Assembly: GCF_000227685.2 (NCBI RefSeq)
Contig: NZ_CP007029.1
Location: forward strand, 1,772,501-1,836,500
DNA from: Thioalkalivibrio paradoxus ARh 1
GTDB lineage: Bacteria; Pseudomonadota; Gammaproteobacteria; Ectothiorhodospirales; Ectothiorhodospiraceae
Direction of reading: 5' to 3'
Length of the DNA: 64,000 nt
Part shown: positions 1 to 64,000 of the stretch, piece after piece
How the letters are laid out: every line of letters starts with the position of its first letter
Numbering within the stretch: position 1 is the stretch's first letter
Position numbers and translations under genes: made by a program
Notes under the pieces: model-generated
The model's input: the letters and a program-made list of their open reading frames with translations, nothing else
Databases searched by the model: none
Told to the model about the DNA's origin: nothing

Positions 1-1230
1 CTGCTCGCCGCGCGCGGCACGGAGTGCATCGGCGATGTTCCACTTCACCACCTGGCTGTCGAGGAACACCGAGGTGTAGGCGTTCCCGCGGCCGTCGAAG
101 GTCGTATGCAACGGCCCGAGACCGATCTCAGGCTCGGCGAGCACGGTGTCGCGCGGGTCGCCGAGCTTGCCCGCGAACCAGTCGTCGATCTTCGCCCATT
201 CCATGATCGTCACCGTCGGCGAGAGCTTGCCGGCCGCGATCACGTACTGCTTGTCGGGGCTCGAATTCAGGCCGTGCGGGCTGCGCGGCACGGGAACGTA
301 CAGGGTGTACGGGCTGCCGCCCTCGGCGGCGCCGCGGCCATCGACCACCGGCACCGGGGAATCGCCGATGGTCGTGTAATTGCCTTCGGCCACGGCCTGT
401 TCGATCGCGGGTACGTTGAAGAATACCGCCCAGTCGCGCTCGGGGCCCATCATCTCGGCCAGCGTGACGCCACGATCCGAGTTGTAGCAGGTCGCGCCAA
501 GGTACTTGCCGGTGTAGTCGGTGACCAGGTTGTCCATGTTGCCATCGACCCAGACCTGCCACTTCACTTCCATGGTTTCGGCGTCGAGCGCGGTCATCAA
601 TGTCCAGTAGTGTTCCGGCTCGTCGAGGTGGCGGCCGTCGTTCGGCAGCGGAATGATCATCTCGCCGCTGCAGAACAGGTACTCGGTCTTCGGCCAGCGC
701 TGGGGGTTGATGCCGTGGATCGCGGCAACGTTGGGAATCTCGGTGACCTTGTCCGGCTTCATGATGTCCAGCCGGATCCGGGCCACGCGGGTGTTCAGCT
801 TGTCGTTGGTGAACGCGTACTTGCCGTCGTAGGTGCCGTTCTCGTAGCTCAGGTGCACGTGGTGGGTGTCACCGTTGGTGTGCGGGCTGTGATTCAGCAC
901 GCGCTTGCTCTCGTTGGTCATGCCCCAGCCGGTCGCGCTCTCGTGGTTGAATACCGGGATGCGCATCAATTCGCGCTGCGAGGGAATGCCGAGAATGCGG
1001 ATCTCGCCCGAATGGCCTCCACTCCAGAAGCCGTAATAGGTGTCGAGTTCGCCGGGGGGAACATGGTGGTCGAGCCCCGCGTTGCGTCCGCGTGTTCGGG
1101 CCTCCGCGGTCCCGAACCCGAGCAGACCCGAGGTCAGTCCTGCCCCTGCCGCACCCGCCAGAGCGGTGGCGCCGAGAAAACCGCGGCGGCTCACACCGCC
1201 CTTGCGGTCCCGATCTTCGTGGTCGTTCAT
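1..1230 (-). CDS. nosZ: Nitrous oxide reductase NosZ, C-terminus off the left edge
   Basis: Periplasmic multicopper enzyme that reduces N2O to N2, the last step of denitrification. About 410 N-terminal residues are present. The protein starts with a twin-arginine signal (SRRGFLGATAL), which is typical of clade I Tat-exported NosZ. The paired histidines of LDHHVPPGELD and the DTHHVHLSYENG segment match copper-ligand regions of the beta-propeller that holds the CuZ centre. The CuA domain lies outside the window. The ATG is preceded by AGGAGGAGACG, a strong ribosome binding site. It lies downstream of nosY in the same direction, behind an FNR-like box, so it may have its own anaerobic promoter. 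In most clade I clusters nosZ follows nosR directly; here it comes last. Confidence 0.96.
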   Translation of the reverse strand, partial: MNDHEDRDRKGGVSRRGFLGATALAGAAGAGLTSGLLGFGTAEARTRGRNAGLDHHVPPGELDTYYGFWSGGHSGEIRILGIPSQRELMRIPVFNHESATGWGMTNESKRVLNHSPHTNGDTHHVHLSYENGTYDGKYAFTNDKLNTRVARIRLDIMKPDKVTEIPNVAAIHGINPQRWPKTEYLFCSGEMIIPLPNDGRHLDEPEHYWTLMTALDAETMEVKWQVWVDGNMDNLVTDYTGKYLGATCYNSDRGVTLAEMMGPERDWAVFFNVPAIEQAVAEGNYTTIGDSPVPVVDGRGAAEGGSPYTLYVPVPRSPHGLNSSPDKQYVIAAGKLSPTVTIMEWAKIDDWFAGKLGDPRDTVLAEPEIGLGPLHTTFDGRGNAYTSVFLDSQVVKWNIADALRAARGEQ

Positions 1231-1364
1231 CGTCTCCTCCTGGTGCGCTTGTCGCGCCATTATTGGTATGAACCGTGACCCGAACCCGTGACGGAGCGCC
1301 TTCCGGAACCCCAGCGCGGCCGGACCCACAGCACCACGCTACGCCGAAGACGCGTCGGTCATCC

Positions 1365-1378
1365 TTGACCTTGGTCAA
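1365..1378. promoter_or_regulatory. FNR/DNR-type box upstream of nosZ
   Basis: The site reads TTGAC-CTTG-GTCAA, with perfectly symmetrical half sites matching the FNR/DNR/NNR consensus TTGAT-N4-ATCAA closely. Its centre is about 140 bases before the nosZ start, in the gap between nosY and nosZ. If it acts at -41.5, transcription would begin about 100 bases before nosZ. It suggests anaerobic or nitric-oxide control of nosZ apart from nosRDFY. Confidence 0.7.
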
Positions 1379-1425
1379 ATGCCATTATCGGATGTGCGCT
1401 TTTGGGTGCAGCGGCGCCGGGGTAC

Positions 1426-2259
1426 TCAGGCACCCTGGCGACGGAAGAGCCAGAGCGCCAATGCAAGCGGCAGCGCGGCCCAGAGAAGCAGGACCCCGGC
1501 GAGCAGCGCGGGATTGAACAGTCCGGGCGCGGCGATGTCGGTCAGTCCCGAGTGGACCCGGGCGCCCTCGAAGCCGGCGAGGTTCGCCATGCGGAAAACG
1601 TCGGTCGGATTCAGCAGCAGCAGGTACGGGAAGACGTCCTGCCCAACCTGCCCGCCGGTCGAGACCAGCAGGCCCAGCAGCGCGAGGTCGAAGATCAGCA
1701 CGAACACGAACCAGACGACGAGCGCGAGGCCGGCGGCGCGGGTCTTCTCGCGGACGGTCACGCTGATCAGATGGGCGAACGAAACGAACACCAGTCCAAG
1801 CAGGATCGCCGAGAGGATGAAGTAGCTGAACGCCTGCCACAGCTCCACCGGATCGACGTCCTGGGCAAGTACGGTAATGAACAGGCCGGCGAGCCCGAAA
1901 CCGATTGCGGTCGAGGTCGCGATGATCAGTGCATGACCCAGGTATTTTCCGGCCAGCAACGTGCCGCGGCTCATCGGGTAGGTGAGAAGCAGCAGCAGCG
2001 TGCCCTGTTCGCGTTCGCCGACCACGGTGTCATAGGCAAGCATCAGCGCGATCAGCGGGACCAGGAATACCGCCAGGCTGGCGAGGCTCACGACCGTGGT
2101 CGCCACTGGCGTGAAGCCGACCGCACCCGTCGCGGCGGCGCCGAAGTAGCTGATGCCGACAGCCAGCGCGGCGAAGATCAGCGAGATCGCGAGTACCCAG
2201 CGATTGCGCAACCCATCGCGAAACTCCTTGCCGGCGACGATCATCGCGGCACGCATCAT
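1426..2259 (-). CDS. nosY: NosY, ABC-2 type permease of the Nos maturation transporter
   Basis: Membrane subunit of the NosFY ABC transporter, which works with NosD to supply sulfur or assist copper-centre assembly on NosZ in the periplasm. The 277 residues show the NosY pattern: a short cytoplasmic start (MIVAGKEFRDGLRNRW) and about six hydrophobic segments. The conserved stretch GEREQGTLLLLLTYP follows the second membrane segment. Its ATG overlaps the nosF stop in an ATGA arrangement and has GGGGAGG four bases upstream, so it is translationally coupled to nosF. Length is normal for the family. Confidence 0.93.
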   Translation of the reverse strand: MMRAAMIVAGKEFRDGLRNRWVLAISLIFAALAVGISYFGAAATGAVGFTPVATTVVSLASLAVFLVPLIALMLAYDTVVGEREQGTLLLLLTYPMSRGTLLAGKYLGHALIIATSTAIGFGLAGLFITVLAQDVDPVELWQAFSYFILSAILLGLVFVSFAHLISVTVREKTRAAGLALVVWFVFVLIFDLALLGLLVSTGGQVGQDVFPYLLLLNPTDVFRMANLAGFEGARVHSGLTDIAAPGLFNPALLAGVLLLWAALPLALALWLFRRQGA

Positions 2260-3176
2260 CGGGCCTCCCCAAGGCTGATATGGGCGTACAGTGCCTCCAG
2301 CGACGGGTGCATCACGTCGATGTCCTCGACACCTTGGGTGGCGACCAGCGCCTCCAGCGCGCGCATCTTCGCGGCCGGAGGACCGGAAAGCTCGGTATCC
2401 CCGGATTCGGCGTCGCGGATCGTGATGCCCAACCCCGCCAGCGCCCCCTCCACCTCGGGCTGGCGCCAGGAGCCACGCACCCGAATACGCAGTGGCAGTG
2501 CCGCCTGCATGCGCAGTTCCTCGATCGTGCCGTAGGCGAGCAGCCGACCCTCGCGCAGGATCGCGGCACGGTCGATATGCGGCTCGATTCCGGGCAGCAC
2601 GTGCGAGCAGAGCACGATCGTGGTGCCCTGGCGCCGGAGATCATCCACGGTGCGATAGAAATCGCGGGTCGCGATCGGATCGAGACCGACGGTGGGTTCA
2701 TCGAACAGCAGCAGCCGCGGTGTTCCGAGCAACGCCTGCGCGAGCCCGAGGCGCTGGCGCATACCCTTGGAGTACGTGCCGACCCGGCGCTTCGCTGCGG
2801 CGTTCAGGCCCACGCGTTCGAGCAGCGCGTCGCATTGCGCCGGTGCCTCGCCCTTCAACCGCGCGAAATAGCGGAGCACTTCGCGGCCGGTCATCTGCGG
2901 GTAGAACGAAACGTTCTCGGGCAGGTAGCCGAGCCGGCGGCGCAATGAATGGGCATGGCGCCCGATCGGCGGCCTGCCATACACCAGGATTTCGCCCGCC
3001 GACGGCTCGGCGACGCCCAGAATCAGTTTCATCGCCGTGGTCTTGCCGGCACCGTTATGGCCGAGTAGCCCGACGACCTCGCCCTCGCGCAACGACCAGT
3101 TCACACCCTCCAGTGCCGCAAGGCGGCCGTACCGGCGGGTCACACCCCGGAGCTCGACCGCGCGAATCGCACTCAT
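2256..3176 (-). CDS. nosF: NosF, ATPase of the Nos maturation ABC transporter
   Basis: Cytoplasmic ATPase that powers NosY. The 306 residues contain Walker A GHNGAGKTT, the ABC signature region YSKGMRQRLGLAQALL, Walker B LLLFDEPTVGLD and a switch histidine in LCSHVLP. The start chosen (MSAIRAVELRGVTRRYG) is the ATG that overlaps the nosD stop by four bases; the open frame extends 50 codons further up inside nosD, but that stretch has no family character. Ends by overlapping nosY, so nosD, nosF and nosY form one tightly coupled unit. Confidence 0.95.
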   Translation of the reverse strand: MSAIRAVELRGVTRRYGRLAALEGVNWSLREGEVVGLLGHNGAGKTTAMKLILGVAEPSAGEILVYGRPPIGRHAHSLRRRLGYLPENVSFYPQMTGREVLRYFARLKGEAPAQCDALLERVGLNAAAKRRVGTYSKGMRQRLGLAQALLGTPRLLLFDEPTVGLDPIATRDFYRTVDDLRRQGTTIVLCSHVLPGIEPHIDRAAILREGRLLAYGTIEELRMQAALPLRIRVRGSWRQPEVEGALAGLGITIRDAESGDTELSGPPAAKMRALEALVATQGVEDIDVMHPSLEALYAHISLGEAR

Positions 3177-4501
3177 GCCGCCCCCCCGGCAATCCCCGGC
3201 GGACGCATCAGCGGGTGGCTGTCGCGCACTCCGGACGGACGCAGAATCGGGAACTGCTGCTGCGCCCAGCGCAGCGTCGCGACCGCCGGACTGTTCATCA
3301 GCAGCTTGGCCATCGGGTAGCGCCACAGCAGCTTGTCGACCATGTCGTTGGGTTCGTAGGGCTGGTCGCCGATGCCGTCGCCGTTCAGGTCCCAGCCGAG
3401 GTAGTCACTCCAGTAGTTGCCACGGCCTTGGTGAGACCACTCCTGCTGCCGGGTGCTGACGTACATCACCTGGGTACGGTTGCGAACGAAGGCGTTGCCG
3501 TAAATCGCGTTCTCCTCGGATCCGGCGGTCAGGTGAATGCCGACGTCGCTGTCCGCGAATGCGTTGTCGCGGATCAGGTTGTAGTACGAGTTGTAGACGA
3601 AGAAGGCCTTGCCCTCGACGCCCAGCACCACGCCGTGCTCGACCTGACTGCCGCCCGCCCAGCCGCGCACGCCGGTGACGACGTTGCCGGTGATCACGCT
3701 GTCGGTCACGAAGTTCAGCAGGATGCCGTAGTTCAGGTCGTTCACCGAACGGTTGCCCGTGACCTCGAGCTGGCGCGACGACATCAGCGCGAGCCCGCTG
3801 CGCGTCGCGGTGGTGTGGTTGTCGATGATGCGTCCGTCATGCGCATACATGTAATGGATACCGAAGCGCATGTCGCGGAAGCGGTTGCCGATGAACTCGA
3901 GGTCGCGGCTGGTATCGACGTAGACGCCGTCGCGGGCGTCGCGGATGTCGTTGTTCGCGAACGTCCCGCCGGTCACGTTGAACAGGCGGATGCCGTCGCC
4001 GCGGTCCTGCGATTGCAGATGCGGCTTGCCGCGGATCGTATTGCCGCGGATCCGCGCGTTCTCCGAATGCCAGACCCAGACGCCGAAAAGCACGTTCTCC
4101 ATCACGTTCTCCTCGACCCGCAGGTTGTGCGATCCCCGGTCGGCATGGATGCCGGCGTTCATCACGGTCAGGTTTTCGCCGGAGTTCTTCAGTGTCAGGC
4201 CGCGGATGGTCACGTCGGCAGCGCCCACGCGGACGATGTCGCCTTCGCCCTGGCCGTCGAGCACGGCCCCGGGCTCACCGGCCAGCGTCAGCGACCGGTC
4301 AATCACCAACCCGCCCCGGTGGGTTCCTGCCGGCACGGTGACCGTGGCACCGGGTTGGGCGGCGTCGATCAAAGCCTGCAGGGGAGGGGGGGTGTCGGCG
4401 CGGGCACCCGCGAGCAGTGGGAGTAGCAAGAGAAGCAGCGCAATCGTCCAATACCGGCGGGCCCGCGCTGCGAAGTGACCACTGGACCGGATGTCACGCA
4501 C
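3173..4501 (-). CDS. nosD: NosD, periplasmic copper-site maturation protein
   Basis: Periplasmic right-handed beta-helix protein (CASH / periplasmic copper-binding repeats) needed to build the copper centres of NosZ. An N-terminal export signal (YWTIALLLLLLPLLAGARA) is followed by a long run of parallel beta-helix turns, seen as repeated N-x-I-x-G/D-N patterns such as GNRFRDMRFGIHYMYAHDG. The start is uncertain. A GTG at 4537 gives 454 residues. The GTG at 4501 (442 residues) overlaps the nosR stop by 8 bases and has GAGGGA seven bases upstream, so it is preferred here. Confidence 0.93.
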   Translation of the reverse strand: MRDIRSSGHFAARARRYWTIALLLLLLPLLAGARADTPPPLQALIDAAQPGATVTVPAGTHRGGLVIDRSLTLAGEPGAVLDGQGEGDIVRVGAADVTIRGLTLKNSGENLTVMNAGIHADRGSHNLRVEENVMENVLFGVWVWHSENARIRGNTIRGKPHLQSQDRGDGIRLFNVTGGTFANNDIRDARDGVYVDTSRDLEFIGNRFRDMRFGIHYMYAHDGRIIDNHTTATRSGLALMSSRQLEVTGNRSVNDLNYGILLNFVTDSVITGNVVTGVRGWAGGSQVEHGVVLGVEGKAFFVYNSYYNLIRDNAFADSDVGIHLTAGSEENAIYGNAFVRNRTQVMYVSTRQQEWSHQGRGNYWSDYLGWDLNGDGIGDQPYEPNDMVDKLLWRYPMAKLLMNSPAVATLRWAQQQFPILRPSGVRDSHPLMRPPGIAGGAA

Positions 4502-6755
4502 TCGTCGTTCCCTCAGCCGCCGGCTTCTCCCGGTCACCCTTGCCGGCCATCCCGGCCTCGATGCGCCTGACCGCCTGCTCGGCCACCGGCACGCGTTCGC
4601 GGCGCTTGCGCTTGTCGACCACCGGCGGGCATTTCCGGTCGTTGTAATAGGTGACCTGGCAGTCCATGCAGTAGTGGCATTCGTTCAGGTTGATTTCGCC
4701 GGTCGGCTTGATCGCCTGCACCTCGCACTCGTTCGCGCAGATCTGGCACGGGCGCCCGCACTCCTTGCGCCGGCGCAGCCACTCGAACTGGCGCAGCCGC
4801 CCGCCGATCGCGAGCGCGGCACCGAGTGCGCACAGATACTTGCAGTAGAATTTGTGGTTGAAAGCCGAGATCACGACCAGCACACCGGCATAGAACACGT
4901 AGCCCCATTCGCGCTGGAAGTGGAGCACGATCGCGGTCTTGAAGGGTTCCACCTCGGACAGCCACTCGGCCTGTGCCATCGACTGCAAGGAAACCCCGAA
5001 CAGCACCAGCAGGATGATGTACTTCAGCGACCAGAGCCGGTCGTGCACCACCGGCGGGAAGTTGAACTGCGGCAGCTTGAAGAAATTCGCGACCTTGCCC
5101 ACGAGTTCCTGCAGCGCGCCGAACGGGCACAGCCAGCCGCAGTAGACGCCGCGGCCCCAGAGCAACAGCGTGACCGCGACGAAGCTCCACAGGATGAACA
5201 GCATCGGGTCCATCAGGAAGGTTTCCCAGCGGAAGTCGCCGATCACCGCATTGGTGAAGGTGAGCACGTTCACCACCGAGAGCTGCGCCAGCGTATACCA
5301 GCCGATGAAGACCAGCGTGTAGATCAGGAACGTCGTGCGCAGCCAGGACAGCAGCCGGGGGCGGCGCACCAGCCAGTCCTGGAAGAACAGAATCAGCGTC
5401 AGCAGCAGCAGCGAGCCCCCGAGGACGGCGATGTGGAAGCTGCGCTCGTGCCAGATGATCACCCACATCGGCAGATCCGCGCGGTCCTGCACGGCGACGG
5501 GAGGCTCGGGACGGTCCAGGTAGGCATCGGGCAGCCGGTAGTCGCCGGCGAAGACGACGTACTCGCTGAGCAGCGCGCCGACCTGGCGGACGATCAGCAA
5601 CTCCGCTTGCCAGGGCCGTCCCGGGTCGAACTCGTGCTCGGCCCGAACGATGAAGATCGCTGTCTCGCCGAATGACGGCATGCCGTCGGCCACCAGCGCG
5701 GTGGGGCGGTGGTGGTCGAGATCCCGGAAGGTGATGCCGCGATCGTCCTGCACCAACTGGAAGCGGTCGAAGATTCCGCCACGCACAAACCCGTGACCGC
5801 GGAACGAGTAACGGCCATTGGCCATGATCAGCACTGCGTGCTCGCCCTCGTCCAGCTCGTCGGTCAGCCAGTCGTACTGGCGTTCGCCAAGCAGGTTCCG
5901 GCCGATCGTCGGCGGGTTCAGATACGCATAGTACAGGTCGATGAAGGTCTGGTCGCGTTCGTCTGCCGGAGCGGTGCCCACACCCTCGGCAGGGGTTCCG
6001 ACGAAAGCGTCGTCCGCCTCGCCGCGCGTAACAAGGAGATTTCCGACGGATCCCTCGTCGAGCAGCGAGTCCCAGTCCGCTGCTTCGAAGACCTCCATGC
6101 GCACCCTGGCTGGCGGCAGGTCCGCGTCCGGATCCGGATCCACGAGGCCCCGGGCAATCGCCACCGCCCGGCCCGACCGTAGAATCGTCTCGTTCTGTAC
6201 CAGGACCGTCACGGTCGCGCCGGTCACGCCGTCCAGCATCACGTAACCGGGCCGGGACATTGCGCCGACCCGCATTGGATCCAGTATCCGATTGCCGGCG
6301 TACTGGGCCACGAACTCGTGCAGACGCCGCTCCGGGATGCCGGCCAGCAGAATGGGCTCGTGGTGCTCGATCACGAAGGCCCCCGTAATGTTGCCGCTCA
6401 GGTCGAGCCCTACCAGGTGGTTTACGGGCTTTCCCGAATACGCAGCGATCGGGGCAACGTCATCGGTGTACAGCAGAAAGCCCAGCAGGTCGTCACCCCG
6501 CATTACCGCGGCCGAGGGTGGTTCACCCTCCGGTGGGCCCAGCCGGTCGGCGGCTGGAAACAGTCTCAGGATCTGTGCGCGATGGGGGTGCCCCTGCAGC
6601 AGTTCAGGCGTTGCGCCGGCGGAAACCGTGGCCGCCGGATCCGCTCCCCAGGCCGCCGGCGGCGATGTGAGACCGATGGACCCGGCAACGATCAGCAGCA
6701 GGCTTATCAGGGGCCAGGACAGCGCGCTTCGGTATGCAGCCATGAGCCTTCCCAT
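4494..6755 (-). CDS. nosR: NosR, membrane FMN and iron-sulfur protein for N2O reduction
   Basis: Polytopic flavo-iron-sulfur protein needed for nosZ expression and electron supply to NosZ. The 753 residues hold an N-terminal export/membrane segment, a large periplasmic FMN-binding domain with the covalent-flavin type motif TGAT at residues 178-181, and several membrane helices from about residue 440. Two polyferredoxin-type motifs follow, CGWLCP (539-544) and CKYLC (638-642). The C-terminal cytoplasmic domain has cysteine clusters at about 666-677 and 693-709 that would hold two 4Fe-4S clusters. An in-frame ATG at 6743 with GGGAAGG upstream is an equally good start. It is the first gene of the cluster and lies behind an FNR-like box. 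Confidence 0.96.
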   Translation of the reverse strand: MGRLMAAYRSALSWPLISLLLIVAGSIGLTSPPAAWGADPAATVSAGATPELLQGHPHRAQILRLFPAADRLGPPEGEPPSAAVMRGDDLLGFLLYTDDVAPIAAYSGKPVNHLVGLDLSGNITGAFVIEHHEPILLAGIPERRLHEFVAQYAGNRILDPMRVGAMSRPGYVMLDGVTGATVTVLVQNETILRSGRAVAIARGLVDPDPDADLPPARVRMEVFEAADWDSLLDEGSVGNLLVTRGEADDAFVGTPAEGVGTAPADERDQTFIDLYYAYLNPPTIGRNLLGERQYDWLTDELDEGEHAVLIMANGRYSFRGHGFVRGGIFDRFQLVQDDRGITFRDLDHHRPTALVADGMPSFGETAIFIVRAEHEFDPGRPWQAELLIVRQVGALLSEYVVFAGDYRLPDAYLDRPEPPVAVQDRADLPMWVIIWHERSFHIAVLGGSLLLLTLILFFQDWLVRRPRLLSWLRTTFLIYTLVFIGWYTLAQLSVVNVLTFTNAVIGDFRWETFLMDPMLFILWSFVAVTLLLWGRGVYCGWLCPFGALQELVGKVANFFKLPQFNFPPVVHDRLWSLKYIILLVLFGVSLQSMAQAEWLSEVEPFKTAIVLHFQREWGYVFYAGVLVVISAFNHKFYCKYLCALGAALAIGGRLRQFEWLRRRKECGRPCQICANECEVQAIKPTGEINLNECHYCMDCQVTYYNDRKCPPVVDKRKRRERVPVAEQAVRRIEAGMAGKGDREKPAAEGTTSA

Positions 6756-6800
6756 GCCGTGTTCCCGATCACCTATACCGCAGTGCCCAGGGTTCGGGCC

Positions 6801-6814
6801 TTGAGGTAGGTCAA
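6801..6814. promoter_or_regulatory. FNR/DNR-type box upstream of nosR
   Basis: On the plus strand the site reads TTGAG-GTAG-GTCAA, so on the coding strand TTGAC-CTAC-CTCAA, one mismatch from dyad symmetry. Its centre lies about 52 bases before the nosR ATG. A class II position (-41.5) would place the transcription start about 10 bases before the first ATG, which fits a short leader. It is the natural anaerobic control site for the nosRDFY unit. Confidence 0.65.
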
Positions 6815-6867
6815 GCGAGCTCAGGGCTGGCCGCCGGACTCAATTGCCCAGCAGGTCGCGGCCAGGG

Positions 6868-7851
6868 CTACTCGGTGGGCAAGGGATCCGCTGCGGACTG
6901 TAACAGGGGCACGAGTTCCAGGTGACCCAGCCGGCGGGCGATCGCGAGAGGCGTCTCGTCGGACTGCCCCTGGACCGTGGCGTCGGCGCCGTGATCGAGC
7001 AGCAGCGTGACCAGTGCCACTTGGCCGCGGGAGACGGCGCCATGGAGCGGGGTGCTGCCGTTGCGCGCGCGGGTGTTGGCTTCGGCGCCCCGATCAAGAA
7101 GCAGGGCCACGGTCTCGTCTTGTCCCTGGACTACCGCCCAGTGCAGCGGAGTGGCCCCGATGCGGCTTCGACGTTCGAGATCGGCACCATGCGCCAGCAG
7201 CGTTTCGACCACCTTTAGGTGTCCGGCGGCAGCGGCATGGTGCAGCGGGGTCAGACCCGCACTGTTGCCCTGGTTCGGATCCGCGCTTCGGTCAATCAGC
7301 AGTTCGGTCAGCGCCACGTCACCCGCCGCCGCGGCTTCGTGCAACGGACGGTCGCCCAGCCGGTCGAACGGCATACCGATTCGCCGCGGCGCGGCCACAT
7401 CGACCTCGGCGCCGTGGTCGAGCAGCAGGCGGGCGATGGTTTCGTCGCCCTTGCGCACCGCGAGGTGCAGCGGCGTGGCTCCGAAGTTTCCGGACGCGAG
7501 GGTAGGGTCCGCGCCCTGGTCGAGCAGCAGCTGGGCGACGTCGGCATGCCCGTACCAGATCGCAACCTCCAAGGGCGTGTCACGGTCACCGGGCGTGCCG
7601 TTGGGATCGGCGCCCATGTTCAGCAGGCGGTATACCAGGGCGGGATCGCCGCGTGCGACCGCCGCGCGTAGCGGTACCGCTACGGCGTCCGGGTCTTCGT
7701 CCCGGAATCCGAACCAGCTGCGCCAGTCGCGCACCATCTCTTCCAGATCCCGCAGCGTCGACTCGGATCCGGAAGCGAACGAGGGGCCGGCGGCACCCCA
7801 GAAAAGGGTCAGCCCGAGACCGATTGCAAACACCCGCGCAGCAGGGATCAT
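6868..7851 (-). CDS. Periplasmic ankyrin-repeat protein
   Basis: The 327 residues start with a signal peptide (IPAARVFAIGLGLTLFWG, then ASGSES). A short linker follows, and then about eight ankyrin repeats with the TPLHxAVxxGxxxxVxLLLDxGAD consensus filling the rest of the chain. Ankyrin repeats bind proteins, so this is probably a scaffold or inhibitor in the periplasm; there is no catalytic domain. The start chosen is the ATG that overlaps the stop of the upstream metallopeptidase gene by four bases; the open frame extends further up but only within that gene. Coupled translation suggests that the two products act together. Confidence 0.85.
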   Translation of the reverse strand: MIPAARVFAIGLGLTLFWGAAGPSFASGSESTLRDLEEMVRDWRSWFGFRDEDPDAVAVPLRAAVARGDPALVYRLLNMGADPNGTPGDRDTPLEVAIWYGHADVAQLLLDQGADPTLASGNFGATPLHLAVRKGDETIARLLLDHGAEVDVAAPRRIGMPFDRLGDRPLHEAAAAGDVALTELLIDRSADPNQGNSAGLTPLHHAAAAGHLKVVETLLAHGADLERRSRIGATPLHWAVVQGQDETVALLLDRGAEANTRARNGSTPLHGAVSRGQVALVTLLLDHGADATVQGQSDETPLAIARRLGHLELVPLLQSAADPLPTE

Positions 7852-9038
7852 GGGTCGGCCCTGCGGGAGGCCTCGCGCTCCCGTTCCTGCAGCCAGCGAT
7901 CGATCTGCTCGCGCAGAACCACGGAGGTTTCGTCGTCCTCTCGCAGCGCCTCCACGAAATCGACGAAGTACTGGCACCCCGGGACGCCGGGCGGCGTATC
8001 GGGGTAATGCGCGTAGAGAATGATCCGGTTGGTCATGAATTCGAAGGTCCGGTCGAAGTTGCAGTGTCGACGTTCTACGTCCGCGGCGATCATCCGGGTC
8101 AACGACCGGACGACGGCCAGCGGACGGGGGTCGGATTCGGCCAGCGCCCAGAGCCGGCTGGTTTCGTCGCTGTCCACGATGAACTGATAGTACTGCCAGA
8201 GACGCGCCACCCGCACGGCCGTGGTGTCGTCGGCCTCCAGCTGCATCTCCGCCAGCAGGTCGTAGACGTCGTCCAGCGGGGTGTCGCGGGTCACGCCCAG
8301 CCGGGTAAGAATGCGAACGATCTGCGTGGTGCAGGCATCCCAGGCCGGCACCGCCTCGACCTCGCGGTAATCCGGCTCACGTTCGCGCACCGCGTCGAGG
8401 TAGAGCCCCTGAACGAAATACGCGAGGGCCTCGTTGACCTTGGTGTCCGAGCGGTAGATCGGGAACCGCCCAGTCAGGTACAGGTGGTGGGCGATCGCAT
8501 GGATGCCCTCGTGCACAAGAAAGCTGGCGGCGGTGTAGCTGCGGTTGCGGGCCTCCCGGTCGGCGGCATCGAGTCCGGCGAGGAGCGACGCGTTCAGGTG
8601 CAGCTGCCCTGTCTCGAAATACGCGGCGGCCGGGCCGCCTTCGCGGGCGACCTCGAAAAACTCGAGTGATGCCACGCCCGGGCCCGTTCCTTCCAAACGA
8701 TAGCGGCGCAGGTGGGCGGCGACCATCGCGCCGATACCGGTTTGCTCCAGGAGTTCGAACAGGGCCTCCAGCCGTTTTGCGTCCAGTGGTTGCGGCCGTT
8801 CGCTCCCGACGCCTCCGGCCAGAAACCGGCACTGGTCGAACTCCGGCAGCAGCGATGCCCCGGTGTCGGGCAGTACCAATGCCGGGGTATCGGCCTGGGA
8901 GCCGCCGGCAACAGCCAGCAGCGCCAGCGCCAGGAGCCAGCCGACGACGCCGCTACCGCGCGGACCAGCAGCCCGGCCGGCGCGGGTCTGTGGCCGTCTT
9001 GCCCTGGGCGGTCCTGCCGCCGTTCGCTTTTCTGGCAC
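7848..9038 (-). CDS. Probable exported zinc metallopeptidase (HExxH), unknown family
   Basis: I do not recognise a named family. The 396 residues start with a basic segment and a hydrophobic helix (GVVGWLLALALLAVAGG, about residues 31-47), so the protein is exported or anchored. At residues 176-180 is HEGIH, an HExxH zinc site, inside the helix FLVHEGIHAIAHH. A conserved-looking NEALAYF follows 23 residues later, and its Glu (about 203) could be the third ligand, as in gluzincins. The start is a GTG with CAGGAGAG six bases upstream; the longer open frame from 9284 has no such site and no family character. It is co-transcribed with the ankyrin gene and divergent from the alpha-2-macroglobulin gene. 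Confidence 0.7.
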   Translation of the reverse strand: MPEKRTAAGPPRARRPQTRAGRAAGPRGSGVVGWLLALALLAVAGGSQADTPALVLPDTGASLLPEFDQCRFLAGGVGSERPQPLDAKRLEALFELLEQTGIGAMVAAHLRRYRLEGTGPGVASLEFFEVAREGGPAAAYFETGQLHLNASLLAGLDAADREARNRSYTAASFLVHEGIHAIAHHLYLTGRFPIYRSDTKVNEALAYFVQGLYLDAVREREPDYREVEAVPAWDACTTQIVRILTRLGVTRDTPLDDVYDLLAEMQLEADDTTAVRVARLWQYYQFIVDSDETSRLWALAESDPRPLAVVRSLTRMIAADVERRHCNFDRTFEFMTNRIILYAHYPDTPPGVPGCQYFVDFVEALREDDETSVVLREQIDRWLQEREREASRRADP

Positions 9039-9356
9039 CTGACTCTCCTGGGACCCGTGGCTCAGGTGGCCCGGGTGTCTGCAACTATGCCCCTGCCGCC
9101 GGACTCTAGGGCAACACGCTGGCGAAAGCCACACCAATGCCCAGGATTTGTAATCTTCCCGCAGCGGCCCGAACCGCCCGGGGTGCCGTTCCCGAATTTC
9201 GGCCGGCAACGGTCTGGAGTTGACGGCAAGGTCTGCACGGGCGACGCTGGTCGGGCGTAGCGGGCAGGGACAGGGACGTGGCATGCCACCACGGTTTCCG
9301 GGTGCCGGCCGGATCGTTCATGCTGACCCGGCGGGTGCCGGGATTCGAGGTGCGAA
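9039..9356. other. Divergent intergenic region, metallopeptidase / alpha-2-macroglobulin
   Basis: About 320 bases between two divergent genes, which must hold both promoters. I see no convincing sigma-70 boxes, operator or RNA gene. Open frames here are GC-rich shadows. Confidence 0.4.
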
Positions 9357-12300
9357 ATGCCGTGGTTGCGCCGATTGGTGATGGTCCTGGCCGTGCTGCT
9401 CCCGGCTTTCCCCGTGTCGGCGCAGGAACTGCCGCAGGCCCTGGTGCAGGCGGCCGATGCGTACCGGCAGGCACTGGAAGCCGGGGAGCCCCCGGCGCTC
9501 GATGCCGCTGCACGCCAGCAATTGACCGAAACGGCCTCGATCCTGTCCGGTGTCGGCGAATGCCGGCAGGCATTGACCCTGCGCAGATTGGTGCTGCGGC
9601 GGGACTCGGGCTTCGCGGTCTGGCAGGCGCAGGCGCAGAACGCGCATTGCGCCCGTAACTGGCGGGAAGCCGTGGGCGCGGCCTACCGGGCGTACACGGT
9701 CGCTCGGAGCGACCCGGAGCGATTCCAGGCTCTGCGGCTGCTGGGCAGCGCTGCGGTGCAGGACTGGCGGTTCGACAACGCCGACGCGCTGGCGGTGTAC
9801 CGCGCGGCGAGCCGCTATGGCAGCGATCCGCAGCTCGAGGCCGAGATCGCCCGGCTGACCGAGGATCAGCGCCAGGCGCGGGCGCTGCGACTGGAGGCGA
9901 TCGAGGTCCGCGACGAGGGCGAGGAACCCAGCCTTTGCCTGCGCTTCAACCAGGCGATGCCCGCGCCCGCCGAACGCCGCTACCAGGACTTCATCCGCAC
10001 CCAGCCGCGGGTGCCGGCTCGCTTCCGACAAGCGGATACCGACGAAATCTGCATCGATGGCGGCGAGTTCGATCGCGACTACCAGGTAATGGTGCTGGAA
10101 GGCCTGACCGACACCGAGGGCCGTTCGTTGCGCACCACTCGCCAGGAGCGGGTTCGCGTGGGGCCGCGCAGCGCCTCGCTGCGTTTCCAGAGCCACCTCT
10201 ATGTGCTGCCCCGCGGCAGCACCGGCGTGCCGCTGCACGCGGTCAACGTGCACGAGGCGGAACTGGCGCTGTACCGCATTGACGAACGCAACCTGCTGGC
10301 GCCGCAGGTGCGCGAGCTTTTCGGCACCGATCTGAGCGCCTGGAGCGAATCCCGAATCGCCGACGAACTCGGCGCTCGGGTCTGGAGCGGACCAGGCGAA
10401 TGGACGGTCGAGCCGAATCGCGAACAGCGTGTCCTGCTGCCGCTGGCCGACGATCTGCAGGCGCATCCCGGCATCTATGTGGTGACCGCGCGGGTACCAC
10501 CGGATGACAATGATGGATACCCCGGACCGCCGCGTGCGAGTCAGTGGCTCGTGGTTTCGGACCTGGGGATCACCACCTACCAGGGGCGCGACGGCCTGAC
10601 TGTCGGGGTGCGCGGGCTGGGCGACGCGCGTCCGCGCAGCAACGTGCGCCTGCAGCTGCTGGCGCGCAACAACACACGGCTTGCCGAAACCCGGACCGAC
10701 CGGCGCGGCTTCGCGCAGTTCTCCGGCGACCTGCTGCGCGGGCAGGGAGGGCGCGAGCCGGTGCTGCTGTTCGCGCTGCACGACGACGGCGATTTCAACT
10801 TCCTCGATGTCAGCCGTAGCCCGTTCGACCTGAGCGATCGCGGCGTCGGCGGCCGCGCGCATCCCGGTCCGCTGGACGCCTATCTGCACACCGAGCGTGG
10901 GGTCTACCGCCCCGGGGAAGCGGTGCACATGGGGCTGCTGCTGCGCGACGATTCCGGGCGCGCCGCAGCACCAGTGCCGCTGACGCTGCGGCTGTTAAGC
11001 CCCGACGACACCCTGATCTGGGAGGAAGTCGTTCGCCCGGAAGCCGCCGGCGGGCTGGCCCGCACGCTGCGCCTGCCCGCTGCCGCACACACCGGGCGAT
11101 GGACACTGCTGGCCCACGTCGACCCCGACGCGGCTCCGGTGGGCCAGACCACGTTCCAGGTGCAGGCGATCCTCCCGCCTCGGCTCGAGGCCCGCTTCGA
11201 TCTGCTGCCCGATACGCCGCTGCCGGTGAAGCAGCCCATCGAACTGGAGCTGCAGGCCGACTACCTGTTCGGTGCCCCTGCGGCCGATCTGGAGGTGCGC
11301 TCGGAAGCCCGCGTGGCGGTCGACCCGAATCCGTTCGATGCCTTCCCCGGGTTCCGCTTCGGACCGCTCGGCGGTGACGGAACCGCGGTGGTATTGCCCC
11401 TTCAGGACGCCCGGACCGATGCCAGCGGGCGCGCGCGCCTGGCGCTGTCGATCGACCGTCTGCCGGAACCACAGGCTCCGCTTCGGGCGGAACTGCGCAG
11501 CGAAGTGCTCGACGTCGATGGGCGGGTCGTGACCGCGACGGCGACCCGGCTGGTCGATACCGGCGTGCCGCTGCTCGGCCTGCGCGTGCCCGGGGATCCG
11601 GGACCGGAGGGCCATGTGCTGCTGAACGAGGGGGCGCAGGCGCGTTTCGAGATCGTCGCGGTGAACGCGCGCGGCGAAACCCGGCACGCCGCAGGACTCG
11701 AATACCGGCTGGTCGAGGAACAGGTGCATTACCAGTGGTACCAGGAATACGGCCGCTGGCAGTACCGGCGCGAGATCCGCGAGCGGGACCGGGGACAGGG
11801 TCGACTCGACGTGACCGATCGCGAACCGGCGGAGCTGACCTTCGCGCTCGACTGGGGCCGGTATCGTCTGGATCTGCACGATCCCGAAACCGAAGCCAGG
11901 GCCAGCGCGCGGGTTCAGTTGGGCTGGGGCGGTGCGCCCGGACCCGACGATCCCCCGGATCGGCTTCAGGTCCAGCATGACCGCCCGGCCTATCGGCCCG
12001 GCAGCGAGGCCGTGCTGTCGATCGAGGGCAACTTCGACGGACCCGGACAGGTCGTGATCGCGAGTGATCGGGTGCTGGAAGTCCTGCCTTTCTGGATCGA
12101 ACAGGGGCGGGGACTGCTGCAGGTTCCGGTGGACGCCGACTGGGGCGCAGGTGCCTACGCGCTGGTCACGGCGTTCCGGCCCGAGGATGTCCAAGCCGGG
12201 CTCGGGCCGCGGCGGGCGATCGGCGTCGCCTGGCTCGGCCTGGATCCCGACCCGGCTACGCTTGCAGTGAACCTGGATGCGCCCGAGCGGCTGCGGGCGC

Positions 12301-14570
12301 TGCAAACGCTGGAGGTCGGCGTGGAGATCCCGGACCACCGAGACGGCGAGGCGGTGTTCCTGACGCTGGCGGCCGTCGACGATGGACTGCTCCAGTTGAC
12401 CCGCCACCCACCGCCACGGCCCCTCGAGCATTTCTTCGGACAACGCCGGCTCGGGCTGGATATCCGCGATCTCTACGGCCGGCTGCTCGACGGCCGTGCT
12501 GGCCAGCACGGGCGAATCGGCACCGGAGCGGGCGCCTTCGAGCCGGACGCCTCGCTGGAACCCCCGGTCACGATGCTGTCGCTGTTCTCCGGGGTGGTCG
12601 AACTGGACGCCGAGGGCCGGGCCATCGTGCGTTTCGATCTCCCGGAATTCGAGGGGCGTGTGCGCCTGAATGCGGTCGCGTGGTCGTCCCGGCGCATGGG
12701 ACACGCGAGCCGTCCGGTGACCGTGCGCGACCCGGTGGTCGTGCAGGCCGCGCTGCCGCGATTCCTGGCGCAGGGAGACCGGAGTACCGCGACGGTGACG
12801 CTGTTCAACGCGGATGGACCGGAAGGATCCTATCGGCTGCGCTGGCGGCAGCGCAATGCACTGGCAGACCTGGACGGCAGCCGGGTGCTTGCACTGGATT
12901 GGGGCCAGCGGGCGGTGATCACGCTGCCGCTGCAGGGCGAACGTATCGGTCACGGGGAATTGCTGCTGGAACTGGAAGGGCCCGAAGGGGTTTCCGTCGA
13001 ACGGCGGCTGGAGCTTGCGGTACGCCCAGCGTTCGCGCGCCAGGACATCCGCGTGGCCGGACGGCTGGAGGCCGATGGCACGCGGCTGCTGGGCGGTGCC
13101 GCGGTGGCTGGGCTGATCCCCAAGACATTATCGGCGCAACTCACGCTCGATTCCCGGCCGCAATGGGATGTCGCCGGCCTGGTGCATCAGCTCGACCGGT
13201 ATCCCTACGGCTGCCTGGAACAGGTGACCAGTGCCGCGTTCCCGCTGCTGGACTGGCCTGCCTTGCTGCCAGACGCCGACGCACAGGCGCCGGATCCGCA
13301 ACGCCTGGCCCAGGCGGTGAGCCGGATCCTGGAGATGCAGCTCGACCACGGCGGGTTCACGCTCTGGGGCGGGCCGGGGGATCCGGACGACTGGGCCTCG
13401 GTGTACGCGCTCGAGTTTCTCGGGGAGGCCCGCCGCCACGGGGTCGAGGTGCCGGACTTCGCCTGGGAACGCGGCCTGCACTGGCTGCGCGCGCTGGTGG
13501 AACTGCCCGAGACTCGCGACGCCCGCCGGATGGCGGCACAGAGCTACGGGCTCTACGTGTTGGCGCGCAACGGCGCGGCACGCTCCGAGACCGCGCGTTA
13601 CCTGCTCGACGTGGTGGGCGAACGCCTGCCCAGCGGCCTGGCCGCCGGGCACCTGGGGGCGGCACTGGCGCTGGAGGGAGACCGGGTCCGGGCGCAGAAA
13701 GCGTTCGCGCTCGCGGATCGTCTGCCGCGTGGCGCGGACCTGGCCGACTACGGCTCGGCGCTGCGCGACCGGGCGGACGTGTTGCGCCTCGCGGCGGCGC
13801 ATGCGCCCGACATGCTGGATCCGGGGGCATACGCCGAGGCACTGGCGAGCGCCTTTTCCGAGGAACGCTGGCTGTCGACCCAGGAACAGGCGGCGCTGAC
13901 CCGGGCGGCGGCGGTCGTGTCCGGGGGCGAGCGCGCCCTCGATCTGACCCTCGATCAATACCACCACCAGGCGATCGAGGGTCCGCTGATTCTGCGGCCC
14001 GATTCCGCCGCCCTGCGCGAAGGGCTGACGCTGCACAATCGCTCCGGCGACCCGCTGTGGTACGCGCTGTTGGCGAGCGGACATCCGGAACAGCCGCCGC
14101 CGGTCAAGGCCGAGGGACTGCGCATCGAACGCCAGATCTTCACGCTCGACGGCAAGGCGCTCGGCCGCGACTCGGTCGAACAGGGTGCGGTGCTGGTGGT
14201 CGTGCTCGAAGGGGAGGCGGTGGGCCGCGCGGTCGACGAATACCGGCGGCTTCAGTTGCTGATCGCGGATCCGATTCCGGCCGGTCTGGAAGCGGATTCG
14301 CCCGGCCTGGAGGGAAGCCGTGCGCTCGACGGGCTGGACTGGCTCGGCGAGGTCAGCCCGACGCTGTACAGTGATGCGCTGGACGATCGCTTCGTCGCCG
14401 CGCTCGATCTGGAGCCGGATACGGCGCGCCACTTCAGGGTGGCATATATCGCACGAGCCGTGACTCCAGGGGGCTACCAGATGGGCCCGAGTTTCGTCGA
14501 GGACATGTACAAGCCCTACCTGCAGGGGCGTGGCGCAAGCGGGTGGCTGCACGTCCGGGCGCGTCCCTGA
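9357..14570 (+). CDS. Bacterial alpha-2-macroglobulin (YfhM type)
   Basis: Periplasmic protease-trapping protein of 1737 residues, close to the usual size of the YfhM family. It has a signal peptide (RRLVMVLAVLLPAFPVSAQ), which ends in Ala-Gln without the lipobox of E. coli YfhM. Macroglobulin-type beta domains fill the middle. The thioester site is GCLEQ at about residue 1286, followed by the alpha-helical thioester domain (for example FTLWGGPGDPDDWASVYALEF). The thioester covalently captures attacking proteases. The ATG has GAGGTG upstream. It sits directly before pbpC, the classic yfhM-pbpC pairing, thought to guard the envelope when peptidoglycan is being repaired. Confidence 0.95.
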   Translation: MPWLRRLVMVLAVLLPAFPVSAQELPQALVQAADAYRQALEAGEPPALDAAARQQLTETASILSGVGECRQALTLRRLVLRRDSGFAVWQAQAQNAHCARNWREAVGAAYRAYTVARSDPERFQALRLLGSAAVQDWRFDNADALAVYRAASRYGSDPQLEAEIARLTEDQRQARALRLEAIEVRDEGEEPSLCLRFNQAMPAPAERRYQDFIRTQPRVPARFRQADTDEICIDGGEFDRDYQVMVLEGLTDTEGRSLRTTRQERVRVGPRSASLRFQSHLYVLPRGSTGVPLHAVNVHEAELALYRIDERNLLAPQVRELFGTDLSAWSESRIADELGARVWSGPGEWTVEPNREQRVLLPLADDLQAHPGIYVVTARVPPDDNDGYPGPPRASQWLVVSDLGITTYQGRDGLTVGVRGLGDARPRSNVRLQLLARNNTRLAETRTDRRGFAQFSGDLLRGQGGREPVLLFALHDDGDFNFLDVSRSPFDLSDRGVGGRAHPGPLDAYLHTERGVYRPGEAVHMGLLLRDDSGRAAAPVPLTLRLLSPDDTLIWEEVVRPEAAGGLARTLRLPAAAHTGRWTLLAHVDPDAAPVGQTTFQVQAILPPRLEARFDLLPDTPLPVKQPIELELQADYLFGAPAADLEVRSEARVAVDPNPFDAFPGFRFGPLGGDGTAVVLPLQDARTDASGRARLALSIDRLPEPQAPLRAELRSEVLDVDGRVVTATATRLVDTGVPLLGLRVPGDPGPEGHVLLNEGAQARFEIVAVNARGETRHAAGLEYRLVEEQVHYQWYQEYGRWQYRREIRERDRGQGRLDVTDREPAELTFALDWGRYRLDLHDPETEARASARVQLGWGGAPGPDDPPDRLQVQHDRPAYRPGSEAVLSIEGNFDGPGQVVIASDRVLEVLPFWIEQGRGLLQVPVDADWGAGAYALVTAFRPEDVQAGLGPRRAIGVAWLGLDPDPATLAVNLDAPERLRALQTLEVGVEIPDHRDGEAVFLTLAAVDDGLLQLTRHPPPRPLEHFFGQRRLGLDIRDLYGRLLDGRAGQHGRIGTGAGAFEPDASLEPPVTMLSLFSGVVELDAEGRAIVRFDLPEFEGRVRLNAVAWSSRRMGHASRPVTVRDPVVVQAALPRFLAQGDRSTATVTLFNADGPEGSYRLRWRQRNALADLDGSRVLALDWGQRAVITLPLQGERIGHGELLLELEGPEGVSVERRLELAVRPAFARQDIRVAGRLEADGTRLLGGAAVAGLIPKTLSAQLTLDSRPQWDVAGLVHQLDRYPYGCLEQVTSAAFPLLDWPALLPDADAQAPDPQRLAQAVSRILEMQLDHGGFTLWGGPGDPDDWASVYALEFLGEARRHGVEVPDFAWERGLHWLRALVELPETRDARRMAAQSYGLYVLARNGAARSETARYLLDVVGERLPSGLAAGHLGAALALEGDRVRAQKAFALADRLPRGADLADYGSALRDRADVLRLAAAHAPDMLDPGAYAEALASAFSEERWLSTQEQAALTRAAAVVSGGERALDLTLDQYHHQAIEGPLILRPDSAALREGLTLHNRSGDPLWYALLASGHPEQPPPVKAEGLRIERQIFTLDGKALGRDSVEQGAVLVVVLEGEAVGRAVDEYRRLQLLIADPIPAGLEADSPGLEGSRALDGLDWLGEVSPTLYSDALDDRFVAALDLEPDTARHFRVAYIARAVTPGGYQMGPSFVEDMYKPYLQGRGASGWLHVRARP

Positions 14571-14587
14571 ATCGGGCGGACGCCGAT

Positions 14588-16753
14588 ATGCCCCGCCAGC
14601 GATCGCGGTGGCGTTCCGCTTCGCGCTTGCTCGCGGCTGCGGCCATCCTGCTGCTGGCGACCGCTGGCGCGCTGGCGGCCCTCGACCGGCTATGGGCGCC
14701 GGCGACCGATGCGGCGCTCGAATACTCGGTGCAGATACTTGCCGACGACGGCCGCTTGCTGCGCCTGTACACCACCCCGGATGGCTACTGGCGGCTGCCG
14801 GTAAACCTCGAGGAGATCGATCCGCGCTTCATCGAGCTCCTGACCTCGGTCGAGGATCAGCGCTTTTTCCGGCACCCCGGCGTCGACTCACTGGCACTGG
14901 CCCGGGCTGCGGCCCAGGCCGTATGGCAGGGCAGGGTGGTATCGGGCGGGTCGACACTGTCGATGCAGTTGGTACGCCTGCTCGAGCCCCGCCCGCGGCG
15001 CGTTTCCAGCAAATTGATCGAGATGTTCCGCGCCTGGCAGATCGAACGGCGTCTGAGCAAGGACGAAATCCTGGCGCTGTACCTCACGCTGGCGCCATAC
15101 GGCGGCAATCTGCAAGGCCTGCCGGCCGCGAGCCTGTTCTATTTCGGCAAGGCGCCGGGCTTCCTGACCCTGGAGGAGACCGCGTTGCTGATCGCGTTGC
15201 CGCAGGCGCCGGAGGCGCGCCGGCCCGACCGCCATCCGCAGCAGGCCGCGGCAGCGCGCGACCGACTGCTTCGAGCCTGGGCCGCCGACGACCGGATCGA
15301 CGCGCCTTCCCTGCAGGCCGCGACTCGGGCGCCGGTGCCCGAGTCGCGGCGTCCGGCCCCGCGCCACGCGCCCCATCTGGGCGACCGTCTGCGTGGCCAT
15401 GCCGATGGCCGGGGACGGGTGGCGACTTTCCTCGACGCGGAACTGCAGCAACGACTGGAACGCAGGCTGGCCCGGGAACAAATGCAGCTGGCGCCAGGGC
15501 AAACCAGCGCGGCACTGGTCGTGGAACACGCGACGGGGCAGGTACGTGCCTGGGTAGGGTCGGGGGATTACTTCGGGCAGGACTTTCCCGGGCAGGTCGA
15601 CATGGTCAGTGCGCTGCGTTCTCCTGGATCGCTGTTGAAACCCTTGATCTACGGGCTCGCGTTCGACCTCGGCATCGCACATCCCCAGACCCTGGTCGTC
15701 GATCGCGCCGAACCGCTGAAGGCCTGGTCCCCACGCAACTTCGATCGCCTCGAGCAGGGGGAGATGACGCTGGCCGAGGCGTTGCGGCAGTCGCGGAACA
15801 TTCCCGCGGCGCGCGTGCTCGAGCGCGTGGGTACGGATCGCCTGCTGGCCGCCCTGCGCGAACTGGGGGGCAGCGTGGCGATGCCGGGAACACGCCCGCC
15901 GGGGCTCGCCGTGGGACTGGGCGGGATCGGGCTGGACATGCGGGACATTGCCGCGTTGTACGGCGCCATCGGCCAGCAGGGAGTCGGCTTGCGACCGCAG
16001 GTATCGGCCGCGGGCGGCGTTCCCGGCAAAGCCCCGCTGCTGTCCGCCCCAGCCGCCTGGCAGGTGGCGCGCATCCTGCTGGATACCGCACGCCCCGACG
16101 GCCACTGGAGCGACCGGCGTTCGATCGCGTTGAAGACCGGGACTTCGTTCGGGTATCGCGACGCCTGGGCCGCGGGCGTCGACGGCGCCTACACCGTGGT
16201 CATCTGGGTCGGTCGCCCGGACGGGGGCTACACCCCGGGCCTGACCGGGCTGAGCGCCGCGGTGCCTCTGCTGCTCGATGCCTTCGCGTTATTGCCCGAT
16301 GCCGATCCGCGCTGGCCTGGGGCGCCTCCCGAAGGCACCCTTCTGGCGCGGGCCGAGGGCCTGCCTCCACACTGGCAGCGGTTGGAATTGCGCGAACGCG
16401 GCTCCGCGGTTGCGACGCCAGGGCCCCGGTTCGCGTTCCCTGCGGATGCCGCGACACTGGCCTGGAACCCGGCCCGGCCGGAGATCCTGCTCGACCTGCG
16501 CGGCGGCCAGCCCCCTCTGAGCTGGCTGGTGGACGGCCGACCGACCGGGATCGCGGCCCGCGGGCGGCAGCACCTCTGGCGCCCCGAGCGGCCCGGCGAA
16601 TACCGGGTAACGGCGCTGGATGCACGGGGCCGGGCCGCCACCGTGCGCATCCACCTGCGGATCGCCGAGCGCGACCCAGCGCAGCCGGAGTCGAAAGGCC
16701 GTGGAGCTTCGGTTCAGGTGGAGGACCCGGATGCCGAAGGGCTGGCCTGGTGA
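14588..16753 (+). CDS. pbpC: Penicillin-binding protein 1C
   Basis: Bifunctional peptidoglycan glycosyltransferase and transpeptidase-like protein, 721 residues, anchored by an N-terminal membrane helix (LLAAAAILLLATAGALAAL). The glycosyltransferase (GT51) motifs EDQRFFRHPGVDS (from about residue 89) and GGSTLSMQLVRL are intact. The penicillin-binding motifs are SLLK (Ser at about 348), SRN and KTGT (about 516). A C-terminal beta-rich domain of the PBP1C type (BiPBP_C) ends the chain. I chose the ATG 15 bases after the alpha-2-macroglobulin stop; an upstream in-frame start overlaps that gene. The two genes are one operon. Confidence 0.94.
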   Translation: MPRQRSRWRSASRLLAAAAILLLATAGALAALDRLWAPATDAALEYSVQILADDGRLLRLYTTPDGYWRLPVNLEEIDPRFIELLTSVEDQRFFRHPGVDSLALARAAAQAVWQGRVVSGGSTLSMQLVRLLEPRPRRVSSKLIEMFRAWQIERRLSKDEILALYLTLAPYGGNLQGLPAASLFYFGKAPGFLTLEETALLIALPQAPEARRPDRHPQQAAAARDRLLRAWAADDRIDAPSLQAATRAPVPESRRPAPRHAPHLGDRLRGHADGRGRVATFLDAELQQRLERRLAREQMQLAPGQTSAALVVEHATGQVRAWVGSGDYFGQDFPGQVDMVSALRSPGSLLKPLIYGLAFDLGIAHPQTLVVDRAEPLKAWSPRNFDRLEQGEMTLAEALRQSRNIPAARVLERVGTDRLLAALRELGGSVAMPGTRPPGLAVGLGGIGLDMRDIAALYGAIGQQGVGLRPQVSAAGGVPGKAPLLSAPAAWQVARILLDTARPDGHWSDRRSIALKTGTSFGYRDAWAAGVDGAYTVVIWVGRPDGGYTPGLTGLSAAVPLLLDAFALLPDADPRWPGAPPEGTLLARAEGLPPHWQRLELRERGSAVATPGPRFAFPADAATLAWNPARPEILLDLRGGQPPLSWLVDGRPTGIAARGRQHLWRPERPGEYRVTALDARGRAATVRIHLRIAERDPAQPESKGRGASVQVEDPDAEGLAW

Positions 16754-16913
16754 CTCCGATTCGACCCGATGGAGTTTCCGCTTTTCGGCATCGGTCGGCA
16801 CTGCATGGGGCTTCGAAAACATGGCAAGCTAGGCGCCACTGTGTCGGCTTGGCGTGCCGCAAGCGCCCAGCGACCCATGCCCCCCTTGGTATCGGCCCGC
16901 TTGGAGCAAGGCG

Positions 16914-18398
16914 ATGAACGCTGTGATGACCCGTATCGAAAAGGCCTTGAACGGCGGCCATCCGCTGATTTACGTACGCTGTCTTGAAGAAGATCGCCTG
17001 GAACAGATGCTGCAGCGGCTTTCCGCCGGCCGTTTCGGGGATTCGCGCCCGGTGATCGTCTGGAGCCTCACCCACGGCTTTCTGGAACAAGGCACGGAGA
17101 GCGGATCGGGACGGGATCCAGGCCAGGCATTGCGCGAAATCCTGCGCGGCCCACGAGAAGCGTTCTACCTGCTGAAGGATTTTCCGCTGTTGTTCGAGGG
17201 GCGTCCCGAATTGGTGCGCGGGCTTCGCGATCTCTACCAATCGCTGGCTGGCAGCAAGTCCTGCGTGTTTCTCTCCTCACCGGGCTGGCAGATTCCGGAA
17301 CCGCTGTCCCGGCAACTGTTCACGGTGGAACTCGGCCCCCCCGACGAAGACGAGATTCGGGAAGAGGTGCAACGGGTGCTCGAACGCGTGGGGGCTGCCC
17401 CCAGTCCAGGGGCTTGGCTCGAACAGATCACGACTTCGTTCAGAGGCATGATGCGCAGCGAAATACGCCACCTGCTGCGGCGGTTGGTGGCAGAGAAGAA
17501 ACTGGCAGGCGAGGAGGCATTGGCCGAGATTCGCACGGAGAAAGCGGCAATGCTGATGCGCGAGGCCTGCCTGAAGTACATCCCCGATACCGTCGATATC
17601 GCCCATGTCGGAGGGCTGCAGAACCTGAAGGAATGGGTGCTCACCCGAAAACCGTTCTTCACCGGCAGCCACCCGGAGACCCGCGTGACGCCGCCGTCGG
17701 GGATCCTGTTCATGGGCGTCAGCGGATGCGGGAAGAGCATGGCGGCGAAAGTGATCGCCAGCGCCTGGACCCTGCCGCTGGTGCGCCTGGACATGAACCT
17801 CGTGTTGTCGGGTGCGTTCGGGTCGCCCGAGTATGCGTTCGACCATGCGCTGAGAGTGGCCGAGGAGATCGCACCGCTGGTCCTCTGGATCGACGAAATG
17901 GAGAATGCCTTCGGCTACGACTCGGAGTCCCGTCGCGGGAACAACCCCAACATCTTCTCGAGTTTCCTGACCTGGATGCAGGAGAAACCAGCCGGGGTGT
18001 TCGTGGTGGCCACTGCCAACCGGATCGAACTGCTGCCGGCGGAGGTGATCCGCAAGGGGCGCTTCGACCAACTGTTCTTCCTGGATCTGCCGACGGCGGA
18101 AGAGCGCACGGGAATCATCGAGATCCTGCTGCGGGCGGCTGGCTCCGACCCCGCGAGATTCAACCTCAATACGCTGGCGGCGCTCACCAAGAGCTGGAGC
18201 GGCGCAGAGATCGAGCAGGCCATCAAGGCCGCGGTCGTGCACGCCTGGGAGGAGAACCGCCCGTTCAACGAGCGGGACATGCTGTGGAGCGCAGCGCGAA
18301 TCGTGCCCCTCTCGCGCACGATGTCCGAACAGATCAAGCAGCTCCGGGCCTGGTCTCAGGATCGGGCCACGCCGGCATCGCCCAAGGGGTCGCCCTGA
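16914..18398 (+). CDS. AAA+ ATPase, Ycf46-like
   Basis: The 494 residues have an N-terminal domain beginning with IEKALNGGHPLIYVRCLEED, a pattern shared with cyanobacterial/chloroplast Ycf46-like ATPases. A single AAA+ module follows: Walker A GVSGCGKSMAAKV, Walker B LVLWIDEMEN, sensor 1 VVATANRIELLPAEV and an arginine-finger region RKGRFDQLFFLDLP. The function of this family is unsettled, and a regulatory role in inorganic carbon use has been proposed in cyanobacteria. The ATG has GGAG eight bases before it. It faces a minus-strand gene for a membrane protein. Confidence 0.85.
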   Translation: MNAVMTRIEKALNGGHPLIYVRCLEEDRLEQMLQRLSAGRFGDSRPVIVWSLTHGFLEQGTESGSGRDPGQALREILRGPREAFYLLKDFPLLFEGRPELVRGLRDLYQSLAGSKSCVFLSSPGWQIPEPLSRQLFTVELGPPDEDEIREEVQRVLERVGAAPSPGAWLEQITTSFRGMMRSEIRHLLRRLVAEKKLAGEEALAEIRTEKAAMLMREACLKYIPDTVDIAHVGGLQNLKEWVLTRKPFFTGSHPETRVTPPSGILFMGVSGCGKSMAAKVIASAWTLPLVRLDMNLVLSGAFGSPEYAFDHALRVAEEIAPLVLWIDEMENAFGYDSESRRGNNPNIFSSFLTWMQEKPAGVFVVATANRIELLPAEVIRKGRFDQLFFLDLPTAEERTGIIEILLRAAGSDPARFNLNTLAALTKSWSGAEIEQAIKAAVVHAWEENRPFNERDMLWSAARIVPLSRTMSEQIKQLRAWSQDRATPASPKGSP

Positions 18399-18441
18399 GC
18401 GGGATACCGGCAGGGCAGGGCGCCCACGGCGCCACGAGCGT

Positions 18442-19569
18442 TCAGGCCTCGCCTCGGAGCGCGCCGATCCCCTGACCATGGAAGAAATCCCGGTAGACCG
18501 TGGCGGTAAACCGGGCATCGAATCGGCGGCCGCAGGCAGCGTAAAGACGCTTCAGGAAGCGCTTCTGCGCTCGCCGGGGGCGGCCGTCGAGAATCGTCGT
18601 AACGGTGACCAGGGCCAGCAGCAGATCCTGCACTTCGGGGGGCAGATCCGCCAGCGCATCGTGGTGGACAGCCCAATCGAGCGTGAGCGAGCCCGGAGGA
18701 ATCGCGAGTTCCTGGAACAGGCGTCCCAACAGGAGTTGAAGGTTGGGGTGCGCGGTGCCGCCCGACTGGATCGCCTCGGCAACCGCTTCCAGCAACAGGC
18801 GTCGCGTGGGCTCGTCGAGCCGCGTGCGTTCGGCCTGTAGGCGCTGTCCGAGTTCCTGCACGGCCAACGGCCCTGCGGCCCGGACGCGGCTTGCACGCAT
18901 CACCCAGCCGATGATGATCGCGTTCCAGACCGCGTAGATCACGATCGCGATCAGCGGGATGAAGACCCGCACTGCGGCCCGCGCCAGTACCCGGCGTAAC
19001 AGTACCCGGGTAATGAAACTGGTCGCGCCGATCTTCAGCCGGTAGAGGATCGCGTATGCGATCAGCCGCCACCGCGGTACCCGCGCGTAGGGATCGATGC
19101 CGTAGATGGGTTGACGCGGATCCGGCATATCCAGCGCCGAGCGCGACAGGCCGATCGCGATCACCTGGTCGATTTCCTGTTCCGAGAGATGCAGGCCGGC
19201 GATGGATGTGATCCGCGCGACGCGGCGCAGCACCACCCAGTACAGAAACAGGATCTCGACCACGCTGACCAGGATCGAGCCCGCGAGAAAGATCACCCAG
19301 TACTCGATCCAGCGGGCCCAGGATTCGGATGCGTCGGGCATCGTGACGTTCAGCCAGACCTCAAGCCCCCCGATCAGTGCACCCGAGATCATCCCGGAGA
19401 GCGCGGCGAGCAACACCGCGGAACGCTCGAGGCGGCGGATCTGTGCCAGCTCCTGCGCGGGCCAGCGGTGCACCTCGGGCTGGTCGCGGCTGTTCTGTCG
19501 GCGCAGGATCGATACCGCGATGCGCTCGATGAGATTCAGTTCGGGGCTCTGCGACTGCGCCGATTCCAT
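18442..19569 (-). CDS. Membrane protein of unknown function
   Basis: I cannot name this 375-residue protein with confidence. Two membrane segments lie near residues 50-75 and 95-125 (WVIFLAGSILVSVVEILFLYW). A third hydrophobic region lies at about 205-230 (VFIPLIAIVIYAVWNAIII). The rest is a helical cytoplasmic part with the phrase DLPPEVQDLLLALVTVTTILDG near the C-terminus. The ATG has AGGAGG nine bases upstream; a TTG two codons earlier is too close to that site. It is convergent with the AAA+ ATPase, and its 44-base separation leaves room for a shared terminator only. Confidence 0.75.
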   Translation of the reverse strand: MESAQSQSPELNLIERIAVSILRRQNSRDQPEVHRWPAQELAQIRRLERSAVLLAALSGMISGALIGGLEVWLNVTMPDASESWARWIEYWVIFLAGSILVSVVEILFLYWVVLRRVARITSIAGLHLSEQEIDQVIAIGLSRSALDMPDPRQPIYGIDPYARVPRWRLIAYAILYRLKIGATSFITRVLLRRVLARAAVRVFIPLIAIVIYAVWNAIIIGWVMRASRVRAAGPLAVQELGQRLQAERTRLDEPTRRLLLEAVAEAIQSGGTAHPNLQLLLGRLFQELAIPPGSLTLDWAVHHDALADLPPEVQDLLLALVTVTTILDGRPRRAQKRFLKRLYAACGRRFDARFTATVYRDFFHGQGIGALRGEA

Positions 19570-19826
19570 CGGCAAGATCCTCCTCGTGTCCGACCCTGGC
19601 AGGCGCCATCCGCGACCACCGGGGCATCCATGCTGCCCTCAGGAAAGGCACCCGCCGTACTTCTGGCACCCTGGGAATGGTCCAAGACCGCCGTGGGAAC
19701 GCGCAACCTTCCGGGAGGCGGACTGTGGCCATCTGCATCGTGCCGCAGCCAAGTGACAGCGCTGATCCTGGCCCGAAGCGAACCCGGCGCCCACGCGGTC
19801 GGAGGCAACCGGGCGACGCATGGGCC

Positions 19827-20030
19827 TCAAGGGCTGATCGGTTCGAACAGCCCTTCGCCGACTCCGCCAGTCGCTGGCACGAACGCGACGCTCGCCGTGA
19901 TGTGGTGGGGCGTGTAGAGCGTGGTGCGGATCAGCCAGCCCTTGCCCGGCACCAGTGCCTGCTCGGTCATCGTGCGGATATGCGTGGTATCGTCAAAGCT
20001 GTCTTCGATCAGTTCGTATTCAAGCTTCAT
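19827..20030 (-). CDS. Small protein of unknown function, 67 residues
   Basis: This soluble, acidic small protein begins MKLEYELIEDSFDDTTH and contains GKGWLIRTTLYTPHHITAS, suggesting a small beta-rich fold. I do not recognise a family. It is accepted as a real gene because the ATG is preceded by GGGGAGGAGGCAGCG, an excellent ribosome binding site, and because its codon use fits the neighbours. It stands alone between two other minus-strand genes. Confidence 0.6.
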   Translation of the reverse strand: MKLEYELIEDSFDDTTHIRTMTEQALVPGKGWLIRTTLYTPHHITASVAFVPATGGVGEGLFEPISP

Positions 20031-20156
20031 CGCTGCCTCCTCCCCGTTGGCTCTTCACGGTTGCCTACCTGACAATAGTCCATCAACGCCCGGGGCGAAA
20101 TGGGACTGCCCGCGGTGTGTGCCCTGGGTGTTGGCGCGACGAGGGCCGCCTCGCGT

Positions 20157-20621
20157 TCAGGAATGGCGCTGAATCGGCGCTGTGGGCAGGGGCTTGAAAT
20201 GCATCACGGCATCGAGTTGTTCCGGAGTGAAATGCGCTTCCACCAGCGGCAGCAGGCGTTCGTCCTCGGTCCGGGTGTGTTCCCGCAGCACGTCGGCGAA
20301 CGCCGCAAGATCCCGCTCGGCGGTCTCGGGCCGCAGGTTGGCGGCGACCATGCGCAGGAATCCATGCTCCTTGCCCAACTGCGCGAACAGCGCGAAATTC
20401 TCGCGGTCGTGTTGCAGCAGCGGGCCGAACAGCGTCTGCTCCTCCTGCTGCAGATGGGCTTCAAGCTCCTGCTCGTAGTAGTCGCGCACCAACTGGATTC
20501 CCTGTGCCAGGCTTTCCGCGCTGCCGTCTGCCACTAGACCTTCGATGCGGTCGGCAAAGGCAAGGCTGTGCGCGTGCTCCCTGTACAGTCGTTCCAGTTG
20601 CGGGCTGCGGTTAGCGGTCAT
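20157..20621 (-). CDS. Hemerythrin / HHE-domain protein
   Basis: The 154-residue all-helical protein carries the spaced His/Glu residues of the HHE family: REHAHSLAF near residue 15, LEAHLQQEEQTLF, GKEHGFLRM and LREHTRTEDERLLPLVEAH. These would bind a di-iron centre. Such proteins sense or bind oxygen or nitric oxide, or protect iron-sulfur clusters under nitrosative stress, which would suit a denitrifier; the exact role cannot be told. No strong ribosome binding site is seen before the ATG. Confidence 0.85.
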   Translation of the reverse strand: MTANRSPQLERLYREHAHSLAFADRIEGLVADGSAESLAQGIQLVRDYYEQELEAHLQQEEQTLFGPLLQHDRENFALFAQLGKEHGFLRMVAANLRPETAERDLAAFADVLREHTRTEDERLLPLVEAHFTPEQLDAVMHFKPLPTAPIQRHS

Positions 20622-20971
20622 CGGAGTCGGCCCCGGGCATTCGCGGGCAGGGCAGTGGAATCAGGGAAGGCTGGGGCACGGTCGTCTCCTGTCAGGTTCC
20701 CGGACATCGTCGCGCTCGGTGATCGCGGCGCCTGTACCTGTCCGAGCAGGCGCCGGGATCCCTTTCCCGCAACGCGCGTGCCCAATCCGTACGATGAGCC
20801 GGCCCGAAGAACCGCTTGCGCGTGAACAGGGATCCACGTTGGATATCCAGTTGCAGACTGACCGATCCGCCGTTTCGCCGCAACCGTCTGTACTAGACGG
20901 CTGGGCCGGGCCCATCGTTTACGGGCCAGGGGGAGTTCAGGACGGCGGAGCGCCAACGCCGGATGCGTGTT
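20622..20971. other. Intergenic region without recognised content
   Basis: About 350 bases between two minus-strand genes. I see no RNA gene, repeat or convincing promoter apart from one GGGCAGGG motif at 20645. Open frames here look like shadows. Confidence 0.4.
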
Positions 20972-22114
20972 TCAACGCAGAATCGTACGCAGCAATTCGA
21001 CCCTGGGCGCATTGCGGCAGTACTCGATCACCTCCTGCGTGAATTCTCCGAACAGCGGTCCGTGATGAAACTGCAGCTGGTCGAGCCCGATGAAGTGCGG
21101 ATTGGCCTCGAGCAGGAGGATCTGTCCATCCTCCCGAACCGCGAAATCCAGCCCCAGAACCCGGTGGTGCACAAACCGGGACGCCACTTCGACCGCGCGG
21201 CGGTGCAGCTCCACGATAAAGGGAAAGGGTTCGATCGAGTCGAGATCGATGCCGTTCACGCTGTCGTACCGGACACCGTCGTCGTCGGTGCCATACCGAT
21301 TGTAACGGCCCGAGGGCCGAATGCCGATCCGCATCCCCTGATCGACCAAGCTGCCCGCCGTGCCGACCTTCTGAAGCACATGCAGCGGAACGATTCGGTC
21401 GTCCTGGACCGAACGATAGGTGTACACCCGCAGACTGTTCAACGAGGAGTCGTTAAAGCGGGCCGTACAGGAGTGCTGCCGCACGCATTCCTGCACCAGG
21501 AAGTCGCGTGCGTATTCGCGGGCAAGCGCCTCCAGTGAGACCGTAGAACCCGCGGCATCGCGCAGCATTCCGCCCCGGAACCAGAGCTTGCGGATCGACT
21601 GTCCCTTTCGGGTATCGATTGCCGGTTTCACCAGTACCGTCTCGACATCGGGTTCGACGAGGCCCGGAGGTAGCACGGACGCCTTGACTGCTTCCGCTGC
21701 AATCCGCTGGTAAGCCCGATCGTAGTAAACCCCGTCGATGTAACGAATGAAATCCCGGGGTTTCCGGAACCGGCCATGCAGCAGGTCATACCCGTTCTTG
21801 TCGCCGAACGCGGGGCCGAACCGCGCATTGTTCAGCGCCGGTTCCACGAGCACGTAGTAGACGTCCAACGGAATGAAGCGCGGGTCGCCGCGACCGAACA
21901 CGTGGCTGTAGATCCGATACCAGGCGGGATCGACGTTCCCCGCCACCCGGGACCAAAGCTTGCGGTATTCGGCCACCGCGTCCTCGTCGTTCGCGTTCGC
22001 CGGAAGCCCCAGGCGACGGGCGTGAAGACGCCCCCTCCGATTGTAGGATCGGCGCATCTGAATCTCGCGCAGGCGGAACAGCCCGCGGATCGCCCGCTCC
22101 TTTACACCGCTCAT
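20972..22114 (-). CDS. ATP-grasp ligase, sugar-transfer-associated type (second of a pair)
   Basis: The 380-residue protein has the layout of the ATPgrasp_ST family. A basic helical start is followed by the ATP-grasp fold: the substrate/ATP loop region SLNSLRVYTYRSVQDDRI, DNSS-type loops, and the terminal metal site LGLDFAVREDGQILLLEANP, where Asp, Glu and Asn bind the nucleotide-metal complex. ATP-grasp enzymes join a carboxylate to an amine or thiol through an acyl phosphate; the substrate here is unknown. The ATG has GGAG five bases upstream. It follows a paralogue by about 108 bases on the same strand. Confidence 0.8.
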   Translation of the reverse strand: MSGVKERAIRGLFRLREIQMRRSYNRRGRLHARRLGLPANANDEDAVAEYRKLWSRVAGNVDPAWYRIYSHVFGRGDPRFIPLDVYYVLVEPALNNARFGPAFGDKNGYDLLHGRFRKPRDFIRYIDGVYYDRAYQRIAAEAVKASVLPPGLVEPDVETVLVKPAIDTRKGQSIRKLWFRGGMLRDAAGSTVSLEALAREYARDFLVQECVRQHSCTARFNDSSLNSLRVYTYRSVQDDRIVPLHVLQKVGTAGSLVDQGMRIGIRPSGRYNRYGTDDDGVRYDSVNGIDLDSIEPFPFIVELHRRAVEVASRFVHHRVLGLDFAVREDGQILLLEANPHFIGLDQLQFHHGPLFGEFTQEVIEYCRNAPRVELLRTILR

Positions 22115-22222
22115 CCAATCTCCGACAGGAACCGGTCGTGATGGTCTCGAGCATACCGGAACACCGGCGGGAAGGTCCGCAGCGGATGGCTGTCGCCGGG
22201 TCCGGATGGCAGCCGGGACGGA

Positions 22223-23320
22223 TCAGCCGCCCGTGCCATGCGGGTGTCCAGGTGGAGACGGCCGCAGCCGCGGATCATCGACATCCCACAGAGGCCCCCG
22301 GTGCGGCTCGTTCATCCAGGAGTGGGGAAGCCTGGCATTCCATTCCAGCAGACGCGGTCGGCCGCCGGCATCGATGACCACGTCCCAGCCGACGATCGCC
22401 GCGTAGGGAAAACGACGATGTGCCTCGATGCACAGGCTTCTCGCCTGCGCAAACTGCGGCACGGTGATGGCACGGTACGCGTATCCGCTGTCCGGATGGC
22501 AATCCTCGAACTCGATTCCCAGATCGTCGATCGCGTGGGTCAGCGCCCGACCGTCGGCGTTCAGGTAGAGAAAACGCCCGCCCTTCGCAATGTTGTCGAC
22601 CCGGGCTCCATTGGCCCCGAGCCGCAGGAGTGCGAACAGGACCCGGATGTTCGAGCGGCTATCCAGGGTGGTCAGAAACCGGATCGTGTTCACCGAGTGA
22701 GGATAAGGCTTCGCAAGGTCGTCGTGCTGGCGTACCGCCGGCTGCACGACCCAGTTGCCTTCGTTCAAGTAGCGTTGAGGATCCAGCTCCAGGGCGTGCA
22801 CGAAGAAAATGTCATCGCCACCGGAGCCTCCATCGCGCTTGATCACGACCTCGCCGTCATGACGCTTCAGTACCTCGCGCGCCTGATCGATGCCAATCCG
22901 GGTGTAGTCCGCGTCGTGAATGCAGCCACCGGCAAAGATCAGCACCGGCCGGATGCACATGTCGCCGAACAGGCGGTAATCCAGCGTCTTGTGCAGCGAT
23001 ACATGGGCAATGTCGATCGGGTTCGCGCGCGGGAACAGCCGATACACCAACAGTTCGTCCGGAATCCAGCCGCGTACGAACGACCCGTGCACCTCGGTGT
23101 AGGCCGCGAGCCATGGCCAGAAAGACGTACTGCCGAACGCCGCCCGGGAATAGTTCCGGATCTCCCTCCGCACCCGGGAGTCGACCCTCGAAAACCCTTG
23201 CCGGGCGACGATCCGTTCGCGTACCCGGTGCGCCTGTTGCCGGGATCGAAAGCACTGGTATCGAAAGACCGCGTCGCCGAACAGCCTCTTTACGCGCTTC
23301 CTGTAGGGGACGGTCGGCAT
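22223..23320 (-). CDS. ATP-grasp ligase, sugar-transfer-associated type (first of a pair)
   Basis: The protein of about 365 residues has the same fold as the next gene. It shows the glycine-rich loop KRDGGSGGDDIFFVH, the SVNTIRFLTTLD strand, DNIAKGG and the terminal metal-binding strand VGWDVVIDAGGRPRLLEWNA. It is diverged from its neighbour, so the pair probably handles different substrates or acts in sequence. The start is uncertain. The ATG at 23320 is chosen; a TTG at 23368 would add 16 residues but has no ribosome binding site, whereas AGGAG lies 15 bases before the ATG, rather far. Confidence 0.78.
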   Translation of the reverse strand: MPTVPYRKRVKRLFGDAVFRYQCFRSRQQAHRVRERIVARQGFSRVDSRVRREIRNYSRAAFGSTSFWPWLAAYTEVHGSFVRGWIPDELLVYRLFPRANPIDIAHVSLHKTLDYRLFGDMCIRPVLIFAGGCIHDADYTRIGIDQAREVLKRHDGEVVIKRDGGSGGDDIFFVHALELDPQRYLNEGNWVVQPAVRQHDDLAKPYPHSVNTIRFLTTLDSRSNIRVLFALLRLGANGARVDNIAKGGRFLYLNADGRALTHAIDDLGIEFEDCHPDSGYAYRAITVPQFAQARSLCIEAHRRFPYAAIVGWDVVIDAGGRPRLLEWNARLPHSWMNEPHRGPLWDVDDPRLRPSPPGHPHGTGG

Positions 23321-23714
23321 GTCGCGGGGAACCAGCTCCTGGGTGCCCGTGCGCACGGTCACCGCCAATGATCAGCCCGGGTGGGTTTGAGGAGGGTCCC
23401 TTCGGGGGCTTGAACCGACGCGCCCGTTGGGGAAAACCTCTGGTTACCAGGTCAAGAGACGTTCGTAGTGTGCCATGTTCCGGTGTCCGATCCCCAGGTT
23501 CTTGCGTTTCTTGGCCCGCATTGACGAGACATTCAAGGCCCCCCGAGGGCAGCGGCGGCGGGCCGCTGCCCTCGGGGGGCTGCGCGGTGCCGCATTCGAG
23601 AGGTCCTGTCGGCGGCGTTGCTTCTTGCCTGTCCGGGGCATAGGGTAAGGATCGTGGTTCGCTCGGCACCCGGTTGGGTGGACCGCCTTTGAACCTTGCC
23701 GTCGAGGTGACGTC
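23321..23714. other. Divergent intergenic region with strong hairpin
   Basis: Almost 400 bases between the minus-strand ATP-grasp pair and the plus-strand ABC/beta-barrel operon. Apart from the perfect hairpin listed separately I see no recognised feature. A minus-strand frame ending at 23444 closes with a lysine-rich 25-residue tail but has no ribosome binding site. Confidence 0.4.
23538..23580. repeat. Perfect 19-bp inverted repeat (hairpin)
   Basis: The left arm at 23538-23556 begins GCCCCCCGAGGGC and is matched exactly by its reverse complement at 23562-23580, with a five-base loop. There is no T-run on either side, so it is not a standard rho-independent terminator. It could be an insulator, an RNA processing site or a solitary REP-like element. 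Confidence 0.7.
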
Positions 23715-23858
23715 GTGAAGAACCTTCCCGTGATGATCACCGCAGGCGCGCTGGCGCTTGTGGTTGCGCCGTTGCCCGTGGGCGAGGGTGCCGGGAAGCT
23801 CGAGCACTGGGGCGACATCACAAAGAAGCAGTTGGGTCCGCTTGGACGGGCCGACTGA
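23715..23858 (+). CDS. Small exported peptide, 47 residues, first gene of an ABC/beta-barrel operon
   Basis: The reading frame starts at GTG with GAGGTGA four bases before it and encodes KNLPVMITAGALALVVAPLP, a short signal-peptide-like stretch. A charged tail of about 26 residues follows (VGEGAGKLEHWGDITKKQ, then LGPLGRAD). It stops 11 bases before the ABC ATPase start, so the genes are almost certainly co-transcribed. No family is recognised. It may be a small periplasmic accessory or a substrate of the transporter. Confidence comes from the ribosome binding site, the signal-like start and the operon position. Confidence 0.6.
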   Translation: MKNLPVMITAGALALVVAPLPVGEGAGKLEHWGDITKKQLGPLGRAD

Positions 23859-23869
23859 GGTACGGGTCC

Positions 23870-24562
23870 ATGGCCCTGGTCCAGGCATCGGGTCTGCACA
23901 AGACGTATCGCACCGGCGATGTCAGCGTGCATGCTGTTCGAGGTGTCGACTTCTCGATCGAGTCCGGTGGCTTCGTGGCCTTCGTCGGGCCGTCCGGCAG
24001 CGGCAAGAGCACGGTGCTGAACATGATCGGCTGCCTCGACCGCCCCACGGGCGGGACGCTGCGCGTGCTGGACACGGACGTCGCGTCCCTCGGAAGGCGT
24101 GAGGCCGCAGACTTCCGGGGGGCGAATCTAGGCTTCGTGTTTCAGGATTTCAACCTGATCCCGGTGCTGAGCGCGGCCGAGAACATCGAGTATCCGCTGT
24201 TGATGGTGCAGAACTGGCCGCTGGCGCAGCGCCGGGCGCGGGTGGCCGAACTGCTCGAAGCGGTCGGCATCGCCGACCGTGCGGACAAACGACCGGACCA
24301 GCTTTCGGGTGGCCAGAAGCAGCGGGTCGCGGTCGCCCGCGCGCTCGCGTCGAAGCCGAAACTGGTGCTGGCCGACGAACCCACCGCGAATCTCGACCAT
24401 GTGACCGCGTTGCGAATCATCGACCTGATGAAGGCGATGCGCGACGAATTCGGGACCACGTTCGTTTTCTCCACTCATGACCCGCGTATCGTCGACGCGG
24501 CCGAGGAAGTCTTCCACCTGGAGGACGGCCGGATCGTGAATGGCGCCGGAGGCACGGCATGA
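23870..24562 (+). CDS. ABC transporter ATPase, LolD/MacB type
   Basis: The 230-residue ATPase is of the kind that drives FtsX-fold mechanotransmission transporters. It shows Walker A GPSGSGKSTVLN, the signature LSGGQKQRVAVARALA, Walker B LVLADEPTANLD and the switch region FSTHDPRIV. It has the family's typical start (ALVQASGLHKTYRTGDV) and GAGG before the ATG. Its stop overlaps the start of the permease gene by four bases. It resembles LolD and MacB more than importer ATPases, which fits an export role. Confidence 0.93.
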   Translation: MALVQASGLHKTYRTGDVSVHAVRGVDFSIESGGFVAFVGPSGSGKSTVLNMIGCLDRPTGGTLRVLDTDVASLGRREAADFRGANLGFVFQDFNLIPVLSAAENIEYPLLMVQNWPLAQRRARVAELLEAVGIADRADKRPDQLSGGQKQRVAVARALASKPKLVLADEPTANLDHVTALRIIDLMKAMRDEFGTTFVFSTHDPRIVDAAEEVFHLEDGRIVNGAGGTA

Positions 24563-25803
24563 TCCGGGTGCTGCGGTTGTCGGCGCGCAACCTCGTGCGG
24601 TACTGGCGCCGCAGCCTGCTGACCTCGGGGCTGATCGTGCTCGGGATGGTCGCTGTGTTGCTGTTCGTCGCGGTGTCGGCCTCCTTCAAGCAGATCATGA
24701 TCGGACAGATCACCGACTCGATGCTCGGGCATCTGCAGGTACACCAGCGTGGGTACGTCGCGTCGATCGAGAACCTGCCGCTGAATCTGAACATGAAGCC
24801 CGAGATGGTCGCCCGGGTCGAGGCCCTGCTTCGGGAGATGCCGGAGGTGGAGGCGGTCACACCACGGCTGAAATTCGGCGCCATGCTCAGTGACTTCGAG
24901 GAGACCACCAATATCCGGCTGAACGGCGTGGACCCGGAGCGCGAAGCAGCGGCGATGCCACTGCTGGCCGGGCGACTGCTCGATGGCGAGATCCGCAACG
25001 GTCTGCTGGAGCCCGGTGCGCTCCTGCTCCCGGAGCTGCTTGCCCGCGGCATGGGAGTGCAGGTAGGCGACACGGTGGTTCTGGTCGCGACCAATGTCGA
25101 TGGTTCGGTGAACGGAAGAACCTTCCTCGTGCAAGGCGTCCTCGACGCGGTGACCGGGCCTGGTGGTCGGGACGGCTACCTGCATATCGATGATGCCCGT
25201 GCGCTGCTGCGCATGGATGCGCCGGAGGTGAACCAGATCGCGATCCGGCTTCAGGATCCCGGTCAGACCGAGCGCGTGGCGCGCCGTCTCGAACAGAGGC
25301 TCGGCGACATCGTGAATCCGCGTGGACAGCCGCTGCTGACCGTTCACACCTGGGATCAGTTGACGCCGTTTGCGAACATCGCGCGCATGATCGATCTGCT
25401 CGATCTGTTCATCCGCATCATGCTGGTCGGGATCGTGCTGATTGCGGTGATGAACGTGATGATCATGTCGGTCTACGAGCGCGTGCGCGAGATTGGCACG
25501 ATTGCCGCGATCGGGACACCGCCGGCCCGGATCCTCTTGCTGTTCGTGGGCGAGGGCGTGCTGCTGGGCGTAGTCGGCACTCTCGTCGGCACGCTGATCA
25601 GCCTCGGGGTGGTCCAGCTGCTGAACGTCTGGCCCCTGGAGTTCGCTTTCGGGCGCCAGGAGATCGTGCTGGCCCCCGCGCTGGCGCTCGGCGATGTCCT
25701 GTGGGTGGCCGCGATCGTCGTCGCGGTCGCGGCGGCCGCCAGTCTGCAGCCGGCGTGGAAGGCCGCGCGAATGGACCCGAACACCGCGTTACGGCATGTG
25801 TAG
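24559..25803 (+). CDS. FtsX-like ABC permease (LolC/E, MacB fold)
   Basis: The 414-residue membrane protein has the FtsX layout: one N-terminal helix (SLLTSGLIVLGMVAVLLFVAVSA), a large periplasmic domain of some 230 residues, then three C-terminal helices. The first of these contains IRIMLVGIVLIAVMNVMIM, followed by the typical YERVREIGTIAAIGTPPARI. Such permeases do not move substrate through the membrane but pull it from the inner membrane or periplasm. Partnered with the ATPase upstream and a LolA-like carrier downstream, it most likely releases a lipid or lipoprotein to that carrier. Confidence 0.92.
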   Translation: MIRVLRLSARNLVRYWRRSLLTSGLIVLGMVAVLLFVAVSASFKQIMIGQITDSMLGHLQVHQRGYVASIENLPLNLNMKPEMVARVEALLREMPEVEAVTPRLKFGAMLSDFEETTNIRLNGVDPEREAAAMPLLAGRLLDGEIRNGLLEPGALLLPELLARGMGVQVGDTVVLVATNVDGSVNGRTFLVQGVLDAVTGPGGRDGYLHIDDARALLRMDAPEVNQIAIRLQDPGQTERVARRLEQRLGDIVNPRGQPLLTVHTWDQLTPFANIARMIDLLDLFIRIMLVGIVLIAVMNVMIMSVYERVREIGTIAAIGTPPARILLLFVGEGVLLGVVGTLVGTLISLGVVQLLNVWPLEFAFGRQEIVLAPALALGDVLWVAAIVVAVAAAASLQPAWKAARMDPNTALRHV

Positions 25804-25813
25804 GGAGAGGACC

Positions 25814-26569
25814 ATGTGCATGATCCGATCGATCCGAACCCGCTTTGCCGCCATTGTCCTGCTCGCGATCCTCGGCTGCGGACCGCTCTGGGCCGTGGAC
25901 GCGGATGCACTGCTCGCGGAGGTCGACCAGCGCATGCAGCCGGGTGCGCTCGAGATGTATCGGAAGATCATCAACGTCGAACCCGACGGTCGCTCGCGCG
26001 AATTCGTGCTGTACACGGTACGCAGCGGCGCCGACAGCATGGCGGCGGTGTTCCTGGATCCCGCGAGCGAGCGCGGCCGCTCGACACTGCGCCTCGGGGA
26101 AAACATGTGGCTTTACATTCCCGATGTCGGCAGGCCGATCAGGATCACCAGCCTGCAGTCGGTCGTCGGTGGCGTGTTCAGCAACACGGATATCCTGCGT
26201 CTGGATTTCAGCGTCGAGTACACCGCGACCCTGCTTGAAGACGACGGGGAGCAGTACGTGCTCGATCTCCAGGCCCGCGGACCCGAGGTCGCCTACGATC
26301 GCTTGAAGATGTGGGTGGACCAGCAGACCCTGACGCCGGCGAAGATCGAGGCCTACGCGGCCACCGGCCTGCTGATCAAGACATTGGAGTACAGCCGGAT
26401 CACCGATTTCGGCGACGGCATCGTGCGGCCCGCGATGCTCGAAACGACCAGCCCGCTGCAGCGCGGCTATCGCTCGGTGATGCTGTTCTCCGGGATCGCC
26501 CGGCGCGATTTTCCGGATGAAGTGTTCTCGCTGAGCTACCTGCCCAGGATCGGGGATCTGCGGCGTTGA
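25814..26569 (+). CDS. LolA-like outer-membrane lipoprotein-sorting protein
   Basis: The 251-residue periplasmic protein has a signal peptide (RTRFAAIVLLAILGCGPLWA) and the half-barrel LolA/LolB-like fold. Indicators are DGRSREFVLYTVRSGADSMA, SERGRSTLRLGENMWLYIPD and FSNTDILRLDF. These match the family annotated as outer membrane lipoprotein-sorting protein found beside ABC or RND exporters rather than housekeeping LolA. It would ferry a hydrophobic cargo across the periplasm. A Cys in the signal (GCGPLW) might be a lipobox, but the surrounding residues fit poorly. GGGAGAGG precedes the ATG, and its stop overlaps the start of the beta-barrel gene. Confidence 0.85.
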   Translation: MCMIRSIRTRFAAIVLLAILGCGPLWAVDADALLAEVDQRMQPGALEMYRKIINVEPDGRSREFVLYTVRSGADSMAAVFLDPASERGRSTLRLGENMWLYIPDVGRPIRITSLQSVVGGVFSNTDILRLDFSVEYTATLLEDDGEQYVLDLQARGPEVAYDRLKMWVDQQTLTPAKIEAYAATGLLIKTLEYSRITDFGDGIVRPAMLETTSPLQRGYRSVMLFSGIARRDFPDEVFSLSYLPRIGDLRR

Positions 26570-27837
26570 GGCACAGGCGGTTTGGGCTCCTGCTGTTCCT
26601 GTTGCCCGCGCTTGGCCTTGCCGAATTCGAGTTCGACTTCGATGTCGGCCGGTACGAACGCAAGCCCTACGAGGTGTCCGGCTACCTGCAGGGAACCTTT
26701 GAACATTTCCTGCTGGACCGCGATTCCGCGCTGTATGCCCTGAACTTTCCGGACGGGCAGCGCCGCGATTTCCAGCGTTACCGCGCGACTGGAAACGTCT
26801 CCGGCCAGTATCGCTGGGATGACACCACGCTGAACGGCCGCCTGCAGGCCGAGTGGCGGGACGACGTCTTCGGCAGCAGTGACGACGTCACGGTGCAGGA
26901 ACTCTATCTGAACCACCGCTCCAGCGACCGTCTATCGGCAGAGGCCGGTAAACGCACCCTGCGCTGGGGCACCGGCTATGCCTGGAATCCGGTCGCCTTT
27001 CTGGAACGACCGAAGGACCCCACAGATCCAGATCTCACGCGCGAGGGGTTTGTGCTGGCGCAGGGTGAGTACGTGCGGAGCTTCGCTGGGCCGCTGCGCA
27101 CGCTGGTGCTCAATGCGCTGATCCTGCCGGTGAACGACGATCTGAACGAGGACTTCGGTGCCGACAGCGCGCTCAACCCCGCGGGCCGCGTCTATCTGCT
27201 GTACCGTGATACCGACATCCATCTGACGGCCCGTGCCAGCGGCAGCCGCCCCGGCGCTGCGGGAATCGCGCTGTCGCGCAACCTTGCCCCGCATTTCGAG
27301 GTGCACGCCGAGCTGGCAGGATTCGGCCGGCGCGAGGTCACGGTCGTGGACGATGACGGGACGCTGGGCAGCCGCGACGCCCGGTCCACCGATGTACTTC
27401 TGGGGTTGCGTTATCTGACGCAGGGTGAAACCACCTGGATCGCCGAGTACTACCGTAACGGTTCCGGTTACACGCGCCAGGAAATCCGGAATTTCTTCGA
27501 TCTCGCCCGCGAGAGCGGGGAGGATCCCCGGCTGCAGCGCCGAGCCGCGCAGGCGCGTGCGTCCGGCTACGGCGCACCACAGGTGATGCGCGATTATCTC
27601 TATCTTCGCGTTCGGCACAACGAACCCCGGGATCTCCTGTACTGGGCCGTCGGCGGGACCGCGATCGTCAATCTGAACGACGGCAGCGCTTCGCTGATCC
27701 CCGAGCTGAACTACACGGGCATCGCCAACCTGGAACTGCGCGGGCGTCTCGCGGCGCTCACCGGTGGCCGGAACACCGAGTTCGGCGAACGACAGAACGA
27801 CTGGCGCCTGGAGCTTCGGGCACGCTACAGCTTCTGA
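26566..27837 (+). CDS. Outer-membrane beta-barrel protein, exporter-associated
   Basis: The 423-residue protein has a short signal peptide (RRFGLLLFLLPALGLA) and then alternating polar/hydrophobic strands throughout, ending in the aromatic terminal strand WRLELRARYSF. The final Phe is the hallmark of Bam-inserted beta-barrels. It includes FSSDDV-type loops and the stretch AGKRTLRWGTGYAWNPVAFL. The start is a TTG overlapping the preceding stop, which is needed to include the signal peptide; GGGGAT lies eight bases upstream. It probably receives the cargo of the LolA-like carrier, or anchors it at the outer membrane. I cannot assign a named family. Confidence 0.8.
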   Translation: MRHRRFGLLLFLLPALGLAEFEFDFDVGRYERKPYEVSGYLQGTFEHFLLDRDSALYALNFPDGQRRDFQRYRATGNVSGQYRWDDTTLNGRLQAEWRDDVFGSSDDVTVQELYLNHRSSDRLSAEAGKRTLRWGTGYAWNPVAFLERPKDPTDPDLTREGFVLAQGEYVRSFAGPLRTLVLNALILPVNDDLNEDFGADSALNPAGRVYLLYRDTDIHLTARASGSRPGAAGIALSRNLAPHFEVHAELAGFGRREVTVVDDDGTLGSRDARSTDVLLGLRYLTQGETTWIAEYYRNGSGYTRQEIRNFFDLARESGEDPRLQRRAAQARASGYGAPQVMRDYLYLRVRHNEPRDLLYWAVGGTAIVNLNDGSASLIPELNYTGIANLELRGRLAALTGGRNTEFGERQNDWRLELRARYSF

Positions 27838-27968
27838 AGTCCCAGTTGGGCGTAAAGGCCCAGCGCCAGCAGGAACAAGCCGCCGGCCAACAGCCAGTCA
27901 AGGAGACTGGCCGGTAGCAGGGCAATGTGGCGTCTGGCTGGTTTTCCGGTGCTGGAATGACGCGTCAC
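27825..27968 (-). CDS. Candidate small single-helix membrane protein, 47 residues
   Basis: A minus-strand frame starts at GTG with GGGAGAG four bases upstream. It encodes a basic N-terminus (TRHSSTGKPARRHIALLP), one membrane helix (LLDWLLAGGLFLLALGLYAQ) and a four-residue tail. Its end overlaps the 3' end of the beta-barrel gene by 13 bases, on the opposite strand. It lies 84 bases downstream of the lipoprotein gene and could be co-transcribed with it. Positive-inside charge and ribosome binding site favour a real gene; no homologue is recognised. Confidence 0.4.
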   Translation of the reverse strand: MTRHSSTGKPARRHIALLPASLLDWLLAGGLFLLALGLYAQLGLQKL

Positions 27969-28052
27969 GAGGCTCTCCCGGACGGTCAGATCTCAAGTAC
28001 AGGACTTCAGATCGAAGACACCTTCTCCGGGATTGGCCTTGCAGGAGTCAAC

Positions 28053-29033
28053 CTATGGAACGCGCACCCATTCGAATCGGCCTTCGGCCGACACCGGCGT
28101 CGGGCCATCGGCGGTGAACTGGAAGTTCATAGTGAAGTACCCGTTCTGCTCGGTCAGTTCAACGGTGCCATCGACCGAATCCATGCGCACACCATCGCCA
28201 AAAACTCTGACAATACGATTGTCCCAGTCCCTACTCGGGGCCAATTGATAAGTGCCCGGTTGTGGATCAGGACCAAAACTGAAGCCGACCAGATCGGCCC
28301 AGACCTCGAAGCGATGGTCCTGGGCCTGGCGCATCACCCGGTCGGACACCTCTTCGGTTTCACCATCACGCGTGTAGGTGAAGAACGCCTCACCGCGAGG
28401 CAGGTAGGGTGCGCGATAAACGCGGCCCTGGATCTCGATGCGCTGGTCATCGTCACGACCGTTGTGAAAATGGAATGAAGCGGTCAGATGATCTCCGATT
28501 TCGCCAATAGTGATTTCGCCTTCGAGCGTCCTGGCGGTTTCACTCCAGACCATGTCTCTTCGCTGCAGACCGGCGTAGGCCTCACCCTGACGGGCCATGC
28601 GCGAATGACGAATCGTGTAGGTCTGCCCCGCCCGAGCATCCGGCGGCAACTGGACCCAGGTGGTGGCCATTTCCTCTTCGCCACCGTCGCGGCTGACCGC
28701 CGAGTGCAGCCAGATCCGGTAGGGACCGGTGGCATTCCAGGTATCGACACGCTCACGACCGCCGAAGCCATCAGCACGCTCACGCGACGCCGTGTAGGTC
28801 CGCGGTTCGAAACGCGCGGCCGGGCCGTCGCCGGTGTAGGGTCCGGTCGAGACGACAAATCCGGCAATGTCGATCTCGTACTCACCCGGACCCAGACCGG
28901 CAGCCATTCGGTCAACGTCAGCACCGCCTGAGCGGCTCGCACCTGGCCCATCGCCGCCATTGCCGCAACCGGCTAACATCAACACGCTGCCGACAAGAAA
29001 AGCACGAAAGTAAAACATGAATCGAATGGTCAT
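28053..29033 (-). CDS. Lipoprotein of unknown function
   Basis: The 326-residue protein carries a lipoprotein signal (FRAFLVGSVLMLAGCGNGG, lipobox LAGC). A glycine-rich linker follows and then a beta-rich domain with phrases such as GEYEIDIAGFVVSTGPYTGD. It includes two similar-looking halves, each with an ETARTLEGEITIGEIGDH / NGYFTMNFQFTADGPTP type segment. No family is recognised. GC content is lower than in the neighbours, consistent with acquisition by transfer. It would sit in the outer or inner membrane facing the periplasm. Confidence 0.75.
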   Translation of the reverse strand: MTIRFMFYFRAFLVGSVLMLAGCGNGGDGPGASRSGGADVDRMAAGLGPGEYEIDIAGFVVSTGPYTGDGPAARFEPRTYTASRERADGFGGRERVDTWNATGPYRIWLHSAVSRDGGEEEMATTWVQLPPDARAGQTYTIRHSRMARQGEAYAGLQRRDMVWSETARTLEGEITIGEIGDHLTASFHFHNGRDDDQRIEIQGRVYRAPYLPRGEAFFTYTRDGETEEVSDRVMRQAQDHRFEVWADLVGFSFGPDPQPGTYQLAPSRDWDNRIVRVFGDGVRMDSVDGTVELTEQNGYFTMNFQFTADGPTPVSAEGRFEWVRVP

Positions 29034-29912
29034 GGTCGAACTCCCGAGTTCGTCTTAACTGGTCAAGGTCGTCCCCGATTTACGAGACTTTCAGGATAAA
29101 GTGGCCAATTGGGCTTCACGCTCAGTAAAGATAACCCTTACCCTGCGGCTTGATCGGTTCAGGCAGTTCATTGTCCCCGAGGAGTTCGCTCAAGTCGATT
29201 TCGATCGTGGGGGCGATGTAATCCATGGGCACGTCGTTGACGGATAGGGAATCCAACCGCCTTCGCCGCAATATCCCTTTGCCCCGGGGGCCTGTCAAGT
29301 CCCAACGGAAGCCCCTTCTGAGCGGCGGCGCCAGCCTATGCGACCGAAATCGGTCTACCAGGGAGTGTCGGAGACGGATTTTCCGTTGCCCTATGAGCGA
29401 GAACCCGCCGCCGTGGTTCCACGTTTTCATCGTTTTGCAGGTGTGGGCATCGATGCGCCCACGGCGCACGAATGCCCGCAGGATGCGGCCGGCGAACCTG
29501 GGTTTGCACCGACCGCAGGGCATCGGCGTCGATGGCCGCCGCCGCGATTAAGCGGAAACCCTGCTCCGAGTGGGGCTCGAACACGCTGAGTGGCCGGGTA
29601 GTCGGCCATGGCTCCAGCGGCCGCAACGCTCACCGCACCTCGGGAAGCGAGAGATTGCGATCAGGCGTCGGCGACGAGCAGAGATCACCGCGGGAGTGCC
29701 GAGAAGCCTGCAAACAATGGAAGACGGGCCACGTCGGCGCACAGCGGATCCCTGTGGGCGGACCCTGGTTCTGGTGGCTATACTTCGTGGTGACCCGTCA
29801 CATCGGGGGCCTTCGTCGTGTGGTGGTTCCGTGGCGGGTGGCTGCTCCGGGGCATCCGTGACCGGTCAGTCCATCAGAGCCCGTTCATCCGCTGTGCGAG
29901 GGGAGGTGGCCC
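29034..29912. other. Long stretch without a confident gene
   Basis: Nearly 900 bases between the lipoprotein and the NmrA-like gene. Several overlapping open frames occur, but none has both a ribosome binding site and family character. The one peptide-like frame is listed separately. The region may hold gene remains. Confidence 0.4.
29122..29226 (-). other. Possible 34-residue peptide ORF
   Basis: A minus-strand frame begins MDYIAPTIEIDLSELLGD, continues NELPEPIKPQGK and ends GYLY. It is acidic at first, proline-rich in the middle and has an aromatic end, which superficially resembles RiPP precursors. There is no ribosome binding site before the ATG and no modifying enzyme beside it. It could equally be the tail of a decayed gene, since the frame stays open upstream. 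Confidence 0.2.
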
Positions 29913-30863
29913 ATGGCTGCTGTGAGAACCATCGTTGTCATCGGCGCCACCGGGGCCCAGGGGGGCGGGCTGGCACGCGCCATACGCAGCGATCCGGAAG
30001 GCCACTTTCAGGTACGCGCCCTGACGCGCAATGCCCAGTCGGAGCCCGCCCGGGAACTGACTCGGATCGGCGCGGAGGTGGTGGAGGCGAACCTGGACGA
30101 TGTACAGAGCCTCAAGAAGGCATTCGAGGGGGCCTGGGGCGCATACTGCGTCACCAACTTCTGGGAGCATTTCTCCCCGGAGCGGGAGCTGTCCCAGGCG
30201 GCCAACATGGCCGAGGCGGCTGCGGCGGCGGGGCTAGGGCATGTGATCTGGTCGACCCTGGAGGACACCCGCAAGTGGGTGCCGCTGGATGACGACCGGA
30301 TGCCCACGCTCATGGGTCGGTACAAGGTGCCGCATTTCGACGCCAAGGGCGAAGCCAATCAGGCATTCACCGAGCGCGGTGTCCCGACCACCTGCCTGCT
30401 CACCTCGTTCTACTGGGAAAACTTCATCTACTTCGGCCTGGGTCCGAAGCGCGGGTCCGACGGCGTGTACGCCATCACCATGCCCATGGGCGATGCCAAG
30501 CTGCCGGGCATCGGCTGCGAGGACATCGGCCGCTGCGCCTTGGGCATCTTCAAGCGGGGCGGTGACTATATCGGCCGGACGGTAGGCATCGCGGGCGAGC
30601 ATCTGACGGGGGCTCAAATGGCAGCGGCCATGGGCCGTGCTCTAGGCGTCGAGGTCCGTTACAACGACGTGCCCCCCGATGTGTACCGGGGCTTCGGTTT
30701 CCAGGGCGCCGACGATCTGGGCAACATGTTTCAGTTCAAGCGCGACTTCAATGCCGAATTCTGCGGCGCCCGTGACGTGGACCAGGCACGGTTTCTCAAC
30801 CCAGCGCTCGAGACCTTTGATCAGTGGCTCGCGCGCAATCGGGATCGAATCCCCCTGGGGTAG
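29913..30863 (+). CDS. NmrA-like NAD(P)-binding protein
   Basis: Atypical short-chain dehydrogenase of 316 residues. The Rossmann nucleotide motif is VVIGATGAQGGGLARAI at the N-terminus, followed by RALTRNAQS, which would contact the NADP phosphate. ANLDDVQSLKKAFEGAWGAYCVTNFWE matches the NmrA/HSCARG family, which senses the NADPH/NADP ratio or acts as a reductase on unknown substrates. The ATG has GGGGAGGTGGCCC before it. It stands alone, next to gene remains, in a stretch that looks accessory. Confidence 0.88.
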   Translation: MAAVRTIVVIGATGAQGGGLARAIRSDPEGHFQVRALTRNAQSEPARELTRIGAEVVEANLDDVQSLKKAFEGAWGAYCVTNFWEHFSPERELSQAANMAEAAAAAGLGHVIWSTLEDTRKWVPLDDDRMPTLMGRYKVPHFDAKGEANQAFTERGVPTTCLLTSFYWENFIYFGLGPKRGSDGVYAITMPMGDAKLPGIGCEDIGRCALGIFKRGGDYIGRTVGIAGEHLTGAQMAAAMGRALGVEVRYNDVPPDVYRGFGFQGADDLGNMFQFKRDFNAEFCGARDVDQARFLNPALETFDQWLARNRDRIPLG

Positions 30864-31083
30864 CCGGGTGGCCACGGCGTGTCTGGCTCCGGTGGTGGTC
30901 TGTCCCTTCCACGCGCCTGCCCGCTGGGGCCGCGCGATCTTCCACATTGCCCGCGCGGGCGCGGTTGACCGAACGCTGGTGCCGGTCGCGCAGGTTAGGG
31001 GCAGGGGAACATGAGTCGGCCATACGCGCTGGGGCGCCATCCATGAAAATGGGCGGTGGGTCAGGCGCTACGCGACCGCGAGG

Positions 31084-31329
31084 TTGCAACCGGGCGAGGA
31101 CCTCGACAGATCGACCGCGCGGGTCGACCGGGTGGAGAAACTGCCAATCTATGCCGCGGCCGGGGTGCGTCACGCGTGGCTGATCGATCCCGATCTGCGG
31201 ACGCTGGAGGCTTTCGAGAACCACGACGGCCGCTGGCTGCTGTTGGCCGCACGGGAAAACGACAACCCGGTCCAGTTGCCGCCGTTCGACGCGATCTCGT
31301 TTTCGCTGGACGCCCTGTGGGCCGACTGA
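31084..31329 (+). pseudogene. Uma2-family endonuclease fragment (C-terminal part)
   Basis: About 80 residues match the C-terminal half of Uma2-family (DUF820) proteins: RVDRVEKLPIYAAAGVRHAW, followed by LIDPDLRTLEAFE. The first hundred or so residues expected of the family are missing, and the sequence upstream quickly meets a stop in this frame. The apparent start is a TTG without a ribosome binding site. It is therefore a relic of a PD-(D/E)xK-fold gene. Confidence 0.75.
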
Positions 31330-31376
31330 AGGGGTGTCTACGGAAGGCCGCCTGGCCGCGAGCGTGAGGAGGAGGC

Positions 31377-32006
31377 ATGTTCGGCTGGTTACGCGGATCG
31401 GGGCAGGGGGCAGCGCAGGAGCGGTTTTCGCCGGCGCCGCATAGGCTGGAGGCATTGTCGGACGGCGTCTTCGCCATCGTTCTGACGCTGCTCGCACTCG
31501 AACTGCGACTGCCGGACGCTGCGCATGATGCGCGTTTCACCGACGTCATTGCCGGCAATGCGGCCTTGATCGGCAGCTATGCCGTCTCGTTCTTCATCGT
31601 CGGCTTGTTGTGGAAGCTGCACCATATGGTGCTGGAGCGGATCGGGCGCGGCGTCGCCGGCATTCACGTCCTCAACCTCGCCTTTCTCGCGACCGTGACG
31701 CTGACGCCGTGGTCGCTCGGCAACCTCACCAGCTTCCCCGGCGATGCCGTCGCGGTCGCGACCTTTTCCGGGCTACTGCTCGCGGCCTGGCTGATCTTGA
31801 TCGCGATCCTAACCTCGGCGCTGGCGGGGCAGGGGCACGACGAGGCGCAGCGGTTGCGCATCCGGCAATTGCGCGTCAGCCTGAGCAGCGGTCCGCTCGT
31901 CGCCGCTGCCTCGATCGCGATCGCGCCGTTTTCCACCGATGCCGCACTTTATGTCTGGCTCGCGCTGATACCGCTGTCGGCATTGAGGCGCCGTTTCGCG
32001 CGATAG
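31377..32006 (+). CDS. TMEM175-family membrane protein (DUF1211)
   Basis: The 209-residue protein has about six hydrophobic helices. It begins with the family hallmark RLEALSDGVFAIVLTLLALE, corresponding to the FSDG motif that lines the pore of TMEM175 potassium channels; here the first residue is Leu-Ser-Asp-Gly. Bacterial members conduct potassium with modest selectivity. The ATG is preceded by GAGGAGGAGGC. It is likely expressed with the following membrane protein, 54 bases downstream. The wording of both genes (codon choice, Ala-rich helices) suggests recent transfer, perhaps from an alphaproteobacterium. Confidence 0.85.
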   Translation: MFGWLRGSGQGAAQERFSPAPHRLEALSDGVFAIVLTLLALELRLPDAAHDARFTDVIAGNAALIGSYAVSFFIVGLLWKLHHMVLERIGRGVAGIHVLNLAFLATVTLTPWSLGNLTSFPGDAVAVATFSGLLLAAWLILIAILTSALAGQGHDEAQRLRIRQLRVSLSSGPLVAAASIAIAPFSTDAALYVWLALIPLSALRRRFAR

Positions 32007-32060
32007 GGGCTGGAGCATCGCGCGCCGCCGCTCGCGAATCTGAAGAAGAAGGAGCAGACC

Positions 32061-32561
32061 ATGACCTCCCACGGTTCGTTCATCGCCGCGTTCCACATCC
32101 TTTTCCTGCTGATTCCGCCCGTGAGCGCCGCGCTCTGGTGGCACCATCGTCGGAACATCGGGGCGCGGTATCGGCCGATCCTCCTGAAGCATCTCGTGTT
32201 CGTCGGCGTGGGCGTCCAGGGGTTCATGGCGGGGCTGAAGCAGATCTTTACCGGCGAAAGCATCGCGGCCTATCTCGACTGGGCCTACAGCCCCTTTGTC
32301 GCCGAGCTCGGCCTGATGAATCTGTCCTTCGGGATTCTCGGCCTGATCGCGCCCTTCGCCTCGCGCGGCTTTCTGATCGCGACCTCGCTTGGCTACGGTA
32401 TCTTCCTCATCGGCGCGGCGACCGGGCATCTTTACGACGTGATCAACACGGGCAATCTGGCGCTCGGCAATATCGGGCCGACCCTGTGGTCCGACATACT
32501 GATCCCGCTCGTCCTGCTCTGGTTGATTCTTGCTACGCGCGAGAACGCAAAGGCCGCGTGA
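32061..32561 (+). CDS. DUF6790-like membrane protein
   Basis: The 166-residue integral membrane protein has four predicted helices, beginning FIAAFHILFLLIPPVSAALW. The motif SPFVAELGLMNLSFGILGLI and the ending GNIGPTLWSDILIPLVLLWL match a family annotated as DUF6790, function unknown. A strong ribosome binding site (AAGAAGGAGCAGACC) precedes the ATG. It follows the TMEM175-type gene in the same direction and probably shares its transcript. Confidence 0.65.
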   Translation: MTSHGSFIAAFHILFLLIPPVSAALWWHHRRNIGARYRPILLKHLVFVGVGVQGFMAGLKQIFTGESIAAYLDWAYSPFVAELGLMNLSFGILGLIAPFASRGFLIATSLGYGIFLIGAATGHLYDVINTGNLALGNIGPTLWSDILIPLVLLWLILATRENAKAA

Positions 32562-32619
32562 TTCGAAACGGGCGCGGCGGGGGGCAGGAGAGGATGGTCT
32601 GCGCAAGCAGGCGTCGGCA

Positions 32620-32997
32620 CTATGCCTTCATCCCTGCTTCGAGCCCCTGCCGCCAGTCATCCACGAAAGCCTCGATGGTCTCGATGAAGTCGGGGTCATG
32701 CTCCCGGCGGTTGATGGTGCAGTGGATCACCACCGCGTCCGGGTCGGGTGGCAAATCGGTGGTGATCGTCCAGGCGAGCGCGTTCGGACAGCCCGGAAGG
32801 GTGAAGCGTACGCCGCCGCGGATGGTCTCCCGGCTCACCACGAATTCGCCCCACACGCAGTAGATTCGACCGCTGTCACCCGACTGTTCCAACACGGTAT
32901 CGATGGAGGCGCACCAGTCGGGAAGACGCTCTATCGTGATTTGTTGCTCGAGACCGCCGGCGTCAGCGCCAATGCGGGCAGTGGCAAAGAATTCCAT
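32620..32997 (-). CDS. Small soluble protein of unknown function, 125 residues
   Basis: The protein starts MEFFATARIGADAGGLEQQI and contains WGEFVVSRETIRGGVRFTLP and NALAWTITTDLPPDPDAVVI. It looks like a compact alpha/beta protein without export signal. No family is recognised. The ATG chosen has GAGGGG six bases upstream; an open frame extends 47 codons further up but lacks such a site. It is convergent with the DUF6790 gene. Confidence 0.6.
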   Translation of the reverse strand: MEFFATARIGADAGGLEQQITIERLPDWCASIDTVLEQSGDSGRIYCVWGEFVVSRETIRGGVRFTLPGCPNALAWTITTDLPPDPDAVVIHCTINRREHDPDFIETIEAFVDDWRQGLEAGMKA

Positions 32998-33269
32998 CGC
33001 AGACCCCTCGGGTGGATATCGGCCCCCGAACCGCCAGTGATGCGCAAGCGGAGGGCGCCCTTTGCGGACCGTGGCCGATTCGGATGGTTCTCGTCCTGCG
33101 CATGTCTTCGCTCCTGTCCGGAATCCCGTACCGATCATGGCTCAGCCACTGGCCGGATTCCACTCGGGTTGACGAGGAACCGAAAAGGCGCAACACCTAA
33201 CCCGGCACCCGCGTGTGTGCGCTGGGTACGGAACGGGCCGCGGCCGGATCGAGCAGCTGAAAGTGGGGC

Positions 33270-33629
33270 TCAGCGCGAACCGTCGCCCTGCAGGAGCTGA
33301 TGCTGCAGGGCAAGCAGTTCCTGGCGCAGGACCGGGTCGGGGTCATTGATTTGAATGCCGACGGGGCCCACGGGCTCGTTGATCCGAAACTTCAGCGCCT
33401 GGTGCCCGGCCACCGTCAGTTCCAGTAACTCGCCCTGATGCTGCTGGGCGATCGCCTGGAGCCGGCTCACCGCCGTGGGTCGGAGCCGGAGCCAGACCTG
33501 GTGGCCGTCCATCGCCACTGCGCTGATCTCTTCGGAGGCCAAGTTGACGCGGACGACCGGCTCCGCCTGTGCCGCGCTCGCGATTACGGCGGCAAGAGCG
33601 AGCAAAACACTCAAGAACAGCGACCGCAC
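33270..33629 (-). CDS. Exported protein with SecDF P1-head-like domain
   Basis: The 119-residue protein has a clean signal peptide (RSLFLSVLLALAAVIASAAQ) and a mature part of about 95 residues. The pattern LTVAGHQALKFRINEPVGPV, preceded by RLRPTAVSRLQAIAQQHQGE, is reminiscent of the head subdomain of the SecD P1 region (LTPEAA...G..LAI..DG..L..P.I). That resemblance is by eye only. The GTG start has AAGGAG six bases upstream. It stands alone, so no function can be given. Confidence 0.65.
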   Translation of the reverse strand: MRSLFLSVLLALAAVIASAAQAEPVVRVNLASEEISAVAMDGHQVWLRLRPTAVSRLQAIAQQHQGELLELTVAGHQALKFRINEPVGPVGIQINDPDPVLRQELLALQHQLLQGDGSR

Positions 33630-33885
33630 CTCGGTCTCCTTGCAAACAGCAGCATCGGTCGGGCGGCATGCCCTGGACCCAGGTTGAGTCTACCGAATCA
33701 GTCACAACAAAGGCGTCCGCTACAAGTAGACCACTTCATTGCTCGGTGACCGGGGGCGAGGGCACACAGCAGAAGGACGAGGTAGAGAGCGCCCAGATGC
33801 ACTATCCGTACGCGTGCAGAGCCTCGCATTCGTTTCCCACCGAGGCGAAACGAATGAAACTGGATTGCGGCTGCTCACCCTGAGA
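33630..33885. other. Intergenic region, nothing recognised
   Basis: About 255 bases upstream of the exported protein and downstream of the convergent LysR gene. No RNA gene, repeat or promoter stands out. Confidence 0.35.
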
Positions 33886-34776
33886 TCAGCCGTTGAGCAG
33901 CCCGCCCAGTTCCGAGGCCGCAACATCCATGAAAGCCCGCAGTTTGGGCGGCACGAAACGCTGGCGCGGGTAGACCAGATGGACGGGATCCGCTCGGGCC
34001 TGCCAGGTGGGGAGCACCCTCACCAGCCTTCTCGCTTCGATGTCTTCACGGCAAATGTAGGTGGGCAGTATCCCGATTCCCTGCCCGCGCTGGGTCAACA
34101 GGCGAATCACGCCCAGGTCATTGACGATCAGGTTGCCATCCATCGGTACAGTCACACTGTCCTTGCGATTCGATAGTGTCCATTGCGATTTGCCGAATGA
34201 CGTGAACTGGAGGCAACGGTGCCGGCGAAGGCCACGTGGTGATGCCAGCGGCGGTGCGGCATCGAGATAGTCCGGGCTCGAAAACAGTGCCCAACACGCG
34301 ATACCGACCCGTTTCGCGATCAGGGTCGAGTCGCGCAGCTCGCCGGCCCGGATGGCGACATCGACGCCCTTGGCCACCAGGTCCAAGTAGCTTTCCGTGA
34401 GGGACAGATCGACGTCGATACGCGGGTAGGATCTGCGCAGCCGTTCGAGCAAGCCGACCAGGATGGTATCGCCAAGGTCTGTGGGTGCCGTTACCCGTAG
34501 CCGACCCGTTGGTTCGCCCATGGATGCCGTCACAGCGGCCTCCGCTTCGAGCATGTGTCCGAGTCCGGCGGCCGCGTGATGGAAATAGATCTCGCCGAGT
34601 TCGGTGAGACTGAGCCGGCGGGTGGTGCGTTGCAGCAAGGTCACGCCGAGCCGCCGCTCCAGGCGGGCAACCCGCGTGCTTACCGTGGAGGTCGGCAGGC
34701 CGAGTTGCCGGGCGGCAGCGCTGAAACTCCGCATTTGCACCACCTTCACGAACACCGCGCTCTCGTTGAGATCCAT
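33886..34776 (-). CDS. LysR-family transcriptional regulator
   Basis: The 296-residue regulator has an N-terminal winged helix-turn-helix (SFSAAARQLGLPTSTVSTRV followed by ARLERRLGVTLLQRTTRR). The periplasmic-binding-protein-like effector domain follows from about residue 90. It is of the DsdC/AaeR-like subgroup with the start MDLNESAVFVKVVQMRSFSA. It is divergent from a pirin and an isochorismatase-type hydrolase gene, and LysR proteins usually control the divergent neighbour, so this pair is the likely target. Confidence 0.93.
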   Translation of the reverse strand: MDLNESAVFVKVVQMRSFSAAARQLGLPTSTVSTRVARLERRLGVTLLQRTTRRLSLTELGEIYFHHAAAGLGHMLEAEAAVTASMGEPTGRLRVTAPTDLGDTILVGLLERLRRSYPRIDVDLSLTESYLDLVAKGVDVAIRAGELRDSTLIAKRVGIACWALFSSPDYLDAAPPLASPRGLRRHRCLQFTSFGKSQWTLSNRKDSVTVPMDGNLIVNDLGVIRLLTQRGQGIGILPTYICREDIEARRLVRVLPTWQARADPVHLVYPRQRFVPPKLRAFMDVAASELGGLLNG

Positions 34777-34875
34777 GCCGATTGTTCAACCAGATGAATA
34801 GAGTTTGAGCATTCTACCACCTAGTGGCGGCAACCCTGCATCGCTAGAGTTGCAGTCATCAACACAGGAGGCGCC
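34777..34875. promoter_or_regulatory. Divergent LysR / pirin control region
   Basis: About 100 bases between the divergent LysR and pirin genes. Relatively AT-rich stretches near 34790-34820 suit promoters. No single T-N11-A operator can be fixed by eye. The pirin ribosome binding site ACAGGAGG lies at the right edge. Confidence 0.35.
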
Positions 34876-35745
34876 ATGAAAAAGCTCACCTACATCAAGC
34901 GCAGCAACAGCGGCCACTGGGTCGGCGATGGATTCCCCGTCCGCACCGTTTTCTCCTACCACGACCTGGGGGACGAGATTTCCCCGTTCCTGCTGATGGA
35001 CTATGCGGGTCCGCACCATTTCGAACCCACCAGCCGGCGACGGGGTGTCGGCGCGCACCCTCATCGCGGGTTCGAGACCGTCACCATCGTCTATCACGGC
35101 GAAGTGTCGCATCGGGATACGACCGGGGCCGGAGGGACCATCGGCACCGGCGACGTGCAGTGGATGACCGCAGGATCGGGGCTTCTGCATGAGGAATTCC
35201 ACAGCGACGACTACGCGCAGCGTGGCGGCCCCTTCGAGATGATCCAGCTCTGGGTCAATCTGCCGGCGAGCGACAAGATGACCGCGCCGGCCTACCAGGG
35301 CATCACGCACGACCAGATCCCGCGGGTTCCTCTTCCCGACGGGGCCGGCACCGTGCGCGTGATTGCCGGCCGGTACGGCGAGGCGGCAGGCGCGGCCCGC
35401 ACGTTCACGCCGATCAATGTCTGGGATATGCGGCTTCAGGCCGGTGGACGCGTTTCGCTCGAATTGCCGCCGGGGCACAGCACGGCGCTGTTCGTGTTGA
35501 GCGGGCTGATCCGCGTCGACGGCCAGACGGTCGGCCCGGCGGAACTGGCCGTACTGGAGCGCGACGGCTCGACGCTGGGCTTCGAGGCCGCCCAGGACAG
35601 CGTCGTCCTGCTGCTCGGTGGCCAGCCGCTGAACGAGCCGGTCGTCGGGCATGGCCCGTTTGTCATGAACACCCGCGAGGAGATTGCGCAGGCCGTGCGC
35701 GACTTCAACGCCGGTCGGTTCGGGCAAATGCCCTCGTCGCCCTGA
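34876..35745 (+). CDS. Pirin-family protein
   Basis: The 289-residue bicupin has the pirin metal site in the N-terminal cupin: HPHRGFETVTIV supplies two His, and SGLLHEEFH supplies a third His and the Glu. Bacterial pirins of this type (YhhW-like) can act as quercetin 2,3-dioxygenases, while others bind metabolic enzymes. The C-terminal cupin begins at about residue 180. The ATG has ACAGGAGGCGCC upstream. It is followed 78 bases later by an isochorismatase-type hydrolase and is probably regulated by the divergent LysR protein. Confidence 0.93.
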   Translation: MKKLTYIKRSNSGHWVGDGFPVRTVFSYHDLGDEISPFLLMDYAGPHHFEPTSRRRGVGAHPHRGFETVTIVYHGEVSHRDTTGAGGTIGTGDVQWMTAGSGLLHEEFHSDDYAQRGGPFEMIQLWVNLPASDKMTAPAYQGITHDQIPRVPLPDGAGTVRVIAGRYGEAAGAARTFTPINVWDMRLQAGGRVSLELPPGHSTALFVLSGLIRVDGQTVGPAELAVLERDGSTLGFEAAQDSVVLLLGGQPLNEPVVGHGPFVMNTREEIAQAVRDFNAGRFGQMPSSP

Positions 35746-35823
35746 CGACGACACGCTTGCCAGACGAGCCACTGGCCCGCCCTTTCTACCCCCGACTGGG
35801 GGAACTCAACGAGGAGATCTGCC

Positions 35824-36450
35824 ATGACCAAACCCTATGTTCGACTGAACAAAGACGATGCCGCCGTCCTGCTGGTGGACCATCAAGCCGGGCTCCTGTC
35901 GCTGGTGCGCGATCTCAATCCCGATACGTTCCGGAACAATGTCCTGGCCCTGGCCGCGCTTGCCCGGTACTTTGAACTGCCGACCGTGCTGACCACGAGT
36001 TTCGAGTCCGGCCCGAATGGCCCCTTGATGACCGAGCTCAAGGAGACCTTTCCGGAGGCGCCGTACATCGCGCGTCCCGGTCAGATCAATGCCTGGGACA
36101 ACGATGCGTTCGTGCAGGCGGTCAGGGCCACCGGCAGGAAACAATTGATCATTGCCGGGATTGTCACCGAAGTCTGCGTGGCTTTTCCGTCGCTCTCGGC
36201 GCTGGAAGAGGGTTACGAGGTCTTCGTGGTCACTGATGCCTCCGGGACGTTCAACGCCCTTACCCGCGACGCGGCGTGGCAGCGCATGGCCGCCGCCGGT
36301 GCGCAGTTGATGACCTGGTTCGGGGTGGCCTGTGAACTGCATCGCGATTGGCGCAACGATGTAGAGGGCCTGGGGACACTGTTCGCGGAACACATCCCGG
36401 ATTATCGGAATCTGATGAACAGCTACGCGAGTTTGCAGGCAGCCCAATAG
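35824..36450 (+). CDS. Isochorismatase-family cysteine hydrolase (YcaC-like)
   Basis: The 208-residue protein has the YcaC pattern. The catalytic Asp is in AAVLLVDHQAGLL, and ARPGQINAWDNDAFV is the YcaC signature. The nucleophile Cys and its cis-peptide are in GIVTEVCVAFPSLSA. YcaC-like enzymes hydrolyse amide or related bonds, with substrate unknown in most cases. The ATG is preceded by GAGGAGATCTGCC. It sits in one probable operon with pirin under LysR control. Confidence 0.9.
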   Translation: MTKPYVRLNKDDAAVLLVDHQAGLLSLVRDLNPDTFRNNVLALAALARYFELPTVLTTSFESGPNGPLMTELKETFPEAPYIARPGQINAWDNDAFVQAVRATGRKQLIIAGIVTEVCVAFPSLSALEEGYEVFVVTDASGTFNALTRDAAWQRMAAAGAQLMTWFGVACELHRDWRNDVEGLGTLFAEHIPDYRNLMNSYASLQAAQ

Positions 36451-36635
36451 GACCCGGGAGCCGAGGACCTTGCCCGGCACCGTGGGCAGAGTCCTCTCCC
36501 TTGTCGGGCAGCCGGTGGGTACAACCCCGAAGGCCGCTTTCGTCCGGCTTCCGGGCAGCCATATGCGCGAGAACACGATGGACCGCTCGGAGCCGTGAAG
36601 GACCGGCGGGGTGGCGTGGTCGGGCATTTGGCAGT

Positions 36636-36664
36636 GAGTTATTGTCAAATCTGGTGTATGGCGG
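36636..36664. repeat. IS256 element, left terminal inverted repeat
   Basis: Begins GAGTTATTGTCAAATCTGG. Twenty-three of 29 positions match the reverse complement of the repeat at the other end, with an unbroken shared core ATCTGGTGTA. Confidence 0.8.
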
Positions 36665-37919
36665 TCAGGCCGCTTTCCTGTCTGACTGATCCGTCACTTG
36701 TTCCCCGTCCTGGAACGGGACGTTGTTGATGACAAGCTCCAGCTTGCGGAACCCCTTGATGCGTTTCCAGCGCTTCTGGGCGCTCTGGAGCAGTTTGAAG
36801 ACCATCGCCAGGGTCGTTATCGCGTGACCCGCAGTTGCGGCTGCGCCGCGTGCGCAGACGGACCGTGGCGAAGGTCGACTCGATCGGGTTGGTCGTGCGG
36901 ATGTGCACCCAGTGCTCGGCGGGGAAGTCGTAGAACGCCAGCAGGGGCTCCCGGTCCTTGTGCAGGCGCTCCATCGCCTTGGGATATTTGGCATCGAAGC
37001 GCTTCAGGGTCCGATCAAAGGCGGCATGGGCCGCCTCCCGGGTCTCGGCCATCCAGATGTTCTGCAGTTCTGCCTTGACCTTGGGCTGCATCGACTTCGG
37101 CAACTGGTTCAGCACGTTGGCGGTCTTGTGCACCCAGCAGCGTTGCTCCGCCACGTCCGGCCAGGTCTTGCGCAGGGCCTTCCAGAACCCCAGTGCGCCG
37201 TCGCCGATGGCCCGCTTCGGTCCGGTGCCGAGACCGCGTTCACGCAGGTCGGTGCGCACACTGGCCCAACTGGCCTCCGACTCCCGGTGACCATCCTCGA
37301 CCGCCACTAGCTCCTTGCGGCCATGCTCGGTGACGCCGATGATCACCAGCAGGCAGAGGCGATCATCCATGCGCACGTGGCTGTAGATCCCATCCGCCCA
37401 GAAATACACGTAGCGCCGGTCGGACAGGTCACGTTGGCTCCAGCTCCGATGGTCCGCCTGCCACTGTGCCTTCAGCCGCGAGATCGTATTGGCCGATAGC
37501 CCTCGGGCCTGCTCCCCGAGCAGCGCCGCCAGGGCCTCCTGGAAGTCGCCCGTGGAAACGCCCTTGAGGTAGAGCCACGGCAGCAACTCCTCGACGCTGC
37601 GGGCCCGCTTCAGGTACGGCGGCAGCAGCGTGCTGTTGAAGCGCACACCCCCGTCGCTGCGATCCCGAACCTTCGGCACCCGCACGCTCACCTCGCCGAT
37701 TCCGGTCTGCACGGTGCGCTCCGGCAGATGGCCGTTGCGGACCACCGCCTGGCGTCCGTCCTCCAGTCGGTGCGCCGCATACTGGTCGAGAAATCCGGCC
37801 AGTTCGGCTTCCACCGCCCGGGCGATGAGGTCGCGGGCACCTTGCCGCAGCAAGTCGTGCAGCGGATCCGCAATCGACAGTTCTGGTTGTGAAAGAGCTC
37901 GGAGAGTAGACTCGGTCAT
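36665..37919 (-). pseudogene. IS256-family transposase, frameshifted near its C-terminus
   Basis: The mutator-type DDE transposase is nearly complete. The catalytic residues are seen in [12 protein letters not shown] (first Asp), [19 protein letters not shown] (second Asp) and [19 protein letters not shown] (Glu). After RSRNCG the frame changes: the conserved ending ([17 protein letters not shown], then [13 protein letters not shown]) continues in another frame and stops at 36665, while the original frame runs on to 36645 with unrelated residues. One extra base at about 36812-36830 explains this. The copy is either inactive or carries an assembly error. Confidence 0.85.
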
Positions 37920-37990
37920 GGCGTATCCTTCCTTTTGTTGGCTGTGATCTGGCGAGAGATCAGCCAGCAGGATACGCCACCCTTCCTACC

Positions 37991-38019
37991 CCCCCGTACA
38001 CCAGATCTGAGCTTAACTC
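37991..38019. repeat. IS256 element, right terminal inverted repeat
   Basis: Its reverse complement begins GAGTTAAGCTCAGATCTGG and pairs with the left repeat; the shared core is ATCTGGTGTA. Confidence 0.8.
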
Positions 38020-38055
38020 GGCTGGTCGACACCACCATCCCTTGCGAGGCTGACC

Positions 38056-39918
38056 ATGTTCCACACACGCCCTCTTCTCCTTCTGCTCGTGCTCGCCCTG
38101 GCACTCCCCAGTCTGCTCGCATGTGGTGACCCGGAGGCTCAGGCAGAGGGCGATGACCCCGAGCAGATGGCCCGCCAGGCACCGCCCGAACACGACCCCG
38201 AAGCGACCTACAAGGGCCGCACTGCGGCTGAGCACGCCGAACGCCTGGCCGACCTCAGCCACATGCGACAGCTCTCTGCCCTGGAAGACATCGCCGCTAT
38301 GGGCGTGCACGGTCTGCCCGCACGCGAAGCCATCCACGCACTCATCGACGGGATCGAAGCCCGAAACCTGGACCCCCGGGTCGCGGAGCATGTCGAACTG
38401 GCGGCGCTGGGCACCCTGTACCACATCGAGGCCCCGGAGGCACCCGCGATGGCACGCCAGCGAATCCTGGACCCCGGCTACAGCGAACGCACCGGCACCT
38501 ATCGGCGACTGATGGGCGCCGCCCTGAACAGCGGCATGGATCCAGAGAGCCTGGGCGCCGACATCATCGGGCTGGCGACTTCCGAGCCGGAGCATGCGGC
38601 GCGCCTGCTGCGCACCGAGGCACTGCCGGATACCGTCCAGGCCGATCTGGCACAGGCCCTATTCCCGCTGGACCACGACGCAGAGACCACCCGCTTCTTC
38701 CTCGAAAAGCTCGCCGACTTCGACTTCATCGAACCCGCCCAGACGCTGGATTACATCCGCTCCCATCAGGACCTGGCCAGCGAGAACAGCCGGGCCACAC
38801 ACAGCCTGCTGGTCATCATCGGGACCGAAGAGGCCCTGGATCTCGCGCTCGACGTCAGCGGCTCCACCGCGGTGGGCGAACCCCGGCTGGTCGGCCTGTT
38901 CGCCCAATCGGAGATGGGGGCGGAACGCGCGATGGAGCGAATACTGGAGGCGGCCATGGCAGCCGAAACGCCGGAGGCCATCAAGGCTGCGACCGACGCC
39001 CTGGGGGGCCTCACTCAAGAGTTGATCCGGCCGTTCCGGGGGCGCACGGCAGAACCGGGAACTCCGGAGATGAACCTCGAGATCGTGCATGATCTGCATG
39101 TCGGGGCGCTGGCCCGATTGATTCGGGAAGGCTCCACCGAGGCGCATCAGGCGCAGGGGATCGAGAGCCTCGGCGGGTATCTGCGCAACAACCGGGAGGT
39201 GCCGCCCAACCCGGCGCTGGAACCGGTCTTCGCGATCGCCACCAGCCCGGAGCACGGACGTGAGGCGAGGCTGAACGCCCAGCAGACCTTGCAGGCCACG
39301 GTGACCTCCTTCGGCGGGGCGCTCGAACAGGATCCGGAGTACGTCTATACGGAAACCGTCCGGATGCTATGGACCGGCACCGATGCCGAGACCACCGAGG
39401 TGGCGCAGCGGATCCTGGGTAATGCGCGGCGCTCGTCGGAACACGCGGCCCTGGTCCTCGAACAGCTCAGCCTGACGATGGAGGCACACCTGGACGACTG
39501 GGCGGTCAACCCGGCCGCGGCCGTGGCACTGAGCCTGGCGAGCATGGACGCCTTCGATCGCCACCCCGCGCGTGAACAGGGCACCGTTGTCGTGGGCCAG
39601 CTCATCGCCAGCGAGCAGGCCGACTTGGCGTTTCTCGAGCCGCCGATGAGGCGGCACATGAATACCCTGGCCAATGCAGGCAACAACTCCGCGACCGGCA
39701 CCATCGGGCTGATTGGGCCCACCATCTTTGCCGAGCACGCGGCGCTGCATCGGGAATTCGAACCCGCCGCCTTCGCCCAAATCATGCTGCAACAGCCCGC
39801 CTGGCTAACCGACGAACCCGGGGCGGCCGAGCAGTGGCAGGACTTCCTGCAGCAAGTGGTCGCAGCCGACCGCGAGCACTTCAGCACCACGGCCCAGGAA
39901 GCGCTGGACGCCCTGTAG
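38056..39918 (+). CDS. Lipoprotein with helical (HEAT-like) repeats
   Basis: The 620-residue protein has a lipoprotein signal (LLLLLVLALALPSLLACGDP, lipobox LLAC) and an acidic, almost entirely helical mature chain with HEAT/TPR-like periodicity (for example SHMRQLSALEDIAAMGVHG and LPAREAIHALIDGIEARNL). Family unknown; a protein-binding scaffold in the periplasm is likely. GCGAGGC precedes the ATG. An IS256 element ends 36 bases upstream, so the native promoter may be lost. It is followed by two more exported proteins on the same strand. Confidence 0.75.
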   Translation: MFHTRPLLLLLVLALALPSLLACGDPEAQAEGDDPEQMARQAPPEHDPEATYKGRTAAEHAERLADLSHMRQLSALEDIAAMGVHGLPAREAIHALIDGIEARNLDPRVAEHVELAALGTLYHIEAPEAPAMARQRILDPGYSERTGTYRRLMGAALNSGMDPESLGADIIGLATSEPEHAARLLRTEALPDTVQADLAQALFPLDHDAETTRFFLEKLADFDFIEPAQTLDYIRSHQDLASENSRATHSLLVIIGTEEALDLALDVSGSTAVGEPRLVGLFAQSEMGAERAMERILEAAMAAETPEAIKAATDALGGLTQELIRPFRGRTAEPGTPEMNLEIVHDLHVGALARLIREGSTEAHQAQGIESLGGYLRNNREVPPNPALEPVFAIATSPEHGREARLNAQQTLQATVTSFGGALEQDPEYVYTETVRMLWTGTDAETTEVAQRILGNARRSSEHAALVLEQLSLTMEAHLDDWAVNPAAAVALSLASMDAFDRHPAREQGTVVVGQLIASEQADLAFLEPPMRRHMNTLANAGNNSATGTIGLIGPTIFAEHAALHREFEPAAFAQIMLQQPAWLTDEPGAAEQWQDFLQQVVAADREHFSTTAQEALDAL

Positions 39919-39972
39919 GCATCCGGCCCTCCGTTACGCTACCCATCCAGGGTTCACAAAGGACATTGCCCC

Positions 39973-40731
39973 ATGCCGATCCAGATCACTTGCTCCCGCA
40001 CCAGTCGCCTGTTCGTGGCGGCGGCCGGCCTGTTCGTCACGACCGCGCTCATGAGCACGCCGGTCGCGGCGCAGGACATCAGCGACATGGACTCCCAGGA
40101 CATCCGCAGCATGACACCGCTGGGTTCGCTCCAGGCCACAGTCGGAACCGAAACCCTGGAGTGGACCATCCTCCATGGTGAAGTCGACGGCGAGAACCTG
40201 GCCTCGGCCAGTTGGCAACCCATCACGATGCCCGAAAGTCCCATGGCCCGAATGATGGCGAACATGGATGAAGAACAGCGTCGCCAGATGGAAGAGACCA
40301 TGGGTGCCGCCGGCGTGGGTGTCGACCGGCAGTACGTCCGCATACGCATCACCGGCTTCGATCCCGAATCCGGAAAGGTGCAACGCGCGGGGATGCTCTC
40401 GATCGAACTGGGGATGCTGGCCACCCGCGACATGGACGCCGTCCACGCGCAGCCACACCAAGCGGACGTCTCCTACTACCGGAAAACCGACGACGGCGTC
40501 ACCCTACTGGTCGCCAACACCCGCTCCGCCGGAGCCACAACGACCGTTGACTTCGACCGCCTGGAAGTGAACGACGGCAAAGGTTCCGCCGAAGGACGCT
40601 TCAGCGCAGACCTGTGCCCCATGCGGCAGGTCGTGCGCAACACCATCGAGCCCGAAAGCTGCATCACCCTCGAAGGTGAATTCACCACGCGACTGGCGGA
40701 GCAGGAACCCGTCAGCATGACGGGACAATGA
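39973..40731 (+). CDS. Exported protein of unknown function, 252 residues
   Basis: A signal peptide (LFVAAAGLFVTTALMSTPVA, then AQD) precedes a beta-rich mature domain starting LGSLQATVGTETLEWTILHG. The middle has a methionine-rich segment (SPMARMMANMDEEQRRQM), which might bind metal or be a flexible loop. Two cysteines (ADLCPMRQ and ESCITLEG) near the C-terminus could form a disulfide. No family is recognised. It lies 54 bases after the HEAT-like lipoprotein gene and may share its transcript. Confidence 0.65.
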   Translation: MPIQITCSRTSRLFVAAAGLFVTTALMSTPVAAQDISDMDSQDIRSMTPLGSLQATVGTETLEWTILHGEVDGENLASASWQPITMPESPMARMMANMDEEQRRQMEETMGAAGVGVDRQYVRIRITGFDPESGKVQRAGMLSIELGMLATRDMDAVHAQPHQADVSYYRKTDDGVTLLVANTRSAGATTTVDFDRLEVNDGKGSAEGRFSADLCPMRQVVRNTIEPESCITLEGEFTTRLAEQEPVSMTGQ

Positions 40732-40738
40732 TTGTCCC
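40722..40738. repeat. Perfect 17-bp interrupted palindrome
   Basis: GGGACAAT and its reverse complement ATTGTCCC flank one central G, across the stop codon of the preceding gene. It is too tight for an RNA hairpin, so if it has a role it is as a dimer-binding operator, or it may be chance. Confidence 0.4.
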
Positions 40739-40826
40739 CTGACAATCTGCCACCCCGGCAACCCGCCCGAGCGCCTCCAGAGGCCCGGGCCACCAGAAAC
40801 CACCACGCATACAGCGGGGGTCCCAC

Positions 40827-41222
40827 ATGTTCAAGACCATGTCCTGTGTCCTGGGAGCGGTATTCGCTTTCGGCCTTGTTATCGAGTCCGCCGCAGCCCG
40901 CGGCTATGTCCCCATCGGCGGAAACCAGGGAGCGAATTATACGCCGCAGAACCCCAATGACCCCGATTCCCGATCGGCCGACGAAGGCGGAGCCTCCAGT
41001 CGACCCGATTCAGGGCGCTCCACTCGCCAGCCGGGCCTGACCACCCCCTCCCCGGGCGTGGTCGCCCCCTCACATGGCTCAGGACAAATCCCGGTTCAGG
41101 AACCGGGCCGAATCAACCCCGGGACCCGGAATGTGACGCCAGCGCAGGGCGTTGAAGGTCCAGGGGCGATGCCGAAACCGGGCGACCCCGGCTCCGGAAG
41201 AACGACCCCCGGCGGGCGATAA
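40827..41222 (+). CDS. Exported low-complexity protein, 131 residues
   Basis: A signal peptide (FKTMSCVLGAVFAFGLVIES, then AAARG) is followed by a disordered mature chain dominated by Gly, Pro, Ser, Asn and Thr (for example SRPDSGRSTRQPGLTTPSPG). No fold or motif is seen. It could be a secreted linker-like or surface protein. It follows two other exported proteins in the same direction, about 95 bases downstream of the second. Confidence 0.5.
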   Translation: MFKTMSCVLGAVFAFGLVIESAAARGYVPIGGNQGANYTPQNPNDPDSRSADEGGASSRPDSGRSTRQPGLTTPSPGVVAPSHGSGQIPVQEPGRINPGTRNVTPAQGVEGPGAMPKPGDPGSGRTTPGGR

Positions 41223-41353
41223 GAGAAGCCCGATAAGATCATGGGTGCCGGTCTCGTTTTCTGACTTGGTTTTCCCCAACGCTTGGCTACGCGGCAGGCG
41301 CGTGAAGGCGAGAGTTGGCTATACCGTGGCTACACGGACCCCAGAAACGAAAA

Positions 41354-41376
41354 AGGCCACCCTGCAAAGGTGGCCT
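41354..41376 (-). terminator. Rho-independent terminator of tRNA-Asn
   Basis: Reading the minus strand, AGGCCACC and GGTGGCCT form an eight-base perfect stem with a seven-base loop, followed by TTTTTCGTTT. It lies 17 bases after the tRNA 3' end. Confidence 0.85.
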
Positions 41377-41392
41377 AAGTCGTTGTTTTATC

Positions 41393-41468
41393 TGGCTCCC
41401 CGGGACGGACTCGAACCGCCGACCTAGTGATTAACAGTCACCCGCTCTACCGACTGAGCTACCGGGGA
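41393..41468 (-). tRNA. tRNA-Asn (GTT)
   Basis: A 76-base tRNA with encoded CCA. The acceptor arm TCCCCGG pairs with CCGGGGA, the D arm has GCTCAGTCGGTAGAGC, the anticodon loop CTGTTAA gives GTT, and the T arm has GGTTCGAGTCC. All four arms pair well. Confidence 0.97.
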
Positions 41469-41507
41469 TTGGGAAGCCGCGAATGCTAAAGTCCGGCGCT
41501 CTGCGAG

Positions 41508-42695
41508 TCAAGCGCCGCGGGCGAAGCGGCCGATGCGCTCGAGCGCCTGGTCGAGCACGGCGAGGCTGGTGGCGAACGAGATGCGCACATGGCCGTCGAG
41601 GCCAAACGCGCTGCCCGGAACCAGTGCGACACCGACGTCGTCGAGCAGACGGCGCGAGAACTCGATATCGTCGGCGATGCCGCGGGCCTGCATCGCGCCG
41701 GTTACTCTCGGGAAGCAGTAGAAGGTGCCGTCCGGCATCAGGCATTCGACACCGGGGATCGCGTTCAGGCCGTCGACGACATGCCGGGCGCGCTTCTCGA
41801 ATTCGACGCACATGTCGCGCACGCACTGCTGGTCGCCGTTGAGAGCCACGACCGCAGCCGCCTGCGCGATCGAGGTGGGGTTGGAGGTGCTCTGCGACTG
41901 CACGTTCTTCATCGCGCCGATCAATTTCGCCGGGCCACCCGCGTAGCCGATCCGCCAGCCGGTCATCGCGTAGGCCTTCGACACGCCGTTCAGCACCACG
42001 GTGCGCGGCGCCAGGTCGGGCGCGACGTTCAGGATGTTCACGAACTTCGCGCCGCCGAACAGGATGTGCTCGTACATGTCGTCGGTCGCGATCACGAGGT
42101 TCGGGTGTTCGCGCAGCACCTCGGCCAGCGCCGAGAGTTCATCGGCACTGTAGGCCGCACCCGTCGGGTTCGATGGGCTGTTCAGGAAGATCAGCCGCGA
42201 TCTCGGCGTGATCGCAGCGCGCAGCTGCTCGGCGTTGATCCGGAAGCCGCTTTCCTGCGTTGCAGTGATGAACACCGGCGTCGCGTCCGCGAGCAGCGCG
42301 ATGTCCGGGTAGGAGACCCAGTAGGGCGCCGGAATCAGCACCTCGTCGCCCGGGTTCAGCAGCGCCTGTGCCAGGTTGAAGATGCTCTGCTTGCCGCCGG
42401 AGGAAACCAGGATCTCGTTCGGTTTGAACTGGAAGCCGTTGTCGCGTTCGAACTTCGCGATGATCGCCTGCTTCAGCGCGGCGGTGCCGTCGACCGCGGT
42501 GTACTTGGTTTCCCCGCGGGCAAGCGCATCGATCGCGCCCTGCTTGATATGCTCCGGGGTATCGAAGTCGGGCTCCCCGGCACCGAGACCGACGATGTCG
42601 CGGCCCTCGGACCTGAGCTGCGCGGCAAGCGCGCTGACCGCCAGGGTAGGGGAGGGCTTGATGCGCTGAACGCGTTCGGAAAGTTGGATGTCCAA
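41508..42695 (-). CDS. Pyridoxal-phosphate aspartate aminotransferase (class I)
   Basis: Cytoplasmic aminotransferase, probably aspartate to oxaloacetate with 2-oxoglutarate, of the I-gamma (thermophile/Rhizobium AspC) type. The 395 residues begin with the standard LSERVQRIKPSPTLAVSALA. The active site shows SGGKQSIFNLAQALLNPGDE, NSPSNPTGAAYS and the Schiff-base lysine in VVLNGVSKAYAMTGWRIGY. The start is a TTG with AGAGG six bases before it; no ATG occurs nearby and family alignments begin here. It is divergent from uvrB with only 58 bases between. Confidence 0.93.
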   Translation of the reverse strand: MDIQLSERVQRIKPSPTLAVSALAAQLRSEGRDIVGLGAGEPDFDTPEHIKQGAIDALARGETKYTAVDGTAALKQAIIAKFERDNGFQFKPNEILVSSGGKQSIFNLAQALLNPGDEVLIPAPYWVSYPDIALLADATPVFITATQESGFRINAEQLRAAITPRSRLIFLNSPSNPTGAAYSADELSALAEVLREHPNLVIATDDMYEHILFGGAKFVNILNVAPDLAPRTVVLNGVSKAYAMTGWRIGYAGGPAKLIGAMKNVQSQSTSNPTSIAQAAAVVALNGDQQCVRDMCVEFEKRARHVVDGLNAIPGVECLMPDGTFYCFPRVTGAMQARGIADDIEFSRRLLDDVGVALVPGSAFGLDGHVRISFATSLAVLDQALERIGRFARGA

Positions 42696-42753
42696 GACGG
42701 GCCTCTGGCAAGCACTGGAATGAGGGAAGCAGCGTTGGTCGCTGCACTGCGAA

Positions 42754-44820
42754 ATGATACTGAAATCAGACGTGCAAGATAAGGCGGAAGCGGGCCAGCG
42801 GCTCGAGGTCGTGTCGAGTTACCAGCCGGCCGGCGACCAGCCCGAGGCGATCCGGGCCCTGGTCGACGGGATCGAGTCCGGCCTCGCGCACCAGGTGCTG
42901 CTCGGGGTGACCGGCTCGGGCAAGACGTTCACGATCGCGAACGTGATCGAACAGGTGCAGCGGCCGACGATCATCCTCGCGCCGAACAAGACACTGGCGG
43001 CCCAACTCTACGGCGAGATGAAGGAGTTCTTCCCGCATAACACGGTGGAATATTTCGTTTCCTATTACGACTATTACCAGCCCGAGGCCTATGTGCCGTC
43101 GTCGGACACCTACATCGAGAAGGACGCGTCGATCAACGACCACATCGAGCAGATGCGCCTGTCCGCGACGCGCGCGCTGCTGGAACGGCGCGACGCGATC
43201 ATCGTCGCCAGCGTATCGGCGATCTACGGCCTGGGCGATCCCCGCAAGTACCTGTCGATGGTGCTGCACATCAAGCGCGGCGACCGGGTGGACCAGCGCG
43301 AAATCCTGCGCCGGCTGGCCGAGCTGCAGTACACGCGCAACGACATGGAACTGCGCCGGGCGACCTACCGTGTGCGCGGCGAGGTGATCGACATTCACCC
43401 GGCGGAATCGGAGGCCGAGGCGGTGCGCATCGAGCTGTTCGACGACGAGGTCGAAAAGCTCAGTTATTTCGACCCGCTGACCGGAGAAGTCCTGCGCACG
43501 GTGCCGCGGTTGACGATTTACCCGAAGACCCACTACGTGACGCCGCGCGAGACCCTGGTTGCGGCGGTGGATGAGATCCGCGAGGAACTCAAGCAACGCC
43601 TGGACTTCCTGCGCAACGAGAACCGCCTGGTCGAGGCCCAGCGCCTGGAGCAGCGCACGGTGTTCGACATGGAGATGATCCTCGAGATCGGCTATTGCTC
43701 CGGGATCGAGAACTACTCGCGCTACCTTTCCGGCCGTGCCGCCGGCGAGCCGCCACCGACGTTTTTCGACTATCTGCCGCCCGATGCGTTGCTGGTGATC
43801 GACGAGTCGCATGTTTCGGTACCGCAGATCAACGGGATGTTCCGCGGCGACCGCTCGCGCAAGGAGACGCTGGTCGAGTACGGCTTCCGGTTGCCGTCGG
43901 CGCTGGACAACCGGCCGCTGCGCTTCGAGGAGTTCGAGCACCTGCAGCCGCAGACCATCTACGTCTCCGCGACTCCGGGGCCGTATGAGCTGGAACACGC
44001 CGGGGCCGTGGTGGAACAGGTGGTCCGGCCGACCGGCCTGCTGGATCCAAGGCTGGAGGTGCGCCCGGCCAGCACCCAGGTCGACGACTGCCTGTCCGAG
44101 ATCCGCCTGCGCCTCGAGCGCAACGAGCGGGTGCTGATCACCACCCTGACCAAGCGCATGGCCGAGGATCTGACCGACTACCTGTCCGAGCACGGCGTGC
44201 GGGTGCGTTACCTGCACTCGGACATCGATACGGTCGAGCGCATGGAGATCATCCGCGACCTGCGCCTCGGCGAATTCGACGTACTGGTCGGGATCAACCT
44301 GCTGCGCGAAGGCCTGGACATGCCCGAGGTCTCGCTGGTTGCGATCCTCGATGCCGACAAGGAGGGCTTTTTGCGTTCGGAGCGCTCGCTGATCCAGACC
44401 ATCGGGCGCGCGGCGCGCAACGTGAACGGCATGGCGATCCTGTACGCGGACACGGTCACCGGCTCGATGCAGCGGGCAATCGAGGAAACCGAGCGCAGGC
44501 GCGAGAAACAGATGGCACACAACGAGCGCCACGGCATCACGCCGCTGGGCATCCGCAAGGCGGTCGCCGACATCCTCGAGGCGCGGGCCGATCCGCGCCA
44601 GGCCCGGCGGGGGCGCGACCGTCGCGTGGCCGAGACGTCCCCGGCGTACGCCGACACCCCCGACCATGCCACCCGCGAGATCGAACGCCTGGAGAAGGAG
44701 ATGTACGAGAAGGCACGCAACCTCGAGTTCGAGGAGGCCGCGCGGCTGCGTGACCGCATCCAGGACCTGAAGGAACGCGCGTTCCGCCCGGAAGCCGCGC
44801 TGCAGCATACCGGTTCCTGA
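42754..44820 (+). CDS. uvrB: UvrB, excinuclease ABC subunit B
   Basis: Helicase-like core of nucleotide excision repair; it receives damage from UvrA and recruits UvrC. The 688 residues show Walker [15 protein letters not shown], the beta-hairpin [40 protein letters not shown] and the helicase motif [14 protein letters not shown]-terminal UVR domain (about 640-675, [20 protein letters not shown]) binds UvrC. The ATG lacks a clear ribosome binding site, and a GTG at 42771 is possible. No LexA box of the CTGT-N8-ACAG type is seen upstream. Four bases separate it from the next gene. Confidence 0.97.
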
Positions 44821-44823
44821 ACC

Positions 44824-45309
44824 ATGAACGACGCTGATATCCACCAGGTGGCCGAAGGGCTCGTCGACTCAGTGCCCGGGTTGGTGATCGGAACCGATGC
44901 AGGGCAGGGCATCGCGCTCGGCCACCTGCCGTTCACGGGATCGCTGGAGGACGGACTGGTGGTGGTTTCGAGCCGGTTGGCGGCGCATTACCATGCGCTT
45001 GCGGCGGACCGCCCGGTCGCCTGCCTGCTGCTCGAGGACGCCGCCGACTGCCGTCAGATCTATGCGCGCAAACGCTTGCTGCTGCACTGCCGTCCCGAAC
45101 GCCTGAACGATCCCGCGCAGAGGGCCGGCGCATTCGCGGCGCTCGAGGCGCGGTTCGGCGGCATCCTGAACCTGCTCGAGGGGCTGGCGGACTTCCAGGC
45201 GTTTCGGCTGCATGCATTGTCCGGAGAACTGGTGCTCGGTTTCGGCAAGGCTTATGCGCTCCGCGGGACCGGGCTGCGCACGGTCGTACAGCAGACCGGC
45301 AGCGGCTGA
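44824..45309 (+). CDS. HugZ-like FMN-binding split-barrel protein
   Basis: The 161-residue protein resembles the pyridoxamine-phosphate-oxidase-like domain of HugZ/heme-utilisation proteins: VVVSSRLAAHYHALAADRPV (strand and helix), then CLLLEDAADCRQIYARKRLL, and the end GLADFQAFRLHALSGELVLG. Members bind FMN or heme and some degrade heme. The C-terminal HugZ tail is absent or short, so a generic PPOX role is possible. It starts four bases after uvrB and is co-transcribed with it. Confidence 0.75.
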   Translation: MNDADIHQVAEGLVDSVPGLVIGTDAGQGIALGHLPFTGSLEDGLVVVSSRLAAHYHALAADRPVACLLLEDAADCRQIYARKRLLLHCRPERLNDPAQRAGAFAALEARFGGILNLLEGLADFQAFRLHALSGELVLGFGKAYALRGTGLRTVVQQTGSG

Positions 45310-45397
45310 GCGCGGCGACCTGCGGCAGCAGGAACGCCTGCCGGCGCAAAACCCGCTAGACTGAAGATTCCGTCGTGTACGAACCCGGTATGAATCC

Positions 45398-46432
45398 ATG
45401 AGCGAATTCCTGGGCCCGGTGATGCTGGGTATAACGGGGCTGGAACTGACCCCGGAAGATCGCGAGCGCCTGCTGCACCCGGCCACCGGCGCCGTGATCC
45501 TGTTCACTCGGAACTACGAGAACCCGGAGCAGCTTCGGGCACTGGCTGCCGAGATCCGTTCCCTGCGGCAACCGGAACTGCTGCTGGCGGTGGATCACGA
45601 AGGCGGGAGGGTGCAGCGCTTTCGCACGGGGTTTACCGAATTGCCGCCGATGCGACGCATCGGCGACGTGTTTTCCTACGATCCGACCCGGGGGCAGGAG
45701 CTGGCGCGGGATGCCGGATGGCTGCTGGCGCAGGAACTCAAGGCCGCCGGTCTGGACTTCAGCTTCACCCCGGTGCTGGACCGCGACGCGGGTATCAGCG
45801 AAGTGATCGGCGACCGCGCGTTCCACGATCGGGCGGACGTGATCGCCCGGCTCGGCGGCTGCCTGCTCGACGGACTCGACGAGGCCGGAATGTCGGGGGT
45901 CGGCAAGCATTTTCCGGGGCATGGCGGCGTCGCCGCGGATTCGCACGAGGAGCTGCCGGTGGATCCGCGTCCATTCGCAGAGATCGAGGCCGACGACATC
46001 GCGGCCTTTCTGCCGCTGTTGCCGCAACTGGGCGGCATCATGCCGGCACATGTGATCTATCCCGACGTGGATTCGAGTCCCGCGGGTTTCTCGGGGATTT
46101 GGCTGAACGACCTGCTGCGGGTGCGCTGGGGCTTCGACGGCGCGCTGTTCAGCGACGATCTGGGGATGGCCGGCGCCCACTTCGCGGGCTCGCCCGCCGA
46201 CCGCGCCCATGCGGCCCTGTATGCAGGTTGCGACATGGTCCTGATCTGCAACGATTTCGCCGCGGCCGACGAAATCCTGCAGACCCTCGAAGGGCGCGAT
46301 TCGAACCCCGACACGCAGCGCCGGCTCGAAGCCATGCGTGCCCGGCCGGCGGCACAGGATCCCGCTCGGATCGAGGCCGCGCAGTCCCGGTTGCTGGCGT
46401 TGGCCGACCGCGAACCCACCTACATCACCTGA
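45398..46432 (+). CDS. nagZ: NagZ, beta-N-acetylhexosaminidase
   Basis: Cytoplasmic family 3 glycoside hydrolase that removes N-acetylglucosamine from anhydromuropeptides in peptidoglycan recycling. The 344 residues are standard length. Signatures are LLLAVDHEGGRVQRFRTGFT, the family-defining KHFPGHGGVAADSHEELPVD (His is the acid/base and Asp assists) and the nucleophile Asp in GALFSDDLGMAGA. It fits functionally with the PBP1C and alpha-2-macroglobulin genes elsewhere in the window, but is not linked in an operon with them. Confidence 0.96.
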   Translation: MSEFLGPVMLGITGLELTPEDRERLLHPATGAVILFTRNYENPEQLRALAAEIRSLRQPELLLAVDHEGGRVQRFRTGFTELPPMRRIGDVFSYDPTRGQELARDAGWLLAQELKAAGLDFSFTPVLDRDAGISEVIGDRAFHDRADVIARLGGCLLDGLDEAGMSGVGKHFPGHGGVAADSHEELPVDPRPFAEIEADDIAAFLPLLPQLGGIMPAHVIYPDVDSSPAGFSGIWLNDLLRVRWGFDGALFSDDLGMAGAHFAGSPADRAHAALYAGCDMVLICNDFAAADEILQTLEGRDSNPDTQRRLEAMRARPAAQDPARIEAAQSRLLALADREPTYIT

Positions 46433-46461
46433 CCGCCGGACATCGGATGCCCGGCGGTCAG
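46429..46461. terminator. Stem-loop at the end of nagZ
   Basis: CTGACCGCCGG and CCGGCGGTCAG form a perfect 11-base stem that begins on the nagZ stop codon, with an 11-base loop. There is no T-run, so it may be a stabilising 3' hairpin or a rho-assisted terminator. Confidence 0.5.
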
Positions 46462-46580
46462 CGAGGGAAGCCCAGGCGCTCGCTGGCCGTCCCTGTGCCA
46501 GCGAGACCATCCAGCGTTCCGGAGGTGCAACGGTGAAGACCCGGCAGGCACGGACTGAATCCCCACGGCAGCGCTAACGC

Positions 46581-49064
46581 ATGGAACGCCGCTTGAGCGC
46601 TCCGCGTCCGACCCGACTGGAACTCCCGGTCGGCGGGATGAGCTGTGCATCGTGCGTGGCACGGGTCGAGAACGCGATTCGCGCGGTTCCCGGGGTGCAG
46701 GATGCCAGCGTGAACCTGGCCACCGGACAGGCGAGCGTCGACCTCGGCACGGCCAGCGCCCAGGCGGTCGTTGCCGCCGTGGCGGCCGCCGGCTACGAGC
46801 CCGCAAGCGAAGAGCTCCGCGTCGTGGTGCGCGGCATGAGCTGCGCATCCTGCGTGGGGCGTGTGGAAGACGCGTTGCGCGCGCTGCCGGGAGTACTCGA
46901 GGCCGACGTGAATCTCGCGGCCGAGACCGCCCGGATCCGGTATCTGCCCGCCCAGGTGGCCCCGGCCGACGTGCTCGCTGCGGTCGAGGCGGCCGGTTAC
47001 GACGCCAGCCTGCCGGAGGCGGGCCCGGACCCGGTCGATCGGGAACGCTCGGCGCGGGCCGCCGAACACCGCACGCTGAAGCGCAGCCTGACGCTTGCGG
47101 CCGCACTGACGCTGCCGATCTTCGTGATCGACATGGGTGGGCACCTGATTCCCGCATTTCATCATGCGGTGCACGATACCCTGGGCACCGGGAACCTGTA
47201 CCTGCTGTTTTTCCTGCTCGCGTCGGGGGTGCAGTTCGGTCCGGGCCTGCGTTTCTATCGCAAGGGCTGGCCGGCGCTGATCCAGGCGGCGCCGGACATG
47301 AACTCTCTGGTGATGCTCGGCACCTCGGCCGCCTACGGGTACTCGGTGGTTGCGACCTTCCTGCCGGGATGGCTTCCCGAGGGCACGGTGCATGTGTACT
47401 ACGAGGCCTCGGCGGTGATCATCACCCTGGTGCTGCTCGGGCGGTTCCTCGAGGCCAGGGCCCGGGGCGCGACCTCCGAGGCCATCCGCAAACTGGCAGG
47501 ACTGCGACCACGCACCGCACGCCTGCACCGTGCCGGCGAGATCGTGGAAGTGGATGTGGCACAGCTACGCCCGGGCGACCGGGTGCTGGTCCGGCCAGGG
47601 GAGCGGCTGCCGGTCGACGGGGAGGTCGTTGAGGGCAGCTCCTGGGTCGACGAGTCGATGATTACCGGAGAACCGCTGCCGGTGCTGAAGGAACCCGGGG
47701 CAGCGGTCGTGGGCGGCACGGTGAACGGGCAGGGCAGTCTGACCTTTAGCACCACCCGGGTCGGCAGCGATACCGTGCTGGCGCAGATCATCCGCATGGT
47801 CGAAGCCGCCCAGGGCTCCAAGCTGCCGATCCAGGCCCTGGTGGATCGGGTCACGCGGTATTTCGTTCCGGTGGTGATCGCGATCGCGGTGCTGACCTTC
47901 GGAGTGTGGCTCGCATTCGGACCGGCGCCGGCGCTGACGCTCGCGCTGGTGAATGCGGTGGCGGTGCTGATCATCGCCTGCCCCTGCGCAATGGGGTTGG
48001 CCACGCCGACGTCGATCATGGTCGGGACCGGCAAGGGGGCGGAGATCGGCGTGCTGTTCCGTGGCGGCGATGCGCTGCAGGCGTTACGGGCGGTCGAGGT
48101 GATCGCGCTGGACAAGACCGGCACGCTGACCGAGGGGCGGCCGGAAGTGCTGGGCATCGAGACCGCACCGGGCTTCGACACGGACGACGTGCTGCGCCTT
48201 GCCGCTGGAGTCGAGCTCCATTCGGAGCATCCGATGGCCCGGGCCATCCTGCGCGCGGCCGAGCACCGGGGATTGCAGCCGGGCGCTGCGCAGGGGTTCA
48301 CGGCAGAGGCAGGGCAGGGCGCCCGCGCCGAGGTCGAAGGGCGCCGGGTGCTGGTGGGGTCGGCACGGCTGCTGGCCGCGGAGGGCATCGACTCCCGCGA
48401 CCTCGCCGACGCGCTTGCCGGCATTGCCGCGGGCGCTGTGGCGACCCCCTTGTTCGTCGCCGTCGATGGCCATGCCGCAGCCGTGCTCGCGGTTGCCGAT
48501 CCGCTGAAAGCGAGCGCAGGCAGCGCGGTCGAGCGCTTGCATGCACAGGGGCTGGAGGTGGTGATGATCACCGGTGACCAGCGCGGCACCGCCGAAGCGA
48601 TTGCGCGCGAACTCGGCATCGACCGGGTCGTGGCCGAAGTCCTGCCCGAGGGCAAGGTGGCAGCGCTGCGCGAACTGCAGCAGAGCGGGCGCCGGGTCGC
48701 GTTCGTCGGCGACGGGATCAACGATGCGCCTGCGCTGGCGCAGGCGCAGGTTGGAATCGCGATCGGTTCGGGCACCGATGTCGCGATGGAGTCGGCCGAT
48801 GTGGTGCTGATGTCCGACAACCTGCTGGGGATTGCCAACGCGATCGCACTATCGCGGGCGACGCTGCGCAACATCCGGCAGAACCTGTTCTGGGCATTCG
48901 TCTACAACGCGACGCTGCTGCCGGTCGCGGCCGGAGTTCTGTACCCGTTCATCGGCCTGCTGCTGTCGCCGATGTTCGCGGCGCTGGCGATGGCGTTCTC
49001 CAGCGTCAGCGTCGTGACCAATGCGCTGCGTCTGAAACGCTTTCGGCCGCCGGCACCGGCCTGA
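46581..49064 (+). CDS. copA: Cu(I)-exporting P-type ATPase (CopA type)
   Basis: Inner-membrane P1B-1 ATPase that pumps Cu(I) out of the cytoplasm. The 827 residues have two N-terminal heavy-metal domains with GMSCASC (near residues 19-25 and 86-92) and eight membrane helices. The ion site is CPC in [13 protein letters not shown]. Transport residues YN (FVYNATLLP) and MxxSS (MAFSSVSVV) specify Cu(I). Catalytic motifs are [16 protein letters not shown], the SEHP loop and GDGINDAP. It may also supply copper for cuproenzymes such as NosZ; that is an inference. No CueR or CsoR operator was found upstream. Confidence 0.96.
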
Positions 49065-49256
49065 AGGCGGGCATTCCCAGCGCGCCGGATGACCCTCCGC
49101 GCCCGAGAGCGCCGCAGCGGTCCGGAACATGATTTCCATCAATACCCTCGGGGCCGAAGGCTGCCAGAGTCGGTACTGCCGCCGGTGACCCCGAATGCGT
49201 TACGGGTTCGGGGAACGGGGCGGGGGGAACGCCTTACAATCAAGCGACCCTCGGCG

Positions 49257-49285
49257 CACCGTGCGAGCCTGACTTCCCGTACAAT
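49257..49285 (+). promoter_or_regulatory. Possible sigma-70 promoter of the DsrE-family gene
   Basis: A TACAAT -10 hexamer lies at 49280-49285, about 28 bases before the start codon. The -35 region 17 bases upstream (CACCGT) is poor. A second TACAAT lies at 49235-49240. Confidence 0.3.
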
Positions 49286-49312
49286 GCCCGCCTTCACATC
49301 TGGAGAATCTTC

Positions 49313-49681
49313 ATGGCCGACAAACTGCTCATCGTGATGGTCAATACCGATCCCCGCAACGGCTCGGAACTCGGTGCCCCGTTCTTCCAGGCCACCGTCG
49401 CCGCAGCCATGGAATACGAGGTCGAGGTGGTGCTGACCGGCCGCGCCGGCGAGCTCGCGAAGAAGGGGGTCGCCGAGAACCTGTATGTGCAGGAGGGCAG
49501 CTCGAAGTCGGTCTATGACTTCATCAAGGATGCCGCGGAAGCCGGTGTCACCTTCAAGGTTTGCACCCCGACGCTGGATCTCTGGGGCGACGACCTGATC
49601 CCGGAGATCGAAGAGACCGTCGGCGGGGCCTACGTGATCTCCGAGGCGATGGACGACGACACCGTCACCTTCACCTACTGA
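49313..49681 (+). CDS. DsrE/peroxiredoxin-like family protein
   Basis: The 122-residue cytoplasmic protein has the DsrE-like alpha/beta fold. It starts KLLIVMVNTDPRNGSELGAP, has VEVVLTGRAGELAKKGVAEN in the middle, and a conserved Cys in VTFKVCTPTLDLWGDDLIPE that could carry sulfur. Relatives bind or relay sulfane sulfur in sulfur oxidisers, which agrees with the DsrS and rhodanese genes nearby. GGAGAATCTTC precedes the ATG. Confidence 0.8.
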   Translation: MADKLLIVMVNTDPRNGSELGAPFFQATVAAAMEYEVEVVLTGRAGELAKKGVAENLYVQEGSSKSVYDFIKDAAEAGVTFKVCTPTLDLWGDDLIPEIEETVGGAYVISEAMDDDTVTFTY

Positions 49682-49722
49682 TCCCTGGATCCCCCGGCCC
49701 GGTACGCAGGTCCGGGGGAATC

Positions 49723-50286
49723 GTGATCCCGTTGATTTCTCCTGCCGAGGCGAGGCGCGTGCTGCGCGAAGCCGACTGCCTGCACAGCCGCGAGGCGGTC
49801 GAGACCGCAATCGACCGCCTTGCTCAGAACACGGCCGAAGTCCTTGCCGAGCGCAATCCCCTGGTCCTCGGGGTGATGACCGGCTGTGTGGTGCTGCTGG
49901 GAGGCCTGCTCTCGCGCTGGTCGTTCCCGATGCACCTCGACTACGTGCACGCAACCCGCTACCGGGGCGACACCCGCGGCGGGCCGCAACTCCACTGGCT
50001 CGCGCAACCGCAGACCCCGATCGCCGACCGTACGGTGGTACTGGTCGACGACATCCTGGACGAAGGCGTGACCCTCGACGCGATCCGCCGGCATTGCCTC
50101 GACCAAGGGGCCGAGCAGGTGTTCAGCATCGTGCTGGTGGACAAGGCGAACCCGAAGCGCGATCCGCGCATCACCGCCGACCACGCGGCGTTGCAGGCGC
50201 CCAACCGGTATCTGTTCGGCTACGGCATGGACTACCATGACTACCTGCGCAACGCTCCGGGCGTGTTTGCGGTACGGGGAACCTGA
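49723..50286 (+). CDS. Hypoxanthine(-guanine) phosphoribosyltransferase
   Basis: Purine salvage enzyme making IMP from hypoxanthine and PRPP. The 187 residues hold the PRPP-binding motif VVLVDDILDEGVTL, the flexible loop region VHATRYRGDTRGGPQL and the base-binding segment DKANPKRDPRITADHAA. The start is a GTG with GGGGGAA directly before it; upstream open frame lies mostly within the DsrE-family gene. The next gene makes hypoxanthine from methylthioinosine, so the two enzymes act in sequence. Confidence 0.92.
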   Translation: MIPLISPAEARRVLREADCLHSREAVETAIDRLAQNTAEVLAERNPLVLGVMTGCVVLLGGLLSRWSFPMHLDYVHATRYRGDTRGGPQLHWLAQPQTPIADRTVVLVDDILDEGVTLDAIRRHCLDQGAEQVFSIVLVDKANPKRDPRITADHAALQAPNRYLFGYGMDYHDYLRNAPGVFAVRGT

Positions 50287-50365
50287 GTCCCGGATTCCAG
50301 GCCAACCCCGGCGATTCCGATCGAAACCCAGGGCGTTGTGGTCGGCCTCGGCCCTGCGCATCGTT

Positions 50366-50446
50366 TCATTACGGGGTGCCGGCCCCGAGTCATTGGACGG
50401 GCGACGGGGCACAGGCCCCGGGTCATTAAACGGGGCGCAGGCCCCG
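50366..50446 (+). repeat. Three tandem TCATT-hairpin units before the phosphorylase gene
   Basis: Three units each consist of TCATT, a short variable spacer and a GC hairpin: stems at 50372-50387 (CGGGG with CCCCG), 50405-50420 (CGGGGCACAGGCCCCG) and 50431-50446 (CGGGGCGCAGGCCCCG). The last stem ends three bases before the ribosome binding site GAGG. They could control translation, terminate upstream transcription or simply be a small tandem duplication. Confidence 0.6.
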
Positions 50447-50459
50447 ATGAGGAAAGCGC

Positions 50460-51209
50460 ATGAGCGACGCAGGTCTGGCGATCATCGGCGGCACGGGGCT
50501 GACTCGGCTCAAGGATCTCGAAATCACCCGCCGCGAAGTGATGCACACCCCCTACGGTGAGCCTTCCGGGCCGCTGACCTACGGCCGTTACCACGGCCAC
50601 GAGGTCATCTTCCTGCCTCGTCACGGGGCTCAGCACACGATTCCACCGCACCAGGTGAATTACCGGGCCAACCTCTGGGCGCTCCGGAACGCCGGCGTCG
50701 ACACCGTGCTTGCGATCGCCGCGGTCGGCGGGATCACCGCAGAGATGGCACCCGGTGTGATCGCGGTACCCGACCAGATCATCGACTATACCTGGTCGCG
50801 CTTTCACACCTTCTTCGAGGGTGACGGGAACGAAGGCGTGACCCACGTCGACATGACCTATCCCTACAGCCAGGAACTCCGGGAGACGCTGATTGCAGCG
50901 TCGCGGGAGCTCGGTCTCGGGGCGGTCGAGCAGGGCACCTACGCCGCGACCCAGGGGCCCCGCCTGGAGACCGCGGCCGAAATCGATCGACTGGAGCGCG
51001 ACGGCTGCGACCTGGTGGGCATGACCGGTATGCCCGAGACGGCCCTGGCGCGCGAACTGGAGCTGCGCTATGCCTGTTGCGCGGTGGTTGCGAACTGGGC
51101 CGCGGGCCGGTCGGAAGGCGTGATCACGATGGACGACATCGCGCGCAACCTCGAAACCGGGATGGCGCGGGTGAAGCGGCTCTTGCCGGAAGTGATCTCC
51201 CGACTCTGA
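50460..51209 (+). CDS. S-methyl-5'-thioinosine phosphorylase (MTAP/PNP family)
   Basis: The 249-residue phosphorylase is of the trimeric MTAP/PNP type. It begins LAIIGGTGLTRLKDLEI and has the phosphate site PRHGAQHTIPPHQVNYRAN and the methionine/ribose site GMTGMPETALARELELRY. In place of the Asp-containing loop ATDYD of adenine-specific MTA phosphorylases it has VVANWAAG with Asn, which marks 6-oxopurine specificity as in Pseudomonas S-methyl-5'-thioinosine phosphorylase. Hypoxanthine released would be salvaged by the upstream phosphoribosyltransferase. GAGG precedes the ATG, just after a hairpin. Confidence 0.88.
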   Translation: MSDAGLAIIGGTGLTRLKDLEITRREVMHTPYGEPSGPLTYGRYHGHEVIFLPRHGAQHTIPPHQVNYRANLWALRNAGVDTVLAIAAVGGITAEMAPGVIAVPDQIIDYTWSRFHTFFEGDGNEGVTHVDMTYPYSQELRETLIAASRELGLGAVEQGTYAATQGPRLETAAEIDRLERDGCDLVGMTGMPETALARELELRYACCAVVANWAAGRSEGVITMDDIARNLETGMARVKRLLPEVISRL

Positions 51210-51390
51210 GAGGCTCTCCGCCGGAACGCAGACGCATGGCCGGAAATTGGCCGGTGGAATCGAGAGGCGCGGGCAACTAGCCACCGGCACCAGGGCACAG
51301 CCTCCGTATACCGTGCGCTTCAGTCATTGGGAACTTGGGAGAGCGAGTGGTGCGTCTCCCGGATCCGCCGAACGCCCAGGCACGCATCGA

Positions 51391-51418
51391 ATTTAACATA
51401 ATATACATTATGCGAAGT
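51391..51418 (-). other. dif: Chromosome dimer resolution site dif
   Basis: On the minus strand the 28 bases match the E. coli dif site at 25 positions by my recollection of that sequence. The XerD arm TATTATGTTAAAT and the centre CATAATGTATATTATG are identical, and the differences fall at the outer end of the XerC arm. XerC and XerD would recombine here to resolve chromosome dimers, with FtsK as motor. Gene orientation and KOPS-like motifs change at this point, as expected for a replication terminus. It lies in the gap between a plus-strand and a minus-strand gene. Confidence 0.9.
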
Positions 51419-51450
51419 CGGATTCGCGGCTGTGGCTGGCAGTGCCTAGG

Positions 51451-52086
51451 CTACTGCGGCCCTGGCTCGCCCTGCGGCTCGATCAGTTGCCAGCGCGACA
51501 GCAGTGCCGGCCCGCGCACCTCCGCTCCGAGTGCACGCAGCCACTGGGCGACCCGGGTGTTCGAGTTGTTCCGCCAGGTATACGGCTCCGGGTGCGGTGC
51601 AAACACGAGATCGTACATCGCCACGTACCGGTGCCGTTCGGGCTTGCGCGCGTGCAGTGCGTCGAGTTCGTCGCGCAGCCGATCGGCATCGGCACCGGAG
51701 ACTCGCAACGGGTACACCGCCTGAACGCCCACCCGCAGCTGCGCCAGCAATGCCGGCTCCTCCGGAGGCCCCCTTAACTCCCGACGTGCCAGCGTCGCCG
51801 GGGTCCTCAGGAACAGCGCAGCCAGCGCCGATCCGATCCTCATGTCCTGATCGGCATAGAAGCGCCAGTCGCCGTAGGCATAGCGAACCATCGAACCCGC
51901 CGGCGTGGCGACCACCAGGCTGGTATGCCGGCCATGGTCCAGCAGGAACACCGCCCGCGGATCGTCCACCTGCAGAGGCGGCTGGACCGGGGTCGCAGAA
52001 CATCCCTGTATCAGAACAATGACCAACAGAAGTAAGGCCGTTTCGAGAATTCGACGCGGTCGCGGCACTGTGCGGTCCCCTTGCAT
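51451..52086 (-). CDS. Lipoprotein, possible DUF2459-like
   Basis: The 211-residue lipoprotein has the signal ETALLLLVIVLIQGCSATP (lipobox IQGC). The mature part contains AVFLLDHGRHTSLVVATPAG and YGDWRFYADQDMRIGSALAA, followed by a cluster of Arg-rich helices and an ending TRVAQWLRALGAEVRG. The HGRHTSLVV stretch resembles the opening of DUF2459 (TIGR02117) proteins, whose function is unknown. The ATG at 52086 is chosen for CCGGAG upstream; an in-frame ATG at 52098 lacks a site. It lies just right of dif. Confidence 0.7.
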   Translation of the reverse strand: MQGDRTVPRPRRILETALLLLVIVLIQGCSATPVQPPLQVDDPRAVFLLDHGRHTSLVVATPAGSMVRYAYGDWRFYADQDMRIGSALAALFLRTPATLARRELRGPPEEPALLAQLRVGVQAVYPLRVSGADADRLRDELDALHARKPERHRYVAMYDLVFAPHPEPYTWRNNSNTRVAQWLRALGAEVRGPALLSRWQLIEPQGEPGPQ

Positions 52087-52181
52087 CGGCTCCGGCATAC
52101 CGCGGCCGCGGAATCCCCGATCGGCCTCAGTGTGCCTGGGCGATTTCTGTGAAACGAAACGCCATTCGATCGATCGCCTTA

Positions 52182-52368
52182 GCGTGAAAGTCACGGCCTG
52201 TCTCGTGTCCCGGGCAACCCGTAGGGCGGAAAAGCGCAGCGTCATCCGCCGCTCGGCGTTCGCGCCTGCGCGGCGCCTGCGGCAACCCCGGCGCCAGCTG
52301 GCGGATGACGGCCTTCGGCCTTTTCCGCCCTACGCCTCTTTCATCATCGGGGGTGGCCACAGGGGTCA
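52182..52368. repeat. MITE-like palindromic repeat, copy A
   Basis: The core at 52221-52333 begins GTAGGGCGGAAAAGCGCAGC and ends with its imperfect inverse, GGCCTTTTCCGCCCTAC. The inner arms CGTCATCCGCC and GGCGGATGACG pair as well. Flanking sequence on both sides (GTGAAAG at the left, TTTCATCATCGGGGGTGGC at the right) is shared with the copies near 57.6-58.0 kb, so the mobile unit is larger than the hairpin. Confidence 0.8.
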
Positions 52369-52374
52369 TGGCAG

Positions 52375-53028
52375 TTAGCCCTTGGAGTCCGCCGACGCCA
52401 TGGCGGTACGGATGGCCTGCAGCATCGGCTCGGGATCCCGGTAATCGATCGGGATCGGCCGGTACCCGCGCGCGTCCCAGAAGACCAGCGCCGGAAAACT
52501 CTCGACATCCATCTCCCGCGCCAGTGCGATCTCGGCATCCAGTTCCTGCTGCACCGATTCCGACTGCAGCGCTTCGCGGAACTGATCGATGTCCAGGCCC
52601 AGTTCTTCGGCCAGCGCAATCAGGGTCGCCTGATCCGACGGATTCCGTGCCTGGGTGTAGTACGCGCGCTGAATCGCGGTGTTCATCGGGTATTCCCACT
52701 GCTCTCCCTGGCACCGGGCCGCGATCACCGCGCGGCAGGCGGCATAGGTGGCGCGCCGCGGAACGCACTCGGTCCAAAACGCGAAGTTGAGTTCGGTGTC
52801 GGGTACATGCTGCTGGATCCTGCGCCACGACGACTGCACCATCTCGCGCAGGTCCTCGGACATGGGTTCGTCGGTATCGGGTGCCAGCCCTCCAAGCAGC
52901 CGGCGGACCTCGATCTCCGGAGGCAGGCGTTGCAGAAGTTGTCCCAGCACCGGTGCCATCGCCCAGCACCAGCTGCACATCGGGTCGTGCACGTAATAGA
53001 GCACGGGTTTCTCAGGGAAGGAATTCAT
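52375..53028 (-). CDS. DsbA-family thiol oxidoreductase, cytoplasmic type
   Basis: The 217-residue protein has a thioredoxin fold with helical insertion and a CSWC active site in YYVHDPMCSWCWAMAPVL near the start. There is no signal peptide, so it belongs with FrnE/HCCA-isomerase-like DsbA relatives in the cytoplasm. The cis-proline loop is MDVESFPALVFWD. Substrate is unknown. It is separated from the lipoprotein gene downstream by a MITE-like repeat. Confidence 0.88.
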   Translation of the reverse strand: MNSFPEKPVLYYVHDPMCSWCWAMAPVLGQLLQRLPPEIEVRRLLGGLAPDTDEPMSEDLREMVQSSWRRIQQHVPDTELNFAFWTECVPRRATYAACRAVIAARCQGEQWEYPMNTAIQRAYYTQARNPSDQATLIALAEELGLDIDQFREALQSESVQQELDAEIALAREMDVESFPALVFWDARGYRPIPIDYRDPEPMLQAIRTAMASADSKG

Positions 53029-53179
53029 CGCGACTGCGTTCTCCTGTCCAGGTCACAGGTGTACCACGAATCGGCGGCCGTTACCGGCCACGGGTGGAAA
53101 TCGGGAATTTCGGGTCGACGCGACGGGTTGCCCGCGCACCGGCCACCACGCCAGCGCCGGGCGGCGTCTGCGCCCTGCC

Positions 53180-53659
53180 CTACCGTTCGGGCTCACCGGC
53201 CGGTCGCTGTTGCTCCGGGCGCAACCGGGGGGTGAAATAGTCGTCGGCTTCGTCCAGGTCGACCGGCTTGCCCTCGCGGTCGACCAGCGGCTGCTCGTAA
53301 TCCTTCCACCCCCGCAGGCCCGTCTTCAGGCTGAATATCTGTTCGTACCCCAGCAGTTTCAGGCTCGCGCCGGCCAGCAGGCTGCGGTTGCCCGAACGGC
53401 AGACGAGCACGACATCGCGGTTGCGGGCCCGCACCAACTCCGGCACGGTCTCCTCGTAGTCCCACTCGCAAGCCGACTCGAGGATCCCGCGCGGCACGTT
53501 GATCGATCCCTCGATGTGCATCGCGTCGAATTCGTAGGGCTCGCGGACATCGACCACCAGAGTGTCGGGATCGGCCGACAGTTTCTCCTCGAGATCCCAC
53601 GGCATCAACTCCGGCACATCCCGACAGCAGTCGTTGACCAGATCCATGAACTTCTTCAT
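53180..53659 (-). CDS. Rhodanese-domain protein
   Basis: The 159-residue single-domain sulfurtransferase has DPDTLVVDVREPYEFDAMHI and the active-site loop CRSGNRS, which holds the catalytic Cys. A charged C-terminal tail of about 25 residues (VDLDEADDYFTPRLRPEQQ) extends past the domain. The start chosen has GGGGA eight bases upstream; the open frame continues upstream only as a shadow of the DsrS-like gene. It sits just downstream of that gene, hinting at a shared role in sulfur handling. Confidence 0.88.
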   Translation of the reverse strand: MKKFMDLVNDCCRDVPELMPWDLEEKLSADPDTLVVDVREPYEFDAMHIEGSINVPRGILESACEWDYEETVPELVRARNRDVVLVCRSGNRSLLAGASLKLLGYEQIFSLKTGLRGWKDYEQPLVDREGKPVDLDEADDYFTPRLRPEQQRPAGEPER

Positions 53660-53774
53660 CGCGTGATCCCCGTATCGGCTAGCTCTTGATGTCGTCGGCA
53701 GCGCCGCTGGCCTGGCCACTGCCGCGGTCCGGTGCCGGTCTCGATCGCACGGAACGCCCCGTGCGCGCTCGCAG

Positions 53775-54905
53775 TCAGGGGCACAGGCGGTCGAGATGCG
53801 GAAACAGGCCACCGGTGACCGGATCCAGTGCCATTCGCAGTCCCGAACCCACCGCATCGGTGTTGCCGAAGATCGGCGCCAGCAACGGCTCGCCGACCAG
53901 CCCCATGACCAGCAAGCTCTCGAGCAGTAAACGATCCTCGGTGGGCAGCGCGTCGTCCAGCTCGCGGAACTGCCTGCAGCGTTCCGGATCGGCGACACAG
54001 GCGTCCATCCGGGCGGCATCGTCGATCAGATGCTCGATGCGGCGGTGTCCGGCCGCACTGGGCCGGATCGGAGCGAAATAATCCTCGATCGCCTCGAACA
54101 GATGCACGACCACGCCCTGATCGGAGCATTTCGACAGCGCGAAGCGCACCGTGTCGAGGTACGCCTGTCCCGGGGCGTCGAGGCTGCGCCGCAACTGGGC
54201 CGCAAACACGTTCCCCTGCCCGGCCGCGGCCTCGAGCACCGGCGCGAGATCGCCGTGGCGCGGGTGTGGCGCCCGGTCGTGCGGCAGCCTATCGGGCAGG
54301 GTCTTCAGGAAACCGACCCGATAGGCGGTTTTGCGCTGTCCCTTTTTCCATAGATCGAGCCGCACCGGCTCGTCGATCAGCCCCGGCTGGAGCACCAGAC
54401 GTACCGATTCGACCATCTGCGCCGGTTGTTCCTCGTAGGCGAGAAATTCGACCAGAAACTCGGCGAGAACGCGCGCCATGCTGCCGTTGACAACCGCCTC
54501 GCGCCGGAGCATCGCCCGGGCATGGTCCGACGACTGCAGCAGCCACCACGCGCGGCTGGCGAGTTCGTCGGTCAGCCCGCTCGCGTGCACCACCGCCGCC
54601 AGCGCCTCCGGTTCCCCCAGCTTCAGCAGGCCCTCCAGGCTCTCGGCGCGCGCGTGCCCTACCCTGCGCGTCCAGCGCTTCAGGTAGGCCGGGTAGCCGT
54701 GCGGCACTCCCAGCACCGCGCTCGAAATCACCTCGCGTACCTGGCGCAGGTACTTGTCGTCCGGGCAATTCGGGTTCAGCACGATGCGCGCCTCGCCGCG
54801 CCCGGTCAGTGCGTGCACCGTCATTTTGCCCTCGTCGATGCGCAGCGCGCGCAGATCCTGCTTCAGCAGGACATTCAGGCGCAGACTGTCTTCGGGGGTC
54901 AGCAT
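53775..54905 (-). CDS. DsrS-like protein
   Basis: The 376-residue soluble, helical protein resembles the protein annotated DsrS in purple sulfur bacteria such as Allochromatium: it begins LTPEDSLRLNVLLKQDLRAL, continues RIDEGKMTVHALTGRGEARI and NPNCPDDKYLRQVREVISSA, and has YPAYLKRWTRRVG. DsrS is needed for full sulfur-globule oxidation, but its biochemical role is unsettled. The assignment rests on memory of family wording. It follows the VWA gene by three bases, so it belongs to an operon with MoxR and VWA proteins. Confidence 0.7.
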   Translation of the reverse strand: MLTPEDSLRLNVLLKQDLRALRIDEGKMTVHALTGRGEARIVLNPNCPDDKYLRQVREVISSAVLGVPHGYPAYLKRWTRRVGHARAESLEGLLKLGEPEALAAVVHASGLTDELASRAWWLLQSSDHARAMLRREAVVNGSMARVLAEFLVEFLAYEEQPAQMVESVRLVLQPGLIDEPVRLDLWKKGQRKTAYRVGFLKTLPDRLPHDRAPHPRHGDLAPVLEAAAGQGNVFAAQLRRSLDAPGQAYLDTVRFALSKCSDQGVVVHLFEAIEDYFAPIRPSAAGHRRIEHLIDDAARMDACVADPERCRQFRELDDALPTEDRLLLESLLVMGLVGEPLLAPIFGNTDAVGSGLRMALDPVTGGLFPHLDRLCP

Positions 54906-54908
54906 GGC

Positions 54909-56171
54909 TCAGTTCAACTGGACGCGCTGGCCCCAGGGCACGGATGCCTTGCCCTTGACCAGCCAGATCACTGGGTAATGTGGCGGCATCCGCGGGAACG
55001 AGCCCTCGGCGTCGGTGAAATAGACGAGCAGATCCGGCGCCCGATCGAGCCGATCGGCCCACTCGAACACCGGCTTGAAGTCGGTGCCGCCGCCGCCCCT
55101 GAACGATGTCGGCACCTCGAGTGTCTCCCAGGCCTCGAACGTCCACGGCCCATCCGGGCACAGGCGCTCGTCGCAGGCCTGCAGCACCACGCGGGCCCGG
55201 ATCTGGCCCTTGATCGCGTCGATTTCGGAGACGAACTCGGCGATTTCCTCGCCGGTGATCGACCCGCTGGAATCGACGGCGACCACCACCTCGAGCTGGT
55301 GGCTGCGCAGGCTGGGAAAGATCGCCGGCTCGCCCCGACGCGACGAGGGTCGCGTGTAGCTGTAGTCATCACGCGCCTGCGCGGTCATGTAGTGCGCAAG
55401 CAGCATGCGCCAGGGCAGCCTCGGCTCCAGCACGTAATCGACCAGCCTTGCCAGATCGCCGCTGAGCTTTCCGGCCTGCATCGCCTGCTGTGCAGCCCCG
55501 GCCAGGCGCTGCTTCCACTGGACCTCGAGCGTCTCGCGCTCCTGCGCGCTCAGCGGCGGCGGCTCGTGGGCGCCCTCGCGATCCTCGTCGACGCCGTCCT
55601 GCGGCTGGGCCTGCTCGTCGGTCTCGGTCTGCGGCCGCTGGGCCTTGCCCTGGTCGTCGTCCGGCTGCTGTTCCGGCGGGGGCGGCTGCTCGCCCTTGCC
55701 GCTGCTCTGTTCCTCGGGTTTGTCGTGCAGGGTCTCCTCGTTGCTCGAGTCGTTCTCGTTGTCGACCAGGAACGGGTAGATCTCCTCGGCGGTCATGCCG
55801 TCGTACGCGTGGCTGTACAGCGCGCCCGGCGGGGCGGTCAAACCGTCGTGGATCAGGATCGGATTCACCGCGAAGTCGCAGGCGAGGTCCCACAGGTGTT
55901 TGACCCGGTGGCCCCGGCGCGCAAAGTGCAGCAGCGCGCAGTGCAGCGCCTCCTGCGCGAGCACGAACTGCGTCTCGGCCAGTGACAGGTGCTCGATGTA
56001 CTCGACGTTGTAGTACAGCTTCCGGGCATCGGTGGCCGTGGTCTTGCACCAGTCCGGCCGCGCCTGCTGCAGCGGCAGCCGCAGCACCAGTGCGCCCAGA
56101 AACGGCTTGTCGATGATCAGCCGCGTGCGCGCCGCTGCCAGTTTGGTCTCGACGTCGAGTTTCAGCACCAC
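54909..56171 (-). CDS. VWA-like metallopeptidase-domain protein (DUF2201 type)
   Basis: The 420-residue protein has an N-terminal region with TQFVLAQEALHCALLHFARR, an HxxxH-like helix typical of the putative peptidase domain of this family. An acidic, Gln/Glu/Asp/Pro-rich linker follows at about residues 145-195, then a C-terminal von Willebrand A-like domain with the MIDAS motif VAVDSSGSITGEEIAEF. Such proteins partner with MoxR AAA ATPases in protein or metal-centre assembly. The start is a GTG with AGGA upstream, 16 bases after the MoxR stop. Confidence 0.88.
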   Translation of the reverse strand: MVLKLDVETKLAAARTRLIIDKPFLGALVLRLPLQQARPDWCKTTATDARKLYYNVEYIEHLSLAETQFVLAQEALHCALLHFARRGHRVKHLWDLACDFAVNPILIHDGLTAPPGALYSHAYDGMTAEEIYPFLVDNENDSSNEETLHDKPEEQSSGKGEQPPPPEQQPDDDQGKAQRPQTETDEQAQPQDGVDEDREGAHEPPPLSAQERETLEVQWKQRLAGAAQQAMQAGKLSGDLARLVDYVLEPRLPWRMLLAHYMTAQARDDYSYTRPSSRRGEPAIFPSLRSHQLEVVVAVDSSGSITGEEIAEFVSEIDAIKGQIRARVVLQACDERLCPDGPWTFEAWETLEVPTSFRGGGGTDFKPVFEWADRLDRAPDLLVYFTDAEGSFPRMPPHYPVIWLVKGKASVPWGQRVQLN

Positions 56172-56187
56172 CGCGCGTCCTGTTCGT

Positions 56188-57234
56188 TCACGCCTCGTAG
56201 AGCATCAAGTCGGCGACCCGTTCCGACCACTCGGCGAACTGCGGCACCGAGAACAGCTCGTCGCCCAGTGCCCGGTGCATGTCGGTCACCATCATGATGC
56301 CCATCTCGCGCTGCGGGAACGTGCTAGCGTAGTTCAGGATATTTCCCTGCACCTCGACCGACGACGCGGTTCCCCGCGCGCGGATCGCCCGGCCGACCAG
56401 CGCCGCCGCGACCGCGTACTGCAGGTCGATCTCGCGCGGCGCGTCCACGGACTCGCCGCGCACGATCGCGTCCAGGTCGGGCATCTGGTCGAGATGGGCG
56501 ATGAATGCGTTGAGTTCGATTCCGGCCGCCTGCCCCACGCAGGCCTGCAGCGAGCCGCTGAGCAGTTCCGGGTGTGTCTCGAACTTCTGCAGTGCCCGGT
56601 GCGCAAACTCCCAGGAGCGCGGCGACGGGAATGCGACCGGGTTGTGCGCCGGGTCGAACTCGAACAGCAGGTCCGGGCGGAAGCGGATGAAGGCGATGAC
56701 GCGGTCGTCGATCCCACGCGCGTAGGCCCAGGCCGCCCAGTCGTCGACGTTCAGCTCGACCTCGAAATGCGAGAAGCGGTTCGCCAGCGGTGCCGGCATC
56801 GTGTAGGTCACGCCGCGGTCGCCCTGACGGTTGCCGGCGGCGAAGATCGCCCAACCCGGCGGCACCTCGTAGGCGCCGAGCCGGCGGTCCAGGATCAGCT
56901 GGTAGGCAGCGGCCGACACGCTCGGCGGCGCCGAGGTGATCTCGTCCAGGAACAGGATGCCCGACGCGCCTTGCCGGTCGGCGTCCGGCAGCATCGACGG
57001 CACCGCCCATTCGACCAGGTCGCCGTCCTTGAACGGGATCCCGCGCAGGTCCGAAGGCTCCATCTGCGAGAGGCGGATATCGATCAGCGGCACTCCATTG
57101 CGGGCCGCGACCTCCGCGATCATTTGCGATTTCCCCACACCGGGCGGCCCCCAGAGCATTACCGGGGTGTGGTGTCCCTCGAGGGTACTGGCAAACTCGC
57201 GGTCAAGCACTTGCAGCAAATGCGCGGGTCGCAT
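56188..57234 (-). CDS. MoxR-type AAA+ ATPase
   Basis: The 348-residue chaperone-like ATPase has Walker A WGPPGVGKSQMIAEVAARNG, the pre-sensor region LSQMEPSDLRGIPFKDGDLV, Walker B GILFLDEITSAPPSVSAAAY and sensor 1 WAIFAAGNRQGDRGVTYTMP. A lid domain ends the chain. MoxR ATPases work with a VWA protein, here the next gene, to remodel or activate a target enzyme. The ATG has GGAGGAGCG directly before it; the open frame continues far upstream but without coding character. First gene of the MoxR/VWA/DsrS unit. Confidence 0.93.
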   Translation of the reverse strand: MRPAHLLQVLDREFASTLEGHHTPVMLWGPPGVGKSQMIAEVAARNGVPLIDIRLSQMEPSDLRGIPFKDGDLVEWAVPSMLPDADRQGASGILFLDEITSAPPSVSAAAYQLILDRRLGAYEVPPGWAIFAAGNRQGDRGVTYTMPAPLANRFSHFEVELNVDDWAAWAYARGIDDRVIAFIRFRPDLLFEFDPAHNPVAFPSPRSWEFAHRALQKFETHPELLSGSLQACVGQAAGIELNAFIAHLDQMPDLDAIVRGESVDAPREIDLQYAVAAALVGRAIRARGTASSVEVQGNILNYASTFPQREMGIMMVTDMHRALGDELFSVPQFAEWSERVADLMLYEA

Positions 57235-57542
57235 CGCTCCTCCAATCGGTCTCGTAGTCGTCGCCGGCAACCGCCCTGCTGCGGAAAACCCGGCATCGCG
57301 TAAGCTGCACCGGCCCTGGCAGACCCGGCGCAGGTTCCGCCTCTGCCTGCGCACCGCAATTTCTGCGGGGCAGTGGTGATCGGTGCCAGGCGTCCGGCCC
57401 GCCTGCAATCGAGAGGGCGGCCGGCGCCAGCCAGCGACGCAGACTACGGGGTTCGCCCGGTGATTTCCACTGCACCTACAGGGGGCGGTTTTTTCGCGCC
57501 AGACCGGGCCCGTGCACCCCAGGCGAGCAGCGCCGGCGTTAA
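57235..57542. other. Upstream region of the MoxR gene, nothing recognised
   Basis: About 300 bases that must hold the promoter of the MoxR/VWA/DsrS unit. No clear promoter hexamers, RNA gene or operator are seen; the region abuts the MITE-like repeats. Confidence 0.35.
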
Positions 57543-57737
57543 CGTGAAAGAACCCGCGGCGCGCGTCCGGGGTGACCTGTAGGGCGGAAAAGCGCAGCGT
57601 CATCCGCCGCTCGGCGTTCGCACCTCCCCGGCGCCTGCGGCAACCCGGGCGCCGGATGGCGGATGACGGCCTTCGGCCTTTTCCGCCCTACGATTCTTTC
57701 ATCATCGGGGGTGGCTGCCCGCGCCATGAAAGTTCGC
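57543..57737. repeat. MITE-like palindromic repeat, copy B
   Basis: First unit of a tandem array. The palindromic core is at 57579-57691, with GTAGGGCGGAAAAG and CTTTTCCGCCCTAC at its ends. It is flanked by GTGAAAGAACCCGCGGCGCG on the left and TTTCATCATCGGGGGTGGC on the right. The inner part between the arms differs from the other copies while the ends are conserved. Confidence 0.85.
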
Positions 57738-57940
57738 GTGAAAGAACCCGCGGCGCGCGTCCCGGGTGACCTGTAGGGCGGAAAAGCGCAGCGTCATCCG
57801 CCACATGGCATTCGGATCGCCCCGCGCGGCCTGCGGCAACCCCGACGTGGGAATGGCGGATGACGGCCTTCGGCCTCTTCCGCCCTACGCCTACGCCTCT
57901 TTCATCATCGGGGGTGGCTGCCCGCGCCACGAAAGTTAGC
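57738..57940. repeat. MITE-like palindromic repeat, copy C
   Basis: Second unit, directly following the first, with its core at 57773-57887. Ends are nearly identical to copies A and B while the middle of the hairpin differs strongly, as expected if only the ends or the folded structure are under selection. Confidence 0.85.
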
Positions 57941-58005
57941 GTGAAAGAACCCGCGGCGCGCGTCCCGGGCGACCCGCAGGGCGGAAAAGCGCAGCGTCAG
58001 CGGGG
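57941..58005. repeat. MITE-like palindromic repeat, copy D (left half only)
   Basis: A third unit that keeps the GTGAAAGAACCCGCGGCGCG lead and the left arm AGGGCGGAAAAGCGCAGCGT, then breaks off just before the end of bioA. It is a truncated copy. Confidence 0.75.
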
Positions 58006-58028
58006 TCGCGATCAGCAGGCCGCGCGCG

Positions 58029-59387
58029 TCAGGCGCGCACTGCCCGTTCGATGCCCTCGCGCATCACGTCGGCCAGGAAGTCGATCTGCTCCGGGGTGAT
58101 CACATAGGGCGGCATCAGGTAGCTGACATGGCCCAGCGGCCGCAGCAGCGCGCCACGGGTGAGTCCGTAACGGTAAATGTGCAGCCCGCGCCGCTCCTGC
58201 CAGGGAAACGGCGTGCGCGAGGCCTTGTCCTGCACCAGTTCGACCGCGGCAATCATGCCGGTCTGGCGCACTTCGGCGACGTGCGGATGCTCGCGCAGCG
58301 GTGCCAGCGCCTCGCCCATGTGCCGGGCGAGATTCCGGTTGCGCGCCAGCACCGGCTCGCGGTCGAAGATGTCCAGCGTCGCCAGCGCCGCGCGGCAGGC
58401 AAGCGGGTTGCCGGTATAGGAATGCGAGTGCAGAAACGCGTTGAGCCGCTCGTAGTCGTCGTAGAACGCGTCGTAGACCTCGTCGGTCGTCAGCACCACC
58501 GCGAGGGGCAGGTAGCCTCCGGTCAATCCCTTGGACAGGCACAGGAAATCAGGGCTGATCGGCCCCTGTTCGCAGGCGAACATCGTTCCGGTGCGCCCGA
58601 AGCCGACCGCGATCTCGTCGGCGATCAGGTGCACGTCGTAGCGGTCACAGGCCGCGCGCAGCAGCCGCAGATACTCGGGATCGTGCATGCGCATGCCGCC
58701 CGCGCACTGCACCAGCGGTTCGACGATCACCGCGCAGGTCTCGTCGGCGTGCTCGGCCAACGCCCGTTCCATCTGCGCGAACTGGCGCCGCGCCACGTCC
58801 GCGCAGGTTTCGCCCGCTTCCCGCTCGAAGCAGTCGGGTGCCGGTACGGTGATTACCGGCATCATCAGCGGCGCGTAGGTCGATCGATACAGTTCCACCG
58901 CGCCCACGGCCAGCGCACCCAGCGTCTCGCCGTGGTAGCTGTTGCTCAGGCAGATGAAGCGCTGCTTCTCCGGGTGTCCGCGGTTTCTCCAGTAATGGAA
59001 GCTCATTTTCAGCGCCACTTCGACCGCCGCGCTGCCGTTGTCGGCGAAAAAGCAGCGCGTCAGGGGTTCCGGAGTCTTCTCGATCAGGCGCTCCGAGAGC
59101 TGGACCACCGGTTCGTGGGTACAGCCGGCCAGGATCACGTGTTCCAGCTCGTCGAGCTGGTCGCGGATGGCCGCGTTGATGACCGGGTTCGCGTGTCCGA
59201 ACAGGTTGACCCACCAGGAGCTGATCGCATCCAGGTAGCGCCTGCCGTCGAAGTCCTCCAGCCAGACCCCCTCGCCGCGACGGATCGCCAGCAGCGGGAG
59301 GCTGCCCTCCTCGCCGTAATCCTTCATCTGCGTGCAGGGGTGCCAGAGGGCCGCCAGGTCGCGGCGTGTCAGCGAGCGGGAATTCAT
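58029..59387 (-). CDS. bioA: BioA, adenosylmethionine-8-amino-7-oxononanoate aminotransferase
   Basis: Pyridoxal-phosphate enzyme of biotin synthesis; it moves the amino group from S-adenosylmethionine to KAPA to give DAPA. The 452 residues show LWHPCTQMKDYGEEGSLPLL, SSWWVNLFGHANPVINAAI, SNSYHGETLGALAVG, the cofactor Asp in DEIAVGFGRTG and the Schiff-base Lys in LSKGLTGGYLPLAVV. The ATG chosen matches the usual family start; a GTG two codons upstream is possible. It stands alone without other bio genes and without a recognisable BirA operator. Confidence 0.96.
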   Translation of the reverse strand: MNSRSLTRRDLAALWHPCTQMKDYGEEGSLPLLAIRRGEGVWLEDFDGRRYLDAISSWWVNLFGHANPVINAAIRDQLDELEHVILAGCTHEPVVQLSERLIEKTPEPLTRCFFADNGSAAVEVALKMSFHYWRNRGHPEKQRFICLSNSYHGETLGALAVGAVELYRSTYAPLMMPVITVPAPDCFEREAGETCADVARRQFAQMERALAEHADETCAVIVEPLVQCAGGMRMHDPEYLRLLRAACDRYDVHLIADEIAVGFGRTGTMFACEQGPISPDFLCLSKGLTGGYLPLAVVLTTDEVYDAFYDDYERLNAFLHSHSYTGNPLACRAALATLDIFDREPVLARNRNLARHMGEALAPLREHPHVAEVRQTGMIAAVELVQDKASRTPFPWQERRGLHIYRYGLTRGALLRPLGHVSYLMPPYVITPEQIDFLADVMREGIERAVRA

Positions 59388-59517
59388 GGGCACAGTGTAG
59401 CAATCCGGCGCGCCGCCGCGGCGGGTTGCGCCGGCAGGGATACCGGCAAGGCCTCGGCCGCCGGCGGGCGCGCGGCCAGGCACCGCGGCCCCGTTGCAGG
59501 GCCGCGGCCGATGGCGA

Positions 59518-60372
59518 TCAGTTCAGCCAGCGCTCGAGCATTTCCGGGTTCGCTTCCACCCACTGACGCGCGTTGTCGTAGGGATCACCGCCCTCCTCGT
59601 TCATCACCATCAATTCCGCCATTTGGGTCGGAGTCCAATGGAAGCGGTCGAGAATCGCGTAGGCCTCGGGATGGTCGTCGCCGAGACCCGCGCGCACGAT
59701 CGTATGGATCGTTTCTTCGCCACCGTAGATGCCTTTCGGATCCTCGAGGTATTTCAGCTCCCAGCGCCCTTCCTTCCAATGCGGCGTCCAGCCGGTGACC
59801 ACGACCCAGTCCTGGTTGCGGATCGCATCGCGCAACACTCCGGTCATCGTGGCATCGGAGCCTTCCACCAGCGACAGATCCAGCCCGTACTCCTCGATCG
59901 CCGTCTCGGTGGTGCTCATGATCCCGGCGCCGGGATCGATGCCGATGATGCGGCCGTCGAAGCGGTCGGCGTGCTCGTTGAGCTGCTCGATCGAATCGAT
60001 CTCGACATACGCGGGCACGACCAGGCCGATCCGTGTGCCCTCGAGGTTCGGGCCGAGATCCTCGACCCGATCGGCCACCTGCTCGAGGTAGTGGCCATGG
60101 GTCGTCGGAAGCCATGCGGCGACGAAGGCGTCCTGGTCCCCGGAGGCGGTGGACTGCCACATCGCCGCAGCGCTGACCGACGTCATGTTGACGTCGTAGC
60201 CGGCCTCCTCCAGCACGACCCGGATCACATTGGTGCTCGCGACCTCGCTGGCCCACTCGACGTAGACCAGGTCGATGGTGTCCGCGCGATCGCGCGGTGC
60301 ACAGGCGCCCAGGGCCAGCGCCAGGGTCAGGCCGCCTATGGCCGCCACGCTCGTGGTTGTGTTCAATCGCAT
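59518..60372 (-). CDS. Glycine betaine-type ABC transporter, substrate-binding lipoprotein
   Basis: The 284-residue OpuAC/ProX-family binding protein has a lipoprotein signal (GGLTLALALGACAPRD, lipobox LGAC). The quaternary-amine pocket is suggested by aromatic residues in VYVEWASEVAST and VVVTGWTPHWKEGRWELKYL. The ATG has AAGGAG seven bases before it. It is the third gene of a V-W-X operon, behind the permease. The substrate is most likely glycine betaine or a similar compatible solute. Confidence 0.92.
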   Translation of the reverse strand: MRLNTTTSVAAIGGLTLALALGACAPRDRADTIDLVYVEWASEVASTNVIRVVLEEAGYDVNMTSVSAAAMWQSTASGDQDAFVAAWLPTTHGHYLEQVADRVEDLGPNLEGTRIGLVVPAYVEIDSIEQLNEHADRFDGRIIGIDPGAGIMSTTETAIEEYGLDLSLVEGSDATMTGVLRDAIRNQDWVVVTGWTPHWKEGRWELKYLEDPKGIYGGEETIHTIVRAGLGDDHPEAYAILDRFHWTPTQMAELMVMNEEGGDPYDNARQWVEANPEMLERWLN

Positions 60373-60392
60373 CGCTTGTCTCCTTGTGTGGG

Positions 60393-61247
60393 TCATGAGT
60401 GGGTCTTGCGTTTCTGCCCGATCCGCTGGGTCACCCGGTCCAGGATCATCGCGACGATCACGATCGCGATGCCCGCCTCGAATCCGGCACCCGGCTGCAG
60501 GCGCTGGATCGCGCGCCAGACTTCGCCGCCGAGGCCGCCCGCGCCGATCATCGCCGCGATCACGACCATCGACAGCGCCAGCATGATGGTCTGGTTGATC
60601 CCCGCCATGATGGTCGGGACGGCCAGCGGCAACTGTACCTTGAACAGCTTCTGGCGCCGGGTCGCGCCGAAGGCGTCGGCCGCCTCGACCAGTTCGCGCG
60701 GCACCTGCCGGATGCCAAGCGTGGTCAGGCGGATCGCCGGCGGCATCGAGAAGATCACGGTGGCGAACATGGCCGACACCTGGCCGAGGCCGAAAAACGG
60801 GATTGCCGGAATCAGGTAGACGAACGCCGGCATCGTCTGCATGAAATCCAGCACCGGCATGATCGCGCGATGGAAGCGCTCGGACAGCCCGCCCAGGATC
60901 CCGATCGGCATCGCGATGGCCACCGCGACCGCGGTCGCGAACAACACCAGCGTCAGGGTCTCCATCGTCGCGTGCCACAACTGGAGGTTCCACAGAAACA
61001 GCAGTCCGGCCGCGGTGCCGATACCGACCCGGCGCCCGGCGACCCACCACGCGAGTGCCGCGAACGCGGCGATCACGATCCAGGGTGGCGGAAGCGTCAA
61101 TGCCCCGACCACCAGCTCCACTCCGTTGCCGAGCACGGTACTGATCGCGCGGGTGACGAAGGCGAACTGGTCGGTCAGCCAGTCCAGGCCGTCATCGATA
61201 TAACGGGCCAGCGGGAACTTGTCCACGAACGGAAAATCCTGGCTCAT
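60393..61247 (-). CDS. Glycine betaine-type ABC transporter, permease (ProW-like)
   Basis: The 284-residue inner-membrane permease has about six or seven helices and a BPD_transp_1 domain. It begins with FPFVDKFPLARYIDDGLDWL, as is usual for ProW-like proteins, and has the coupling loop EAADAFGATRRQKLFKVQLP, the EAA motif that contacts the ATPase. Its start overlaps the ATPase stop by four bases, so the two are translationally coupled. Confidence 0.94.
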   Translation of the reverse strand: MSQDFPFVDKFPLARYIDDGLDWLTDQFAFVTRAISTVLGNGVELVVGALTLPPPWIVIAAFAALAWWVAGRRVGIGTAAGLLFLWNLQLWHATMETLTLVLFATAVAVAIAMPIGILGGLSERFHRAIMPVLDFMQTMPAFVYLIPAIPFFGLGQVSAMFATVIFSMPPAIRLTTLGIRQVPRELVEAADAFGATRRQKLFKVQLPLAVPTIMAGINQTIMLALSMVVIAAMIGAGGLGGEVWRAIQRLQPGAGFEAGIAIVIVAMILDRVTQRIGQKRKTHS

Positions 61248-62500
61248 GCGGCCGGCGCCTCGTCGATGGCTCCGCCTGCTTCGGATCCCGCTTCCGGTTC
61301 CCGGCCATTGCCGCGGCCCCGGCTGTCGGCCAAAGCCGCGAGCACGTTGCTCCGCACCACCGTTCCCAGCAGGCGGCCGTTCTCCGGATCGATCACGGAC
61401 ACCGGAACACGCGTGTCCACCAACCGCTCGATCAGGCCCGTCAGCGGTTCGTCGGGCCCTACGTGGGGCGCGTCGGTGCGCAGGATGCCGGAGATGTCCC
61501 GGTCTCCCCGCTGGATCGCGCTGGCCGCGTCTTCCGCGAGCACGTATCCGGCCAGAGTCTTGTCGCGGTTCAGCACCAGCAGGCTCGAGTAGCTGACGCG
61601 CTCCATGTTGTGCAGGACCGCGCGGGGCCCTTCGTGCACGAAGGCGAGCACGCCGGGGTCGCGCATCACCGTTGCGGCCGTCAGCACCTGGGACTTGTCG
61701 ACATCCTCGACGAACCGCTCGACGTAGCGGTTCGCCGGGGACTCGAGGATCTCTTCCGGCGTGCCGATCTGGACCACGTATCCGTCCTTCATCAATACGA
61801 TCCGGTCACCGAGCTTCAGCGCCTCGTCGAGATCGTGGGTGATGAACACGATGGTCTTGCGCACACGCGCCTGCAATGCGATCAGTTCCTGCTGCATGTC
61901 GCGCCGGATCAGCGGGTCGAGCGCGCTGAACGCCTCGTCCATCAGCAGGATGTCGGGGTCGACCGCCAGCGCGCGCGCGAGCCCGACGCGCTGCTGCATG
62001 CCGCCGGACAACTGGTCGGGATAGGCGTGTTCCCAACCGTCCAGCCCGACCTGGCGCAAGGATTCCTGGGCACGGGAGGCGCGGTCCGCCGGTGTTGCAC
62101 CCTGCACCTCCAGGCCGAACGCGACGTTGTCGACGATCGTCTTGTGCGGGAACAGCGCGAAGTTCTGGAAGACCATGCCGAACTTGCTGCGGCGCAACGC
62201 CCGCACCTCGGAGTCGCTCAGCCGGGCAATGTCCCGACCGTCGATCTCCACCGATCCCGAGGTCGGCTCGATCAGCCGGTTGATGCAGCGAATCAACGTG
62301 GACTTGCCGCAGCCGCTCAACCCCATCACCACCACGATTTCGCCCTGGTCGACATCGAACGAGACGTTCGCGATGCCGAGGGTCAGGCCAGTGCGCGCAA
62401 GAATCTCCTTGCGGTCCAGCCCCTGTTCCAGCAGCTTCAGCGCCGGCCCCGCGGGCTCCCCGAAGAACTTGGTCAAATCGCGGATGCGGATCTTCGGCAT
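61244..62500 (-). CDS. Glycine betaine-type ABC transporter, ATPase (ProV-like)
   Basis: The 418-residue ATPase has Walker A MGLSGCGKSTLIRCINRLIE, the signature LSGGMQQRVGLARALAVDPD, Walker B ILLMDEAFSALDPL and a switch His in VFITHDLDEALKLGDRI. Two C-terminal CBS domains (about residues 275-400) would sense ionic strength or nucleotide. AAGGAG lies nine bases before the ATG; the long open frame upstream is a shadow of the kamA-like gene. About 100 bases separate it from that gene on the same strand. Confidence 0.95.
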   Translation of the reverse strand: MPKIRIRDLTKFFGEPAGPALKLLEQGLDRKEILARTGLTLGIANVSFDVDQGEIVVVMGLSGCGKSTLIRCINRLIEPTSGSVEIDGRDIARLSDSEVRALRRSKFGMVFQNFALFPHKTIVDNVAFGLEVQGATPADRASRAQESLRQVGLDGWEHAYPDQLSGGMQQRVGLARALAVDPDILLMDEAFSALDPLIRRDMQQELIALQARVRKTIVFITHDLDEALKLGDRIVLMKDGYVVQIGTPEEILESPANRYVERFVEDVDKSQVLTAATVMRDPGVLAFVHEGPRAVLHNMERVSYSSLLVLNRDKTLAGYVLAEDAASAIQRGDRDISGILRTDAPHVGPDEPLTGLIERLVDTRVPVSVIDPENGRLLGTVVRSNVLAALADSRGRGNGREPEAGSEAGGAIDEAPAA

Positions 62501-62601
62501 GGTGACCGTCTCCTTCCAGCCGTTGGGGCCGGCGTGTGCCACCGCTCGGCGGGCTGCATGCGGCCAGGCGACCGGCTCACCGCGTGCACGCCGCCTTCGC
62601 T

Positions 62602-63966
62602 TCAGGCGGCCGGCTTCATCGACGCGAACTCGTCTTCGAAGAAGAACCTGGGCTCGTTGAAGGCCGGTCGCAGCTGGTCCAGCCAGGTCGCCTGCGGATC
62701 GAACTTCGCGAAGAACGGGCGTTGCACCCAGTCCGGGTTGCGTCCCTGCACGAAACGCAGAACGAAGACCTTCTCGCCATGGACCTCGGTCACGCCCTGC
62801 ACCTCGACCTTGCCCGGGCCGGCACTCATCGACGGCCCGCGCGCGGTGCGCGCCAGGCCCGAGACCGATTGCATCGCATCCCGGTAGATTTCCCAGGCCC
62901 GTGCCAGTGGCACCTCGAAGTACCGGCGAGCCCCGGTATCGCGTTCCACGAACATGTAATACGGGTGGATCCCCAGCTTCACCTGCTCGCGCCATAGACG
63001 CGCCCAGACGGCCGGATCGTCGTTGATGTGCGCAAGCAGCGGTCCCTGCGCACGCAGGGTCGCCCCGGTTTCGCGCAGGCGTCGGACCGCGGCGTGCGCG
63101 ATCGGCGTATCGAGTTCCTGCCAGTGGTTGTAATGCGCCATGATCGCGACATTCTTGCCCGCATCGACCATCCGTTCGAGGAGTCGGAGCAGGTCGTCGG
63201 CGTCCTGGTCGGTCACGAACCGGTAGGGCCAGAAGCTCAGTGCCTTGGTGCCAATGCGCACCGACTGCACGTGGTCGTATTCCGGCGCCAGCAGCGGCTC
63301 GAGGTACTGGGCAAGGTTGCGGGTCTTCATCACCATCGGATCGCCGCCGGTGATCAGCAGGTCGGAGACGTCGCGGTGCGCCCGCAGGTATCCGAGCAGC
63401 TGGTCGACCTGGCTCGACGCAATGCGCAGTTCCTTGTCGCCGACGAACTGGGCCCAGCGGAAACAGAACGTGCAGTAGCTGTGACAGGTCTGGCCCTGGC
63501 TCGGGAAGAACAGCACGGTCTCACGATACTTGTGCTGCAGGCCGTTGATCACGCTCCCTTCCAGGTCGCGCGGCCGGTTGAGTTCGAGCTGTCCGGCCGG
63601 GTGCGGGTTCAGATCCTCGCGCAGCTGCCAGGCGAGCGCCGAGATCTGCGCGCGGTCCGCGCCCTTCCGGTGCAGTTCGGCCATGCGTTCGAATGCCTCG
63701 GGAGCCAGCATCTCGCGCTGGGGAAACGTCAGCTGGAAAAGCGGGTCTTCCGGAACCCGGGACCAGTCGATCAGCTCGTCGATCACGTACTCGTTCACCC
63801 GGAACGGAAGCACGCTCGCGACCACGCGCATATCGAACTGCATGTCCTCGGGCAGATGCCGGATCGCGTCGATGCGGTCGAGGCTGCGTTCGTTGAAGAC
63901 CTTGAACTCGCGCGTCTCGATGGTCCCGAGGTCGGGGTCGCGAAAGAACTTGAGAACTGAGTTCAT
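62602..63966 (-). CDS. KamA-family radical SAM aminomutase-like protein
   Basis: The 454-residue radical SAM enzyme has the cluster motif CHSYCTFCFRWAQFVGDKEL (CxxxCxxC), the SAM-binding LLITGGDPMVMKTRNLAQYL and the terminal domain GIHPYYMFVERDTGARRYFE. Relatives are lysine 2,3-aminomutases, which make beta-lysine, but several residues around the cluster differ (WAQF replaces RRRF), so the substrate may be another amino acid. AAGGAGG precedes the ATG. It is followed by the ProVWX-type importer, suggesting a role in compatible-solute metabolism. Confidence 0.85.
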   Translation of the reverse strand: MNSVLKFFRDPDLGTIETREFKVFNERSLDRIDAIRHLPEDMQFDMRVVASVLPFRVNEYVIDELIDWSRVPEDPLFQLTFPQREMLAPEAFERMAELHRKGADRAQISALAWQLREDLNPHPAGQLELNRPRDLEGSVINGLQHKYRETVLFFPSQGQTCHSYCTFCFRWAQFVGDKELRIASSQVDQLLGYLRAHRDVSDLLITGGDPMVMKTRNLAQYLEPLLAPEYDHVQSVRIGTKALSFWPYRFVTDQDADDLLRLLERMVDAGKNVAIMAHYNHWQELDTPIAHAAVRRLRETGATLRAQGPLLAHINDDPAVWARLWREQVKLGIHPYYMFVERDTGARRYFEVPLARAWEIYRDAMQSVSGLARTARGPSMSAGPGKVEVQGVTEVHGEKVFVLRFVQGRNPDWVQRPFFAKFDPQATWLDQLRPAFNEPRFFFEDEFASMKPAA

Positions 63967-64000
63967 TCAGTTCCTCCTTCAGAAAGACGTGATGAAGGCG

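Follow-up and report, generated by a model that had tools for sequence, protein, structure and literature searches.

The window analysed here is a stretch of 64,000 bases corresponding to bases 1,772,501-1,836,500 of a 3,756,729-base contig from Thioalkalivibrio paradoxus ARh 1. Within it, a gap of 241 bases (51210-51450) separates two convergent genes. The first, given as context only, encodes S-methyl-5'-thioinosine phosphorylase on the plus strand (50460-51209; NF006599, 385.7 bits, cut-off 223); the second is an ORF on the minus strand (51451-52245). The first-pass annotation had placed the site under study in a small gap beside a lipoprotein gene. The gap was found as described; the lipoprotein-like character of the ORF was read by eye alone from an 'LIQGC' stretch, and its sole family match, to DUF2459, fell under the Pfam cut-off. 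Plasmid relatives of window 50460-52245 were searched for with megablast and gave no match.

The gap holds a 28 bp dif site on the minus strand (51418 to 51391), with the sequence 5'-ACTTCGCATAATGTATATTATGTTAAAT-3'. It comprises a predicted XerC-binding arm, ACTTCGCATAA (51408-51418, minus strand), the central hexamer TGTATA (51402-51407, minus strand) and a predicted XerD-binding arm, TTATGTTAAAT (51391-51401, minus strand). Six of the 28 bases are G or C, against 66% G+C in the window. The mechanical ORF list also contained a 129-residue frame with a TTG start that crosses dif on the plus strand (51335-51724). This putative ORF was taken as spurious because it overlaps the minus-strand ORF 51451-52245 in antisense.

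A repeat of ∼200 bases occurs once near dif (window 52204-52379) and as a tandem array of 2.3 copies at 57493-57999. A genome search with a 203-base repeat unit, in which 40 of 220 candidate places were scored, gave at least 107 BLAST matches; this count includes partial matches and those on the opposite strand. The repeat overlaps the mechanically called starts of ORFs 51451-52245 and 56188-57603, and the true starts of both are probably further in.

The site was compared with the E. coli dif sequence given in Table 1 of a 2009 survey (PMC2731167). The near-identity claimed by the first-pass annotation was confirmed on the minus strand, with 25 of 28 bases the same. All 11 bases of the XerD arm agree, as had also been claimed, as does the central hexamer. 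The XerC arm agrees at 8 of 11 bases, and the three differences from E. coli are all in the outer part of this arm (positions 1, 2 and 4). The two sites are further alike in being single-copy, intergenic and in the terminus region. When a 30-base query containing E. coli dif was run against 5426 complete E. coli genomes, at least 4787 of them had a near-exact match, with a median of one place per genome. The dif of another organism, Thiobacillus denitrificans, as listed in the same Table 1, has all 28 bases the same as here. At least 119 stretches in the genome collection contain the exact 28-mer; among the matches listed, most titles were of Gamma- and Betaproteobacteria and two were labelled Rhodobacteraceae and Rhizobium. 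Palindromic positions number 20 of 28, against a proteobacterial mean of 16.3 reported in the survey (PMC2731167).

The site lies at bases 1,823,891-1,823,918 of the contig, which is 48.6% of its length and 54.5 kb (1.45% of the contig) off the midpoint. The best DnaA-domain match in the genome was at bases 482-964; with dnaA taken as the marker of the origin, the opposite position expected by the first-pass annotation was borne out. GC skew was calculated in a 468-kb tile around dif, in which 4,500 bases were missing, and the remaining chromosome was sampled as 20-kb stretches. Among the 10 sampled stretches with starts from 1 to 1,692,001, 8 had positive skew; among the 10 with starts from 1,880,001 to 3,572,001, 9 had negative skew. 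The three exceptions among the 20 stretches were weak (-0.0043, -0.0067 and +0.0071). The maximum of cumulative GC skew within the tile was at 1,821,334, 2.6 kb from dif. A skew extreme at the site had been predicted as a minimum; the switch is present, and the extreme is a maximum under the convention used here, in which (G-C) is summed along the contig from dnaA and the terminus is accordingly the maximum. For the separation of dif and the skew maximum, the survey gives a median of 7,277 bp in 161 proteobacterial chromosomes, and a value of 39,100 bp for E. coli K12 in its Table 1 (PMC2731167). The last value bears on the further claim that the site fixes where replication ends: dif is in the terminus region, but it is a site of dimer resolution and not by itself the point at which forks meet.

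A local reversal of GC skew was observed elsewhere in the window at 38001-44000; AT skew there is high as well, with a value of 0.153 at 38-42 kb. A tRNA-Asn gene (window 41393-41468) lies inside this region.

The polarity of the octamer GGGNAGGG, which is KOPS-like and may not be the real KOPS of this organism, was counted in the 468-kb tile. Left of dif, 52 copies point towards the site and 8 away; right of dif, 34 point towards and 5 away. The total of 86/99 towards dif compares with 50/66 for the control octamer GGGANGGG, a difference that was not significant (Fisher p 0.09). The best split point for the polarity of GGGNAGGG was dif itself (86/99); one octamer 1.8 kb away tied with it and none was better. 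Genome-wide there was a small excess of GGGNAGGG, with 653 copies against 559 of the backward-read pattern. The polarity was kept as weak support because the control octamer was also polarised, and plain strand bias accounts for at least part of it.

The recombination machinery was assessed with family models. XerD is encoded in the genome (TIGR02225, 371.8 bits, cut-off 329.6), as is XerC (TIGR02224, 351.3 bits, cut-off 335.15; both NCBIfam). A single match to the FtsK gamma domain was found (PF09397, 102.3 bits, cut-off 30.6). FtsK scored 743.5 against the NCBIfam E. coli-type model, under the cut-off of 1566, with a 533-residue part of an 823-residue frame scanned; the best match of this part was FtsK. 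The genome resembles E. coli in encoding XerC, XerD and the FtsK gamma domain alongside dif. Matches to the phage-integrase family numbered nine in the genome, and the three best, which were XerD, XerC and a third protein, were scanned further. The third is a Xer-like tyrosine recombinase (L007, 1450-2400; genome 788,545 region), nearest to XerA and integron-integrase models and under every NCBIfam cut-off. Three phage-integrase-family matches lie within 13 kb at genome 2,401,796-2,414,415, two of them covering about half of the domain, and this region is perhaps a decayed mobile island.

Conservation was examined in 57 other genomes. Exactly one dif match with no more than 3 mismatches was found in 43 of them, and a reversed control pattern had no match at the same threshold in any of the 58 genomes. 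No dif match at 3 mismatches was found in 14 of the 57 relatives, four of which are <90% complete. Loosening the pattern gave a match in 11 of these 14, in 6 of which the reversed control matched too; clean looser-pattern matches with no more than 2 mismatches were obtained in three genomes. Sites were aligned in one orientation from 30 loci, comprising the window's own and those of 29 of the 43 matching relatives. One locus at a contig end, without the first four bases, was dropped, leaving the window's own site and 28 from relatives, all of the same family. Across the 29 aligned sites 20 of 28 columns are invariant, 3 vary in no more than 3 sequences and 5 vary freely; of these five, columns 2-4 belong to the outer part of the XerC arm and columns 13-14 to the centre. 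In the XerD arm 8 of 11 columns are invariant and 3 vary in no more than 3 sequences. This column conservation is partly built in because the sites were found with a pattern allowing no more than 3 mismatches over 24 bases.

The neighbourhood of dif was compared in 12 of the 43 relatives (10 of the same genus and 2 of another genus). The thioinosine phosphorylase gene adjoins dif on the XerD side in all 10 same-genus neighbourhoods, at a distance of ∼0.15 kb or less in 9 and ∼0.95 kb in the tenth. The genes at window positions 45398, 49313, 49561 and 50460 occupy the same flank of dif in 10/10 same-genus neighbourhoods, while the other flank differs. Within the 20 kb surrounding dif, the 2 other-genus genomes showed no match to the thioinosine phosphorylase gene, and only the gene at 58029, of those tested, was found near dif. 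All 13 window genes tested in genome G010 are collinear about its dif. The survey describes dif as being without an apparent specific genetic environment (PMC2731167). It is unlikely that selection on terminus organisation, as opposed to mere kinship, keeps the locus where it is; common descent within one genus explains the fixed flank equally well.

The 28-mer is almost certainly the dif site of this chromosome. A pattern of the 24-base dif core had one occurrence in the single 3,756,729-base contig with up to 3 mismatches allowed, and the dif arm pair with a free centre likewise had one when its arms were allowed up to 3 mismatches. The single genomic copy sought by the first-pass annotation was therefore recovered even at 3 mismatches. 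In the window, 51391-51418 was the sole match to E. coli dif with no more than 3 mismatches, and the only other 28-mer with at least 17 matching bases was the opposite strand of dif (18/28).

Instead of a working dif, the site could be an attL or attR remnant left by an XerCD-dependent element that had integrated at dif, for instance a filamentous phage. Elements that integrate at dif via XerCD exist (IMEX; PMC5357621), and a 26-base part of dif was found as an exact match in 62 viral contigs, which may be dif-integrating phages or carry host flanks. An integrated element would have two flanking copies, yet the genome has one even when up to 3 mismatches are allowed in the arms; the arrangement by which an IMEX att site is recognised, two dif-like sites around foreign DNA, was thus not found at this threshold. 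None of the nine phage-integrase-family matches lies inside the window, although elements that rely on XerCD can integrate without encoding an integrase. The gene order about dif in G010 matches that of the window, and this collinear neighbourhood, together with the single dif copy, led to the rejection of an integrated-element remnant, which is considered highly improbable. An AT-rich chance match within a GC-rich genome is more improbable still and was likewise rejected, since base composition alone predicts 8e-8 matches of equal quality across the whole genome, 100 dinucleotide shuffles of the window gave 0 matches to E. coli dif at no more than 3 mismatches, and 43/57 other genomes have one close copy while the bases beyond dif differ.

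With the 28-mer read as dif, a scheme for its use can be proposed from the FtsK/XerCD pathway of E. coli and Vibrio. An odd number of crossovers would fuse sister chromosomes into a dimer. The variable arm of dif would be bound by XerC and the conserved arm by XerD. At the septum, FtsK would follow KOPS-like octamers pointing at dif from both sides and bring two dif copies together. FtsK would then activate XerD and XerC would complete the exchange, so that XerCD recombination would split the dimer into monomers. We infer binding, recombination and FtsK guidance in this organism by analogy with what is established in E. coli and Vibrio, and nothing observed suggests a departure from dimer resolution as it occurs there. 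One basis for the FtsK and XerCD steps is published E. coli and Vibrio work (PMC5357621).

The site is a routine, textbook feature, and its exact 28-mer has already been published as dif elsewhere. It is like proteobacterial dif in general in being non-coding, low in G+C, palindromic and near the skew maximum, and no notable difference was found. The survey reports proteobacterial dif in 87.8% of 156 species (PMC2731167), and a large-scale prediction of dif across bacterial genomes has also been published (PMC3025954). The understanding of dimer resolution is unchanged by this dif. Its value lies in reliably anchoring the terminus region and the boundary between replichores, in this chromosome and in its genus.
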